Notes under the pieces: model-generated
The model's database searches: none
The model's input: only the letters and a program-made list of their open reading frames with translations
What the model was told of the DNA's origin: nothing
Assembly: GCF_950295315.1 (NCBI RefSeq)
Contig: NC_080181.1
Coordinates: 3,412,726-3,476,725 of the forward strand
Source: Erinaceus europaeus
Taxonomy: Eukaryota; Chordata; Mammalia; Eulipotyphla; Erinaceidae
Direction of reading: 5' to 3'
Length of the DNA: 64,000 nt
In this document: in pieces, positions 1 to 64,000 of the stretch
Layout: every line of letters starts with the position of its first letter
Numbering within the stretch: position 1 is the stretch's first letter
Translations under genes and position numbers: made by a program

Positions 1-162
1 GGACTGAATTTTCAGCCTTGCAAAAAGTGTGTTCTTAGATTTCATTAATGTCGTGTTGAAACTCAATTCAGAAGTCCCTGGGAGCAAAGAAATCACAACT
101 GCCCACCATAGCTTCCAATACACTCACAAGGGAGCAATTCAGAACTGGAGTACCACCATCAT
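1..162. other. Unique sequence at the window edge
   Basis: I see no gene or recognisable repeat here. It leads into the tandem duplication that follows. Confidence 0.5.
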
Positions 163-262
163 CCCTAAACTACAACCCAATTAATTCCCCAGGGATATTC
201 ATGTTCCTGGTCCCCTAAACTACAACCCAATTAATTCCCCAGGGATATTCATGTCCCTGGCA
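163..262. repeat. 50-bp tandem duplication (two units)
   Basis: A 50-base unit beginning CCCTAAACTACAACCCAATT occurs twice head to tail, at 163-212 and 213-262. The units differ by one substitution in the body (ATGTTCCTGG against ATGTCCCTGG) and at the last base or two. The near identity points to a recent local duplication. Confidence 0.9.
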
Positions 263-2055
263 TAGGCAGGTTTAATAGTTGGGAGTCGTTAATATGAGAA
301 TGCTTCTTCAACACCCTCAGGGTTATTTGCTTCTTACATTTTTAAGTTTCAGGAAGAAATCAAGCATGTCTAATGAAATCTCCCTCCCTTTTGGTTTGGG
401 AGATAGCTAGCTACTCACAGAAACCATGCACTCATCTGCTCCTTTACAGTAAGAAGGTCTGGGCAGCAAGAAACTCAATAAAGACCAGGGAAGTCCAATC
501 TTATCTATACAGAGCAATTTCTCACAGCTCTGAGATTCAGTAATAGGAATAAATTTGCTTTCACTACTAAAACATAATGTCCAATATATACTTGTTTGTT
601 AATAAAAAGTAGAACATTGATTTTTTTTTTCATGCTCAACTCCTATCTTCACTTATCATTCTATTATGAATAGGAAGAAATGGGCTCCTTCATACCCTTA
701 CTAGCCACAACTCTAATAATTGTTAGCCTACTCCTACAAATAACAACTTAATAACTTTATTTCCTCTCTTTTATCTCTCCCTTGTTAATTTAGGCATATG
801 CAAATACAGTACAATCAAACATATCTTACTAGAGTTTTGCTTGAGTTAATTCTGTAAAACGAAATAAACCTTTTTCATTCGTATGCAGGCACTGTAAAGT
901 ACTGACTCAGAAAACTAAATTCCTACTGTAGTGCTTATTCAGGCAATTTAATATCTTTCTGATTCTCCACTGCCCTATGATATGACTGAACTTCATGGCT
1001 CCTTGCTTTTGGGTAAGGATATGAGTCTAGCTCTGATCACTGAGCTAGAAATTACAGTGGCATGTGTGTGTTACTTCTAGGCAAAACAAGACCCTCCTAC
1101 ACTCTCAGTGACAAAATTGGTAATGTTATAATGGCAAGTTAAAATATAAGTCATAAGAATGATATAAAAAGATGTTCTATTAGCATTCCCTGCACATTTA
1201 AAATGAATGAGAAGTAGAATCTGTTGTATTAAGTTACTGGAGTTGGTAAAGAAATGAGTGCCCCAAAGTGGGTATTCCTGCAATTATACACCTCAAGCAT
1301 ATGATATTAAATTAGGATCCAAAAGGTAAGGAAAACTCCTTAATTGTCAGTGGAAACATTTGATAAAGCTCTTGTCTACTACAAATTACAACGCAGGTAA
1401 TATAGATGATCTGCTTGTAGTCTTAGTGTCAGAGTTTGCAAAATAGTAAGAAAAATCATAGGCTTATGTCATCAGTATCTTATACAGTTATTAAAGGAAA
1501 TGATGGACTCTGGAAAGAACTGGTTGGTCCCCAAAGTACATATGGAGATTGGATAGTTTCAGATGAAGACAGGCTTACAAATAACTTCATCTTGAAGGTA
1601 AAAATGTATGTGTTTTTAACAGATGGGTAATATACACTGTAGGCTAACCTCAACTGCTTACAGTAGAAGAACAAACTTCTTTATTCACAATATGACCTGG
1701 CAGCTGACTTGAAAAATCCCTTGACAGAAAACATTAGTAATCCTTGATACATAAATCAAACATATTGAGAAGGTATTAACCTGTGACAGTAACAGAGTCA
1801 GTTTTCATGACTCTATGGGGAACTGAATACAAAAACAAACTAGAGATAAAGAGCTGAGCCTCCTAGAAAAGCTGCTATACATATGTCTCACCTACAAATC
1901 AAGGGAATTTACAAAGAAAATAAGTGTCCTCCACAAGCAAAATGTTTTAAAATTTAACAGCTAAAATGCCCACTCAAGTCTGATGTCAGTGTATATAATC
2001 ACAACACTACATCTACCTGCAGTGGTATTGTGACATAGAAATATAGAAATATATA
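263..2055. other. AT-rich sequence, nothing recognised
   Basis: No open frame here has the length or composition of a coding exon, and I recognise no repeat family. The short open frames near 1077-1283 and 1436-1674 lie on opposite strands or overlap each other and look like chance. Confidence 0.5.
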
Positions 2056-2059
2056 TATA

Positions 2060-2775
2060 TTTGTTCTCTGCCTCATCTCCTCATACAGGGATCTTAAAAC
2101 CCATAGGAATGTTTTCTGTTATAATGAGGTCACTTTTGGTGGACTTTGAGGATGGGGAATGTTCACTAGAAGGAATAAGTCACGATGAGAAGCTTGCAAC
2201 TTCAGCCCTGCTTCCCACCCACGAGAATGAGAAGAGTTAAGTGAGCTAGTAATCAATCAATCGGGTCTATGTGATGAAGTATCCCTGCAGTATGGACAGC
2301 GTAGAGTTCCCGGGTTGGTGAGTGTAGCAAGCTCCAGGAAGAGTGACCCACCTCAACTCTATGGGGACAGAGGGTCCTGCATTAGATTCTTCCCATGGGA
2401 TTAGCCTATGAACAACCTCATCTGGGCTGTTCATCTGTACTCTTTATCAGATGATTTAGAGTAGACCTGTTAGTGTAGTAAATGTTTCCTGAGCTCTTAG
2501 TTATTATAGCAAATCAACAAACTTGAGGGTAACATTTTGTGAGAACCTTCAATTTATAGTCAGTCATAAGTCCAGGTGAAACCCTCGGGCTTCCTGAAGG
2601 TATCCCAAATGAGGTGTTGTCTTGTGAGATGGAGTTTAAGAATGTGTGGCATCTACACTAGCTGTAGGAATTTAGTTTCACAATTGTAGGACATCCATAT
2701 GATACTGGGAAAGTTAAGAGAACTGATTGATTGGGGGGGACCGTACATTTGGAATCAGAAATGCTTTGAGAAGAA
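2060..2775 (+). repeat. Old mammalian interspersed repeat, class undetermined
   Basis: The stretch around TTTATCAGATGATTTAGAG / AAATGTTTCCTGAGCTCT / AGCAAATCAACAAACTTGAG and, further on, TTCACAATTGTAGGACATCC resembles an old, widespread mammalian repeat that I recall but cannot name with confidence; it could be LTR-type or a DNA transposon. Both boundaries are approximate. It ends about 60 bases before the retrotransposon at 2836. Confidence 0.35.
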
Positions 2776-2835
2776 AAATAATTTTCCTTTAGTTGATAGA
2801 GTAAAGCACTTATTATGGCAGGCCATTTATTTACT

Positions 2836-3844
2836 TCTTCTTCTAGCGTTTGCCCTTCTTCCGTAGCCAGTCAACAGCGTCAGGTTGAGCCTGATGTAAA
2901 GTTTCGAGACCTCCTTTGAATCTGGAGAGGTGGCAGTCGTTGACTATGTGGGTCATAGTCTGTCTGTAGCCGCAGGGGCAGTTCAGGTCGTCTCTGGCCC
3001 CCCAGCGATGGAACATAGCGGCGCACCGGCCATGGCCTGTTCAATAGCGACTGAGGAGGGCTCAATCATAACGTGCTAGGTCAAAGACGGGTTGACGCTT
3101 GCAGGGGTCTGTGATGAGGTGTTTGTTCTTGACCTCAGCTGACTGCCAACTCTGTTTCCAAGAGTCTGGAACAGAGAAGTTCAGTGTAGGCGTAGGGGAC
3201 CAGATTGGATGACGAGATGTCAAGCGTTGGACAGGGTGGGCGAAGATATCCGCGTATATTGGCAGGTCCGGTCAAGCGTAGACGTGGGAAATGAACTTAG
3301 ATGATGCCGCATCCTGACAAATATCTGGCGGGGCGATGTTGCTAAGAACTGGCAGCCATGGAACCGGGGTGGAATGGATGGTTCCAGAAATTATCCTCAT
3401 GGAGGAATATAATTTGGAATCAACCAAGTGGACATGGGGGCTACGGAACCATACTGGGGCACAGTATTCTGCAGTGGAATAGCATAATGCCAGAGATGAT
3501 GATCGCAGTGTGGAAGCGCTCGCGCCCCATGAGGAGCTGGCCAGTCTTGCAGTGATGTTATTCCTCGCGCCCACCTTTGCTGCAGTTTTTATGAGATGTT
3601 CGTGAAATGACAGAGTGCGATGGAGAGTAACGCCAAGATAGACTGGCTGGGCTTCATGCCGGATTCTCGTATCACCAAGCTGCACATTAAGCTCACGCGA
3701 GGCCGAGGCATGGTGTAGATGGAAAACAGATGATACCGTTTTTTGCAGTGCTAGGGATTAGTCGCCATTTTTTACAGTAATCAGATATCAGAGTCATGTC
3801 TTTCGTGAGTGTTTCCTCGAGGATGTCAAACTTGAATGCCTGAG
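2836..3844 (-). mobile_element. Non-LTR retrotransposon fragment, jockey/CR1-like, 5'-truncated (copy 1)
   Basis: About 1 kb on the minus strand encodes the C-terminal part of a reverse-transcriptase polyprotein of a kind typical of arthropods and other non-mammals. It is unlike L1, L2 or BovB. It is much richer in GC and CpG than its flanks. The 3' end (minus strand) is a TAG stop followed at once by GAAGAAGA. Both edges are bounded by TTTACT (2830-2835 and 3845-3850), a candidate 6-bp target-site duplication. The exact clade is uncertain: jockey, CR1 or a related group. Confidence 0.8.
2843..3844 (-). pseudogene. Broken reverse-transcriptase C-terminal reading frame of copy 1
   Basis: Read on the minus strand, the frame runs through a KWRL-(I)PSTAKTVSSVF segment, then YLGVTL (about 3640-3623), the block ARLASSSWGASASTLR with LALCYSTAEYCAPVW, and the thumb-like MRIISGTI and WLPVLSNIAPP. 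It ends with TGHGRC (3023-3040), a Cys/His motif NCPCGYRQTMTHIVNDC (about 2931-2992) and GGLETLH. The catalytic palm (YADD region) is absent, lost by 5' truncation. Damage: one extra base in a six-base run at 3739-3744 shifts the frame, and three in-frame TGA codons lie at 3272-3274, 3062-3064 and 3041-3043. All three stops fit simple CGA-to-TGA or TGG-to-TGA transitions. The frame ends at the TAG at 2843-2845. It is not a functional gene. Confidence 0.8.
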
Positions 3845-3897
3845 TTTACTAAAATGTTAGGGCACTGTTCTCACTCTACATAAAAATTTTTCAAAAA

Positions 3898-4075
3898 AGG
3901 TCTGGGCAGCTGTTGCACGCCCAATGGAATGCACCTATCACTATGGACAAAGACTTCTGTGTAGGTCCCTGGTGACCACCTACAGTCAGGGAAGCTTCAG
4001 GAGTGGTGGAACAGTGCTACAGTTGTCTCCCCTCTTTCTCTGCTTCTCTTCCTGCTTCTCACCCTCTAACAGGTC
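3898..4075 (+). repeat. SINE-B, diverged
   Basis: The GTCTGGGCAGCTGTTGCACG head is followed by AGGGAAGCTTCAGGAGTGGTGGAACAGTGCT and a CT-rich stretch. The A-tail is not clear. Confidence 0.75.
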
Positions 4076-4159
4076 AACTGCCAGCATTGTGTGTGTGTCT
4101 GATTCACAGAAAACTTTCTTTGTCATATATAGTCAAGTAGGATAAACCTTAGGGGAAAA

Positions 4160-4550
4160 AAAAGGAAATGGCTATTAGCAAACTAAAACTATCTGCTCTT
4201 GCAAAACAGGATTATAGATGAAATCTTCAATGAAAGGAAAACGCCAATGAGAAATACATCTATAGTTACCACAAAATTGCTCATCAAAATATATATGTAA
4301 TCTATACTTAATATATATACAGCTTTAAAAAAATGTTTTATGTGCATTTATAAATATATGCATACACGGGATTGTTGGAAAAATCATGACATTTTTTCAT
4401 AGAAAAAAAAAAACAAGTCATGACTTTTTCAGCAACTCAGTATTTATTTTTTACATATATATTTAAAGAAGAAAAATATAAATCTGGTAATTCCTGAAAT
4501 ATGTTTTTATATTATATGTTTCTTTATGTGATTTATTTCATACATGAACA
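4160..4550. other. AT-rich sequence, nothing recognised
   Basis: This contains A/T runs and short ATAT tracts. I see no gene-like frame and no repeat family. Confidence 0.5.
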
Positions 4551-4551
4551 T

Positions 4552-4690
4552 GTGCAGCAGCCTAGGAAGTAGCAGCACAGCAGGTGGAGCCTCTGGTCCA
4601 TGAGTCTGATGACTAGAGCTTGACTCCTGGTGTCTCATATGCCAGAGTGATGTCCTGGTTCTTTTTCTCTCCTTCGTAATAATAACTGTT
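4552..4690 (+). repeat. tRNA-like SINE of a fourth type
   Basis: GCACAGCAGGTGGAGCCTCTG is followed by CATATGCCAGAGTGATGTCCTGG and TTCTTTTTCTCTCC. It differs from SINE-A, B and C and is the only copy of this type I recognised here. Confidence 0.55.
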
Positions 4691-4714
4691 GTTTTAAATA
4701 AACATGTATATATA

Positions 4715-4917
4715 TATTTTTTTCTTTTTTTATTGGATAGGACCAAGCGAAATTGAGAAGGAAGGAGAAGACAGAGAAAGGAAGAGAAAGATGCCTGAAG
4801 ACCTGCTTCACCTCTTGCAAAGCAACACCATTGCAGGTGGGGAGCCTGGGGCTTGAACCGAGATCCTTGCAATTTGTACTTTGTTGTTAAATCTGGTAAT
4901 GCCACCACCCAACCCCT
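4715..4917 (-). repeat. SINE-A/B, minus strand
   Basis: From the plus strand: T-rich tail, TTGGATAGGACCAAGCGAAATTG, CCTGCTTCACCTCTTGCAAAG, GGTGGGGAGCCTGGGGCTTG and a head ending CCACCACCCAACCCC. Confidence 0.8.
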
Positions 4918-5597
4918 AAATAAGTATAATGATAGTGAAAATATCAAGCTGCAGTATAGAAAAAAAAAGTACAGTAGTTTGGGAAATCTACAAAATACTC
5001 TTCATTGTGTAAAAACTGTTAAATACTAAAACTGGAATGTTTGAGTAGGTAAATGTGCAGAAGGAAAGAACAAAAACATTATGAAATGATAAAATATATA
5101 ACACTAAAGAAGTCATGAAAAAGTCTAACCACCGGTTTATCAACAAAAATGTGAGTTCAAATTTAAGAAAAAAGTTGCTTTTTCTATAAGATATAAGCTT
5201 CTTAAAAGCATTTCATGCTATTATTTAACATTCATGACAGAACAGCTTTCTGCAAAACAATCTGATAATATGAATATTTTAGCAATATGAACCTCAGTTT
5301 TATATGTCAGATAATTTTAATTATTAAGGTAGTAAGTCTGCTTCTAGGAATATGAATGATGTATCAATAAAAGCATACAGAACAACATTTTTGTGAACTG
5401 AATATTACTATAACTAAAAAAAAATCTCTAAACTGAACCAAATGTTCAGTATATTTCACATTAAATAATGTAAAATACTGAGTTAGATGCTTGAAGATAT
5501 ATAATAGTGTTGATAAATTATGGCCATAATATGAAGTGCAGAGAATGTCAGGAACTTGCATGTTCAAGGAGAAATGCACCAGATGAAAATATAACTG
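4918..5597. other. AT-rich sequence, nothing recognised
   Basis: No coding-like frame or known repeat is visible. The open frame at 5364-5609 (minus) has no domain signal. Confidence 0.5.
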
Positions 5598-5614
5598 TAA
5601 ACTGTGCAATTTAT

Positions 5615-5901
5615 TTATTTATTTTTAAATATTTATTTTATTTATCCCCTTTTGTTGCCCTTGTTGTTTTATTGTTGTAGTTATTATTGTTGTTGTCGTT
5701 GTTGGATAGGACAGAGAGAAATGGAGAGAGGAGGGAAAGACAGAGAAGGGGAGAGAAAGATAGACACCTACAGACCTGCTTCACTGCTTGTGAAGCAATT
5801 CCCCTGCAGGTGGGGAGCCGGGGTTCGAACCGGGATCCTTATGCTGGTCCTTGTGCTTTGCGCCACCTGTGCTTAACCCACTGCGCTACAGCCCGACTCC
5901 C
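5615..5901 (-). repeat. SINE-A, full length, with target-site duplication
   Basis: It has an intact B box (GGTTCGAACC on the minus strand) and A-box region. It is flanked by a perfect 17-bp direct repeat, TAAACTGTGCAATTTAT, at 5598-5614 and 5902-5918. The low divergence and perfect duplication suggest a recent insertion. Confidence 0.95.
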
Positions 5902-5918
5902 TAAACTGTGCAATTTAT

Positions 5919-6555
5919 AAACAGTTTCTCAGTTAGGTACTGCCAGCAACAACTCTAGCACCTCTTGGACAAGACTGCTTTCCATTTTTACAAACAAACA
6001 CAATTCACTTACTATAAGAAACATTTCAAAATTAGTTTTAATTTTTAGACTTTTTACTTGACTCCCTGAGCATGTACAAATGACAGTCTAAATCTGTCTT
6101 AACACATCTAGCATCTTGCAGAACCCATCTTGTTTAAAAGCCTTTCTCATTTGTCAAGTTCCAATGACAACACATTCTGATGCAACCGTAATTCTCCTTT
6201 ATACGTAAAATTTTCTCCTTTTGTTTTCTCAGCAATCATCTTTATGTGGCAGTAAAGGCCAGGGGGTTCTCTTTAATAGAAGCTAATAAATCTGTAGGCT
6301 TCTTAGGTGGATAAAATATAAGCTACTCAGCCAGAGTTGATATTTAGGAATCCTGAAATTACAATGTCCTCCTTTGAAGACTTCAAATTACTTAGAATCA
6401 CAGAAAGCATAAAACATATATTTTCAAATTCAATGTATGCACATTGGAGGAATATTTTAATTTTAATATTTAGGCTGTTTGAAACAATAATCTCACCATA
6501 TCAATAGAAACCCTTACTAGAATCTTATGACAAAATATCCATTAAAAAGTTTTAC
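5919..6555. other. AT-rich sequence, nothing recognised
   Basis: No gene or repeat is recognised in this stretch. Confidence 0.5.
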
Positions 6556-6557
6556 TT

Positions 6558-6697
6558 TGGTCCCTGCAGTGGTGCACCTGGGTTAGTGCACATCACCTCA
6601 CAGAAGGACCTGGGTTCAAGCCAAATATAAATTCTATGTGGGTCCTTGCACAGTACTATGTATGCTTAACTGAGTGCACAACCACCCGGCCACCAAA
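6558..6697. repeat. Two SINE tRNA-like heads, head to head in opposite orientations
   Basis: A plus-strand head (6558-6626, CAGTGGTGCACCTGGGTTAG to GGTTCAAGCC) is followed after about 15 AT-rich bases by a minus-strand head (6640-6697, GTCCTTGCACAGTAC to CACCCGGCCACC). Neither arm has a SINE body or tail. The arms can pair as a hairpin. Confidence 0.75.
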
Positions 6698-6699
6698 AA

Positions 6700-7505
6700 G
6701 ATATTCTTTTCATTCAGGACATTCCAAAGGGTTCTGTATCAGCAACTGAATGGCATACACCATATAAAAGGTGCTTGTAATGATATCATTTAGGGAATGA
6801 TTTAGTCCCAGGAAATGGTGAGAGAGATCATTACATGCTTACGTGCAAAGGCATAATATATGATTACCAGGAAATTATAAGTCTTAAATTCTATTACTGT
6901 GGATGCTGAGGGATTAAACAGGGATCAGAGAGGACACTTGCAAATAAAAAGGAATCAGTCAGAAACTGGATGGTCTAATATATTTAGGAGTTTAGCAGAT
7001 GACTTGATGAGTTGGTAACAATACACATCAATGTTCAGAAATGATATACTGGAATAAAACTTCACGCAGAAATTAAGACAAATAGCAAGTTTCAAGAGGG
7101 TAGAATTCTCTCAATATTATTCCTGACTTTGCTGAAGGCTGTAGGAGCAGTTATTACAATTATTTGTATTCAAGTTGAGTATTATTAATTAGTATTATTA
7201 AGTTTTTAATATTTACCAAATATATAAAACTGTAAATCTTATACTTTCAGAATCAATAACCCAACTCAGTGATCTAAAGAAAGTAGTCTTCGAGTTTTTA
7301 AATGCAGTTAAACTAAAATGTTTATTTCCTCTGTGACTATAACCAGAGCACTACTGAGTTCTGACTTACAGTGGCACCACAAACTGAGCCTGTGACTGGG
7401 CTGCTAGTGCCACACTCATGAAAGTCATTATGTATAAACATGATGCTATTTTCCCCAACCCTAGTTCTTGTTTTTATATACAAATTGTACTTATTTGTAA
7501 AGGAC
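6700..7505. other. Unique AT-rich sequence, nothing recognised
   Basis: No coding-like frame is present. No repeat family was recognised. Confidence 0.5.
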
Positions 7506-7507
7506 AA

Positions 7508-7629
7508 CCTTATTTTTATTTAATAGAGACAGAGAGAAATTGTGAAAGAAGGGGAGACTGAAAGGGAGAGAGAAAGGGAGATTCCTGCAATACTATTTCA
7601 TCACTAGTGAAGCTTTTCTCCCTTCAGGT
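7508..7629 (-). repeat. Headless SINE body, minus strand (left arm of an inverted pair)
   Basis: The A-tail end and body (CATCACTAGTGAAGCTTTTC, on the plus strand) are present. The copy stops in the body before the tRNA-like head, at the junction with the next arm. Confidence 0.75.
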
Positions 7630-7804
7630 GCTTCACAAGAGGCGAAGCACATCTGCAGGTGTCTCTCTTTCCCTCTGTCTCCCCTTTTATCTCAACTGCT
7701 CTCTGTCCTATTCAATATAAAAATAATTAAAAAGGAAAAAGAATGCCCACCAGGAGCAGTGGCTTCATAGTGCTGGCACCGAGTCTCAGTGATCATTCTG
7801 GGGG
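7630..7804 (+). repeat. Headless SINE-A long-form body and tail (right arm of an inverted pair)
   Basis: It starts in the body (GCGAAGCACATCTGCAGGTG) and continues through the CT-rich part to CAGGAGCAGTGGCTTCATAG and the long-form end. With the preceding arm it makes an inverted repeat of roughly 100 bases per arm. Confidence 0.75.
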
Positions 7805-7925
7805 TGGTGGTGATGGTTGTTGTTGTGGTGGTGGTAGTGGTGGTGGTTGTGGTAGTGGTAGTAGTAGCAGTAATAATAATAATAATAGTAGTAGTAATAA
7901 TAATAATAATAATAATGATAATATA
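7797..7925. repeat. Compound trinucleotide microsatellite (GGT/GTT/GTA/AAT)
   Basis: Successive GGT, TGT, AGT and AAT triplet runs form about 130 bases of low-complexity DNA directly after the SINE tail. It is open in several frames, which explains the poly-Ser/Asn and poly-Tyr/His open frames seen there. Confidence 0.9.
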
Positions 7926-8049
7926 TTTTGGTATAATGGAGTGATTCTTGGCAAGTTCCTGGAAGGTGTGTAGTCATGAGAAAGGCTAAATGTAGAAGCT
8001 TGTTTTGATGTTTAAGATATCTTCTGCACTTATAAACTTGAAACTTTCT

Positions 8050-8366
8050 CTTTTTGCCTCCAGGGTTATCACTAGGGCTCAGTGCCTGCACTACGAATCC
8101 CCTGCTCCTGGAGGCCATCCCCCCCATTTTGTTGCCCTTGTTGTTATTATTGCTGCTGTTGTTATTGTTGGATAGGACATAAAAAATTGAGAGGAAGGGA
8201 AGAAAGAGGTGGAGAGAGAAAGAGAAATACCTGCAGACTTGCTTCATCACTTGTGAGGTGACCCCCTGTAAGTGGGGAGCCAGGGGCTTGAACCAGAAAT
8301 CCTTATGCTGGTCCTTGAGTTTGGCGCCATGTGCTCTTAACCCTCTGTGCCACCCACCAGGCCCCA
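8050..8366 (-). repeat. SINE-A long form, minus strand
   Basis: It begins with GCCTCCAGGGTTATCACTAG and TGCACTACGAATCC, then TTGTTGCCCTTGTTG, GTTGGATAGGACAT, the body and a head ending CCACCAGGCCCC. Confidence 0.9.
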
Positions 8367-8369
8367 AAA

Positions 8370-8665
8370 TTGAAAAGTTTAGTCCACACTCTATCACTCT
8401 TCAGAGATAGTAGAGGATGTAATGTGGTGTTAACTATTCAAGGTTATATAATGAACTTCCATAAAAATCCTGGAGGGACAGGTTTCTGAGAGCTCATCTG
8501 GCAAACCCATCTATGTGTCAGCAATTCGCATACCCCAGTGTCACCAGATAGAAGCTCCTGCTCTTAAAGGCTGTTGCAGGCACTTTTGACCTTTGTTTCC
8601 ATTTATCTGTATGTTCCTCTACATACTTGAGCAAATATTTTATTATAAATAAATCAATAAAGGAA
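8370..8665. other. Unique sequence, nothing recognised
   Basis: No gene or repeat is recognised. Confidence 0.5.
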
Positions 8666-8667
8666 AA

Positions 8668-8862
8668 TCTGACCCAAGAAGTGGTGCACACCTGCGTGAA
8701 CACACGTCACAGTACACAAGGTTCAATGCTCAGGTCCCACCTGTAGGGGGGAAAGCTTCAGGAGCAGTAAAGTAGCCCTGCAGGTCTGTCCCTCTCCCTC
8801 TTCTACTCCCTACTTTCCTCTCGATTTGTCTCTATCCAGCAAATAATATTTTTAAAAAGATA
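8668..8862 (+). repeat. SINE-B
   Basis: AAGAAGTGGTGCACACCTGC head, GGGGGGAAAGCTTCAGGAGC body, CTCTATCCAGCAAATAAT tail. Confidence 0.85.
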
Positions 8863-8884
8863 TCTTAAAATTAAACAAATGTGG

Positions 8885-9210
8885 GGGTCGGGCGGTGGCG
8901 CAGTGGGTTAAGCGAATGTGGCACAAAGCGCAGGAACCTGCGTAAGGATCCAGGTTCGAGCCCCCGGCTCCCCACCTGCAGGGGAGTCGCTTCACAGGCG
9001 GTGAAGCAGGTCTGCAGGTGTCTATCTTTCTCTCCCCTTCTCTGTCTTCCCCTCCTCTCTCCATTTCTCTCTGTCCTATCCAACAACGAATTGCGTCAAC
9101 AAGGGCAATAATAATAACCACAACGACAACAAAGCTACAACAAAAGGGGGAAAAAATGGCCTCCAGGAGCGGTGGATTCATGGTGCAGGCACCATGGAGG
9201 AGGAAAAAAA
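8885..9210 (+). repeat. SINE-A long form with 18-bp target-site duplication
   Basis: The copy is full length. AAAATTAAACAAATGTGG flanks it at 8867-8884 and 9211-9228 without mismatch. The head has a near-consensus A box and a GGTTCGAGCCC B box. Confidence 0.95.
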
Positions 9211-9228
9211 AAAATTAAACAAATGTGG

Positions 9229-12088
9229 CTATATATATATTTTTTTTACGAATTCTCTGAGCTCTGTGATTCTTTCTAGGAAATTATTGAAGGGGGAACA
9301 GCAGTACTCATAAGAATCTTGATTTACAGGTATTGGTCAGAAATACCAAACTGTAAGTTGTTATTGATATCTGAAGGGGGACATTCTTGTAGGTTCTGAG
9401 TCCTTAACTTGTAGAATCCATTCTAATTCCAGGCAGATAGTGTCAGATTAGGGAAGGAAATAATTCTACATCTCTGGTGCTACAGTGTTGAAAGTTTGAG
9501 CAGAAGAAAGCTCTATTTTGTCTTTATATTCCAAGTTAATCATGATGGATAACTATATATTTCATAAAAACATAAGATTCAAGAATTACAGTAATACGTA
9601 AATTTACCCTTTTTGTACACTCTTCATTTTCTGTAATTACTTTAGTAATGAATAAACTAGATGTGGCATTTAGAATTCTAGCAGCAAAGATGTTTTCCCT
9701 TTATCTGCAATTCGGTGCACTTGTTAGACTACTGATATTTGTAACTTATTTCTAGTTTATTTATCTTTTTTATATAAATAAGTCATGTACCTATGCCTTC
9801 TACTTGTTCACATGTATGAACAAGTTTTACACTATTAATAAATAAACAGAGAAAGGATTTCCAAGATAAACCTAATCTGTACAGCAGATATAATCAATTA
9901 GGAAAACAACACAGTAATTTCAGAAAAATCAATAAAATCTCTACTTGCTAGGACAAAATCATTGGTCTTCAAACACTAATAAAAATGCTCTGTCAGTATC
10001 TTCTTCCTTCTCAATGAAAAATTTTTAAAAATACATTTAGAGAAATGAGGAAGAAAGCTGTTTTAGCGGAGTAATCCCAAGAGAACTGAGTGTTTATTTG
10101 ATATTCAGTCAAACCCGGGTAATATTTTTACTCCCTATTCTTTTATTTAATATTTCCCTGACCCTCACTTGCACCATACTATATATTTCATTTCAAACTC
10201 AGTTAAATAAATAAATCAAATTCTCTTAGCTCATGCATCTCATAGCTGTTCTTTGCTGCCCGTAAATCTTACCTTTTATTTTCACTTGTCAGATCAGGGC
10301 CATCAGCTGGAACAAGGAAACATGGTCCTGCTCCTTTTCAGGATAATCAGCAATCTTTCACCCACACTTATATGTGAATTACTGAGATAACTGTTGGATA
10401 GAAAAGAAAATTATCTCAAATGTAATACTGAAAATGGCTAGAATATATGAATTTCCTATATAGCATATACCAGATTATTTTTTTACCTTTCAAGTGAACT
10501 CCAGTGATAATGAAAATTATAACCATGTGATGCAAAAGTAGAAGTTGTCATCATAACTTCAGCAAAAGTTGAAGAAATGTACCATGTCCACCTGACACCA
10601 TAGGCAGGATGAAGGCCAACCCCTGTGCAGTATGCTGAGGGTGCATCATGAGAACTTATGGTAGCTGCACCTATACGGTTTCCATAGACTCACAGGGTCA
10701 GAGGAATGCAGAAATCCCTGATGAACCATGCATTCTGCCTTACAATGCTATATTTCACATTGCAAGCAAACATATGGGGATTTTTAATCTATGCCTTCAA
10801 AAGAACTACTTTACTACTTGCTTTTACTTATATTATTGATAGTATGGAAACTGACCTTTGGATACATTACATTAATCATGCTAGCCTATCTGACTCTCTT
10901 TTGATCACTCCCACCAAAGGATGGGAGATTATCCTTGAGTATTTCTTGAAAGCAGATAATTGAATAGGGGTCTTTTGGATTTGAATCTGTAAATAAAGCT
11001 AAAAATTAATAAAAGAGACACCATTTTCAGACTACATTACAAATTGAAATAAGTGATTAGTGAATACTATACTATAATGTTGGAGGTGGAGTTAGTTAAT
11101 CCTTGTTAGAAACACACCAAAAACACTACTCATATAAACTGATATCAGCCACTTTCTTTTGTTCTAAAAGAAAGTTGCTTTCTTTTGTTTTCTTTCTGTT
11201 CTTTTCAAATGTTGTGCATCATCGCCTATAAGGACATATAGATAAATGTGTATGTCCTTGAATATAATGACTGAAATTTGCTGGGATCTGAATAAATGAT
11301 TTTGCTCCTGAGAGAGAAATAGAAAGCTCAAGAAAAAGTAAGAATAGGGAAAGTGGAAACTAAGACAAGAATTACAAAGACCTGAAAAATTATAAAACTT
11401 GTCTTCCAAAAAGTTTCAGAAATAATGAAAGTGAAGGGATTATGGTTGCTTCATGTTTTATTTTTCCACTCATTTAACAGATGGCCTCATTTTGAGATAA
11501 TTATAAACTAGACTGCATTTGACCAATTAACAACATCGTTCAAATTACAATCTTCTGGCTGCTGGCACAAACTTTACCTTTAGACATTCATTTACAAATT
11601 TTAGTTGATTGCGGTTGGGGTTGGTTTATTTACCAAATTCCATAAGGACTGGACAGCAGGCCAGAGTGTTATAGCATGAAACAAATCTGGTTTACATTCT
11701 AGATCCAGAAATACCTAAGTGAGAGTGAAGTCTGATGGAGAATTTAAAGATCCACCAAGCTAAATTTCTACACTTTACAGTTTGAGGAACTGACAAAGTG
11801 AGGGAAAGACAACACCCGAAGTTGCTCTACACCTCCCTGAACAGTCGTCCACATGATTCACTGAAGTTCTGGCTCACTAAGCCACACCAAAGAAAGATCA
11901 CTATGCAGTTATAAGTTTGACTTAAAATGTCTAATACTCAAACAAAAATATTAAAAGCTCCAAGGTTTACTTTTTTAAAAACTATAAAAATAAACAGTAT
12001 AAGAAAGGTCTGGATATCCACATCTGTGTTGGACACCAAATGCAATAGCCATAATTACTCAGAAAGGTCAAGGAAAAGAGTATGAAAA
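9229..12088. other. Long AT-rich unique stretch, nothing recognised
   Basis: Nearly 3 kb without a SINE, which is unusual for this window. Short open frames (10648-10963 plus, 11164-11409 minus) have no domain, codon or splice context that I can support. Old, unrecognisable repeats may be hidden here. Confidence 0.45.
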
Positions 12089-12089
12089 T

Positions 12090-12138
12090 CTGTGGCCAGG
12101 TGGGCATTACAATGCTCAAGGACCAGGGTTAGGACTCA
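12090..12138 (+). repeat. Truncated SINE-B head
   Basis: GGCCAGGTGGGCATTACAAT and GCTCAAGGACCAGGGTTAGG match a SINE-B head. Element E sequence follows directly and there is no body or tail. Confidence 0.5.
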
Positions 12139-12139
12139 G

Positions 12140-12945
12140 GGTCCCACTTTCCCGTAGGCTTCTCCCAATTCTTATCAAATAATATTGCATCTGCTGATCG
12201 CAACCTAATCAACACAACGAGTGCCACCTCAACATGCTTCACTTCAGACTGTGTCCAGAGACTTCAGGTGTGGAACGACAACCCTTCAGCTTCATCACTC
12301 GGGTGAGACCCTTCCTTTCATAGTATTCTCTAATTCCATCCCAGGTGGTTCATTTCCTAACAAAGTCCCAAAACCTAGATATAGACCAGGTTCCGGGAGA
12401 TAGAGCATGTTCACAGGTATCCATAAACTAGGGCAAATATATATCTGAAAGCAGTAGTACACTAGAGTTTGCAGTGAGTACCCCCCAACACTTCATCTCC
12501 ACTATTCCAAGCTTTGGGTCCATGATTCTTCAACAATTTGTTTGGCTTCGTATGTTAACTCTCTTTTCAGCCCCCAGGTTCCAGATGCCATCAGGATGCC
12601 AGCCAGGCTTCCCTGGACTGAAGACCCCACCAATGTGTCCTGGAGCTCAGCTTCCCCAGAGACACACCCTACTAGGGAAAGAGAGAGGCAGACTGGGAGT
12701 ATGGACCGACCAGTCAATGCCCATGTTCAGCGGGGAAGCAATTACAGAAGCCAGACCTTCTACCTTCTGCAACCCACAATGACCCTGGGTCCATGCTCCC
12801 AGAGGGATAGAGAATGGGAAAGCTATCAGGGGAGAGGTTGGGATATGGAGATTGGGTGGTGGGAATTGTGTGGAGTTGTACGCCCCCATCCTATGATTTT
12901 GTTAATGTCTCCTTTCTTCAATAAATAAATAATTTTTTAAAAAAG
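12140..12945 (+). mobile_element. Element E copy, 3' portion with A-tail
   Basis: Body segment (TGCTTCACTTCAGACTGTGT, TCACTCGGGTGAGACCC), then the segment TTCAACAATTTGTTTGGCTT to GGGGAAGCAATTACAGAAG, then the 3' end (AATGACCCTGGGTCCATGCT, GGTGGTGGGAATTGTGTGGA) and an AATAAATAAAT A-rich tail. Compared with the copy at 50.1 kb it lacks a large internal part of the body, joined near 12474. It has no long coding frame. It is either the 3' end of a LINE or a non-autonomous element mobilised by L1. Confidence 0.75.
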
Positions 12946-12959
12946 TTAAAAAAAAAAAG

Positions 12960-13053
12960 AACTCAAGGTCCCCACCTGCAGGAGGAAAGCTTTGCAAGTC
13001 ATGAAGCAGTGTTGCATGTCTCTCTGTCTCTCTGTATCTCTTTCTTTTCTTTC
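12960..13053 (+). repeat. SINE-B, left part, interrupted by element E
   Basis: CCCACCTGCAGGAGGAAAGC to a CT-rich end at about 13053. It resumes at about 13327. The tRNA-like head is missing. Confidence 0.8.
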
Positions 13054-13326
13054 TTTTTTATGTTTTTTTATTAGTGGTTTAATAATGATTACAAGATTGT
13101 AAGATAACAGGGGTATAACTTCATACAGTTCCCACCACCAACCAGAGTTCCATGTCCCTTCCCCTCCATTGGAAGCTTCCCTATTTTTATCCCTTTGGGA
13201 GTATGGACCAAAGATCTTTATGGGGTACAGAAGGAGGGAGTTCTGGCTTCTGTAATTGCTTCTCCACTGGACATGAGCATTGGCAGGTTAATCCATAACC
13301 CCAACCTATTCCCTAATGGGGACTAT
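13054..13326 (-). mobile_element. Element E 3' fragment inserted into a SINE-B
   Basis: T-rich start, then CAGTTCCCACCACCAACCAG, TTTGGGAGTATGGACCAAAG and CTTCTGTAATTGCTTCTCC, the reverse complement of the element E 3' end. Similar CT motifs (TATCTCTTTCT and TATCTCTCTTTCT) flank it and are the likely target-site duplication. Confidence 0.8.
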
Positions 13327-13405
13327 CTCTCTTTCTATCATCCCCTTCTCTCTCAATTTCTGGCTATCTCTATCCAATAAACAAAATAAACATAATAAAA
13401 TTACT
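13327..13405 (+). repeat. SINE-B, right part (after the element E insertion)
   Basis: TCAATTTCTGGCTATCTCTA and TCCAATAAACAAAATAAAC complete the SINE-B that starts at 12960. Confidence 0.8.
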
Positions 13406-13609
13406 TTAAAAATAACAAATCTTAAAAAAAGAATAATATGAAAACCTTACCTGAAAATCACTACATGAAATGAATCTAAAAGCTACAAATAGAGCAGGTG
13501 GAAAGGACATTCAACATAGTTCCATGAAAAGACCCTTAGCTAAGGACAGCAAGGCCAGAGAGAAAGGAGATACAGATGCCAGTCATACTGATTACCATAC
13601 AAAATACAA

Positions 13610-13884
13610 ATGAGGGGAGTCGGGGGTAGCTCAGTGGGTTAAGCACATGTGACGCAAAGCGCAAGGGCCTGCATAAGGATTCCAGTTCAAGCCCCTGGCT
13701 CCCCACCTGCAGGGGAGTCGCTTCACAGGAGGTGAAGCAGGTCTGCAGGTGTCTGTTTTTCTCTCCACCTCTCTGTCTTCCCCTCCCCTCTCCATTTCTC
13801 TCTGTCCTATCCAACAACGATGAGGACAATAATAACTACAACAATAAAATAATAAGGGCAACAAACTGGAATAAATATTTTTTA
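13610..13884 (+). repeat. SINE-A with short target-site duplication
   Basis: Full head, body and AACAACGATGAGGAC-type tail. AAAATACAA flanks it at 13601-13609 and 13885-13893. Confidence 0.9.
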
Positions 13885-13934
13885 AAAATACAAGTATTCT
13901 TTTTTTAAAAAAACTCCTTTTTATTATTTACTAT

Positions 13935-14147
13935 TTTTATTTTTTATTAACTTTATTGATTTATTAAGTAGAGACAGCTAAACCTTGAGGGGAAGTAAAG
14001 AGGGAGAGAGACAGAGATACCTGCAGACCTGCTTCACCACTTGTGAAGCTTTCCCTCTAGAGGCAGGGATAGGGGCTTGAACCTAGGTCCTTTATTTGCA
14101 CACTGTACTATGTGTGCTCAACCAGGTGCGCCACCACCCGAATTCCA
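13935..14147 (-). repeat. SINE-B, minus strand
   Basis: T-rich tail, CTGCTTCACCACTTGTGAAG, then TGTGCTCAACCAGGTGCGCC head. Confidence 0.9.
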
Positions 14148-14149
14148 GA

Positions 14150-14368
14150 TGAGTATTCTTACTCCTTACTACTATCCTTGTCACTTCCACTAGTACAACA
14201 GCTTGTGGGTGGTTTGCAAAGACAGGCCCTATACTTGCACTAGCTATCCTACTACCATTTAGAGTCAGTCACATGAAAATATTATCCCTTAACGGTTTTC
14301 CTTCATTTCTGCATTGTTGATCAGTTAATTAGCATCAGTGTAACACTTCTTATCTTAAAAAAAATAAT
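14150..14368. other. Unique sequence, nothing recognised
   Basis: No gene or repeat is recognised. Confidence 0.5.
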
Positions 14369-14370
14369 AG

Positions 14371-14715
14371 GGAGTCCGGTGGTAGCCCAGCAGGTTAAGT
14401 GCACATGGTGTGTAGCTCAAGGACCTGCTTAAGGATCCTAGTTTGAGCCCCTGTCTCCCCACCTGCAGGGGGTCGCTTCACAGACAGTGAAGCAGGTCTG
14501 CAGGTAGCTAGCTTTCTCTCCCGCTCTCTTTCTCCCCTCCTCTCTTGATTTTTCTGTCCTATCCAACAATGACATCAATAACAACAATAATAATAACAAC
14601 CACAACAACAATAAAACAATAAAGGCAACTAAAGGGAAAAATACAGCCTCCAGGAATAGTGGATTCGTAGTACAGGCACTGAGCTCCAGCAATAACCCTG
14701 GAGGCAAAAAACAAA
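14371..14715 (+). repeat. SINE-A long form
   Basis: GGGAGTCCGGTGGTAGCCCA head, GGGGGTCGCTTCACAGACAG body, CAGGAATAGTGGATTCGTAG long-form end, ATAACCCTGGAGGC. Confidence 0.9.
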
Positions 14716-14759
14716 TAAAATTAAAAATTAAAAAAATAACAAATTAAAACTAAAGCAAA

Positions 14760-14960
14760 GGGGGCCAGGTGGTGGCATACCTAGTTGAGCGCACATATTA
14801 CAGTGCGCAGGGACCCAGGTTTGAGCCCCCAGGTTCCACCTGCAGGGGGAAAGCTTCACAAGTGGTGAAGCAATGCTGCAGGTGTGTCTCTCTGTCTCTC
14901 ACCCTCTTTATCCCTCCCTTCCCTCTCGATTTCTGACTGTCTCTATCCAATAATAAAAAA
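14760..14960 (+). repeat. SINE-B with 14-bp target-site duplication
   Basis: Complete copy. AAAACTAAAGCAAA flanks it at 14746-14759 and 14961-14974. Confidence 0.95.
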
Positions 14961-14974
14961 AAAACTAAAGCAAA

Positions 14975-15341
14975 ACATTCCCAGCAACAGAGATGAAAAG
15001 ATTAAACCAACCATAAGTTCTCCCAGAAGTGCAATCTCAAAAATGATAGGTAAACAAAACCAAAAAAAAAAAAACAAAACTTTTTTTTTTCTGAACAAGC
15101 ATTTTAAAACTGAAGAAAACAGAAGAAATTCTTTGGAGCCACAAATATCAAGGATGTGAAAATCCCTAAAGTTTCAATACCTAGTGTTGAAGACAGTTTT
15201 TGTGGATTTGTCTTTGAAGTTTCTGCCAATCATTGTTGGCCCAGAGCCTTGGCTTCAACTACCTAAATAGGACATACTACAAAGGCCAGGTTTGAGAATT
15301 GAAGGGTAGCTAAAAGACCCAAAGCTGACATTTCAGGAATT
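14975..15341. other. Unique sequence, nothing recognised
   Basis: Includes A/T runs at 15060-15090. No gene or repeat is recognised. Confidence 0.5.
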
Positions 15342-15352
15342 CAATTCCACTG

Positions 15353-15390
15353 ACTTGGGTGGTGGCACACCTGGTTGACTGCACATATTA
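15353..15390 (+). repeat. Tailless 38-nt SINE-B head insertion
   Basis: Only the first 38 or so bases of a SINE-B head (GGTGGTGGCACACCTGGTTG) are present, with no body, no B box and no A-tail. CAATTCCACTG (15342-15352) and CAATTCCGCTG (15391-15401) flank it as an 11-bp duplication with one mismatch. It is a 3'-truncated retroposed RNA. Confidence 0.75.
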
Positions 15391-15401
15391 CAATTCCGCT
15401 G

Positions 15402-15738
15402 TCTTATGTTAAGAGGATATAAAATAAAGAAATTGGTGTTACTTGCAGATTATATATGTAGAAAAGCAAGACAGGCATTGGGGACCCACTGTTTGTTAGT
15501 GGAGCAGGACTTGAATTGGTGGTAAGAGTGGGGTGCAGATAACTACGGCAGGAAATTAAAAATTGTATTCATGTGATGACTGTGTGATAAATCACTATTT
15601 CCCATGATAGAAAGAAAATGCAAAACAGTAAGGTATGAGAAAGTTACTATAATTTTAAAAATTATAAATTTAGCAATTTTATAGGATAAAAGATCATTTC
15701 AAATTTTAATTGGATTTCAGTTCCCTAGAAATAACTAA
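15402..15738. other. Unique AT-rich sequence, nothing recognised
   Basis: No gene or repeat is recognised. Confidence 0.5.
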
Positions 15739-15754
15739 AAAAAAAAAAAAAACC

Positions 15755-16036
15755 GGGAGTCGGGCTGTAGCACAGCGGGTTAAGCGCAGGTGGCGCAAAG
15801 CACAAGGACTGGCATAAGGATCCCGGTTCGAACCCCGGCTCCCCACCTGCAGGGGAGTCACTTCACAGGCGGTGAAGCAGGTCTGCAGGTGTCTATCTTT
15901 CTCTCCTCCTCTCTGTCTTCTCCTCCTCTCTCCATTTCTCTCTGTCCTATCCAACAACGACAACAACAATAATAACTACAACAATAAAACAACAAGGGCA
16001 ACAAAAGGGAATAAATAAATAAAATAAATATTTAAA
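15755..16036 (+). repeat. SINE-A, young, full length
   Basis: The B box is the perfect GGTTCGAACCC. The copy is flanked by a long A-run ending CC on both sides (15739-15754 and about 16035-16050), consistent with insertion into an A-rich target. Confidence 0.95.
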
Positions 16037-16049
16037 AAAAAAAAAAAAC

Positions 16050-16825
16050 CAATGATCTCTCTATGTGAACATCTACCTTTAGATGTATAGAGGCACGCTA
16101 TTTACCATAATAAAATGAATGGTATGTAAATATGTACTTAACAAATCAATAAATATATGCAAATATTATGAAACTATTTTGTAATACAACACATTTAAAA
16201 GGGTGATGTTCTCAGAGTGTAAGATCTAATATAAAAATAGTAAGTATATTTATGTCAAAATGATGTATAGATTGAATATAATTTCAACCAAACTACTTCA
16301 GCATTTCTATGGAATTGACAATGTGATTATGAAACTGACATAGAGTATCAAAGAACTATAAAGTGTCAAGGCAGTTCTGTAGAATAAACAGAAGGAAAAA
16401 TTAGTTCTAGTTATATATCAATGTTTAATATAGAGACATTAATTTGGACAATGTGTTATTGGCATAACGATAGATAAAAATAGAACAGATGCAGATTCTT
16501 GAAGTACTGTGTATGTGTGTATGCAGGATATATTTTGATATATTTATATTTTAGAAGGCCACCATCAATCAGTGAAAAGAGATAACATATTCAATAATTC
16601 ATAGAAAGATTTAATTATATAAAAATAAAAGGATCATGACTGCAAATGAAATACTGGAGTAAATTTCTAAAACAACAGATTCTTCTATGTGAATAAGAAT
16701 TATAACTATTTAGCAAAGACAAAACAAAACAAAAAAGTCATCCAGAAATTATCTGTTGACTTTAAGGTATCACAGGGATTTGATGCCTATAAAAGGACGC
16801 CACCATTTCTGGCAGTCTTTTTTTT
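16050..16825. other. AT-rich unique sequence, nothing recognised
   Basis: No coding-like frame is present. A degraded L1-like flavour (AATGTGTTATTGGCATAACG) near 16450 is too weak to call. Confidence 0.4.
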
Positions 16826-16827
16826 TT

Positions 16828-16995
16828 TTTTTATGTCAGCAACTGAGAGGGATAGAGAAGAGACAAGATACCTGCTTCATGGTCCACTACTCATGGAGCT
16901 CCCCCCCTTCCAGGTGGGGAGCAGGAATTTGAATCTGGGTCCCTGTGCATGGTAACATGTATTCTATCTACCAAGTGTACTGCTGCCCAGCTCCA
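16828..16995 (-). repeat. SINE, diverged, minus strand
   Basis: Starts with a T-run; GGTGGGGAGCAGGAATTTGA and CAAGTGTACTGCTGCCCAGC mark the B-box side and head of a SINE-B type copy. Confidence 0.7.
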
Positions 16996-18005
16996 GAAAT
17001 CAATTCTTAAATAAGAAAAAAACGCTAAGATGTTTATTTCAATTATAGTATGCTGTATCTGAGAATGTGTTTCATTAAAATTCACCACAAAAGAGTAGAG
17101 AATAAAGGTACATAATACTATTGATCGTGTAAACTCAGGCTAGTGATCAGAATTATAATAATGATGATTATCGCCCAGAATACATAGTTATCCCAGATAT
17201 TTCCAAGAATCACAGATGCCCCATTGATTATAGTCACACAAGTAACGAGATGACAAGAAATAGTGACATTTTCAGACTGAAGTAGATAATCATTGAATAC
17301 ACAGATTAGATAATGATCAAAGGCACTATTAAGCAGGGAACAGAAAATAAAACTATAACGAGAAAGATTGAATCTAAGTAATGTGTGAAAGTCAAAAATA
17401 AAAGTATCTACAAGTATAAGAAATAAAAGAGGTGTGTGTGTGTGTGGATGTTGAGGTACTTTTTGTACAGCTGGAGTTGGGGAGTATAAACACATGGAAA
17501 ACGACAAATCCAGTGAAGCTACACACACATCATGAACTAAGAAAGTCCAGTTTTAGATAAGGAGACACACTTGTTCTTGCACTCACACAGCTAACACCCA
17601 CTGTTGCAAATTTAAGAATAAATCCAACAGAAAAAAGAACTACTGCATCCTAGAACAGTAGGATGGAGATTATCTGAATAGTATGTCTCAGTTTCAGTTT
17701 GCTTCTTCTCGTTGTTGAATCCCTTTATTCTCTTGTTCTTTAGAGTATCATATGAAAAAACACCGGTCCAATTCCAGGTCTTGTGTTTAGTGACGATATT
17801 GCTAGTACAATAATCAGAAGCATAGAACACAAGTGCAAACTCACTGACCACAAGAAATTGCTTACCTACCCCAAACACCGGAAAACCCCCAGGGATGGTT
17901 AATTACAATCTAAGGAATGTCTTTGTCCTACTACGCAGGTCCCTAGGGAGACAAGATAATGAAAATCAGAACTGTTTTATCAAATAATAAGTTGGTAATT
18001 TTAAC
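16996..18005. other. Unique sequence with weak minus-strand open frames
   Basis: Two adjacent minus-strand open frames (17612-17878 and 17118-17528) lie here. The second ends in a hydrophobic isoleucine-rich stretch produced by an ATAATAATGATGATTAT tract. I recognise no family and do not call a gene. A short GT run sits near 17431-17446. Confidence 0.4.
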
Positions 18006-18006
18006 T

Positions 18007-18074
<68 letters not shown>

Positions 18075-18080
18075 TCCTTC
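18006..18080. repeat. (TTTC)n microsatellite
   Basis: About 18 nearly perfect TTTC units lie at the 3' (T-rich) end of the adjoining minus-strand SINE-A. It probably grew from that SINE's A-tail. Confidence 0.95.
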
Positions 18081-18415
18081 TAGGGTTATCATAGCCCGCA
18101 CTATGAACCCACTGCTCCTGGAGATTATTTTTTTCTCTTTTGTTGTTCTTGTTGTTTATCATTATTGTTATTCTTATTGTAGTTATTGCTGTCACTTTTT
18201 GTTGGATAGGACAGAGAGAAATGGAGAGAGGAGTGGAAGACAGAGAGGGGGAATGAAAGATAGACACCTGCAGATCTGCTTCACTGCTTATGAAGTGACC
18301 CCCCTGGAGGTGGGGAGGCGGGGGTTCAAACTGGGATCCTGGGGCTCAAACCGGGATCCTTCTACCAATCCTTATGTTTTGAGCCAAGTGTGCTTAACCC
18401 GTTGCACTACTGCCA
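18081..18415 (-). repeat. SINE-A long form with a duplicated B-box segment
   Basis: Tail (TAGGGTTATCATAGCC), TTGTTGGATAGGACAG, body and head (AACCCGTTGCACTACTGCC) are all present. The 20-base B-box segment occurs twice in tandem, at 18321-18340 and 18341-18360 (GGGTTCAAACTGGGATCCT and GGGCTCAAACCGGGATCCT). Confidence 0.9.
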
Positions 18416-18416
18416 G

Positions 18417-19545
18417 AGGCCAGCCCCAGCAGGTCTCAGGGATCCCAAAGGAGGAGGGGCATTGGCATCCTCGGGGAGAATGGGGAAGAATGAGATACAT
18501 CCAGTGCTTCAAGAGCAGGAGAGAGGCACCTCTACTGTGCTCAGGCAGAACTTTATTTTATAGTCTCATAAGGCTTAGATCATTAAAACAAAATTCATCA
18601 AGGTATAGATTAAAACAAAAGTCACTAAGTCTTTGGTCACTAATACAAAAATCACCAAGGCTTTGATTATTAAAATGAAAATCACCGAGGAAGAAAAGTA
18701 CAGGTAGGGAACATTTCCTGCTTCATGGAACATTTACATTCTGGGGGTATTTTTCTCCCTAGAGATCAATTAATAGTTTCTATATCTTTTGTTATTCCTG
18801 TACCTATGTGCTAGGCAGACGTCCTATTGATTAAGATTAATATTCTACCTATTTATGCCATCCTCCTGTCCCTATGCATCAGAAGCCATAGAAAGTTCAT
18901 AGAAAGTTCCAGCTTGTTATGTTTCTAGAGGCCTTAAACAAATTTTTCATAAGATCTGTTCCATTGTTTGATCAAAGAGTTTGTTTTGTCCCAAGCACCT
19001 GCCCAGCCTCTCCATAAAGTTCAGCTCTCTAGCTGGAATCATCTTTCTTGTGTGCTCACTATGTGACCTAGGTTCTCATGTACTATTTCTGTATAAGGAA
19101 GTGGAAGCATAGTGGTGGGTGGTAGATTAGAAGAAAGCCCATTCTATCTAGGCAGGTACCATAATTTTCCATTTTTTAATTATGCTATGTAAGGTGGCCC
19201 CCTCCACTGTGGGAACCACCAGTCTTTCCCTCTATTTTAGGGGGAATACTAAAGGAAGTGGTGTAGACAAAGGGGAAAACAATTCTTTCGTAATCTCCTG
19301 AAAAATTCTGCATGACTGATATTGCCTGTTCCATTATGATCAATCTTACAGAGTGCAGTGCAAGTTTTGTCATTAGTTCTGTTATCGGTCAGGCTCTGAG
19401 CTTGGCCATAAATATTATTAAGACCACACAGAATTTAATCCCAGCCCTATAAATGGCAGAAGGTTAAAATGGTTTCAGTTTGGCCTGGAGAGTCCAGCCA
19501 TGCTGAACTTCCTGTGAAGCTGCTACAGTGTCAAGCAGCTTGCAT
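18417..19545 (-). mobile_element. LTR-like block (possible old endogenous retroviral LTR)
   Basis: Read on the minus strand it has a TATAAAATAAAG stretch (reverse complement of 18551-18562) that could hold a promoter/polyadenylation site, followed by GC-richer sequence (TGAGCACAGTAGAGGTGCCT) as in an R-U5 region. Upstream of it lies a small tandem repeat array at 18574-18690. I found no coding frame, primer-binding site or second LTR, and the outer boundaries are not fixed. A different repeat class is possible. Confidence 0.35.
18574..18690. repeat. Four imperfect ~30-bp tandem repeats
   Basis: Units at 18574-18603, 18604-18629, 18630-18660 and 18661-18690 share a core of the type TTGATTATTAAAACAAAA / TCACCAAGG. 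In the LTR reading they would lie in U3, where enhancer-type repeats are common. Confidence 0.75.
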
Positions 19546-19581
19546 GGCGGCACCTGCACCATGCTACCACCCAGCCCCCAG
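19546..19581 (-). repeat. SINE head remnant, minus strand
   Basis: GGCGGCACCTGCACCATGCT and ACCACCCAGCCCCC match the reverse complement of a SINE head. The body is missing on its left. Confidence 0.5.
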
Positions 19582-19584
19582 TAA

Positions 19585-20460
19585 TTTTCATTTCTGATGC
19601 TTCCTGGGACTGTTATTACTATATCTTCTTACCAAACTCACTTTATGAAGAGGGCTCAGGTAAAGGCTCAAGTTTTTCCACTATAAACTATTAACAGATG
19701 CTGACATTATACTGGAGGAGAATGAGACCACACTGAAATAATGTTTGGAAAGTGCAAACACTTACAACAGACAAAGACAGAAGAAAAGCAATACATTACG
19801 AGCCTCATTTCTGATGACATCAAGGAACTATTAAAGCAATGGGGACCCTGGGAACCTAGAGTTAGAGGAAACAGCCTGTACCCACTTTATACAGATCAGT
19901 GACACTGTGTTAGGCTTAAATTTGTTTTTCCATGTTAATCCAAGAAACAGATATTGCTTGAGAAAGAGAAAGTAGTTAAGATTTTGTAATTACTAAGCAT
20001 AGAGAAAACAAGAAGGAAAACCTGGCAGTCCTTTAAAGACAGTTTCCATTCAGTATACAAGAAGGGTTCATTCACTGTATACAATTCTGAAGCTGCAAGG
20101 TACAAATTAATGGCAAAGTTAAGCTGAAAAACTCTAGACAGGGAAAAATGATTTGCTATATATCTTAGGGTGCTGAGGAATAAAGGTTAGTATTCAGGAT
20201 CTAAAACACAAGAGACTGATGTTGAAACCATGTCTATAAACAGGGTAGACCAAAAGTACACTGAACTATTAAGAGAACTTCAGTCTAATCTCAAAAGAGA
20301 TCAATCTGGAATGGCACTTACACAATCATCCCTTGTTCCTGGCAGACAATCTGCCAGTGATGCAATGCAGTGGGTGCAGGGCTTGGAACTGGATTGTACA
20401 CATGGCAAAAACACACTATTAAAGTGATCTATTTTGCTGGTCTTCACGAAATAATTCATA
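19585..20460. other. Unique sequence, nothing recognised
   Basis: The 65-codon open frame at 20230-20427 (plus) has no recognisable family and no supporting context. Confidence 0.45.
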
Positions 20461-20463
20461 AGG

Positions 20464-20600
20464 TTTTTTTTTTTTTTTTTAATCAGAGCAGTGCTCAGCT
20501 CTCTTTTATGATGGGGGGGGGGTGAACCTGTGACTGTAGAGCCTCAGGCATGAGAGTCTGTTTGCATAACCATTATGCTATCTACCCCCCCAACCCTTCA
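20464..20600 (-). repeat. SINE-C, minus strand
   Basis: T-run, AGAGCAGTGCTCAGCTCTC, GCCTCAGGCATGAGAGTCTG, TTTGCATAACCATTATGCTA, ATCTACCCCCC. Confidence 0.9.
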
Positions 20601-20814
20601 TAAGGTCTTAACTCTGGACCTTACTCTAGTCATAGAGAACTAGATACTCAGAACTGGAGTCTGTAAATTTGCATTGCAACCTATGTCCAAAATTATTTTA
20701 CAGTACACTCAATTGTGTGGATCAATAAAACAGAAAATTTGGGTTCAGAGTTAAAATAAATAAATGAATAAATAAATAATTGGAAAATGCCAAGTATTTT
20801 AAAATATTCAAAAG

Positions 20815-21088
20815 TGGGAGTTGGGTGGTAGCATAGAGGGTTAAGCGGACTTGGAGCCAAGCACAAGGACCAGCGTAAGGATCCCAGTTCGAGCCCCCAG
20901 CTCCCCACCTGAAGGGGAGTCACTTCATGAGCAGTGTCTGTCTTTCTCTCCTCTGTATTCCCCTCCTCTATCTATTTCTCTCTGTCCTATCCAACAATGA
21001 CGACATCAATAACAACAACAATAATAACTATGACAATAAAAAACAAGGGCAACAAAAGGAAAAATAAATAAATATAAATTTTTTAAAA
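20815..21088 (+). repeat. SINE-A
   Basis: GGAGTTGGGTGGTAGCATAG head, CAGTTCGAGCCCC B-box region, shortened body, CCAACAATGACGACATC tail. Confidence 0.9.
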
Positions 21089-21317
21089 AATATTTTAAAT
21101 ACAGAAGCCCATACTTGCTAATAAAAGGTAAATTGGTCAAGACACTCTCTAAAGCATTGGTTTATCTCCTGAAATTGACCTATGACACAGCTATTTCATT
21201 CCTAAAATTATGCTCCTGAGGTACTTCCTAGTGTTGAAGACTCCTGCAGGATGTCACAAAGCCCATTCAGAAGAGTAAGCACCTGAACACAATGTAAATT
21301 TCCACCCACAGATCAAT

Positions 21318-21530
21318 GAAGGGCTGCAGAGACAGCATAATGGTTATGCAAAAGACTTTCATGCCTGAGGCTCCAAAGTTCTAGGCTCAACCCCAAACAC
21401 CACAGTAAACCAGAGCTGAGCTCTGCTCTGGTCTTTCACTTTCTCTATGGTGGTGGTGGTGGTGGTGGTGGTGGTGGTGTGTGTGTGTGTGTGTGTGTGT
21501 GTGTCAGTCTCTCTCTCATTAATAAAAATT
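21318..21530 (+). repeat. SINE-C with internal (GGT)n(GT)n microsatellite
   Basis: GAGACAGCATAATGGTTATG head, CCAGAGCTGAGCTCTGCTCT body. A (GGT)n then (GT)n tract at 21447-21504 has expanded in the CT-rich region. Confidence 0.9.
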
Positions 21531-21546
21531 AAAAAAAATAAAAACA

Positions 21547-21772
21547 GGGGGGCAGATGCGAGTGCAGTGGGTTAAGAGCACATGACACAAAGTGCAAGGA
21601 CTGGGGTAAAGATTTGGGTTCAAGCCTCCAGCTCTCCACCGCCTCTCTCCTCGACTTCTCTCTGTTCTATCCAACAACAACAAAATGGAAAAAAAAAAAA
21701 TAGCCACCAGGAGCAATGGATTCATAGTGCAGGCACCAATCCCCAGCGATAACCCTGGAGGCAAAAAAATAT
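21547..21772 (+). repeat. SINE-A long form with internal deletion
   Basis: The head is followed by CTCTCCACC and then CGCCTCTCTCCTCGACTTC, so most of the CTGCAGGGGAGTCGCTTCAC body is missing. The long-form end (AGGAGCAATGGATTCATAG) is present. Confidence 0.85.
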
Positions 21773-21917
21773 TAACAGTAACAATAAATAAAATAATGAA
21801 TAAAAAAACTTTAGATACAGCACATGATACTTAATTCAAATTCAAAATAAATACTTTACTGCAACAAACAATGCAGATTTATCTTTGCAAACCCAATGAT
21901 TACTATGGTATGGCATT

Positions 21918-22231
21918 TATTTATTTACTTTTGCCTGCAGTTGCTGGGGCTCCGTACCAGCACTACAAATCCACCGCTTCCGGTACACTTTTTTTTTCTT
22001 CTTCTTTTTTTTTTTTCCCCCTTCCTTTTCATTTGATAGGACAAAGAGAAATTGAGAGCGAAGGGGGAGTCAGAGGGAGAGAAAGACACCTGCAGACCTG
22101 CTTCACAGATTGTGAAGCTTTCCCCCTCTAGGCGGGGAGCAGGGGCTGCAACCAGGATCCTTGCACTTGTGCGTAGTACTATGTGCCCAGTACTAAGTGC
22201 GCTGGACCCGGTGTGCCATTGCTGAGCCCCT
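21918..22231 (-). repeat. SINE, long form, minus strand
   Basis: TTTGCCTGCAGTTGCTGGGG end, CCTGCTTCACAGATTGTGAAG body, CCGGTGTGCCATTGCTGAGC head. GGTATGGCATT and GGTATGGCGTT flank it as a probable target-site duplication. Confidence 0.85.
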
Positions 22232-22239
22232 GGTATGGC

Positions 22240-23915
22240 GTTCTTCTTATGAATATTCATCATATATTTCAGATGTATATAAAAAGACACAACACAACTA
22301 TATGAGAAAGAGATGAAGAGGCTAATCCCATTTGTATACAATTCAAAATTAGTTGAAATGAAAACATTTTCAGGGATGATTATATAGGCGTAATTTGTAG
22401 AAAAATTATTAACATAAAACATTATTTTTGTAATCTCTCAGAAGTGCATACAATTGGAAAAGGTCACCTGGAGTGTCACAAAAAATGGTAACTGGTGTCA
22501 ACCATAGTTACATGGGTGTCTGATTAAAGTTAATCCTTCTGACTGCTATCATGTTTGTCATTAATCTCCAATATATTAGATAATATGTTTAAAAGACACA
22601 TCCACAATAGAAACAGAGCAAATAAGTCAAATGTTTAAAAAAACAGACAATACAAGGTTATGAAACGCCATTTTCCAGGTTAGAAAAAAAAAAAAAACCT
22701 TCTAATGCCTCTGTTTTTGTTTTTGTTTTTAAATTAAAAAGCAAAGTTCTCAAGAAGGTCTACACTACAGAATCCCTGGCCCCCACTGAACTCACTTTCC
22801 TGCACTTCTCACACCAAGCTCACTTGACCTCTGTTTCTGGAACTGAAGAAGCATGATCCCGCTTTGGGGATTGGAAGCTGCTGGCTTTCCTGTCAATCTT
22901 TTCTCCGCATCAACTGCCATATTTTGCTTCTCCCATTCTCTTTTCCCCCTCAACAAAAATGTCACTTTATCAGAGAAATTCTCGGAGACTATAGGGACAA
23001 CAAACTGCTATAACTGAACTCTTTCCTCCACTTACCATACTGTTATTTTTCTACATAATTTTTAATCACCTAATGTGATATTTATATATTTTTAACTTTG
23101 TTTATCCAAATCTCAGCAATATAAGATTTATTGAAGGCTAAGATCCCAAGGAGACACTATGTCACTAGTTCCTGGGAAAATTATGGACATAACTCTCATT
23201 TATAATGAATATTTAAGAAATGAACAAATGAATAAACAAATGAAAGGCAATTTCACCCGGAGAGATACACAAGTTAAGTTGAATAGGACACATGACCCAG
23301 CATTCAATGGTCTCAGATGGCTTAATGAGGAAAGTGGGTTCAATACTACAGTTTACTTTGATCATTCTGGATTCATTATTCAGAGAAAAGTTCAGCATCA
23401 GCATGAAAGTCACTCTCCAAAAACATAAAGCACAAGTAGAAACAAAATAGCAATTATAACAATTACTTATTTGCATAATAATATCCCTGTTCAAGTTTCT
23501 TATTGCTCCTGCAGTAACTTTGACCGGAAAAAGCAAAAACTTAACTATGTTCAAAGGTGCCATCGTTTTTCATTTAGCTCTGAAAGTTTCTAATAAAACT
23601 ATACATAATTTCTTAGTAAATCAAACTAAATTTCAATTTGAGAACAGTTTTAGACATAGGTCAATAAGGATGGTAAAAATACATTACTGGTCATGTGGAA
23701 AAGCTTACAATTATAAGGCTTAACTGGAATAATTAATACATATTTCTCATGTGTAACTGATTTACTGCAAAAAGGGGGGAATATAAATATACCACTTATA
23801 TATTGATGGCATTAAAGATGGTATCAAGCCTATCGAAATTCAAGATGCATATTTTTCTGTCTCTCACCTTCCCTCCCTCACTCCCTCAGTTCATCACTGC
23901 CTGGCCCTTATTTCC
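22240..23915. other. Unique AT-rich sequence, nothing recognised
   Basis: No gene-like frame is present; the open frames at 23159-23723 overlap others on the opposite strand and match no family I know. An A-run lies at 22683-22697. Confidence 0.45.
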
Positions 23916-23916
23916 A

Positions 23917-24064
23917 TTTTTTTTTCTTTTTTTCTTTTTTTTTTTATTCCACCAGAGCACTACTCAGCTCTGGCTTATGATAGAGCAGGGAATTGAACTT
24001 GGGGCTTTGGAGCCTCACACATTATAGCCCATTTTCATACCCTTGATGCTATCTCCCTGCTCTC
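23917..24064 (-). repeat. SINE-C, minus strand
   Basis: T-rich start, CCAGAGCACTACTCAGCTCT, GGGAATTGAACTTGGGGC, GATGCTATCTCCCTGC. Confidence 0.85.
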
Positions 24065-24312
24065 CAATTCTTTAAATAATGGAAGCAATTATTTTATACA
24101 ATAACCATAACCAAAGGAAGCTTCTCAAAATCATGTTTCATAATCATATTTCAGGCTTACAATGTATTTAAATGAATAAACAAGGTTAAATAACAATATC
24201 ATTATTCACTTTCATATTTACAAATATGTTGAATGAATAAATTAAAAATTAAAATATATATAATACAGTGTTATAGAAAAAAGAAAATATTATAATCAGA
24301 AAAAATAAATAG

Positions 24313-24540
24313 GGGACTGGGAGGTGGTGCATCCAGTTGAGCAAGCATATCACCAAATGCAAGGACTGTGGTTCGAGCCCTCACTTCCAGCTGCAGTGGG
24401 GGCACTTCACCAGTGGTGAAGCAGGTCTGCAGGTGTCTAGCTTCCTCTCAACCCCCTTCTTCCCAACTTCTGTCTATCCGGTTCTATCAATTATAAAAGA
24501 AAGAAATGAAAAAAAAAAGGAAAATATAGCCACCAGGAAA
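24313..24540 (+). repeat. SINE-B/A-type copy
   Basis: GGGACTGGGAGGTGGTGCAT head, GTGGTTCGAGCCC B box, CACTTCACCAGTGGTGAAGC body. Confidence 0.85.
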
Positions 24541-24610
24541 TAAATAAATCAAATAATCAACAGAAAGAATAAATAAAGTACAGATTTAAGGAGGATACAA
24601 ATGGACCAGT

Positions 24611-24905
24611 GGGAGGCTGGGCGGTGATGTACCTGGTGAAACAACCCATTACCATGAACTAGGTTCAATCCCTCCAGTGCTCAACAGTGGAGGAAGCTTC
24701 ATGTCTGATAGGACAGGGCTGCAGGTGTCTCTCTATCTCTTCCTATCTTCTTCTTCCCTCTCAATTTCTGTTTCCTATCAAATAAAAAAAGAGAGACAGA
24801 CGGCTGGAGAAAAGGAAGGGAAGAGGAAAAACCACCATAAAGCAGTGGATTCATCCCACAGAGCCCCAGAGAAAATCCTGGTGGCAATTTAAAAAAGAAA
24901 AAAAT
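24611..24905 (+). repeat. SINE, diverged, with long-form end
   Basis: GGCTGGGCGGTGATGTACC head, AGGTTCAATCCCTCC B-box region, AGCAGTGGATTCATCCCACA and AATCCTGGTGGC end. Confidence 0.75.
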
Positions 24906-24983
24906 GGACCAATGCATAAATATCAAGCTTTCTAAAAATGTCTTATCTAATAAAACGGAGAGGAAATAAAAAGTAACAACAGG

Positions 24984-25262
24984 AGGGAGCCTGGTGGTAG
25001 CGCAGCGGTTTAAGCACAGCTGGCACAAAGCGCAAGGACCTATGTGAGGAACCTGGTTTTGAGCCCCAGGCTCCCCACCTGCAGGGGAGTCCCTTCACGA
25101 ACCATGAAGCAGGTCTGCATTTGTCTGTCTTTCTCTCCCCCTCTCTGTTTTCCCCTCCTCTCTCCATTTCTCTCTGTCCTATCTAACAACAACAACATTA
25201 ATAATAACTAGAACAATAAAACAAGGACAACAAAAGGGAATAAATAAATATATATAAAAAAC
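24984..25262 (+). repeat. SINE-A
   Basis: GGTGGTAGCGCAGCGGTTTA head, GGGGAGTCCCTTCACGAACC body, AACAACAACATTAATAATAAC tail. Confidence 0.9.
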
Positions 25263-25264
25263 AG

Positions 25265-25650
25265 GGAATCTGGAGGATTTGTACTTTGTAAACAGAAATT
25301 ATGATTTTCATGAATTCATTACTTTAGAACTTCCCTGTATTTACATTTTAAATGCTATTTATTCCCTGAACAAAACTGTGAGACATTTAAATATGCTATT
25401 TATTCCCTGAATGAAATTGTGAGACTTTCCTAAGGAGAATAATAAAATAATCAGAGAAATATTACTTATCACTGAACATATCCAAATCTAATACCAATAG
25501 ATCAGTTTAACAGTTCACTGCACTGAATATTCAAAACATTTGAAAAAATAGGTACTAAATTACTTCATTTGTGTACATGTTTTTGGATGTACCCCAGTTA
25601 GGAAAATATGCTAGCCTTTGTAAAAAAAAAATGTGCTTTTAAGAATTTTT
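25265..25650. other. Unique AT-rich sequence, with a short internal duplication
   Basis: The phrase ATGCTATTTATTCCCTGAA occurs at about 25351 and again at about 25394, about 43 bases apart, each followed by a similar A-rich GTGAGAC motif. Otherwise nothing is recognised. Confidence 0.5.
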
Positions 25651-25653
25651 TTT

Positions 25654-25945
25654 AGAGAGTCGGGCGGTAACACAGCGGGTTAAGCGCAAGTGGCACAAAG
25701 CGGAAGGACCGGTGTAAGGATCCCAGTTCGAACCCCTGGCTCCCCACCTACAGGGGCGTCGCTTCACAGGCGGTGAAGCATGTCTGCAGGTGTCTGTCTT
25801 TCTCTCCCCCTCTCTGTCTTCCCATCCTCTCTCCATTTCTCTCTGTCCTACCCAACAATGACAACAACAATAATAACTACAACAATGAAAAAGAACAAGG
25901 ACAGCAAAAGGGAAAATAAAGTAAATATAAAAAAAATAAAAAATG
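25654..25945 (+). repeat. SINE-A
   Basis: GAGTCGGGCGGTAACACAGC head, CCAGTTCGAACCCC B box, full body, CCAACAATGACAACAAC tail. Confidence 0.9.
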
Positions 25946-25949
25946 AAAG

Positions 25950-26545
25950 TTTTTTTCCCCTGAAAAAGTAAGCTAGCTACATGAGTATTGGTGTTCTTTT
26001 ATTTTGTTTTGTTTTGTTTGACTTTGCTGACCTTAAGAAAACTATTATAAGACTGGAAAAAACTATGGTAAGTTTGGCTATAAAAAACATTATGCTAGAA
26101 GAAGAAGGAGGAGGAGGAGGAGGACTTTATACAGAGAGTCCAAGATTTCTAGTGTCTTTTCAGGGATTCCAATATTTATTTTTTGTCCAAATGCCAATGT
26201 TAACATGGGACAAGCAGGAATAAGAGAAGATTCACAACAGAAACAACTTGAAATTCCACAATATTGCTTAAAATAATAAAGAGAAAATGAAACAAAAAAA
26301 AAGGAGGGGAGGAGGAGAAGAAGAATCTATTACCCTTTAGAATAATGATTTGTATATCAGAGGGGAAAGGAGAAAGGATGCTGGGAAATAAAGCAAGCTG
26401 ACTTATAGCTATGGGGATTTTAACATATATCAATATACATGGTAGCATTCTTTTAAAATTTACTTTTTATGAATTAACTAAAAAATAAAAACACTTTTTT
26501 TCAAATACTGTAATAATCATCATATACAATGGGATTCTAGCTATG
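25950..26545. other. AT- and purine-rich sequence
   Basis: Includes a (GGA)n-like purine tract at 26100-26126 and another A/G-rich stretch at 26293-26325. No gene or repeat family is recognised. Confidence 0.5.
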
Positions 26546-26548
26546 AAA

Positions 26549-26815
26549 ATACAGCTGCAAGGGCTGTGCTGTGACATACAGGCTTAAGTGCAGAGGGCCA
26601 CTCAAGGATCCAGGTCTGAGCCTCTGGCTCAACAACTGGGGGGGGGGGGTGCTGCTTCACAAACGGTGGGTGGAGCAGGTCTACAAGGTCTCTCTCTCTT
26701 CCCCTCTTCTCTCAATTTCTCTCTGTTCTATACAACAATAATAACAACAACAAATGAAAAAAAAAGGCAATGGATTTGTAATGCAGGCAGTGATAACCCT
26801 GAAGGCAGAAAAAAA
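26549..26815 (+). repeat. SINE-A, diverged
   Basis: CTGCAAGGGCTGTGCTGTG head, GGATCCAGGTCTGAGCC B-box region, a G-run, CTTCACAAACGGTGGGTGG body, CAACAATAATAACAACAAC tail and TGATAACCCTGAAGGC end. Confidence 0.8.
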
Positions 26816-27004
26816 TAATCAACCAGATAAATTTCAAAGACTCGCAGTACAAGACAGATTTATAATCAAGTGATACTTAGATAATGATTGGAAATCTAAC
26901 AATAAAGATCTCTGAAAAATAAGAACATTAAAATAAATAGAAAAATAAAACCTAATCAATAAAGTCTTGTTAAACTATTATAAATGGTGGAATCTGAACA
27001 CCTG

Positions 27005-27292
27005 CTTTTTTTGTGTGTGTGTGTGTGTGGAGCTCCAGTGAGCCTATACTGTAAATCCACTGCTCCTGGAGGCCATTTTTTCAGTCTTTATTGGATAGGA
27101 CAGAGAAGTTGAGAGAGGAAAGGAAGACAGAGGGGGGAAGAAATACAGACACCAGCAGACTTTCAGCCTCTGTGAAGTGACTACCCTACACATGGGGAAA
27201 CAAACAAACAAAACAAACAAAACTGGGATCCTTGTGTGGGTCCTTGCACTTCACACTGTGTGCACTTTCCCAGGTGCACCACTGCCTGGCCT
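27005..27292 (-). repeat. SINE-A long form, minus strand
   Basis: A (GT)n run, then CCAGTGAGCCTATACTG, TTTATTGGATAGGACAG, body and a head ending GGTGCACCACTGCCTGGCC. A CAAACAAACAAA run interrupts the B-box side. Confidence 0.85.
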
Positions 27293-27399
27293 GCTTCATT
27301 TTGTTGTTGTTGTTAAGTATTCTATATAACAGCATAATAGTTAGTTGACCATAGAGTAGCTGACTCAGTGTCTTCCATATCCTGCTTTTTCCAAAGTGA

Positions 27400-27832
27400 A
27401 GGCCCCGAATCTCAGCTGCTCTATTCTTACCTCTAGGTTCCTGACTTAAACAATTTGCTCTGCTTTATATTTCCAGCCACGAAATTGCAGATGCTACCAT
27501 GATGCCAACCTGACTTCCCTGGGCAGATAATCTCAATGATGTTCTCTGGAACCCTATCACTCCAGACCACTAGAGAAAGACAGAAACAGGCTTGGAGTAT
27601 GGATCTACCTGCCAACGCCCATGTCCAGCAGAAAATCAATTACAGAAGCCAGACCTTCCACCTTCTGCATCCCATAATGATCGTAGGTCCATACTCCCAG
27701 AGAGATATAGAACAGGAAAACTTGCAATGGAGGGGGTGGGATGTGGAACTCTGGTGGTGGGAATTGTATGGAATTGTACCCCTCTAATCCCATGGTCTTG
27801 TTGATCATTATTAAATCATGACAATAAAAAAA
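27400..27832 (+). mobile_element. Element E 3' fragment with A-tail
   Basis: AACAATTTGCTCTGCTTTAT, GATGCTACCATGATGCCAAC, GAAGCCAGACCTTCCACC, GGTGGTGGGAATTGTATGG, TTGATCATTATTAAATC, A-rich end. Confidence 0.8.
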
Positions 27833-27894
27833 GTGATAAACTTTATATTATGTAAAAACTTAATGCACTATTTGATAGAAATGTCATGTTTTCT

Positions 27895-27955
27895 TAGGTC
27901 AGTCCTTGAGCTTTGTGCCATGTGCGCCTAACCCACTGTGCTACCGCCTGGCCCC
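27895..27955 (-). repeat. Tailless 61-nt SINE-A head insertion
   Basis: This is the first 61 bases of a SINE-A, minus strand, containing the A box (TAGCACAGTGGG) and stopping just before the B box. There is no body and no A-tail. TAGAAATGTCATGTTTTCT (27876-27894) and TAGAAATGCCATGTTTTCT (27956-27974) flank it as a 19-bp duplication with one mismatch. Confidence 0.9.
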
Positions 27956-27974
27956 TAGAAATGCCATGTTTTCT

Positions 27975-28284
27975 AGTGAATTCTCAGGTGATATTTCACC
28001 ACATTTGACTTATAATAATATCCTCAGAAAAAACAATTAGCAAATGGATCTCATGGAAGTCAAAGAAAAGAAAAAGAGCACTGTCTTGCAAGATAGATTT
28101 CTAGAACTTTTCCCCCATTCTTGTCTTAAAGCCTTAGAATGTGTCTCTATAGACACCAGTAAGACTCTAAATACAAGAACATAAATCTAATCTTTTCAAG
28201 GAATAAAATCGAGCAGATTCTCACTTTGTTTAGAAGTTCTAAGAAGTGTCAGAGAAGGTTAAGGAAATGAATATGTATATGCAT
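27975..28284. other. Unique sequence, nothing recognised
   Basis: No gene or repeat is recognised. Confidence 0.5.
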
Positions 28285-28502
28285 CTATGGGGATCCTTTT
28301 TGTTTATTGATTTAAATTTCAGATACAGACAGAGGGAGATGAAAGAGATGGCAGAGCACCAGTCCAGCATTCATGGAGTTTCACCTGTCTGTCCACACAG
28401 CGCTGTCCATATGATACCAGCGGCTCAACCCTGTGTCCTTGCACTGGTGCTCACACATGGCCAGATGTGTTCTTTACTAGCTGAGCTATCTCCCAATCCT
28501 CC
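28285..28502 (-). repeat. SINE-C-like, diverged, minus strand
   Basis: TTTATTGATTTAAATTTCAG tail end, AGACAGAGGGAGATGAAAG, CCTTGCACTGGTGCTCACAC, GAGCTATCTCCCAATCC head. Confidence 0.65.
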
Positions 28503-28606
28503 TTTTTTTTTGTTTTATCATCTCTCTTACTCAGTAGTAGAATAGTGATTCCAGAAAGCTTTCTCAGTAATTGAACTTAAGTAACAGTTTAAAATTTGAC
28601 TCTTTA

Positions 28607-28741
28607 TAATAGTGGGGGTTGTATTGTTAAACGGGAAACTGGGGAATGTTATGCATGTACAAACTATTGTATTTACTGTTGAATGTAAAACATTAATTCC
28701 CCAATAAAGAAATAAATTAAAAATAAATAAATAAATAAAAT
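28607..28741 (+). mobile_element. L1 3' end, 135 bp, with 16-bp target-site duplication
   Basis: A 5'-truncated insertion carrying ATGTTATGCATGTACAAACT, ATGTAAAACATTAATTCCCC and AATAAAGAAATAAA. AAAATTTGACTCTTTA flanks it at 28591-28606 and 28742-28757 without mismatch. The clean duplication fixes both ends of the insertion and defines the 3' terminus of this L1 family. Confidence 0.9.
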
Positions 28742-28759
28742 AAAATTTGACTCTTTAGG

Positions 28760-28885
28760 GTCAGCAAACTAGATCACCTGGCATGTGCAGCCCAGGTTCT
28801 AGCCCATCCCCTTCCCACCAGAGAAGTCCTCAGTGCTGCAGTAGCATTCCTTGCTCTTTCCTTTTCTGTCTGAAAATGTCAGCTC
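28760..28885 (+). repeat. SINE-B, diverged, tail missing
   Basis: TCACCTGGCATGTGCAGCCC, AGGTTCTAGCCCATCCCC and CCAGAGAAGTCCTCAGTGCT suggest a degraded SINE-B. The end runs into element E. Confidence 0.5.
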
Positions 28886-28894
28886 AGAGAGGCA

Positions 28895-29093
28895 AATCCC
28901 TGGAAAGCACCAGACTTCTACCGTCTGTACCCCATAATGATCCTGGGTCCATGCTCCCAAAGGGATAACGAACCGGAGAGCTTGGGAATGGAATACAGAG
29001 TTGTGGTGGTGGGAATTGTGTAGAATTGCATCCCTCTCATCCTATGGTCTTGTCAATATTTCTACTTTATAAATAAAAATTAAAAAAAAATAA
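28895..29093 (+). mobile_element. Element E 3' fragment with A-tail
   Basis: CCATAATGATCCTGGGTCCA, GGTGGTGGGAATTGTGTAG, TATGGTCTTGTCAATATTTC, AATAAAAATTAAAAAAAAAT. Confidence 0.8.
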
Positions 29094-29094
29094 C

Positions 29095-29526
29095 ATTGAT
29101 TCTTACCTAGGATAAATTCATTTATGCATTCAGTTATACTACTTATCCTTTGGGCACTATGTGACTGTGTGTGTGAGTGTGGTGGGTGACATGTTGGCAT
29201 ACCTCCATGATTCAGTAGACATTAAGTTTGATCACAAAGAATATTCTGAGATTTTCCAAGTGTTGTGACTCACTTTCCTTGTTGCACAAGAAGGAGTTTC
29301 TTAAGAAGTTAAATACATTCACATAACTGCAATGAATTCATATTTAATAAACCATTCAATGACTTCCAAAATACACGATCCCACAAGACCCTTCATGATC
29401 CTTGCATAATTCACGATTCCTATTTCAATACCACTGTCTCCCTTTCCCCTTCTAACAATTAGTCAATCTTTTATCAATGAAAATAGAAGTTGAGACAAAG
29501 TTGAGAGGAAGGAAGGAGCCAGGTAA

Positions 29527-29578
<52 letters not shown>

Positions 29579-31393
29579 CGTGTGCGTGTGTGTGTGTGTA
29601 TGTATGGGGAGGTCCCTTTCTTCTTGACACAGTTAATATCTACCTGTACTACTATGCTCATGTTTATATTCAAGACTTGCTTCACTTGGTTGGATTACTT
29701 TAATCTTTCCTTCTCAGTTCTTTTCTTAATTTTAAATTATACTGTTACTTGTGGGCCTAATTTAAATTCTCTTTGTCTATGTACCTATCATTTATCTATT
29801 CCCCCAACAGATCACACTATGAGATCAATGAGAGGAGAAAGCCCACAGACTTTTGTTCACCAATAAATCACCAGAGATCTAAAATGCTACCAGACACAGA
29901 GTAGCTACTCAGAAGCATGATGTAGTCAATGACTAAACATCATATAAAAACTTGATTCTGTCTTCTCCAAAATAGCATTTGCCATGTGTTGTCTGTATTT
30001 CAGATGCTTTCAGAATTTACATGACTATAGATTAATTGATCGTGCACTACAATTTACTGATTTAGTAAGCAATACTATCTTTAAGCATTAGTATATGTTT
30101 AATATATAGCTCTTTTCTAAGGGGATTAAATTTTGGGTGGTAATTATTTTATACCCAGTTTTCCTGACTATTAATAGAAGGGGTTGCCTTTTATATATCC
30201 TAATAGAATATATAGCCTCACATATGTCTAAGGACAAAATAAGCCACTTGAAGCAAATACATAAATATGCTATCTTTATTCACAATGATCTTAAAGTTCC
30301 TTTTCCAACACTGGAATTTTATGAATCTACATGCCACCATAAGTTCATGAAGCGCTTTTTCATAATTCATTGACCTGGTCTTTCTATGATGTTAATCTGT
30401 TCTGACACTAGGACATCATCTCATTTCAGTCCTTGAATCAGAACTCCTTAGGCTGATGCCAAGACCCATTAGACTGAGTGATGAATCAGCACAGCCAAGT
30501 TAAACAGTGTAAAATATTTAACATTAAGCTTTCCCTCTTCTTGCAGTTTATCCAAAGGCTTTGTAAGGGAATACCAGATGTTGATGCTCTAGAAGCATGT
30601 AGTATTACCAAACTTCCTGAAAACTATCTTGGTGCCTTTACAACTATTTAAGAGGAATAAAGCTACTCTGTGTGAATGACTACAGGATTCCTAAGTTAGA
30701 ATTTTCAAGAAAATACAGAAACATGAAGGAGTAGGCCCAAAATTCTTTGGATTAATTGCACTCTAGTGCCTTTGAGATCCAGAGGTCCATAACAGTAGAA
30801 ACTAATGGTTTTCCCAGAAGAGCCCAGGGTGGCCTGAGTAGACATTTCATTGGATAATCCCCACTTCCCTTTGACTTGTGAGGAGAACATTTAGGATTAG
30901 TCAACACTATGTCCCATCTCAAACATCTCTACTGACTCTATAGAGCTGCCTTTCTGGAAACACTGGATAGACTTTAACAATGTGAAATACACACTCAGGA
31001 AGTAATTCAGAAAGTGCTGTATTCTTCCAGTAACTGCATCCTCTTACAATGATAGTCTTGCTCTATTATTCTGAAAACAGTTATCTCACAACGACCCGCC
31101 TAATGACACCCAATTCAAATGAAACAATCTCACTTTCCTATTTGCTATATTATGCTTTCTGCACCACTCACTATCCTAATCTAGTCCCTGATGGAACATG
31201 CATATATCCATCTACATATCAGTACAGTCAGGCAACACCTTCTTTGCAGCATGCAGTGTGCTATAAAATAAGGGAGACATGAGTATGTCCTTTTATTTTC
31301 GGTAATGCTCCAAATACCTTCTGCAAATGTTTCAGAGGTAATGCAAATCGGCCAATTCATTTGCGTTAGCAGAGTCATGTAATATGCTGACAA
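29095..31393. other. Long unique stretch, nothing recognised apart from a (GT)n tract
   Basis: About 2.3 kb with no SINE and no gene-like frame, broken only by the microsatellite at 29530-29605. Confidence 0.45.
29530..29605. repeat. (GT)n microsatellite
   Basis: About 38 alternating GT units with a GCGCGCGTGCG interruption. Confidence 0.95.
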
Positions 31394-31407
31394 CTCTTGA
31401 CTCTCTC

Positions 31408-31599
31408 TTCCCTTTTTAAATAAGAAGTATTTTTCCATTTTTATTTATTTATTTTTAAAATGAGACACAGAGAGTAAGATACACATGGAGAGAGACAAGA
31501 GCACCACTCAGCTCTGGCTTAGGAGACTGAACCTGGTACCTTTGGTGCCTCAGATATGAAAGACTTTTTGCATAACCGATATGCTGTCTCCCCAGTTCT
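31408..31599 (-). repeat. SINE-C with 14-bp target-site duplication
   Basis: ATTTATTTATTTTTAAAATG tail end, AGAGCACCACTCAGCTCTGG, GATATGCTGTCTCCCC head. CTCTTGACTCTCTC flanks it at 31394-31407 and 31600-31613. Confidence 0.9.
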
Positions 31600-31613
31600 C
31601 TCTTGACTCTCTC

Positions 31614-32233
31614 AAATACAACACATTCAAATTTCTTCTCTTCTTACTACCAACTACTAGAAGAGTATTTCCCTTTCTCCCCACCATGCTATCTCACACG
31701 AGTACAAGACAATCTCCTTTTCATAAACATTCTTTGTTGACATGTTGCTTATATTTTACCTTTAGTGTCTGCATCACAACATTGGTGTTTGGCAAATGCT
31801 TCTTTTGCTCAAGTGTGTAATCTGACACTTCCTACTGTGTAACTTTCTACCTTCAACATCCTGATCAGTGTACCCCACAGAGTAGTGAAGGGACAGGTCA
31901 TACCACCAAACCACTGTGAGAAATTCTGGAGACCTGACTCCAGAATTTCTAACAATACGAGTCTGTTTATACGACAGAAAGCAGGAAAGTATAGTGACAT
32001 AATTATAACTGATGAATTTCTTTATTAAACTTCACAAGCAAAAATCCAGATTGCATCCAGAATAGTTTATCAGCTCTGATAGGTAAAAAGTCGACCTGTA
32101 GACTGGGCTTCATAGATAATGGTCAAAGTCAAGTATACAAAGCCAGGAAGGTAAGGCTAAAAACTTTCCTTATATTATTATTAACCTTCAACGCAACAGG
32201 CTGTTGAAAAAGCCATGACATACTTTTGCATAT
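31614..32233. other. Unique sequence, nothing recognised
   Basis: No gene or repeat is recognised. A short inverted motif, TTCTGGAGACCTGACTCCAGAA, lies at 31924-31945. Confidence 0.5.
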
Positions 32234-32245
32234 AAAAACACAGGA

Positions 32246-32478
32246 CAAGGACTGGCATAAGGATCCCGGTTGGAACCCCAGCTCCCCACCTGCAGGGGAG
32301 TCGCTTCACAGGCGGTGAAGCAGGTCTGCAGGTGTCTGTCTTTCTCTCCCCCTCTCTGTCTTCCCCTCCTCTCTCCATTTCTCTCTGTCCTATCCAACAA
32401 TGACAACAACAATAATAACTACAACAATAAAACAAGGGCAACAAAAGGGAATAAATAAATAAAATAAATATTTAAAAA
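32246..32478 (+). repeat. 5'-truncated SINE-A with target-site duplication
   Basis: The copy starts at CAAGGACTGGCATAAGGATC, so it lacks the A box and the first part of the head; the rest is close to consensus. AAAAACACAGGA flanks it at 32234-32245 and 32479-32490. It cannot drive its own Pol III transcription. Confidence 0.9.
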
Positions 32479-32539
32479 AAAAACACAGGAAAGTGCGTCA
32501 TCACTTCTCCGACAACACAATAATTTGAAAATAACTTAT

Positions 32540-32680
32540 GGGGTGGGGAGGAGATAGCATAATGTTTATGCAAAGAGATACTCATGTCTGAGTCTCCACA
32601 GTGCCACGTTCAATGCCCCAATAGTAACGAATACTAGAGCTGAGTAGTGCTCTGGAAATAAATAATAGTAATAATGAAAA
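32540..32680 (+). repeat. SINE-C
   Basis: GAGGAGATAGCATAATGTTTATGC head, TAGAGCTGAGTAGTGCTCTGG body, ATAAATAATAGTAATAAT tail. Confidence 0.85.
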
Positions 32681-32829
32681 CTACATTCTGGAAACAGCTT
32701 AAGTCACAAGTAATTCACTTTTTTCCCTACATTCTTGTTTGACCATAGAATTATCTAACAGAATATGCCATTTGTTTCATAAAGGATTTCCAAATCGGAT
32801 CCAGATTTGCGGTTCTCTATACCCCTGTC

Positions 32830-33490
32830 CAACCTGAGCGCAGAAATGCAGCATTTCGAGGGCAGAGCACACGTGCGAATCCCTGAGGCAGCCGGCTCGC
32901 TCGCACTGCGAAGGGCAAAATGAGTTTTCCAGAAAGCAAGGCCTAAACTATTCGCTCCTGTCACTGAAGCGCGGCTTCTGAGACTCTCCCCTGAACCAGT
33001 GCATCATTATCCAGGGAAACACACCCACAGAAGTGCGTGGGGAGGAGGGGAATGTGCTGCCCTAGAGGGAACCAGGGCAGGAACCCGGGGAGGCCGGCCA
33101 GACGGTGCTGCCAGCCACCTGCTGACCGCAGCCACAGTCTCCGCGCCCCAAGTCCAGGCCCGGCCTGCGCTGCGCGCACCGCCTGGGCTCCCACTGCGGG
33201 CTGGGGCGAGGGCATTTGCAAGGAAGCCCCATACCTGAATGCTGTGCAGGTGTCCCCAGCGCCCTAAAAGTTCCAGCAGGCCAGGCCACCTTGAGGAAGG
33301 ACACACAAGAATTCTTGTGGTCAGGGAAAGAAAGCCCTGCAGGCGTGCTTCCACCACAGAAGCAAAGGCGCTGCACGTGAAACACGGCTGCCCGCGCCCG
33401 AGGAGGCGGAGCGGAGGGGTCTGTGCACCTGCCATGCGCATTGGCGATGTGCATCCGCCGGGGCCTCCGCCTGGACTACTTTACACTGGC
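32830..33490. promoter_or_regulatory. CpG island, possible promoter
   Basis: About 650 bases are GC-rich with many CpG sites (for example GGCTCGCTCGCACTGCG, CTGCGCTGCGCGCACCGCC and GAGGCGGAGCGGAGG), against a CpG-poor background. It is not a repeat I recognise. A GAGGCGGAGC motif and an inverted CCAAT motif (ATTGG near 33439) fit a promoter but do not settle its direction. Overlapping open frames on both strands (up to 144 codons, minus, 33007-33441) are expected from GC-rich DNA and have no recognisable domain. It could be the 5' end of a gene or non-coding RNA outside or beyond what I can see, or an orphan island. Confidence 0.55.
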
Positions 33491-33546
33491 TGGCTGTGCT
33501 CTGGAGGCTGAGTCCACAGTCTTGGTTTAGGCTGTAGGTGATTTTT

Positions 33547-33617
33547 TTTTCCCTCCAGGGTTATCACTGAGGCTCAGTGCATGCACTATGAATCCACTGC
33601 TCATCGAGGCCATCTTT
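33547..33617 (-). repeat. SINE-A long-form end, interrupted by a younger SINE-A
   Basis: CCTCCAGGGTTATCACTGAG and TGCACTATGAATCCACTGC are the long-form end of a minus-strand copy that resumes at 33909. Confidence 0.9.
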
Positions 33618-33908
33618 TTTTTTTTTTTAATATTTATTTTATTTATTTATTCCCTTTGTTGCCCTTGTTGTTTTATTGTTGTAGTTATTATTGTTGTTGT
33701 CATTGTTGGGTAGGACAGAGAGAAATGGAGAGAGGAGGGGAAGACAGAGAGGGGGAGAGAAAGACAGACACCTGCAGACCTGCTTCACCGCCTGTGAAGC
33801 GACTCCCCTGCAGGTGGGGAGCCGGGGGCTCGAACCGGGATCCTTATGCCGGTCCTTGTGCTTTGTGCCACCTGCGCTTAGCCCGCTGCGCTACAGCCCG
33901 ACTCCCTG
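33618..33908 (-). repeat. Young SINE-A nested in an older SINE-A
   Basis: Nearly consensus, with a GGCTCGAACCGGG B-box region and GCGCTACAGCCCGACTCCC head. GAGGCCATCTTT (33606-33617) and GAGGCCACCTTT (33909-33920) flank it as a 12-bp duplication with one mismatch. Confidence 0.95.
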
Positions 33909-34076
33909 GAGGCCACCTTTCTTTTCATTCTTATTGTTGTTAGGACAGAGAGAAATCTACAGAGGAGGGGGAGACACAAAGAGGAAGAGAAAGACAGACA
34001 CCTGCTGACCTCCTTCACCCTTTATGAAGGGACCCACCCCCCGCAGGTGGGGAGCCAGGGACTCAAACCAGGATCA
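33909..34076 (-). repeat. Older SINE-A, right part, truncated near the B box
   Basis: TTAGGACAGAGAGAAATCTA, CCTGCTGACCTCCTTCACCC and GGGGAGCCAGGGACTCAAACC. It stops at about GGATC, where a plus-strand tail begins, so its head is missing. Confidence 0.85.
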
Positions 34077-34170
34077 TGTCCTATCCAATAAATAAATAAA
34101 TAAATAAATAGTTGCCAGGAGCAGTAGATTTGTAGTGTAGGCACCAGCCCCAGTGATAACCGTGAAGGGA
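34077..34170 (+). repeat. SINE-A long-form tail in inverted orientation
   Basis: GTCCTATCCAATAAATAAAT, CCAGGAGCAGTAGATTTGTAG and TGATAACCGTGAAGG read on the plus strand, fused to the B-box end of the preceding minus-strand copy. Confidence 0.8.
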
Positions 34171-34387
34171 ATAAAAATGGCCACGTGGAACAGTGTGGAT
34201 AGGAAATAAAAATAAAACATTAAAAATTAAAATAAAAAAGTAAAAATTATAAATTGTATATGCTAATTATATCTTCATTAAGCAATTCTCAGTTTGTTCT
34301 GTCAGCTTTTAAAGCTCACTCTCCAACTTGTTATCCATCACCAAGTCCTGAATTATTAATTTACCATCTATAACAACAACATAATCA

Positions 34388-34592
34388 CTAGGGAGACAGC
34401 TTAATATTATACAAACTATGTTCATGCCTAAGGCTCAGCTTCCAGGTTCAATCCATAGCACCACCATTAGCCAAAGATTCTCTTTGTCCTATCAAATAAA
34501 TAAGTAAATATATATAAATGGCTGCCAGGAGCAGTGGATTTGTAGTGCAGGCACCCAGCCCCAGAGATAACCCTGAAGGCAAAAAAAAAAAT
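34388..34592 (+). repeat. Chimeric SINE: SINE-C head with SINE-A long-form tail
   Basis: GGGAGACAGCTTAATATTAT and AGGTTCAATCCATAGCACCA are SINE-C. After TCTTTGTCCTATCAAATAAA the copy carries the SINE-A end (CAGGAGCAGTGGATTTGTAG, GATAACCCTGAAGGC) and an A-tail. Confidence 0.65.
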
Positions 34593-34597
34593 TAACC

Positions 34598-34905
34598 AAT
34601 GTGTCCCAATATGTCTCAGCTCTCCAGAGCTCTGTCCCACTAGGGAAAGACAGAAACAGGCTGGGGGTATGGATCCACCTGCTAACATCCTTGTCCAGAA
34701 GAGAAGAAATTACAGAAGCCAGACCTTCCATTTCTGTACCCCCAAAAGAATTTTGGTTCATACTCCCAGAGAGATTAGATAATAGGGAAGCTTCCAATAG
34801 AGGGGAAGGGATATGGACCTCTTCGGAGTGGTGGGAACTATATGGAACTGTATCCCTGTTATCTTACAATCTTGTTAACCATTATTAAATCACTAACAAA
34901 AAAGA
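34598..34905 (+). mobile_element. Element E 3' fragment with A-tail
   Basis: CCCACTAGGGAAAGACAGAA, GGGTATGGATCCACCTGC, AATTACAGAAGCCAGACC, TTGTTAACCATTATTAAATC, A-rich end. Confidence 0.8.
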
Positions 34906-34984
34906 AAAATAAGTATCAGAGGAAGGACTGCTACTCTGTAGCTTACATGGTAGATTACACATATTAACATATTCAAGGATATGG

Positions 34985-35215
34985 CTGCAAGCCACCCAGG
35001 ACCCACTTGCAAGGGAAAACTTCATGAGCAGTGACGTGGTGCTGTAGGAGTCTCTTTCTTTTCTCACTCTTTCTCTCTCCCTCTCTATTTCTGTCTCTGC
35101 TAGTACATTAAAAAGGAGTGGGGGAGAGGGCGAAGAGGGGGAGAAGGAGAGACACTTCTGGGACTAGTGGAGACGTGCAGATACCAGAGGTAATCCTTGT
35201 AGCAAAATTATTTAA
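34985..35215 (+). repeat. SINE-B, diverged
   Basis: CAAGCCACCCAGGACCC, GGGAAAACTTCATGAGCAGTG, CT-rich run, long-form-like end GGTAATCCTTGTAGC. Confidence 0.65.
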
Positions 35216-35219
35216 ATAG

Positions 35220-35987
35220 AAAAAAAGCATATGAAAGAAAAACAGGTTATCTACAGAGAAATAAAGATACAAATCTCCAAATTTGCCTAAGAAATCACGT
35301 AAGTGAAAAAGTGTACACTGTAATATTTCAAGTGTTTGTTAACAAAAATAAAACAAAAAAAACCAAAAACTAAAATTTGTTAAAATACTCTGTGAATAGT
35401 GAAGAAGACAGAAAAAAAAAAAAAAAAAAAAAAGCATGGGGATTTGTTGTCCATTGATCAGCTAGAAATCTTTCCTTTCCTTTAGAAAAAAGGAAAATGA
35501 TACAGATATTATTAATGATCCTAACCTAGCTTGAAGAGGAAGAGATGATTTATTCAGAATTCACCAAAGCTCTAATATCCAAACCTCTCAAACCTATTTC
35601 TCCTGAAAGAACAAAAGCTAAATGTTTTATATAGTTAGAGAAATGAGGAAAATGAGTTTCAAAGAGAAAAAAGGGATATCACCATTTCTCTTTTTTATCC
35701 TTCTTCACCTCCTCCTTCACTTCTTCCTCTTCCTCTCTGCCCTCCATCCCTTCTCCATTTCTTCCTTCATTTCTTCACACAGGTAATATCTTGAATAATT
35801 GGACTTCTTAGAGACAAGTGCATCTGGGACCGGCTTATGAAGAGTATGAGTAGGTTGACTCATATGAGTAGTACTGAGTATGAGTAGTAAAGGTCTAATA
35901 ACTCTAGATATAGCAAGATAAAGAAGGTGTTAAAATCACAGGAACTGGGCTGCAAGATTAAAACTTGGATCTATACAAAGAAAGGAT
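35220..35987. other. Unique AT-rich sequence with simple tracts
   Basis: Includes an A-run at 35411-35432 and a CT-rich tract at 35695-35770. No gene is recognised. Confidence 0.5.
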
Positions 35988-36002
35988 AAGAATGGGAAAC
36001 TA

Positions 36003-36297
36003 GGGGAGTCGGGCTGTAGCGCAGCGGGTTAAGCGCAGGTGGCGCAAAGCACAAAGACCGGCATAAGGATCCCGGTTCGAACCCCGGCTCCCCACCTGCA
36101 GGGAAGTCGCTTCACAGGTGGTGAAGCAGGTCTGCAGGTGTCTATCTTTCTCTCCTCCTCTCTGTCTTCCCCTCCTCTCTCCATTTCTCTCTGTCCTATC
36201 CAACAACGACAACAACAATAATAACTACAACAATAAAACAACAAGGGCAACAAAAGGGAATAAATAAATAAAATAAATATAAAAAAATTAAAAAAAA
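36003..36297 (+). repeat. SINE-A, young, with 15-bp target-site duplication
   Basis: Head GGGAGTCGGGCTGTAGCGCA, perfect GGTTCGAACCC B box. AAGAATGGGAAACTA flanks it at 35988-36002 and 36298-36312 without mismatch. Confidence 0.95.
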
Positions 36298-36312
36298 AAG
36301 AATGGGAAACTA

Positions 36313-38315
36313 AGGGGTAAAGGTAAAATACAAATTTTTATTGCTTGTATTCTGCCAGATCTAACAGTTGCTCAAAATAATAAAAACAAAAATGTATAGA
36401 TGATAAAAATGTTAGAGATAATATAAGAGGTAGAGAAGAGGATTAAAGCTATTCTATTATAAGGTATTCATATTATCTGTGATGATATAGATTGCTATTT
36501 GAAAGTAGACTTACAGGATTAAAATCATAATAGAAACATGACCTCTCTTTTCAATGATGCACTTACAGTAAAAATATGGTAATTGGTGATCTATGAGGAA
36601 CTACTGTAGTTGAACCTGAACTCCTCAACTGAGTTCCCAGGATTTCTTTTTCAGTAGGACTGTGAGTGCCTTTGTTTAAAATTGCAAAATTATGACTTCC
36701 ATCATTCGTATAAATCAATATTTTTGAGTTAGGGACTCAATACTAATGAAAACTAATGAATTTAATATACAGAGAAAGTAAAAATATATATATATATATA
36801 TTAATTTTTAGAAGTGGAAGAAGTTGGTACAGGGTAAGGACAAAGATTAAACAAAAGAATGACTACCTGACAGAAAGACAAGAGTGAATGGGAACCTTCT
36901 TAGAGGGAAGAGATAACATGTGCCAAGCAAAAAGGTGTGAAAGGACAAGATAGATCCTGTACTTTACAGGGTAGATGTTACCAATTCACTTTTCAAGTGG
37001 GAAAAGCTAAGAAACGATGAGCTTGTCAAATAAGTTAGGTAAGCCCACATGGCCCACTAGTGATTGAACCAGAACTGGAACCACTTCTCACAAATGAACT
37101 AACTCTACAGTCTCCAAATGTTTTATGACTCAGTAGCATTAAACTCCAACATCATTTTCAAAAGCACTCTGCCATTCCCCAGATGACCAACATAAAATGA
37201 AATGTCATGATTCCTGAAGTACAGTTACTTCTGTCCAAACAAAAAGGCACATTAAACTACTTGGCACTTAACTTTTTTATATCAGTAGTCCCAACCTGAT
37301 ATAAAATGGAAAACCACTGGAGCTATCAAACTCTGAGGCAAGCTTGAGAAAGAGCTGGGCTAGTACCTGCCTGCAAGTGGAAAGGGGATAATAAAGTTGT
37401 GCTAATATCAGTAGACATTAAGAAGGAACCCTTCCAGTCAAAAAAAGAAAAAAAAGAAGAAGAAAGCCGATATCCTGGCATTTCCTCAAAGTCCTTTCCT
37501 CAAAAGTATTATTTCCTGGTTTCTTTTCATTGTGCATCTGCCAAGGTGTTTTCATTAGGATTTCTGTTGCTGACAAGCCTAAGGAGGGCTGTGAGCCTGC
37601 TGGCTGGAAGCTGATGCTCAAACATGGCACAGTGGGACCTCAGTACACCACATTGCTGCAAAGCTCAGCATTTCAGGATCCCTCCTCTCTGAATTATCAA
37701 TGAGCTGGGAAGGCAGCAGGAAGCACTACTGGTGGGCTGATATATTTGAAGTTCCTCAGGAGGAGAAGCAGCTACAGGCAGAGAAAATGAAAGTTGCCAA
37801 GATGTAATTATAGCTTCTGAGCAGGAACTTGTCCATGACATGGGATTATCACTCTTGCTCTCTAACTTGTTGTTAAGGTGAGGGGGACTTTGGTGCAGTG
37901 CAGGCTGGCAGTAGGCTAGTCACTAGAGTAATCCACATTTGTAACGAGGCTCTAATTTTGGTAACATTTTATTTTTCTCTTGCTTATTTCCTGACTTCTA
38001 CTACCTTATATTTCATCTCCTCCTGGGGTATTATGATCTTCTCTTTCATTAACAAAACAAAACAAGACAAACAAAAACATTTTCTGTATAATACCAATAA
38101 AAATAATAATAATGTCAATTTCACATGGAACAAAGTCATAAAAGTGAGATTAAATGATAAATTAGTTTTGATTATTCATAACATGAGAATTTGGAATATA
38201 TATACATGTATGTGATTTTATGTCTCACGAATAAAAAATGGTCTTTATTATGATGATGTCATAACAATATATGAAACTAGAAAGATTTTGTAGTTTGCAC
38301 TATTAACAATAAGTT
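36313..38315. other. Long unique stretch, nothing recognised
   Basis: About 2 kb with a short (AT)n at 36785-36801. No coding-like frame or recognisable repeat. Part may be conserved non-coding sequence, which cannot be judged from one genome. Confidence 0.45.
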
Positions 38316-38317
38316 TG

Positions 38318-38475
38318 TGTACCCTGGCATCACAATAAATCAGAGCTCAGGCTCAACCTGACACTGTTGACTGGCTACGGAAGGAGGGCAAACGCTAGAA
38401 GAAGAAGAGCTCAGCAGTACCCTAGTCTTTCTTTCTCTATATCTTTCTCTCTGTATTCCTCCCATTAAAAGATAA
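38318..38475 (+). repeat. SINE-C, 5'-truncated, carrying the retrotransposon insertion
   Basis: GCATCACAATAAATCAGAGC before the insertion and AGCAGTACCCTAGTCTTTCT after it are the SINE-C body. The CT-rich part and a weak A-tail follow. Confidence 0.75.
38351..38405 (+). mobile_element. Same non-LTR retrotransposon, 55-bp 3'-end insertion (copy 2)
   Basis: The 55 bases match the 3' end of copy 1 at 2836-2890 (reverse complement) with two differences. They encode the same final residues (DWLR then KGKR in copy 1, EGKR here), the TAG stop and GAAGAAGA. AGAGCTCAG flanks the insertion at 38342-38350 and 38406-38414. Removing it and one repeat restores a normal SINE-C body (AATCAGAGCTCAGCAGTACCC). 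Confidence 0.9.
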
Positions 38476-38481
38476 AATTAA

Positions 38482-38737
38482 GGGTTCGGTGGTAGCTCAC
38501 CAGGGTAAGTATACATGGCATGAAGCACAAGGACAGGTCTGCAGGTGTCTATCTTTCACTCCCCTACTCTCTCTTCCCCTCCTATCTTGGTTTCTCTTTG
38601 TCATGTCCAACAACATTAGCAATGACAACAACAGCAACAACAATCAGGATAACAAAATGGGAACAATGGCCACCAGAAGCAGTGGATTCATAATGCAGGC
38701 ACAGAGCCCTACTGATAACCCTGGAGGTAAGTAAATC
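38482..38737 (+). repeat. SINE-A long form with B-box deletion
   Basis: GGTTCGGTGGTAGCTCACCA head runs from CACAAGGACAGG straight into TCTGCAGGTGTCTATC, so the B box and much of the body are missing. The long-form end (AGCAGTGGATTCATAATGC) is present. Confidence 0.85.
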
Positions 38738-38759
38738 AATAAGTAATAAATTTAAATAG

Positions 38760-39095
38760 TTTTGTTGCCCTTGTTTTTGTTATTATCTTTATTGTTGTTA
38801 CTGTTGTTGTTGTTGCCAGATAGGACAGAGAAAATTCAAGAGAGGAGGGAAGACAGGGAGAGGGGAAGAGAAAGACAGACACCTGACAGACACCTACAGA
38901 CCTGCTTCACTGCTTGTGAAGTGACCCTCCCTACAGGTGGGGAGTCAGGGCTCGAACTGGGATCTTTATGACAGTATTGCGCCAGTCTGGAGCTCTAGTG
39001 CTACAATCGGTTAGCACACCGAACTTACACAGTATTGCGCCAGTCCTTGCGTTCTGTGCCATGTATGCTTAACCCATTGCGCTACAGCCCAGCCA
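38760..39095 (-). repeat. SINE-A, minus strand, carrying a tRNA-like insertion
   Basis: TTGTTGCCCTTGTTTTTG, CCAGATAGGACAGAG, body with a duplicated CAGACACCT, GGGCTCGAACTGGGATC B-box side, then the insertion at 38988-39028, and a head ending GCGCTACAGCCCAGCCACC. Confidence 0.9.
38988..39028 (+). repeat. tRNA-Ile(UAU)-like 5' half, tailless insertion
   Basis: From 38992 the sequence follows a tRNA-Ile(UAU) 5' half (GCTCTAGTGCTACAATCGGTT, then AGCACACCGAACTTAC) to the anticodon loop. I count about nine differences in 39 bases, several of them CpG-type changes. There is no A-tail. ACAGTATTGCGCCAGTC flanks it at 38971-38987 and 39029-39045. The repeat includes about 11 bases not typical of SINE-A at this point, so a more complex rearrangement is possible. 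It is not a functional tRNA gene. Confidence 0.6.
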
Positions 39096-39180
39096 CCAAA
39101 ATTAAATATTTTTTAAATACTTGGGAAACTAGTCACAATTTTTAAAATGAAGAAAAAATTAATTTGTGTAGTAAACTTGT

Positions 39181-39202
39181 AAAAAAAAAAAAAAAAAAAA
39201 AA
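39181..39202. repeat. A-run
   Basis: Twenty or more consecutive A residues just before the next SINE. Confidence 0.9.
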
Positions 39203-39203
39203 G

Positions 39204-39470
39204 CTCCACAAACTGGCATCTGGGTTAGAGCTAACTTGGTATAAAGTAGAGTTGAAGCCCCTGGTCACCACCACATAAAAGCACTCTGCAAAGGGAAGTT
39301 TCAGGAGCAATGGAGCAGTGCTGTGGCACCTCGCCTTCTCACTCTTTCTCTCGCTCCTCTTCCTCTCACTTTCTCTCAACAAAAGAAAAATAGAGAGCCC
39401 ACCAGAAGTTATGGAATACACAGGCATGAAATTCCCGCTGAGTCCTAGAGAGAACAAAAAGTCTACAGAC
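39204..39470 (+). repeat. SINE-B, diverged, with long-form-like end
   Basis: GAAGCCCCTGGTCACCACC, GCAAAGGGAAGTTTCAGGAG, CT-rich part and CACCAGAAGTTATGGAATAC, GAGTCCTAGAGAG end. Confidence 0.65.
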
Positions 39471-39589
39471 CAAAAAGTAGAGCCCTAAGCGTTCAATAGA
39501 AAAATGCTCCAAAAATATAAATAAAAGCAATTTCACATAAAAGGGTAATTTTCCATAAGCACGGGTCATGAGTTTCAGTAACAGATGAT

Positions 39590-40550
39590 CAAGGGAATGC
39601 AAATTAAGCCAAATGAGATAATGTACTGACACTTTGTCAATTTGAAATTTGAAAAGTCAGATGGTAATGAATGTTGACAAAATTATAGCAAAATTAACTC
39701 TTTCTACTATTTGTAGAAGTGAAGCTGAGCAAGAGTTCGCTGCTTGTTGGTATAAAAAGTCACAGTCAAATCAGCTTGTACATGGAATGAAAATGCTTGT
39801 TTGTTGCCATTTGAACAGGAAAATGGGGGCAGGAGAGGTGCTGAAATCAATCTCCTGTGCTTTGTTGTATTTTGTCTTTAGTCCAAGGGAACATTCATAT
39901 AGGTAGGAAGTTGGGGGCTGGAAGAATCAGGAGGTGGGTTCCAGGAAGGTGGCCAGTGAATAATCATGATGGACTGTGAATATCCTCCTAAAACAAAAGC
40001 TGTACCAGGTTTCAGTTATTCTTATTTTGAAGAGGGTGAGTCACTGTTGCTATTCTTTTGTCTTCCAAATTCAAATGTAGCACATTGATGGTTCCTGAGT
40101 CTAAACTGGATTTCAGGACACGTTCAGGACATGTTCTACTCGGACCAAGCCAGACATCCCTGTGCCTTTGAAGCTACAGTCTCAGAACAACAGCAGTGGG
40201 CATGTTCTGAAGACAATATACATATATCCTGTGTCCTGGCAATTACACTTTTAAGTGTCCTAAGAAAAACCACATTCATGTAGATGAGAAGGTATATATA
40301 GAATTGCTCACTGCAACATGTTTATAACAACAATAAAAATAAAAAGGAAACAAAAATAAATGATAGAATATTCAATGCCAGATGATTTATTAGTATCATG
40401 TAATGCCATAATATAAAACACTAAGCAATGTTACACATAGCATTAGAAAGGATAGATGGATTCAATACTATCAAGTAGAAACCTAAATGACAGATTGAGT
40501 GCTAAGTCTATGAGTGCATGTTTTCCTTTATAACCAATCTATATTAACAG
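39590..40550 (+). mobile_element. Old L1 fragment (3' part of ORF2 and 3' UTR), degraded
   Basis: AAGGGAATGCAAATTAAGCC, AATGAATGTTGACAAAATTA, then CCTGGCAATTACACTTTTAAG, TTGCTCACTGCAACATGTTT and ATAACAACAATAAAAATAAA follow the order of the end of a mammalian L1. No open frame survives. Probably several segments with gaps. Confidence 0.6.
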
Positions 40551-40574
40551 ATTGTCTTTGAACATATACATCAG

Positions 40575-40656
40575 TCGAAGGTATCAATGATGGAACCCAG
40601 CATGGCATACATGCCAAGCATGCATTTGGCCACTGAGCTACCTCACCAGATCCTTG
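40575..40656 (-). repeat. SINE head remnant, minus strand
   Basis: GATGGAACCCAGCATGGC, CCAAGCATGCATTTGGCCAC and TGAGCTACCTCACC resemble the reverse complement of a tRNA-like SINE head. Family unclear. Confidence 0.5.
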
Positions 40657-40930
40657 GCATACATACATTTTAAATGATTGCTTTACAGAGAAAAGAGAGC
40701 TTTGGCATAAATAAGGGAAATTTTTGCTGAATATTGGTTCAAAGAAATGAGAATTCCCTAAAGTGTGGAAGAAAAATCGGTGAACGGGAAGATGATCTCT
40801 GGTATCCCATTCAGCCTTGAACTGACTAATAAAAGCCTTGTTAAGAACATCCCTCGGGCCTTTTTACCTCCTACTTTGGCCCCCACTCACACAAAGGGCC
40901 TGACAGTACACAAAAGAAATGTATGAAATG

Positions 40931-41214
40931 GGGAGTCGGGCTGTAGCGCAGCGGGTTAAGCGCAGGTGGCGCAAAGCACAAGGACCGGCATAAGGATCCC
41001 GGTTCGAACCCCGGCTCCCCACCTGCAGGGGCATCACTTCACAGGCGGTGAAGCAGGTCTGCAGGTGTCTATCTTTCTCTCCTCCTCTCTGCCTTCCCCT
41101 CCTCTCTCCATTTCTCTCTGTCCTATCCAACAACGACAACAACAATAATAACTACAACAATAAAAAAAACAACAAGGGCAACAAAAGGGAATAAATAAAT
41201 AAATATTAAAAAAA
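40931..41214 (+). repeat. SINE-A, young, with 19-bp target-site duplication
   Basis: Near-consensus copy with A box TAGCGCAGCGG and B box GGTTCGAACCC. AAAAGAAATGTATGAAATG flanks it at 40912-40930 and 41215-41233 without mismatch. Confidence 0.95.
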
Positions 41215-41233
41215 AAAAGAAATGTATGAAATG

Positions 41234-41378
41234 TCCTGGAGGGGTGGGCCTTAAGGGTCTGGGGAGAAACTGACCTTTGGTGAGGGTGCAGTGATTCATT
41301 TGCATGCATCATTTTTGGGTATGAAAATACTCCTGAAATCTGATAGTTTGTAAAATAATGTTAAATCACTAATAAAAA
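41234..41378 (+). mobile_element. Retroelement 3' end ending TTAAATCACTAATAAAAA
   Basis: The end AATGTTAAATCACTAATAAA resembles the element E terminus, although the upstream part is not clearly the same family. Confidence 0.4.
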
Positions 41379-41379
41379 G

Positions 41380-41675
41380 GAATATGGAATGATCTCACTC
41401 ACAGGCAGAAGTTGAAAAATGAGATCAGAAGAGAAAACACAAGTAGAACCTGAACTGGAGTTGGTGTATTGCACCAAAGTAAAAGACTCTGGGGGGCGTG
41501 TGGGGGGGGGAGAATACAGGTCCTGGAAAAGGATGACAGAGGACTTAGTGGGGCTTGTATTGTTATGTGGAAAACTGAGAAATGTTATGCATGTACAAGC
41601 TATTGTATTCACTGTCAAATGTAAAACATTAATCCCCCAATAAAGGAAAAAAATGCAAAAAAAAAAAAAAAGCAG
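41380..41675 (+). mobile_element. L1 3' UTR and A-tail, lineage type
   Basis: GGAATGATCTCACTCACAGG, AAGTAAAAGACTCTGG, a G-rich tract, GGGGCTTGTATTGTTATGTGG, TTATGCATGTACAAGCTATT, AATCCCCCAATAAAGG, then an A-tail. Longest copy of this L1 3' end in the window. Confidence 0.8.
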
Positions 41676-41873
41676 TGTTGAGCTGCACATTTGTCTGTAT
41701 TTTTGCCTTTGCTCTCACCAAGGATGGGTTTTCTGCACCAAAAGATAATGTTCTAGATACTATATGCCATTAGGTATATATTCCTAGTGACACCTCACAT
41801 AGATGTTAGCACAGGCTTTCACAGGTGGTATCTTGTTACATGTAAACTTCTCCTCAGCTAAGTGCACTTTGAG

Positions 41874-42003
41874 AATAGGATTATAAAGCTGCATGGGGGC
41901 AGGTGAATTGTTATGTGGAAATATTATGCATGTACAAACTATTGTATTTTACTCTTGACTGTAAACCATTAGTCACCCAATAAAGAAATAAAAAAATAAA
42001 AAA
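41874..42003 (+). mobile_element. L1 3' end, 5'-truncated, with element E nested in its A-tail
   Basis: GGTGAATTGTTATGTGGAAA, TTATGCATGTACAAACTATT, AGTCACCCAATAAAG, A-tail. TGCACTTTGAG occurs at 41863-41873 and again at 42458-42468, beyond the element E copy, so the duplication encloses both. Confidence 0.75.
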
Positions 42004-42457
42004 AGCTGAATCAGGGAAGAAAGTAACTCCCAAATATGAAAAACATATATAAACCATGCACCGTAAACCCCATTGATCTGATTGGAGGCCCATATTCAAC
42101 ACAAGGGCCTATGTAACCTCTGCATCCTTGTATGTCTGAGCTCCCCCATTCCATGATCATAGCTAGGAACATTCTAGGCTGCACTCATTTCAGGACCCGT
42201 CTTCCTCAGTTGGCAAATTATGTTGACCCAGTCTCCCTTTGGAGAGTGGGGCAGTCCTACCATTGTTAACCCACATTGAAGGCAAGATCCCATGAAGATC
42301 CTGGGTACATGCTCCCAGAAAGATAAAGAATAAGAAAACTTCCAATGGAGGGGATGGGATGTGGAACTCAGGCGGTGGGAATTGTGTGGAACTGTACACC
42401 TCTTAGCCTATGGTCTTGTTGATCATTATTAAATCAATTGAAAAAAAAGAAAAAAAA
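42004..42457 (+). mobile_element. Element E copy with inverted 5' segment
   Basis: The left part (CCCAAATATG, GTAAACCCCATTGATCTG, CTTCCTCAGTTGGCAAATTA) is the element E body in the opposite orientation to the 3' end that follows (GGTGGGAATTGTGTGGAACT, GATCATTATTAAATC, A-tail). The junction is near 42290. Confidence 0.7.
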
Positions 42458-42599
42458 TGCACTTTGAGGAGAGCCCCAATACACGTTTCCTTGCTTTTCC
42501 TCCAGGCTGAAATGGAAACCCGATTCTGTAATTAAAATAAAGTCATGTTCTTTTCCCCCACATTGTGCAGTGATTTAAGTTAACAGTTATAATAATGAT

Positions 42600-42722
42600 T
42601 GAATGGACACTTTCCGCCCAGAGCACTGTACAACTCTGTTAATAGTGGTGCTAGGGACTGAACCTGGGACTTCAAGCATCAGGCATGAAAGTATTCTTGT
42701 ATGACTGTTATGCTGCCCCAGG
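42600..42722 (-). repeat. SINE-C, minus strand
   Basis: CCCAGAGCACTGTACAACTC, GGGACTGAACCTGGGACTTC, GACTGTTATGCTGCCCC. Confidence 0.8.
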
Positions 42723-42724
42723 AT

Positions 42725-43400
42725 TTTCTTTTTTTAAAGTTCATAGACATTATCATGTCTGATATAAATAGATGGAAGAGGAAACCTAATCATGTATAAA
42801 AGAGAGGGCTTAATTACTGAAATAATTTCTAGGTGAGATATAGTAGATGGGAGGAGCTTATAGAAGAAATATCTCATTCACTAAAAACTAAAAGGAAAAA
42901 GGGCGTTGTGACCAAGGTGATTACAGTAGAAATAGGACGCTTCTCTCTGATAGTTTATTATATTTGTGAATGTAAAAAGCTCAATTACTTCCTTATACAG
43001 AAACAATGCAAGGGAACATAGGAAGTTCAAGGAAAAACACTGTGTGTAAAAATGTTTAAGACTACAAGACAGTGAATGACTACGATAATTAAAGCATTTA
43101 GCCCTCAGGCAATGTCACTTCAATTTTTTTTTCTAAAAATCAGCTTTTCTATGGGAGCTTTTTTTTTTTTTTTTTTTTTTTATCTTTTCAGCCTTACTCA
43201 ATGATCCTAATTCAAATTCAAAAGTAGCAGTTTATTAATTTTTTTCCTTATGGAAAAAGTCAAATGTTTTTACTAACAGTGAGGTTGTGCTAATAGGAGA
43301 ATGCATGATCTATTAATAAACTGGCCCATTTCATCCCAGTACTAGTTGGCCAGTCATTCATGAATTACTAAGGTGGAGACATTTAAATAGACATGATTAG
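42725..43400. other. Unique sequence with a T-run
   Basis: A T-run lies at 43159-43181. No gene or repeat family is recognised. Confidence 0.5.
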
Positions 43401-43407
43401 AAAATAG

Positions 43408-43512
43408 TTCATCTGGATGGTGTGCTGCTTTGCCATGTGATCAACCCTAGTTCAAGCCAGGCCCAACAGCACTGAAGGAAGCTTTGGGGCTATTCTCTCT
43501 AAATAAATAAAT
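43408..43512 (+). repeat. SINE-B, diverged and shortened
   Basis: CATCTGGATGGTGTGCTGC, CCTAGTTCAAGCCAGGCCC, GGAAGCTTTGGGGCT, AATAAATAAATAA tail. Confidence 0.6.
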
Positions 43513-43514
43513 AA

Positions 43515-44390
43515 TTAGAGATATCCTACCTTTAACTTATTTTTTGCACTTTTGCTAACCTTTTATTTTTTTTGTTATATAACTCCAACCAAGAACCAAC
43601 ATGGTAAAAGGAAAATATTTTTATATCCCTTACAATAGAAAATGTTTTGCTGATGATAGGTACTACCCCAATCTCTGAAGGGAGGCTGAACAGGGACTTA
43701 GAAATTACACAGGCTCTGGTGCTAAATGTGTATATATATATATATGTCCTGGGTTTGGATGGATGGAGGTAGTTAATTTTATCTACATCATTTTTTAAAG
43801 AATGCTAATCACTGCTTAATCCAACTTTCTAGCCCTTTTCTCTACTCCAACACCATTTTCTCAGATAATATTTGTATCCATCTTCATGCTGGCTACCAAA
43901 CTCAAGTGAAACTACTGTAGTTGTGGGCATGCCTAAAATGGACTTCCTACCTGTCTTCCTAACTCTTTAAGCAAATAAAATTAAAGTGAACTGATGAACA
44001 GATGTATAGATGAAATGAGAAAAGATGAACAGATATAGAACAGAAACACATCTTACATTATTTACTTAAGATTAATTTTTGAGGGCACATATTCCTACCA
44101 GCAGGAACTTAACGCTAATTCTGACACGTGATTATGAACGACCTATCTTTGCTCTGTGCAGTATTGTTTTTGTGCCCTTTTCTTCTTGCCTCATTTTACT
44201 TCATATAGGTCCTCACTGCATTTTCTATGTATGGAGAGGTAGTTTTGGATACTGCTATTGTATTATGTTCTGCATGACCCACAAGGCAACTCATTCTCTA
44301 ACTTGAGAGATTTTGACATACTGGAATCTTCTGTCTGCCAAAACACTAACATGTTGAGTTACCATGTGGGAGACAATGTTTCTTTGCACT
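43515..44390. other. Unique sequence, nothing recognised
   Basis: A short TATATA tract lies at 43732-43746. No gene-like frame is present. Confidence 0.5.
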
Positions 44391-44394
44391 TAAA

Positions 44395-44510
44395 AAATTA
44401 TTTTACTGATTTATTTGATATGGACAGAGAAAAAATGAGAGGGAAAGAAGAGAGGTAGGGAGAGAGAGAGAGACATACAGAGATTGCAGTCCTGCTTCAT
44501 TGCTTGTGAA
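44395..44510 (-). repeat. SINE-B tail and body, minus strand, truncated
   Basis: TTTACTGATTTATTTGATAT, GAGAGAGAGACATACAG, CCTGCTTCATTGCTTGTGAAG. It stops in the body, where a second copy begins. Confidence 0.8.
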
Positions 44511-44692
44511 GCCTATTTATTTAACTGGGACAGAGAAAAATTGAGAGAGAAGGGGAAGATAAGGAGAGAGGGATCCCAGCAGCCCTGCTTCAGCTCCCCC
44601 CACAACCCTCACAGATGGGGACCAGGAGCTTGAACCCAGGTCCTTGTGCACTGTAACATGTGCATTCAATCAGGTGTGTCACCTCTAGGCCT
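44511..44692 (-). repeat. SINE-B, minus strand
   Basis: TATTTATTTAACTGGGACAG, CCTGCTTCAGC, GGACCAGGAGCTTGAACCCA, head ending CAGGTGTGTCACCTCTAGG. Confidence 0.85.
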
Positions 44693-44694
44693 TC

Positions 44695-45645
44695 CTTCTC
44701 TGCATTTTTTTATTATACCATATTAGACTATAAATAACAGAAGTGTCACTGTTGAAATCCCACACCAACATCTGTTTATTGCACTAGGATCCCACATAAA
44801 TTCTAACTACAGTGGGGGTAGAAAATAGATTAGTCTGAGGAATGATGAGTTTACAACGGAAGGTACAGATTTTTTTTTGCCTGAATCTGTGCACTCCTGT
44901 CTATTATCTCTTCTTTATGATCCTAAAGAATGGAAGTCTATAATTTTTTCTAGAAAGACTACATTTTCTAGAACTATTGGTGTCAAGAAACAAAGAAAGG
45001 AAAAGGTGCATCAAAAGAAGAATATAAGGCAAATTATTGGACAGAAAAGGACTTGGAATTTGACATTGGACCAATGGACTTGGAAAAAAGAAGCTATAGA
45101 AGAAGCAGAAGCATTGAGGAAGAGCTGGGTCAAAAGATACAGTTTGGAACGAGTAGTGACAGCTGAGCTGAGTGAGCTGAGCAGAGGACACTTGGGGGCT
45201 GAGCCAGAAAAGGGAGAAAAGATGACTGGGGGGGTGAGGAATGCAGTCATTATTCACATTTCTTTTCTAAGTAGTTTCACTGTCTCTAATTTAAAACAAT
45301 GAACCTTTTTTGCATTAAATTGATTGCTTCTTGAGGGTTTTATAGTAGTCCCTCATAGGTGATGACCTCTAATTAGTGAATTCTTCACTAACAAAGGCAA
45401 GAGCCCCATTACTTTGAGGACTTGAGCTCTCCCTGTAACTCTTTCTGAGGTCATGATTGCAGGCTGTGTGTTGAGATAGCTCCAGAAAGGCCTTTCAAGT
45501 GCACCTGCATCCTGCCCCAAGATAAGTAATGATGATTTCAAAACAAGTGACTTCTGCACTCATCAGGACAAATGTAGTTATATCCCTTTCCCCTCTCCAT
45601 CATGCAGCCTTAAAAACATCCACTGTAAGTTCTTTACAATATATA
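44695..45645. other. Unique sequence with one uninterrupted 141-codon frame
   Basis: The plus-strand frame 44877-45302 is the longest in non-repeat, non-GC-rich DNA here. Its product is lysine- and glutamate-rich in the middle, with no domain I recognise. The opposite strand is open over much of the same stretch, so chance is likely. Confidence 0.3.
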
Positions 45646-45649
45646 TTAT

Positions 45650-45800
45650 ATTTATCTAATAAAAGAGAAATACAGAGAGGAAGATAGCAGAGTACTTGAT
45701 CAGTTCTGGTTTACATTGGTGCTGGAGACTGAACTTAGGACCTCAGAATCTCTGGCATGAAAATCTTTTGCAAACCCATTATTCTGTCTCCCCAGACTCT
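45650..45800 (-). repeat. SINE-C, minus strand
   Basis: AAATACAGAGAGGAAGATAGC, GGAGACTGAACTTAGGACC, CCATTATTCTGTCTCCCC. Confidence 0.8.
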
Positions 45801-45926
45801 AGTGTAACCTCTTGTGAAGTCTTTGACTTATCTAGCCATATGGCCATGCTATCTTTGTTGACTACTTCCCTCTTTAAACAAGTAAAGTTTTCCTCTTTTT
45901 TCTCCTTCTCTCTTTTCCTCCCTTTT

Positions 45927-46090
45927 TCCCTTCTTTCCTTCCTTCCTCCCTTCCTTCCTTCCTCCCTTCCTTCCTTCCCTCCTTCCTTCTTCCCTTCCTT
46001 CCTTTCTTCCTTCCTTCCTTCCTCCCTTCCTTCCTTCCTTCCTTCCTTCCTTCCTTCCTTCCTTCCTTCCTTCCTTCCTTCCTTCTTTTC
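45927..46090. repeat. (CCTT)n microsatellite
   Basis: About 160 bases of TTCC/CTTC units with CCC interruptions. The long proline/serine- and lysine-rich frames over it are artefacts of the repeat. Confidence 0.95.
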
Positions 46091-46094
46091 TCTC

Positions 46095-47230
46095 TTTCAT
46101 AGAGACAGAAAGACAGCAAGAGTAAAAGAAACCACAGCAGTTAGGCTTCCTTCAATGTGGTAGGAGCCAAGCTCATGACAAAACAGCGCATTATTATTAT
46201 TATTCAAGTGAGCTTTTTTCATTGACCCAAGCATTTCTTTCTATACAGTAGACTCTGCCTCTTATTTCTGTTGTCCTTCAAGGAATATATCATATATGGT
46301 GTGTGTAAAGATTCTTAATCTTGCAAATCAAAAGGTTTTATGTCATATATGTAATGCCCAGTTTTCTTCCTACCAGGTTCCCCTAAAAGAATGTTAGATT
46401 TTCACTAATAAGCTGGTGAAGGGGGCTATCCTACTGGCACATCAGTTGAACCAGACTATCTCTTCCATTGTGGATATAGCCTAATTTCAAGCTATAGCCT
46501 CATCAAGACAGAGTTTGTGGTTTGTCACAACTGATATATGGAATTTCACTCTGCAACAATGATCCTGACTTCACAGCACTTACTGCAACAGACATGGGAG
46601 ATACGATCTGCCTTCTACCTCCTCTGCTTCTTTCTGGCACACTTCCTACTAATCAGAAAGGTCTGACTTTGGTTTAATACATAAAAACTAGTGAAATGCG
46701 AGACAATACTGGAGAGAATTCTAATGTGCTGGAAGATGAGTCTTCTGTCTTATGCAAATATTTATCTGCCTTCTCACATTTTGATATTTCAAGCCTAGTC
46801 TCTTAGGGCTTCTAAGTCAAACAAGTAAAAATATAAAGAACCACTAAAAGTTTGAAGTACTTTACAAGGTGAAGTGAAGAATACAAAGATATAGTCCTTG
46901 ATAAAAAAGAAAAAAGAGAGCATTCAAGTGGGAATATAGGTGCTCAGTCTTGAAGCTCATGCCATTGCTGGTGCATTTTTGGGGCTGGAAATGCAGTATA
47001 CCCAAAAGATTACTCAGAAAGACAGGTTTGGTGTCTGACCAAGCAAGTGCCTAGACGTGTCTCTCCCTGCACTCGTGCCACTGTAGGAGTCAGTAGGGCC
47101 CAGCAAAAGCCCTTCCATTAGGTATAGGGTCTTTTTAATAACTAGGTTTACAAAACATCAGGAATTTCAGATACAAAGAGGTAGGTTCAGGCTGGAAGCA
47201 GAACAGTGATTTGAATGATTAAGAGGCTTA
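46095..47230. other. Unique sequence, nothing recognised
   Basis: No gene or repeat family is recognised in this 1.1 kb. Confidence 0.45.
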
Positions 47231-47233
47231 CGG

Positions 47234-47560
47234 TGGGCGGTTGAGCAGTAGTGCAGTGGGTTAAGAGCATATGGCGTGAAACACAAGGACCAGAGTAAGG
47301 ATCCTGGTTCAAGCACCCAGTTCCCCACCTGCAAGGGGGTCAGTTCACCAGCAGTGAAGCAGGTCTGCAAGTGTCTATCTTTCTCTCCCCTTCTCTGTCT
47401 TCCCTTCCTCTCTCCATTTCTCTCTGTCCTATCCAGCAACAACAGCAATGGCAACAATAAAAATAACAACAAAAGCAACAAAAATGGAAAAAATGGCCTC
47501 CAGGAGCAGTGGATTCATAGTGCTGGCACTGAGCCCAGCAATAACCCTGGAAGCAAAAAA
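47234..47560 (+). repeat. SINE-A long form
   Basis: GGTTGAGCAGTAGTGCAGTG head, GGGGGTCAGTTCACCAGCAG body, CAGGAGCAGTGGATTCATAG, AATAACCCTGGAAGC, A-rich end. Confidence 0.9.
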
Positions 47561-47564
47561 CAAA

Positions 47565-48005
47565 CAAACAAAAAGCTTATAATGTAGGGTCTGATAACCA
47601 AATCTAAAGGCAAGGATTTAAACTCAGCATGGAATTGACTGGTGCTTTTCAGTAGCTTACTTTACAGATATTCCATAAGGTTAAGACTTTTGTGTCTGGG
47701 AGCTGTTGCTGCTAGCAGGCCTTTCCCCCCATAACCCAGCTATGTCTGAGGAATATGCAGATAGCTTACTGGAAAGAATCTTCCAGGTACAGAGTAAGTG
47801 TGAAGTCATGGCCATCTGATATGAATGTTCCTCAACAAGCTACTTCTTGTATTTTATTTCATTTACATATATGTTGTCTTACATATGCATTTTGCCTTAC
47901 ATGTGTATGTCCATACACACACATATACTAATAAAAAGTCTATGAAAAATTTTAGAGTTTATACCTTATAAAATTATGTGAGTGCTTATTTATAGTATAT
48001 TATTA
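47565..48005. other. Unique sequence, nothing recognised
   Basis: Includes CA/TG-rich stretches near 47870-47930. No gene is recognised. Confidence 0.5.
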
Positions 48006-48009
48006 TTTT

Positions 48010-48262
48010 ATGGCAAAACTTTACTTTTTGTTATTAGTTGGTTACAAGATTTTATCCCCATTGAAAGCATTGTTTCCCCCACCCTCTGGTAACAATCGTT
48101 CTTCTGTGTTTCTGGGCTTGCCTATTTTGGATATCTTATTTAGTGGATCATGCAGCATTTGCCCTTCTGAGGGTGACTTATTTGATTTATCATAGTATCC
48201 TCTAGGTTCACCCATGTTGTCATAAATAACAGGAAATATTTCTTCAATAGGATGTTTTATGA
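48010..48262 (-). mobile_element. Old L1 3' region, minus strand
   Basis: CTCTGGTAACAATCGTTCTT, GTGGATCATGCAGCATTTGC, GAGGGTGACTTATTTGAT and GGTTCACCCATGTTGTCAT match the reverse complement of a mammalian L1 3' end. Confidence 0.7.
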
Positions 48263-48264
48263 AC

Positions 48265-49538
48265 ACGGTGACGATTTCCTCTTGATATATTAGGTAAATC
48301 TTCAGATTAGAATAACAGCAGGTGCGTGTACTAACTACTGTGCCTCATTTCCCTTTTCTCAAGAGCCTACCTCTATAACACCGACCAATGTCAGCATACA
48401 TTGGTTACACATGCACATATAATTGTGTCTGCATACCAGGTCTATATTTCCTACCTTTGCAACACTCCAGCAGAAACTAGACCTTGCCTTGAAACCATAG
48501 TCATATAAGTCACAGAAAGGAGACAACATAATAAAACCTGTATTTATAGTCAGAAAAATCTTACATATGGATCCTAGTCATGTGACTTAGTATCTCTATG
48601 ACATAAGGCAAATTCTTAAATCATGTTTATTATTTTACTCTCCTTGCTAAACAAGGTTAAGGGCTGGCCTAATAACAAAATAAAGTCAGACACAAATGCA
48701 CTCATACAATACCTGACATCTAGAAAATGCCTGATAAATAACAACTCCTGTTATTTTTGTTGTTGCCAGTGAGGCATATGATTAATGGCATTGCATTCAT
48801 TTTGATCCTTCCACCATACACTTAGTAAGATCAATTATAGATGAATGTAGCTTTCACTAAAAAATCCAATTTTAACATATGAGCCATGACAGGTGATTCA
48901 TTCAAAAGATAATAGCATGGGAAAAATTAATGCAGATAGGATTATAATATTCAACTGCTTAGAAAATAAGAATGCCACTGTATTTTATCATCACCCATCC
49001 TTCTTGTGTCTCTTTTTTTTTCAATAATTGACTTTCATGTGTGAGTCATAGTAGCCGAGTCAGAAGAAAAAAAAAAAGCAAAAACAAGAACCGCAGTAGC
49101 TTGTGAAGCTAATTAGCTAGTCTGTGACCCCACAAAAAGTAATGAAAGACATGGCCACTTGTGTCTTTTTTTTAGGAAACTTCCTCACATATAAAAATGA
49201 TTCAACTGTAGCAAGAATTCAAGGAAAATTGCATTTTTATCTTTGCCCTACATAAAGTGTGAAAATGAGGATAGTACTGATGTATTAAAGATTGGACTTC
49301 CATTCTGTTTAGATTTACTTCAGTTGCTATTAGCATTAAAAGAAGATTGCAGAAAAAGATAGAGATGCTGTAGCTAAAAGGCCATTAACTATGGAGTGAG
49401 GTTCTAGTTACATTTCATTTCTGTTACTTGATCTAAGTATAACTCTGGATAGTTCCTTAATTTCCCTGAACCCTGATTTCTGCTGTTTTAAAAGGATTAT
49501 AAGATAATTAATTTGTCATTATTTTAAATAGTTAAATG
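48265..49538. other. Unique sequence, nothing recognised
   Basis: No gene or repeat family is recognised; an A-run lies near 49066-49076. Confidence 0.45.
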
Positions 49539-49540
49539 TG

Positions 49541-49670
49541 GGGCCTGGGAGTTAGCATAAAGTTTACACAAAAGGATCTTCCTACCTGAGGTTCTGGAGG
49601 CCCCAGACTCAATCTCCAGCATGAGCCTAAGCTGGAGCTGAGCAGTCCTCTGGTAATACAGACAATATGT
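49541..49670 (+). repeat. SINE-C followed by a TATG/CATG microsatellite
   Basis: GGGAGTTAGCATAAAGTTTA head, CTGGAGCTGAGCAGTCCTCTGG body. The following GTATGTATGCATGCATGCAT tract ends at about 49695. Confidence 0.85.
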
Positions 49671-49767
49671 GCATGTATGTATGCATGCATGCATACAGAA
49701 ATATTGGTCAAAGTGATGACATCTACCAATGCAATAAGCATTCACTAGTCATTTGTTTTCTTTTTTT

Positions 49768-49971
49768 TTAAAGACTTGTTTTTTTACCTTTATTTTGGAT
49801 AGAGACAGAAACAGAGGAGGAAAATAAGGAGAGAGACAGATATACCTGCAGCTGTATTTTACCGCTTGTGAAACTTCTCACCTCCCCTTCTGGTGGGGAC
49901 CAGGGGCTTGAACCCAGGTCCTTGCTCACTGTAATGTGTGTGCTCAACTTGGTGCACCACCACTTGGTCCA
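49768..49971 (-). repeat. SINE-B, minus strand
   Basis: TTTATTTTGGATAGAGACAG, TTTACCGCTTGTGAAACTTC, GGGGCTTGAACCCAGGTCC, GGTGCACCACCACTTGGTCC. Confidence 0.9.
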
Positions 49972-50103
49972 GTCATCTATTCCTTATGGTAAAATTGTGA
50001 AGTTGCTGTGGTCTCTTTTCCTAATGCAAAGCCTATAAGCCCCCCCCCCCCCATCCTCCACCAGAATGCCTCTAACATAGTTGATGGAATATAAGGTTTC
50101 TAA

Positions 50104-51777
50104 TTTTTTTCTTTTTCAGCATTTATTTTTTTTTATTTATACAAAGGAAACATTGACTAACCCATAGTATAAGAGGGATATAACTTCACACAATTCCCAC
50201 CACCAGAACTCCTATCCCATCCCTTCCCCTAATAGCTTTCCTATTCTTTAACCCTCTGGGAGTATGGACCCAAGGTCATTGTGGGATGCAGAAGGTCTGA
50301 CTTCTGTAATTACTTCCCTGCTGAAACCTCTTGCTTCCTCTTTAGAGACTATATGTCCCCCAGTCCTGGAACCTCTAGGATGGAGCTCACTTTCCTGCAT
50401 ACTTCTCTCAATTCATACCAAATTATACTGCATCCGCCAATCCCAACATAATCAATGCAACGAGTACCACCTCAGCATGCTTCACTTCAGACTGTGTCCA
50501 GAGACATCAGGTGTGGAATGACAACCCTTCACCCTCATTACTCGGGTGAGACCTTTCCTTTCATAGTATTCTCTAATTCCATTCTAGGAGGGAATTCACT
50601 TCCTAACATAATCCCAAAACCTAGATATAGACTAGATCCCGTGAGAGAGAGCATATGTCCACATGTATCCACAAATTAAGAAAAATATATACCTGAAAGC
50701 AAAAATACACAATAGTCTGTAGTGAGTCAGTATAAAGTTCATAATGAAATAATGTCCACTTAGACTTAGATACCCTCCTCACCTACTTCCTATTATAGTT
50801 CTCCCATTCACTCCAAAGCTAACCTCATCAAAGCAAGGACTGCAAAAGCTGAATAAGGGCAAGAGACTGGCATACTTTAACGATGACTCTTTAGTCAGTA
50901 TCAGGCCACCCCATTTGGGGAGTTCTGAGATTTCTAAACAGACATGATGGGCCTAGACCTCGAATAAATCCTTCTCTCCATTGTTACTGGTCATTCCTAT
51001 CAGGAACAAGACAATAGACCCCTTTGTGGGCCCCCATAGGACCTTGCTCTCAACTTGGATCAACAATGGTAGAGAATGTTCCAACCTCCAAAGGGAGGCT
51101 GGACAATATACTCTATGCTACACCTGAGGAAGATGGGTCCTGATATTGGGGCAGCTTGGAACATTCCTACTTATGACCACAGAATGTGAGCTCAGATCTA
51201 CAGGGAGGCAGAGGTCACATAGGCTCCTAAGCTGAATATGGGCCCTAGATCACATCAGATTGATGGGGTTTACAGTCAACAATATTTATGCACCTTTCCC
51301 ATATTTGGGAGCTAGTCTCTTCTGTGACTGTGATCCTTCTGCCAGCCATGACATCATCTCCCCAGACAATAATTAGGATCCACCTGCATATCAGATTTCA
51401 GGCTTAGGCCAAAAAACAAAACAAACAAACAAACAAAAACACTAGTATAGCCACAGGCACTTTGGAATATAAGTAAAATATGCCTACTAGCTATCTAGAA
51501 AATGGAGGATCCCCCCCCCCACTCTTCATCTGCACTATTCCAGCCTTTAGGTCCATGATTGGTCAACAATTTGTTTGGCTTTGTATGTTAACTCTCTTTT
51601 CAGCCACCAGGTTCCAGATGCCAGCATGATGCTGACCAGACTTCCCTGGACAGACAACCCCACCAATGTGTCCTGGAGCTCCAATTCCCCAGAACCCCAC
51701 CCCACTAGGGAAAGAGAGCCAGGCTGGGAGTATGGATCGACCTGTCAACGCCCATATTGAGCCGGGAAGCAATTACA
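50104..51777 (-). mobile_element. Element E, long copy with inverted 5' part and target-site duplication
   Basis: The 3' end is on the minus strand (T-run at 50104; CACACAATTCCCACCACCAG; TCTGGGAGTATGGACCC; to about 50335). The rest (about 50336-51777) is in the opposite orientation and ends GCCGGGAAGCAATTACA, a stretch that also occurs, reverse-complemented, next to the 3' part. GAATATAAGGTTTCTAAT (50086-50103) and GAATATAAGGTTTTTAAT (51778-51795) enclose the whole, so it is one insertion event. The body has no long coding frame. Confidence 0.8.
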
Positions 51778-51799
51778 GAATATAAGGTTTTTAATACCA

Positions 51800-52740
51800 C
51801 TTTGTAAGGACTAGTACATATGGACAATTCAATTATTCACAGATAGATTATTGAGATTCAAATAAGAGTAAGAAATAAAAGTGGCTGGGTTTTTTTTTTT
51901 TTTGATAGACTTATAAGGATATAGAAATGTGCTGTCACTAAGCTTATGCTTACTTTTGAAAATTAACTGGGTAGGAGCCATCTCCTTGAGTGCTGTTAAA
52001 TAATGTCAATAAAACAGGAAGCAAAACCCACCATAGTTAATACTGCTGCTTGCACTCTAGGGAGTGTTCCTACCTGGCAGTTCATTTCCATATGCTTCCT
52101 ACTTTTCATTACCAGTCCCCTGTACCATGTAATGGCCTAACACGCTATGTTCTTTGTTCTTTCTCCCCCTGCTAATGTAGCTTCCTGAAGGAAAGAATTC
52201 TTTGGTGTTTGCTTTACAAGTGCCTGACTCATGATGAATGCTTAGTAAATGATTTGCAAATGAGTTTATTTGAAGAAATAGTCACATGAAACTGTGCAGA
52301 ACAAGATTTCTGCTTTAAACCTGTCTTAATCAATATGACTGCAATTTCAGCATATCCAAAACTGGTGGTTTATGGGAGCTAAATTTTATCTCTTAAGATT
52401 CTGGTGGCTGAGTATTTAAGATTAGGAGACCAGCATAATCTCAAATATGGGAAAGGGCTTTATTTTTTTTCTTTCTCTCTCTTTCTTTTCTGTAGATAAA
52501 GTTTTCTCTGTGCTTCCTTAGCTGACTGAGAACAGAAAGAACACACTAGGGTCTGTTTTATAACTCCATTTATGAAGGTCCTACTCTCACTACTTAATTA
52601 CTTCCCAGTGGTCCCATCTCCTAATAATACCACAACGGGAGCTAGGATTTCAACATAGTAGTAGGGGAGGGAGCATAAGCACTGAGTTTATAATGATGCC
52701 TAAAGCATTTTAAGTTATCAAAGGTGTTCACTCACTGCTC
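51800..52740. other. Unique sequence, nothing recognised
   Basis: A T-run lies at 51890-51904. No gene is recognised. Confidence 0.5.
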
Positions 52741-52741
52741 T

Positions 52742-52920
52742 TTTAAAAAATATTTTATTTCATTGATAGAGAGATATGGAGGGAAAGATATATATAGAGA
52801 AAGAGAGACCACAACACTGGTCATCTCTGATTTATGGTAATGGTTGAGGATTGAACTTGGGACCTTGGAGCCTCTGGCCTGAAAGTCTTTTTGCATAACC
52901 ATTATGCTGTCTCTGCAGTC
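52742..52920 (-). repeat. SINE-C, minus strand, with short target-site duplication
   Basis: ATTTTATTTCATTGATAGAG tail end, GGATTGAACTTGGGACCTTG, TTTTTGCATAACCATTATGC head. TCACTCACT occurs on both sides. Confidence 0.85.
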
Positions 52921-53144
52921 CCCTCACTCACTATTCTAAGAAAACTATTATAAAATGTAGCATTTCAAAAATAATAATAAATTTTATCACTCTTAAAAAA
53001 TAGTAACTGATTTATTGCACTTCAATCACTTTGTACACTGTTGAATGCATACTTTGAGCCAGGCATCTCATGCTTCAGAGATGATGCATCATCTGACTTA
53101 GAAAGAGAATAAAAGTTACCACAAATCTTACCTGCCATATTCAT

Positions 53145-53582
53145 GCCTTTAGGTTCCAGATTATTAAACAATTTGTTCTTCTTTATATCTTAATGGTTTT
53201 TCAGACACCGAATTGCAGATGCTACCATGATGCCAACCTGAATTCCTTGGGCAGACAACCTCAACAATGTATCCTGAAACCCCATCTCTCCTGAGTCCTG
53301 CCCCCTGCCCTCGGGAAAGATAAAACAGGCTGGGGGTATGGATCCACCTGCCAACACCCATGTTCAGTGGAGAAGCAATTACAGAAGCCAGGCCTCCCAC
53401 CTTCTGCACCCTACCCCATAATGATCCTGGGTCCATACTCCCAGAGGTATAAAGAATAGGGAATCTTCCAGTGGAGGGGATGTGATATGGAATCCTGGTG
53501 GTGGGAAATGTGCGCAATTTTACCCCTCTTATCCTATGGTTTTGTTCATATTTTCTATTTTTTAATTTCATAAGTAAATTAG
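53145..53582 (+). mobile_element. Element E 3' fragment with A-rich end
   Basis: AAACAATTTGTTCTTCTTTA, GATGCTACCATGATGCCAAC, GGGTATGGATCCACCTGC, CATAATGATCCTGGGTCCAT, CCCCTCTTATCCTATGG. Confidence 0.8.
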
Positions 53583-53718
53583 ATAAAAATAAATGACAGA
53601 GAAAAAAACATTACTTGAAATATCAGAGTAAATCTATGACCTAGGTACTTACACAGCTTTTCTTTATTCTGTTTTATCTAGAATTCTAAAATAGCAGAGA
53701 TACAATGCTATATTGTCT

Positions 53719-53941
53719 CTTTTTAAAACTGTTTTATTATCTTTACTTATTGGATAGAGTCAGTCAGAAATTGAAACAGAGGGGGTGATAGAGAGGGAGA
53801 GAGACAGAGAGAGATCTCCAACACTGCTTCGCCACTCGCAAAGCTTTTACCCTGCAGGTGGGGATCAGGGGGCTCAAGGACCTGGGTCCTTGCACATTTG
53901 CAGTTCATGCACTCAGCCAGGTGCACGACCACCCACACCCA
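53719..53941 (-). repeat. SINE-B, minus strand
   Basis: TTTTATTATCTTTACTTATTGG, CTGCTTCGCCACTCGCAAAG, CAGCCAGGTGCACGACCACC. Confidence 0.85.
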
Positions 53942-53944
53942 TTA

Positions 53945-54480
53945 TATCATCTCTTGATGCCATATTACGGAGTACTCAGCACTTCAAATGTTTAAACTTG
54001 AAATTAAAGCGGTAAAATTTACTCAGCTACATTATATTAAAAAATAGCTTTGTAACCTGAAATTACTTGAATATATGAAGAACACCTATTTTGGAAGAAT
54101 AGATAAGCAAGGAATATACAAAGTCAATTAGTCTGGTGGATTTATATCACTGTGGGTATAATTCAAGTTATAATTTGGACTCAACCCCAGTGTTCATCGA
54201 CCCTTAGGGTGACACTGTGTGTCTGGAAGCACAATGCCTGCACTGGTTCAGGTCTTGTGGAGCTGCAATGTGCTGAGAAGGCTTTGGCCTCACATCTTCC
54301 ACTCTTTCGTTCTCTAAACACTTACTAAACATGATTTGATAAACAGACTTTCTGGTAGTGAAGGGGGGAATACAAGTAGCCTTGACTTGTAGGAACTTGG
54401 AATATTTTATCCAATAGAATCTGTTCCATAGAACAATCACTTTGATATAAGGGAATGTCTAAAATAGAATATTGCTTCCA
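53945..54480. other. Unique sequence, nothing recognised
   Basis: No gene or repeat family is recognised. Confidence 0.5.
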
Positions 54481-54482
54481 TC

Positions 54483-54615
54483 CCAGTCTCCACTTGCAGG
54501 GGTAGGCTTCCCGGGTGGTGAAACAGTGCTGCAGGTGTTTTTCTCTGTCTTCCCCCTCCCCATCCAATTCCTCTCTGACTCTATCCAAAATAAATGGATA
54601 AATAAATAAACTCAA
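54483..54615 (+). repeat. SINE-B, 5'-truncated
   Basis: Begins at CAGTCTCCACTTGCAGGGG, so the tRNA-like head is missing. Tail is TCTATCCAAAATAAATGG. Confidence 0.8.
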
Positions 54616-56435
54616 AGGGAAAAAAAGAGAATATTACACCTAAGGGTTGAGACTTCAGACTCTATTGAGGGATGTATATAATAGTTTGAGATGTATACTC
54701 AGAGTGTAGGTTCAAATGACAGTTACAGGATTCCAGAAATAATAGTGTGTGTGTGAGAGAAAGCAGTTCAAGACAGTATGTAATAAGGTATACAAAAATA
54801 CACAGTTGTGAGCTTTCAAAGCACATAAGTAGCTCAGTTTTGCTCTATGTGGAAAATTTGGAAATCAACCTAGATAGTGAAGTAAGGGTGAGTATTTGCA
54901 CAATTTGGTGTGTCACATCAAGGGAAGTCAGATTAGAAGTGTTTCTACAGATTGCCTTACTTTGTGGTTAATTCCTAAGTCCATGAAAACCTGACAAGAA
55001 TATAAAATTAAACTCACTCATTTGTTATAATAATTCTTTGAAAAGTGTTCAGTAAGAGCTCAGTCATTTTAAGCCAAGTTTAGATTGAATTAATTTATTT
55101 TGGGAATGAAGCTCTGCTAATTAGGCTCAGCCCTCAGGCCTATGGCAAGTTGTCAATATGGATTTTGGTGTAGAAGGCAAGGGACTCCTCATTGTACCAG
55201 CCTATGAGAAATCTTGCTTTAACTGCTGACTTGCAGAAAAGTTAGCAGAGGGTTCCACCAGTCTTTGGTGAACAATTAGCAAAAAGGGAGCTGTGGTAAA
55301 AACAGGCCAACTTTATCGCATGCTAACTATTTACAACTCCAGGTGTTTTTCTCTGAGCAAAAAAAAAAAAATCTCAAAATACCCTTAAACCACAGAGAAA
55401 GCATTCTGGTAAAAACTTCAAGTGAATTCAAATAGTTTTAAAGCACAAAGCTAAATCTGAAAATATTTGTATTGCAAGCAGATCTGTTGTGTAAGAATTA
55501 TTTATTTTAATGATCTGAACAAGGCAGTTTGCTAAGCATGAATAGACACTATGTGTTTTGTATCATTGGAAGAGGCTTATAAAATCCAAAATGGACAATC
55601 GGCTACAAAATTTAAAATGCAGGTGTCAGGAAGTGTCCTCTCTGAGCTCTGTTTCTACCAGGTGTTCTTAAAGTACCTTCAGTTGTAAATGTCAATCAGT
55701 CATCCCCAGACACTGACCATTTGCCTACAAGATGCTACTGAGCTATCAAAATTCTAGATCTTAGCTAAAGGTCTCTTACTCTCATCAGAAACGTCCTTGT
55801 CCTCACCCTCTCTATCCCCCACCAGCCCCGAGGTTGGTTATATACATTTTCAATAGTCTACTGATTTTCCTCTAAGATTCTGTTATTAGGCTTCTTGATT
55901 CATGGTTACTTTTCTACTCTGAATTACTCACAATCCCCTAGCCAGAAAATATTTATATATGCATTTATTTTACACCCACAAACTTATATGTGTATATATG
56001 CATGTGTATAATTTATGCATATATTTGTAAGTTGTGAATACTGCCCTATTTTATTTTAGTACTGTGGGGTTACTTCCTGAATCCAAAGAATTTCTCAGTG
56101 AGCTTAACTAGTTACTCCTCATGATAAGTTGGATGACAGATGACATGACAGGATACATGGAAAATTTCATTACATTGTTTGTTTTTCACTTAAGTGCAGT
56201 TTTGAAGGAAGGAAACTTGGAATTTCTGTTTAAACCAAGTGAATCAATACAATTAAGTACATCATGTTAAAATCAAAGATAACTGTATGCCAGTTTTTAA
56301 AATATTCTATGCAGACAAAGTCAACCTAATCACACAAATACAGCTATGGATCAAGTAAGTAATATGCAAACACACAGGGACATTGTAAGTAGAAAAATGG
56401 ACACCCTAAGAAAAAAAACAAATGCTATGAAAAAC
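54616..56435. other. Longest SINE-free unique stretch in the right half
   Basis: About 1.8 kb with no SINE and no gene-like frame. The parts at 55080-55320 and 55560-55800 are less AT-rich and less repetitive, so conserved non-coding sequence is possible but cannot be judged here. Confidence 0.4.
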
Positions 56436-56439
56436 AATC

Positions 56440-57000
56440 ACTACCATAAACGAAGAACATCTTTGATAGACTTATCAGTAGAGAGGAATTGACAGAGGAA
56501 AAATGTGAGCTAGAAGATACATCAATATGAACTTTGAAAACTGAAAAGTGGAGAATAAAGACTGAAAAAAAAAAAAACAGAGCTTCTTACCCAGGACCAT
56601 AAAACAATTCAAAAAGAATAAATGTAAAATTTACACTTAGACTGGAAATTCTAGACAGAGAAGAAAGAGAAATTTTGAAACAACAATGACTGAAAAGTTA
56701 TCCAGATTAAAATCATACACAGATCCAGGAAGCTCAGAAAAGATATTCTGATAAGTTCTTTAAACTCTGCACTGAGACAAACTATTTCCAATTTACAGAA
56801 AATCAAATACAGAGAAAAAGCCCTGTAAGAAATCAGAGGAAAGCAAGGCCTCACATACAGAGGAACAAAATAATAAGTCCACTGAAAATCTTAGAAAGCA
56901 TGCAAACAAAAAGATAGTAAAGTAAAAAAATGTTCTTTAAAAAGAATTTAGCTCACAACTAAATGAAGGAGCACATAATAGAGTAAATTCAGGCAATATT
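56440..57000 (+). mobile_element. Old L1 internal fragment, degraded
   Basis: AGATCCAGGAAGCTCAGAAA, CAATTTACAGAAAATCAAAT, AGAAATCAGAGGAAAGCAAG and CATACAGAGGAACAAAATAA follow a known internal segment of old mammalian L1. No frame survives. Confidence 0.65.
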
Positions 57001-57230
57001 TAACTTTTTCTCATTCATAATTAATAAAAATATGAATTTTGTTAAAAATAATAACAATATTGTATTTAGTTATACTATGCACATATGATATGGATAAAAC
57101 TTCCAGACACGCTTGAGGCAAAATAGCCAGGTGTGAAGAAATGAAAGAACAAATGGAAGTTGTAATAACAGATGAACCAATATTGCTTAATATGAAATAA
57201 TTTGTGTTAATAATAAAATTTAAAAATTTA

Positions 57231-57435
57231 GGGGCCGGGTGGTTGTGCACCTGCTTGAGTGCATGTGTTACACCAGGTTCCAGCCCCTGATCCCCACCTG
57301 CAGGGGAAAAACTTCACGAATGGTGAAGCAGGGCTGCAGAGGTCTCTCTGTCTCTCTCCCTCTCTGTATTCCCCTTACTCTCAATTCCTGGCTGACTCTT
57401 ATAAACATAATGAAAATTTTTAAAAACAATTTAAA
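57231..57435 (+). repeat. SINE-B
   Basis: GGGGCCGGGTGGTTGTGCAC head, GGGGAAAAACTTCACGAATGG body, CTGGCTGACTCTTATAAAC tail. Confidence 0.9.
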
Positions 57436-57469
57436 GACTCAGAGAGACAACACAATAATAAGTCGCAGC

Positions 57470-57760
57470 ACATAGTTGAGAGGATGATGGTTATCTAAGT
57501 TAAGAGATGAAAGGTAACTATTGATGGTTTCACTCATATTTGGAATCTATACAACCAAAGCACATGAATTCACAAAACGAACAAATGAACAAAACATCAA
57601 CCCCTCCCCCAACAAAAACAAAACACAAAGTATACAAACTGTCTCTTAGGACTCTGTAAGAACTATGGTGGCTCTTGTTGGAAAGGTGGGTGCAGAGAGC
57701 TTTGGCGATGGGCACAGCAACTGTGGAACTGTACCCTATAGTAAGTAATTTTTTAAATGA
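57470..57760 (+). mobile_element. Old L1 3' UTR fragment
   Basis: GTTGAGAGGATGATGGTTATC, TTTCACTCATATTTGGAATC and the A/C-rich stretch after it look like an L1 3' UTR. Confidence 0.5.
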
Positions 57761-57769
57761 AATGTATAA

Positions 57770-57858
57770 ACAGTCAAAATATGAAAAAACAGACCTACTA
57801 TCAAATTACAATAATCAAGACACTGTGGTATTGATGCCAGATGGGCTTCGATTGGCTT
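57770..57858 (+). mobile_element. L1 ORF2 fragment, left of an insertion
   Basis: ACCTACTATCAAATTACAAT and AATCAAGACACTGTGGTATT, then GATGCCA. The L1 reading seems to resume at about 58450. Confidence 0.6.
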
Positions 57859-58449
57859 ACAATCAAAGATGAGAAACGGGGTCCAGGGAAGTGAGATAAA
57901 GTGTGCCTGGAGGATACAACCAATAGAAAAATGGTTCCTAATTGAGTAGATATTTTGAATCCGGCTACGGGTCAGGTTCTTGTCAATGTCCAGAAAGAAT
58001 GTATGGACAAAGACACCAGTAACAAGTACACATTCAGAGGGGAACGCAGGTGAATTCTAGGGTGGATCACACACAGCTCATTTTGGAGTTTAAAATTATA
58101 TGGCATCTGTTTGGAATAGGCAGGATTTCTTGGGGAAGCAGAGAAATTATTATTCATTAGACTAGAGTACATGGAGATTTTTCTATGAAAAATGAAGTTT
58201 TCCTGTATTCCAGGGTCATTCTCTTTTCTGACCATATTTGTCCTTAGATTTGTCATAATGTCAGGTACCTGATGGAAGCCTACCAAACTGGCAAGGACAT
58301 GTTGTAATGATGGTATAATGAGGCTCAGGATCACATGTCAGGTGTTTCAGGGGCCACTGCCATTAAAGTAGACATTTTGGAGTGCTTGCTTACCACCTGG
58401 ACTTTAAGGAAATGGTCAGTTAATATGTGTAGCCTAGCCTGCCCTAATA
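57859..58449. other. ~590-bp unidentified segment inside an L1 ORF2 fragment
   Basis: It separates two pieces of L1 that are adjacent in the usual L1 order. It contains GAGATAAAGTGTGCCTGG and TGCCCTAATAAAG. A 120-codon minus-strand frame (57972-58334) has no family I recognise. It could be a solo LTR, a processed transcript or an older repeat. Confidence 0.35.
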
Positions 58450-58555
58450 AAGAATAGGGAAATAGATCAATGGAATGGAGCAGAGACCAAAACCAGAACA
58501 ATGGCATTGTAGAGAAAACACAAAACGTTCAAGATGTGGAAGTAATTGACCAGTT
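58450..58555 (+). mobile_element. L1 ORF2 fragment, right of the insertion
   Basis: GGGAAATAGATCAATGGAAT and GGAGCAGAGACCAAAACC match the L1 ORF2 stretch that normally follows GTGGTATTGGCAT. Confidence 0.6.
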
Positions 58556-58727
58556 GGATTTTTATTTATTTGAACTAATTCATATATTAATTTCTTAATG
58601 AGAGAGACACTGAAAAATACAGAGAGAGAAACCTGGTTTATGGTGGTGCTGAGGATGAACTGGGGACTTTAAAGCCTCAAGCATCAAAGTCTTTTGCATA
58701 ATCATTGTTAGTTATCTCCCTACCCCA
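58556..58727 (-). repeat. SINE-C, minus strand, with short target-site duplication
   Basis: TTTATTTATTTGAACTAATTC, GGTTTATGGTGGTGCTGAGG, TTTTGCATAATCATTGTTAG. TGGATTTTTA occurs on both sides (58554-58563 and about 58733-58742). Confidence 0.85.
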
Positions 58728-58754
58728 CAAACTGGATTTTTAATAAAACATAAA

Positions 58755-58968
58755 ACTTCTTTTTTGTGTATTGCACTGAATCAAAAAATTCTAAGGAAGC
58801 AGGGGAAAGGAGAGGGCTGAAAGGAGGCTTTGAGCTCTGGTGCATGATGGCAAAATGGACCTACGTTGGGGGTGAGAGTATTCTGCAGATGCTTATCATG
58901 GGGGAGGTGAGAAATTATACCTATGCATCAACAACTGGACTGTAAACCATTAACCACCCCCAATAAGA
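58755..58968 (+). mobile_element. L1 3' UTR, lineage type, diverged
   Basis: TGTATTGCACTGAATC, GGTGCATGATGGCAAAATGG, TGGACTGTAAACCATTAACC and CCCCCAATAAGATC parallel the L1 copy at 41.4 kb. An (AT)n tract follows at 58973-58990. Confidence 0.6.
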
Positions 58969-58991
58969 TCATATATATATATATATATATC

Positions 58992-59100
58992 TCACTATAT
59001 TTTGTGCAAGACACTGTTACAAGAATGAAAGAATAAGCCACAAACTAGGAGAAAAATCTTCTCAACGTCTATGGATTATACAATGCAAAGGCTTAAAACC
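58992..59100 (+). mobile_element. Old L1 ORF2 fragment
   Basis: GCAAGACACTGTTACAAGAATG, AATAAGCCACAAACTAGGAG and AAAATCTTCTCAACG match an L1 ORF2 segment. Confidence 0.6.
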
Positions 59101-59104
59101 AGTA

Positions 59105-59748
59105 TAATCTGTGGATTTTCAATAATGCGTAATTATTGGTTCATCAATTTTCAACGTGAAGTAAGCATGCTAGTGGTTAGGGATTGGTTTTCTAGAATCC
59201 CTTTCTGTCTCACTGAGAGAAAAAAAAAAATCCACCTTAAGTGGAATTGCTCATGCAGCTTGTTCATGTATATCATCTTGAAGCAACAAAACAAACATAA
59301 ATGCTTCCTGATAACTGCATCCCAGATAAGAAGATCAAGAATGTTTTACCAAATAAACATATTCTAACAAAAGTAAGATAAAATCCCCACTAGTTACAAA
59401 TGTGCAATTTTTTTAACATCTCAGTAAAGTGCAAGGGTTCTCAGTTACAAGTAATAAGATCCCTGTAATAATCAGAACCCCCACAATATGGGTAACTGGG
59501 AATGGGGAAGATATCTAAAAGAAAATCTTGAAAGAACCATCAGACAAGTAATTAACTTGTCACCTCTTTATTGAGAAAGACTTGTCCACTGGCATTAGAA
59601 TCAAACTTTCTATTCTTTTAACTATATACACATATACCTAAATACATACATATATATATATTACTATATATATTAAGTCAAATTAGGAATGTTCATTTCA
59701 TAAATATGCATATAAAACTATATGCTTACATAAACCTAGTAATTCTCA
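59105..59748. other. Unique AT-rich sequence, nothing recognised
   Basis: Includes a TATATA-rich stretch at 59649-59675. No gene is recognised. Confidence 0.5.
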
Positions 59749-59750
59749 AC

Positions 59751-59951
59751 AAGTTTTTTACAGTCTTATAATTACCCAAGAAACAAAACTTATTTTATGG
59801 ATTATATCACTATTTCCTTTGTTTTTAATGGTGGGGGAGAAAGAGAGAGAGAGAGAGAAAGACAGACAGACAGACAGACAGACAGACTTGAGCACTGCTC
59901 TGCTCTGGCTTATGGTGGTGTCAGAGACTGAATTTGGGACTTTATAATCTC
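59751..59951. repeat. Local duplication, copy 1 (contains a minus-strand SINE-C)
   Basis: TTTTACAGTCTTATAATTAC to TTTATAATCTC. The SINE-C part carries GAGAGA and (GACA)n expansions at 59830-59888. The partner is at 60611-60771. Confidence 0.85.
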
Positions 59952-60141
59952 AGGCTTGAAAGTTTGCATTTTTCTTTTAAATTTGACTATGAATTTTGTT
60001 CACTGAAAAGTACAGGGAATAATGCAATAAATTCTAAAAATATGTTATCAGTTTCTATGGAAACTATAATAAATTAGGGAATACTGAAATTAACATGGAA
60101 CCAAAAGTATTAAAATCACTGGCAATTAAAACATGTAAAAT

Positions 60142-60375
60142 TGGGCCTGAGCAGTGGTGCACTCAGTTCAGAATACACACTATTATGCACATGTTCAAGT
60201 CTCTGGTCCCCACCTGCAGGGGGCAAGCTTTGTAAGTAGTGAAGCAAAGCTGTAGGTGTCTCTATCTTCCTCTCTATCTCTGCCTTTCTCAAGCTCTCTC
60301 AGTCTTCAAAAAAGAAAGAAAAAAGAAAAAGAAAAAAAAAGCTGCTTGCAGAGTCCCCGTGTAATCCTAGTGACA
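60142..60375 (+). repeat. SINE-B, diverged
   Basis: CCTGAGCAGTGGTGCACTC head, GGGGGCAAGCTTTGTAAGTAG body, A/G-rich tail and a short long-form-like end (GTAATCCTAGTGAC). Confidence 0.8.
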
Positions 60376-60610
60376 ATAATATGTGTATGCATTTGTGTAT
60401 GTTGTGTATGTACTACTGGAGCATGCAGTACACCATATGCAAATGCACCTATCACTGTACACACAAACTCATAGGAATCTAGAACATACAGGAGGGCAGC
60501 CCTCCTTGAAGCAGCCTCTTTAAAAAAAAACACATTTTGTTACATATGAGAGATAGAGTTTCACATTAAATAGAGAAAGTATGAGAAACAGAGGCAAGCC
60601 AGAGCCATGC

Positions 60611-60771
60611 AAGATTTTTACAGTCTTATAATTACCCAAGGAAAAGAACTTATTTTGTTGTTTATATCATTTTTTCTTTTCATTTGTTTTGAAGAGAGAG
60701 ATACTTGAGCACTGCTGTACTCTGGCTTATGGTGGTGTCAGAGACTGAATTCGGGAGAAATTTATAATCTC
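60611..60771. repeat. Local duplication, copy 2 (contains a minus-strand SINE-C)
   Basis: Same order as 59751-59951, including about 60 bases of non-SINE sequence before the SINE and the atypical TTTATAATCTC after it. It lacks the (GACA)n expansion. Confidence 0.85.
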
Positions 60772-60850
60772 GCGCAGTCTGGAGCATGCAGTGTCAGGGA
60801 TTGAAGTGGTACCCTCAGGCATGACAGTCCCCTGAACTACAAGTGAAGCT
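60772..60850 (-). repeat. SINE-C-like remnant, minus strand
   Basis: TCAGGGATTGAAGTGGTACC, CTCAGGCATGACAGTCCCC. Diverged and short. Confidence 0.45.
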
Positions 60851-61058
60851 TTTTTCCCAGCCTGAGAAAATCACCTCAGTCCACTTAACATTTATCTGAA
60901 GATGCTGCAGGCAACACTTTTATTTACAATGATGTTAAAGTAAAGGTGGGTTATCTTTAAAAATAAATAAATAAATCTTAGAAGTTGTTCTTGCCCTGCA
61001 TTACTTTCAAAAGAGAACCATAATAACAATATAATTTATATTTGGCTAAGGCTATTTT

Positions 61059-61298
61059 TTTTCTCTTTTTTCTTTGCCTCCAGGGTTATCACTGGGGCTC
61101 GGTGTCTGATCTATGAATCCACAGCTCCTGGGGCAGCTGTTTTTTTTTTCCCTTTTGTTGCCCTTGTTTATCGTTGTTGTTGTTATTGCTGTCATTGTTG
61201 TTGGATAGGACAGAGAGAAATTGGAGAGAAGAAGAAGACAGAGGGAGAAAGAGAAGACTTGCTTCACTACTTATGAAGCGACCCCTGCAGTTGGGGTT
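61059..61298 (-). repeat. 5'-truncated SINE-A long form with target-site duplication
   Basis: CCTCCAGGGTTATCACTGGG end, TTGTTGGATAGGACAGAG, body to CCCCTGCAGTTGGGG. The B box and head are missing. TGGCTAAGGCTATT (before) and TGACTAAGGCTATT (after) form a 14-bp duplication with one mismatch. Confidence 0.9.
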
Positions 61299-61299
61299 G

Positions 61300-61616
61300 A
61301 CTAAGGCTATTAACTGCAATACTACATTTATTTGCTGAAATACATGATTGAAAATAATTGGATTCCTAGCTGACATTTTTCCCTGCTAAGGATATAAACG
61401 GTATCTTGCTAATTCTCTTATATAGAAGCCAGACACATGCCGAAGAACACCACAGTCTTTTAGTTCTGCTAAAATTTTAATGAAATAAAAACTATGCCAC
61501 TATAGTTGGGTTGTAGCTAGAGGTTATTTAAACAAAGACAAATACCTTTAAAGAAAATATAGATGGGAAGAGAACTGAACATTTGCTTATGGTGATTATC
61601 TTTAATATGAGAGGAA
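61300..61616. other. Unique sequence, nothing recognised
   Basis: No gene or repeat is recognised. Confidence 0.5.
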
Positions 61617-61628
61617 ATAAAATGCATG

Positions 61629-61762
61629 TGGTGGGGGATGATGGCACACTAGATTAAGTGCACATAGTATGAAGCACGAGGATCTGGGTTCCAGGCCCGC
61701 CTCTCCACCTGCAGGAGGCTCACCTCACAAGTAGTAAAACAGGTCTGCAGGTCTCTCTCCAC

Positions 61763-61794
<32 letters not shown>

Positions 61795-61970
61795 TTTTCT
61801 CTTTCCATCTCTATCGCCCCTCCTCTCTCAATTTCTATCTGTACTATCCAATAAGATGAATGAATGAATAAGTAAATAAATGGCCACTAGGAGCAGTGGA
61901 TTTGTAGTGCTGGCAATGAGCCCTAGCAATAACCCTGGAGGCAATAAAATAAAGTGAAATAAAATAAAAT
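61629..61970 (+). repeat. SINE-A long form with 12-bp target-site duplication
   Basis: TGATGGCACACTAGATTAAG head, expanded CT tract, TAGGAGCAGTGGATTTGTAG, AATAACCCTGGAGGC. ATAAAATGCATG flanks it at 61617-61628 and 61971-61982. Confidence 0.9.
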
Positions 61971-61982
61971 ATAAAATGCATG

Positions 61983-62840
61983 CAAGTTGGTTTCTTGTCT
62001 TCACAGTCTGAGGATGAGATTATGCTGGTTCCCACATTCCACTCAGAGTATATATAGGCTATGTTCCATGACTGTTTCCAAGAGACACGGTTTTCTTGAT
62101 TTTAATTTTTATTTCTTGCTTTGTCACTTTTTGGTCTGACAGCTTGTTGCTGCAGGCAAAGAATTCATTCCTAGTTCTTAACTCTCCCTTTTAATACTGA
62201 TCTGGACTATAAATCTCACCAGCACTCTGGCATATTTCTGTTTATGTCTCTCCTAACAATCTCAAAGGGTTAAATCATTTCACATCTGTTTAGTACTGGA
62301 GTCGTTATCCAGTCCTTGACACAACTTTATCATAATGTGATAAAATAAAGTCTCATTGCAGCTGGGCAAGGCAATACCACTTAGAAGACTTTTTGCAGTT
62401 ACTGATTTAAGGTGCATGAGATAAATTTTACAAACAGAAGTTTTGGCAAAGAGATAAAATCTTGGTAGTAATGAAACTAACTGTGTAGCAGATTTAATTC
62501 CAACTTTCACAGGATCACTATATTTTAATTTAAAATTCTACTTATAAAGCCTCAATAAGATGGTAAGCCTTATGGAGTCACTAAGTTATAAAAGGGAAAG
62601 GTGATTTTTTAATCAGCTTTTTAAAATGATGCTATTACTGCAAATAATAGATTTGAGTCCTCTTTTTTTACTGCTGTAGTGTGACACTGATGACAACATT
62701 TAAACATATGGAAAGTTATTAGTAAATCTAAGTACCAAAGACCCTGATTTTGAAGCTTAGTCAAATTAACAGTTTAGCTCATGATCTGTGAAGGGAAAAA
62801 TTATGGAGAACATGTATGTGTAAAAAAAAAAAAAAGTCTT
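61983..62840. other. Unique sequence, nothing recognised
   Basis: No gene-like frame or repeat family is recognised. Confidence 0.5.
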
Positions 62841-62841
62841 T

Positions 62842-63053
62842 GGTGGGGCTGAGTGGTAGTGCACTCAACTGAGTGCATATGTTACCATATACAAGGATCT
62901 AGGCTCAAGCTCATGGTCCCTATTTGTAGAGGGAAGCTTCATTAGCAATTAAGCAGTCCTGGAAGAGACTCTTTGTCTCTCTCCCTCTCTATCTTCCACT
63001 TCCCTCTCGAGTTTTCTGTCTCTATCCAATAAATAAATAAAAATAGTTTTTAA
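62842..63053 (+). repeat. SINE-B
   Basis: GGGGCTGAGTGGTAGTGCAC head, GAGGGAAGCTTCATTAGC body, CTCTATCCAATAAATAAATA tail. Confidence 0.9.
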
Positions 63054-63073
63054 AAATCTGTGGAAATCTATTA

Positions 63074-63237
63074 CAATGTGTGAGGACCCGGGTTCAAGCC
63101 CCTGGTCCCCACCTACAGGGGGAATGCTTTGTGAGTGGTGAAGCAGGGTTGTAGGTGTCTCTCTCCCTTTCTATCACCCCCTTCCCTCTCAATTTCTGGC
63201 TCTCTCTATCCAAAAAATAAACACAATAAGATTTTTT
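63074..63237 (+). repeat. SINE-B, 5'-truncated
   Basis: Begins at TACAATGTGTGAGGACCC, with B-box region GGGTTCAAGCCCC; the A-box side is missing. Confidence 0.85.
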
Positions 63238-63256
63238 TAAAGATTTATTTTAAAAA

Positions 63257-63468
63257 GTGGGATCTGGGTAGTGGTGCCTTTGGTTGAGCACACAAGTTAT
63301 AATGTGCAAGTACCCAGATCCCAGCTCCCCGAAACCTACCTGCAGGGGGGGAAAGCTTTGCTAGTGAGGCAGTGATGTCGGCGTCTCTCTGTTTGCCTTT
63401 CTCTCTATTTCCCCCTTCTCTCTCGACTTCTGGCTATCTCTATCTAGTAAATACATAAAGATAAAAAA
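63257..63468 (+). repeat. SINE-B
   Basis: GATCTGGGTAGTGGTGCC head, GGGGGGGAAAGCTTTGCTAG body, CTCGACTTCTGGCTATCTC tail. Confidence 0.9.
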
Positions 63469-63477
63469 AAATCAAAT

Positions 63478-63576
63478 CTGGAAATGAGAGATTGTGAATG
63501 AAGTCAAACCTGAATCAATATAATAAACCTGTAAGACACTATTATAAGTGAGATAAGATAGATACAGAAAACAAAC
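63478..63576 (+). mobile_element. Old L1 3' UTR, left part, interrupted by SINE-B
   Basis: AAGTGAGATAAGATAGATACAG, AAAACAAACATT matches the L1 phrase that normally runs straight into ACTTATATGTGG. The rest resumes at about 63714. Confidence 0.65.
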
Positions 63577-63713
63577 ATTGAGGCTGGACAATGGCACACC
63601 TGGTTGGGTACACATTACCATGCAGAAGGACCTAAGCATGAGACTCTTGTCCCCACTTGCAAGGGGGAAGCTTCACAAGTGGTGAAACAATGCTGCAGGT
63701 GTCTCTCTTTTTC
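63577..63713 (+). repeat. SINE-B inserted in an L1 3' UTR
   Basis: GGCTGGACAATGGCACACC head, GGGGGAAGCTTCACAAGTGG body. Its tail is cut short at TTTTTCTCTGCAG. Confidence 0.85.
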
Positions 63714-63960
63714 TCTGCAGAGTCTCATTTATATGTGGACCAAAAATAATCAGGCTCATAGAACTAGAGAATACAGTGGTGTTTACTTGGGGCTTGGAAG
63801 ATGGGAGGAAGGAAATGGAGAGATGCTGGTCAGATGTGAGATGATAGACTTATGTTTGGCTGGTTGTAGTTACCATTTGCAATGTATTCCTATACCAAAA
63901 CCTCTAGTTACAAAACTCAAATATAGATAATTTAATTTGTTAACTAGACTTTATAAAGCT
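63714..63960 (+). mobile_element. Old L1 3' UTR, right part
   Basis: TCTCATTTATATGTGGACCA, CATAGAACTAGAGAATACAG and GGTGTTTACTTGGGGCTTGG follow a typical old L1 3' UTR order. Confidence 0.7.
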
Positions 63961-64000
63961 GGAAAAAGATGAACTACATATGTGCTTAACATACATAAGA

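Follow-up and report, generated by a model that had tools for sequence, protein, structure and literature searches.

Vingi is a clade of non-LTR retrotransposons, related to Ingi, that was reportedly described from hedgehogs by Kojima, Kapitonov and Jurka in 2011. Its members are said to be without RNase H and to be accompanied in the European hedgehog by internally deleted derivatives, and the 2011 paper reportedly took horizontal transfer to be implied, with room left for vertical descent. In the available portion of PMC5753468 the clade is reported in hedgehogs and reptiles, and X12_LINE is given as a Vingi relic in human; a table in PMC9004415, a source seen in extract, has one pre-amniote Vingi protein fossil in human. 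The excerpted text of PMC3183009 counts 311 copies of Vingi-1N3_EE in hedgehog at under 1% divergence, and refers to 'older likely horizontal transfers in mammals such as Vingi TEs in hedgehogs'.

HDV-like ribozymes are described at the 5' ends of the trypanosome L1Tc/ingi elements, where they are common to internally deleted relatives (PMC4035085, in extract), and at the 5' end of R2 (PMC3774820, in extract). The excerpt of a 2024 paper (PMC11620745) has retrotransposon ribozymes as unseen in mammals except for one in LINE-1.

The locus studied here lies in a window of 64,000 nucleotides of the European hedgehog genome (Erinaceus europaeus, assembly GCF_950295315.1, contig NC_080181.1), this term being used for the whole stretch of DNA that was analysed. 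Taken as one whole, our observations are very probably best explained by a Vingi-1-type non-LTR retrotransposon insertion that is dead and 5'-truncated, with the 5' ribozyme of its full-length relatives as the predicted part of that explanation. The element belongs to a kind known from hedgehogs, and a likely horizontal transfer has been published for that kind, so the idea of transfer is not new. In common with Vingi-1_EE and Vingi-1N3_EE of the European hedgehog, it has the same type of host, a single frame for endonuclease and reverse transcriptase in which we found no RNase H, and a young age, with internally deleted copies alongside (18 of the 59 sampled here). The nearest parallel to its 5' end is Pr77 of L1Tc/ingi, an HDV-like ribozyme of ~77 nt at the extreme 5' end of autonomous and internally deleted copies alike; L1Tc differs in carrying RNase H, Pr77 is also a promoter (PMC4035085, as excerpted), and the hedgehog motif is a predicted one. 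The arthropod R2 ribozyme likewise has an HDV-like fold at the 5' junction and an L3 with conserved G and U, but R2 inserts specifically into 28S rDNA, and its P1 relies on 28S sequence in seven arthropods (PMC3774820, as excerpted), whereas the hedgehog element is dispersed and its whole predicted fold lies within the element. Human LINE-1 is a mammalian LINE whose 5' UTR holds a self-cleaving motif; that motif is twister-sister-like and inactive in most homologues (PMC11620745, as excerpted), in contrast to the predicted HDV-like motif of the hedgehog. The features of the window that belong to the family are as follows.

2834..3846, minus strand: 5'-truncated copy of a 3.08-kb LINE, from element nucleotide ~2071 to the 3' end (96-97% identity to the 39 best-scored genomic relatives)
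2843..3846, minus strand: C-terminal third of the element's one frame; the part present begins directly after YADD, ends at the stop and is shifted once, near 3744 (translation)
3272..3274, minus strand: in-frame TGA (translation)
3062..3064, minus strand: in-frame TGA (translation)
3041..3043, minus strand: in-frame TGA (translation)
2933..2980, minus strand: CPC-x7-H-x4-C cysteine-histidine motif (sequence and translation)
2843..2845, minus strand: TAG that closes the frame, 9 nt short of the element 3' end (translation)
2834..2842, minus strand: (AAG)3 tail, the element 3' end (sequence)
2830..2835, minus strand: AGTAAA, perhaps the 3' member of a 6-bp target-site duplication (weak; 2-nt overlap with the tail)
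3845..3850, minus strand: possible 5' copy of the same 6-bp duplication, AGTAAA (weak; 2-nt overlap with the element)
38347..38407, plus strand: second copy of the same LINE family, 3' end only, ~60 bp; the flanks match over 9 nt (AGAGCTCAG)

The window copy comprises the last ~1,010 bp of the LINE on the minus strand, its bounds being set by homology to other genomic copies. The motifs on which the original prediction was built, YLGVTL, ALCYSTAEYCAPVW, MRIISGTI, TGHGRC and CPC-x7-H-x4-C, all translate from one minus-strand frame, and the damage it had listed was found as described, namely one frameshift (one extra base near 3744) and TGA codons at 3274, 3064 and 3043, with the TAG at 2845 ending the open reading frame. 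The upstream piece of the copy (TQAFKFDILEETLTKDM...) is in a different frame from the motif-bearing part. The proposal that this is the C-terminal third of a reverse-transcriptase protein holds, the copy covering the final third of one frame of 993 codons. A refinement is that the copy starts right after YADD and is therefore without the reverse-transcriptase catalytic residues. No family was found in its protein part in Pfam or NCBIfam (a 304-aa C-terminal part in the Pfam scan), a search of the PDB returned a single match, to an antibody chain at an E-value of 0.65, and the viral, genome, phage and plasmid collections searched gave no relative. The claim of a high CpG density was borne out, with an observed-to-expected ratio of 0.735 inside the element against 0.12 in the left flank, 0.20 in the right flank and 0.20 in the whole window; the value for the element is the maximum among the 1,010-base windows scanned.

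A DNA search of the hedgehog's own genome (2.72 Gb in 1,172 contigs) gave 6,570 first-look candidates, and the best 40 of these were scored. They are the window copy itself and 39 others that are 96-97% identical over ~1,010 bp, so the copy is not a chance resemblance. With a 33-nt pattern and up to 3 mismatches we counted 37,636 3' ends genome-wide, and the reversed-pattern control gave 0. The alignments of ten long copies have a common 3' end and differing 5' start points, and three of the ten, L012, L013 and L018, extend to the 5' end of the element at ~3.08 kb. We also used a sample of 59 copies with an exact 33-nt 3' end (L019-L078 without L059), all on one contig and chosen among the first 100 listed of the 37,636 3' ends. 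In 18 of them an internal deletion joins the 5' end to the 3' end to give a short copy of ~155-200 bp, 25 begin after the element's first bases, and 16 continue beyond the sequence retrieved; as the pieces retrieved were of 421 or 1,551 bases, full-length copies in this sample are scored as running off or as 5'-truncated and never as 5'-intact. Young copies are favoured both in this sample, picked by exact 33-nt 3' end, and in L009-L018, picked as best matches of the window copy.

Perfect flanking duplications of at least 8 nt were found at 16 of 32 copies, shorter or imperfect ones at 10, the window copy with its 6-nt AGTAAA among them, and none at the other 6, in a scan that let a duplication take in as many as 4 letters of the element. 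Shared 3' ends, varied 5' starts and flanking duplications are what target-primed reverse transcription leaves behind when 5' truncation is frequent. The copies, their truncation and the duplications are observed; the enzymatic steps would be those expected from the known biology of such elements.

The full-length layout of ~3.08 kb consists of a 5' motif at nt 1-70, an AUG at 92, one 993-codon frame, a TAG stop (at nt 3071 in L018 or 3072 in L012) and, directly abutting it, the terminal (AAG)n tail. The frame was read in L018, which itself carries stops. In the 734-aa open part of L018, Pfam finds RVT_1 (E 1.1e-31), Exo_endo_phos_2 (1.3e-10) and Exo_endo_phos (5.7e-10), with the accessions PF03372, PF14529 and PF00078 between them, so that an AP-type endonuclease and a reverse transcriptase share one frame, an arrangement expected of the Vingi clade; a C-terminal CCHC motif follows them. 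No RNase H family was found by Pfam in this 734-aa frame or in the 304-aa C-terminal part from the window copy. The solved structures that match best belong to R2 (47.9 bits) and human L1 (46.5 bits), and neither match is close. When the genome was searched with the protein, 61 of 49,034 candidates were scored, L018 included; in 23 of these 61 the matched 734 aa are free of stops, and 3 of the 23 lie in a reported frame of at least 995 aa. On this basis the LINE family may still be active.

The original prediction had placed the element with the jockey/CR1 type and apart from L1. It was right that this is a non-LTR retrotransposon and that it is not L1, since human L1 ORF2p matches it only remotely (46.5 bits over 223 aa); the jockey/CR1 label is imprecise, and the anatomy, host and literature fit Vingi, an assignment that draws on these three and not on a direct sequence match or a tree. 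That the copy could be an old mammalian relic of L2, CR1, RTE/BovB or L1 is suggested by its remote resemblance to the reverse transcriptases of L1 and R2, but the similarity to human L1 ORF2p is too distant for an L1 relic, which we rejected on this ground, and 96-97% identity to 39 other copies together with a CpG ratio of 0.735 makes any relic of this kind highly improbable. The protein of the window element resembles those of invertebrate elements, and this resemblance would favour contamination of the assembly by a parasite or arthropod. Against it stand the genome-wide 3' ends, 37,636 of them, and the finding of scored copies on many large contigs with flanking duplications. Contamination was rejected on this evidence, and we give it almost no weight.

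The window copy is young, as had been proposed: it differs from the majority of 16 other copies at 10 of 872 non-CpG sites (1.15%), and at 11 of 137 CpG-possible sites (8.0%). Across the 17 copies dated, with L012, L013, L018 and the short copies left out, non-CpG divergence is 0.22-4.0%. At textbook mammalian rates, 1% divergence corresponds to a few million years. Since the dated copies were chosen as best matches or by the exact 33-mer, old copies would be missed, and the bias of the sample towards young copies means that these figures date the copies and not the arrival of the family. This bears on how Vingi came to be in the hedgehog. Vertical inheritance from early amniotes, with loss in most mammals and with survival and re-expansion in hedgehogs, would need no horizontal transfer; it is possible because human holds Vingi relics (X12_LINE and one pre-amniote fossil), and the presence of Vingi elements in reptiles is also in its favour. 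The youth of the dated copies speaks against such descent, with the reservation about sampling just given, as does the description of the hedgehog case as a likely horizontal transfer in the excerpt of PMC3183009. We hold vertical descent to be somewhat doubtful.

The first 70 nt of the full-length and the short copies fit an HDV-like ribozyme, a fold that was noted by eye before testing. The window copy has no 5' end and is consequently without this part. In the three full-length copies the motif is placed as follows.

L012:3987-4056, minus strand: predicted HDV-like ribozyme, first 70 nt
L013:6733-6802, plus strand: predicted HDV-like ribozyme, first 70 nt
L018:3551-3620, minus strand: predicted HDV-like ribozyme, first 70 nt

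The predicted fold is a nested double pseudoknot of P1, P2, P3 and P4 that starts from the first base of the element. In the typical sequence P1 has 7 bp, P2 has 6, P3 has 3 with a 7-nt L3, and P4 has 3; J4/2 ends in CUGA, and P1.1 looks weak. When 141-base pieces of three copies were scanned with cmscan, RF00094 (HDV_ribozyme) ranked first of 4,227 families in all three, at full length and on the sense strand, with scores of 21.7, 24.3 and 21.3 bits (E 0.19, 0.061 and 0.23) against a gathering score of 50. Pairs are formed in 95.4% of 152 cells across 8 copies, compared with 30-46% when the partner is slid. Columns T20 and G25, the U and G of L3, and C61, the predicted catalytic C of J4/2, are invariant in all 8 aligned copies. 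J4/2 reads CTGA in 16 of 18 copies, a set picked by an L3 search word, so that L3 itself is not tested there; three 5'-intact copies whose core the search word did not match (L055, L066 and L078) were dropped from it and L012, L013 and L018 were added. In 8 of 18 short copies the first G marks the exact end of the flanking match, and in the other 10 that end lies within -4 to +6 nt; the ends were chosen by script, and some matches are of only 5-7 nt. A 46-nt pattern with up to 3 mismatches finds 8,467 related 5' ends genome-wide, and its control finds 0.

The pseudoknot could instead be chance pairing or an inactive relic, and several results lean that way. The three pieces, at 21.3-24.3 bits, fall short of the Rfam gathering score of 50, an Rfam scan of 8 whole loci gave no ribozyme hit at E 1, and RF00094 run over the whole genome gave 0 hits at E 0.001 (86 of 48,892 candidates being scored), as it also did in all 14 control genomes. 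None of the 19 pairs is changed on both sides among 8 copies, and pairing across these copies is in no excess over column shuffles; such compensatory changes are not to be expected, since the copies are young and dead. Every pair and key residue is kept in only 7 of the 18 copies checked, which is as expected of decaying copies. Of the 8 5' ends then in the sample, 5 escaped a topology scan; its only 3 hits in 454 kb (both strands counted), however, are each at an element 5' end in the sense orientation, and simulated sequence of the same size gave 0 and 1. Chance is further opposed by the typical 70-mer, which forms 19 of 19 pairs where the best of 20,000 dinucleotide shuffles forms 17, although the geometry of this test, like the rules of the topology scan, was fixed after the motif had been seen. 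The first rank of RF00094 in all three short pieces, over its full length and on the right strand, and the coincidence of the motif with the first base of the element, at which the flanking match ends in 8 of 18 copies, also speak against an accident. We judge chance pairing or an inactive relic to be unlikely.

We consider it probable that the hedgehog Vingi LINE has a 5' HDV-like self-cleaving ribozyme, like its trypanosome Ingi-clade relatives, and that the genome would thus hold more than 8,000 ribozyme-derived loci, some of them intact by sequence and near-identical to one another. In the mechanism that we propose, the first 70 nt of a full-length copy would form the ribozyme ~20 nt before the start codon and, by cutting at the element 5' end, would free the element RNA from an upstream co-transcript. 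Going by the excerpted PMC11620745 and our literature search, the predicted motif would be the first of the HDV-like type in any mammalian retrotransposon; among titles and abstract openings of the open-licence literature we found none that reports a ribozyme for Vingi or for a retrotransposon of hedgehogs. If active, it would bring HDV-like processing of LINE RNA into a mammal, account for the sharpness of the 5' ends in full-length and short copies, and link Vingi to the trypanosome Ingi clade through a shared 5' device; many hedgehog insertions in transcribed regions could then cut host transcripts.

Some further observations concern the variety of short copies and the rest of the window. 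L029 and L050 are short copies with a common altered P1 start (GTGGTGC), and they perhaps represent a subfamily with a weakened ribozyme. Elsewhere in the window a short repeat that is tRNA-like by eye occurs in many copies and both orientations (5610-5901, 15755-16048, 33615-33907, 36004-36297, 40931-41224 and others), and in appearance it resembles the hedgehog ERI-1 SINE. A second CpG-rich stretch at 32451-33510, with an observed-to-expected ratio of ~0.65 per kb, is possibly a CpG island; Pfam gave no hit in the two of its open reading frames that were scanned. Finally, a dispersed repeat family of ~370 bp (D12, D16 and D19) is present at 12564-12932, 27470-27830 and 53198-53574, with parts of it at 34637-34730, 42287-42448 and 51597-51793.
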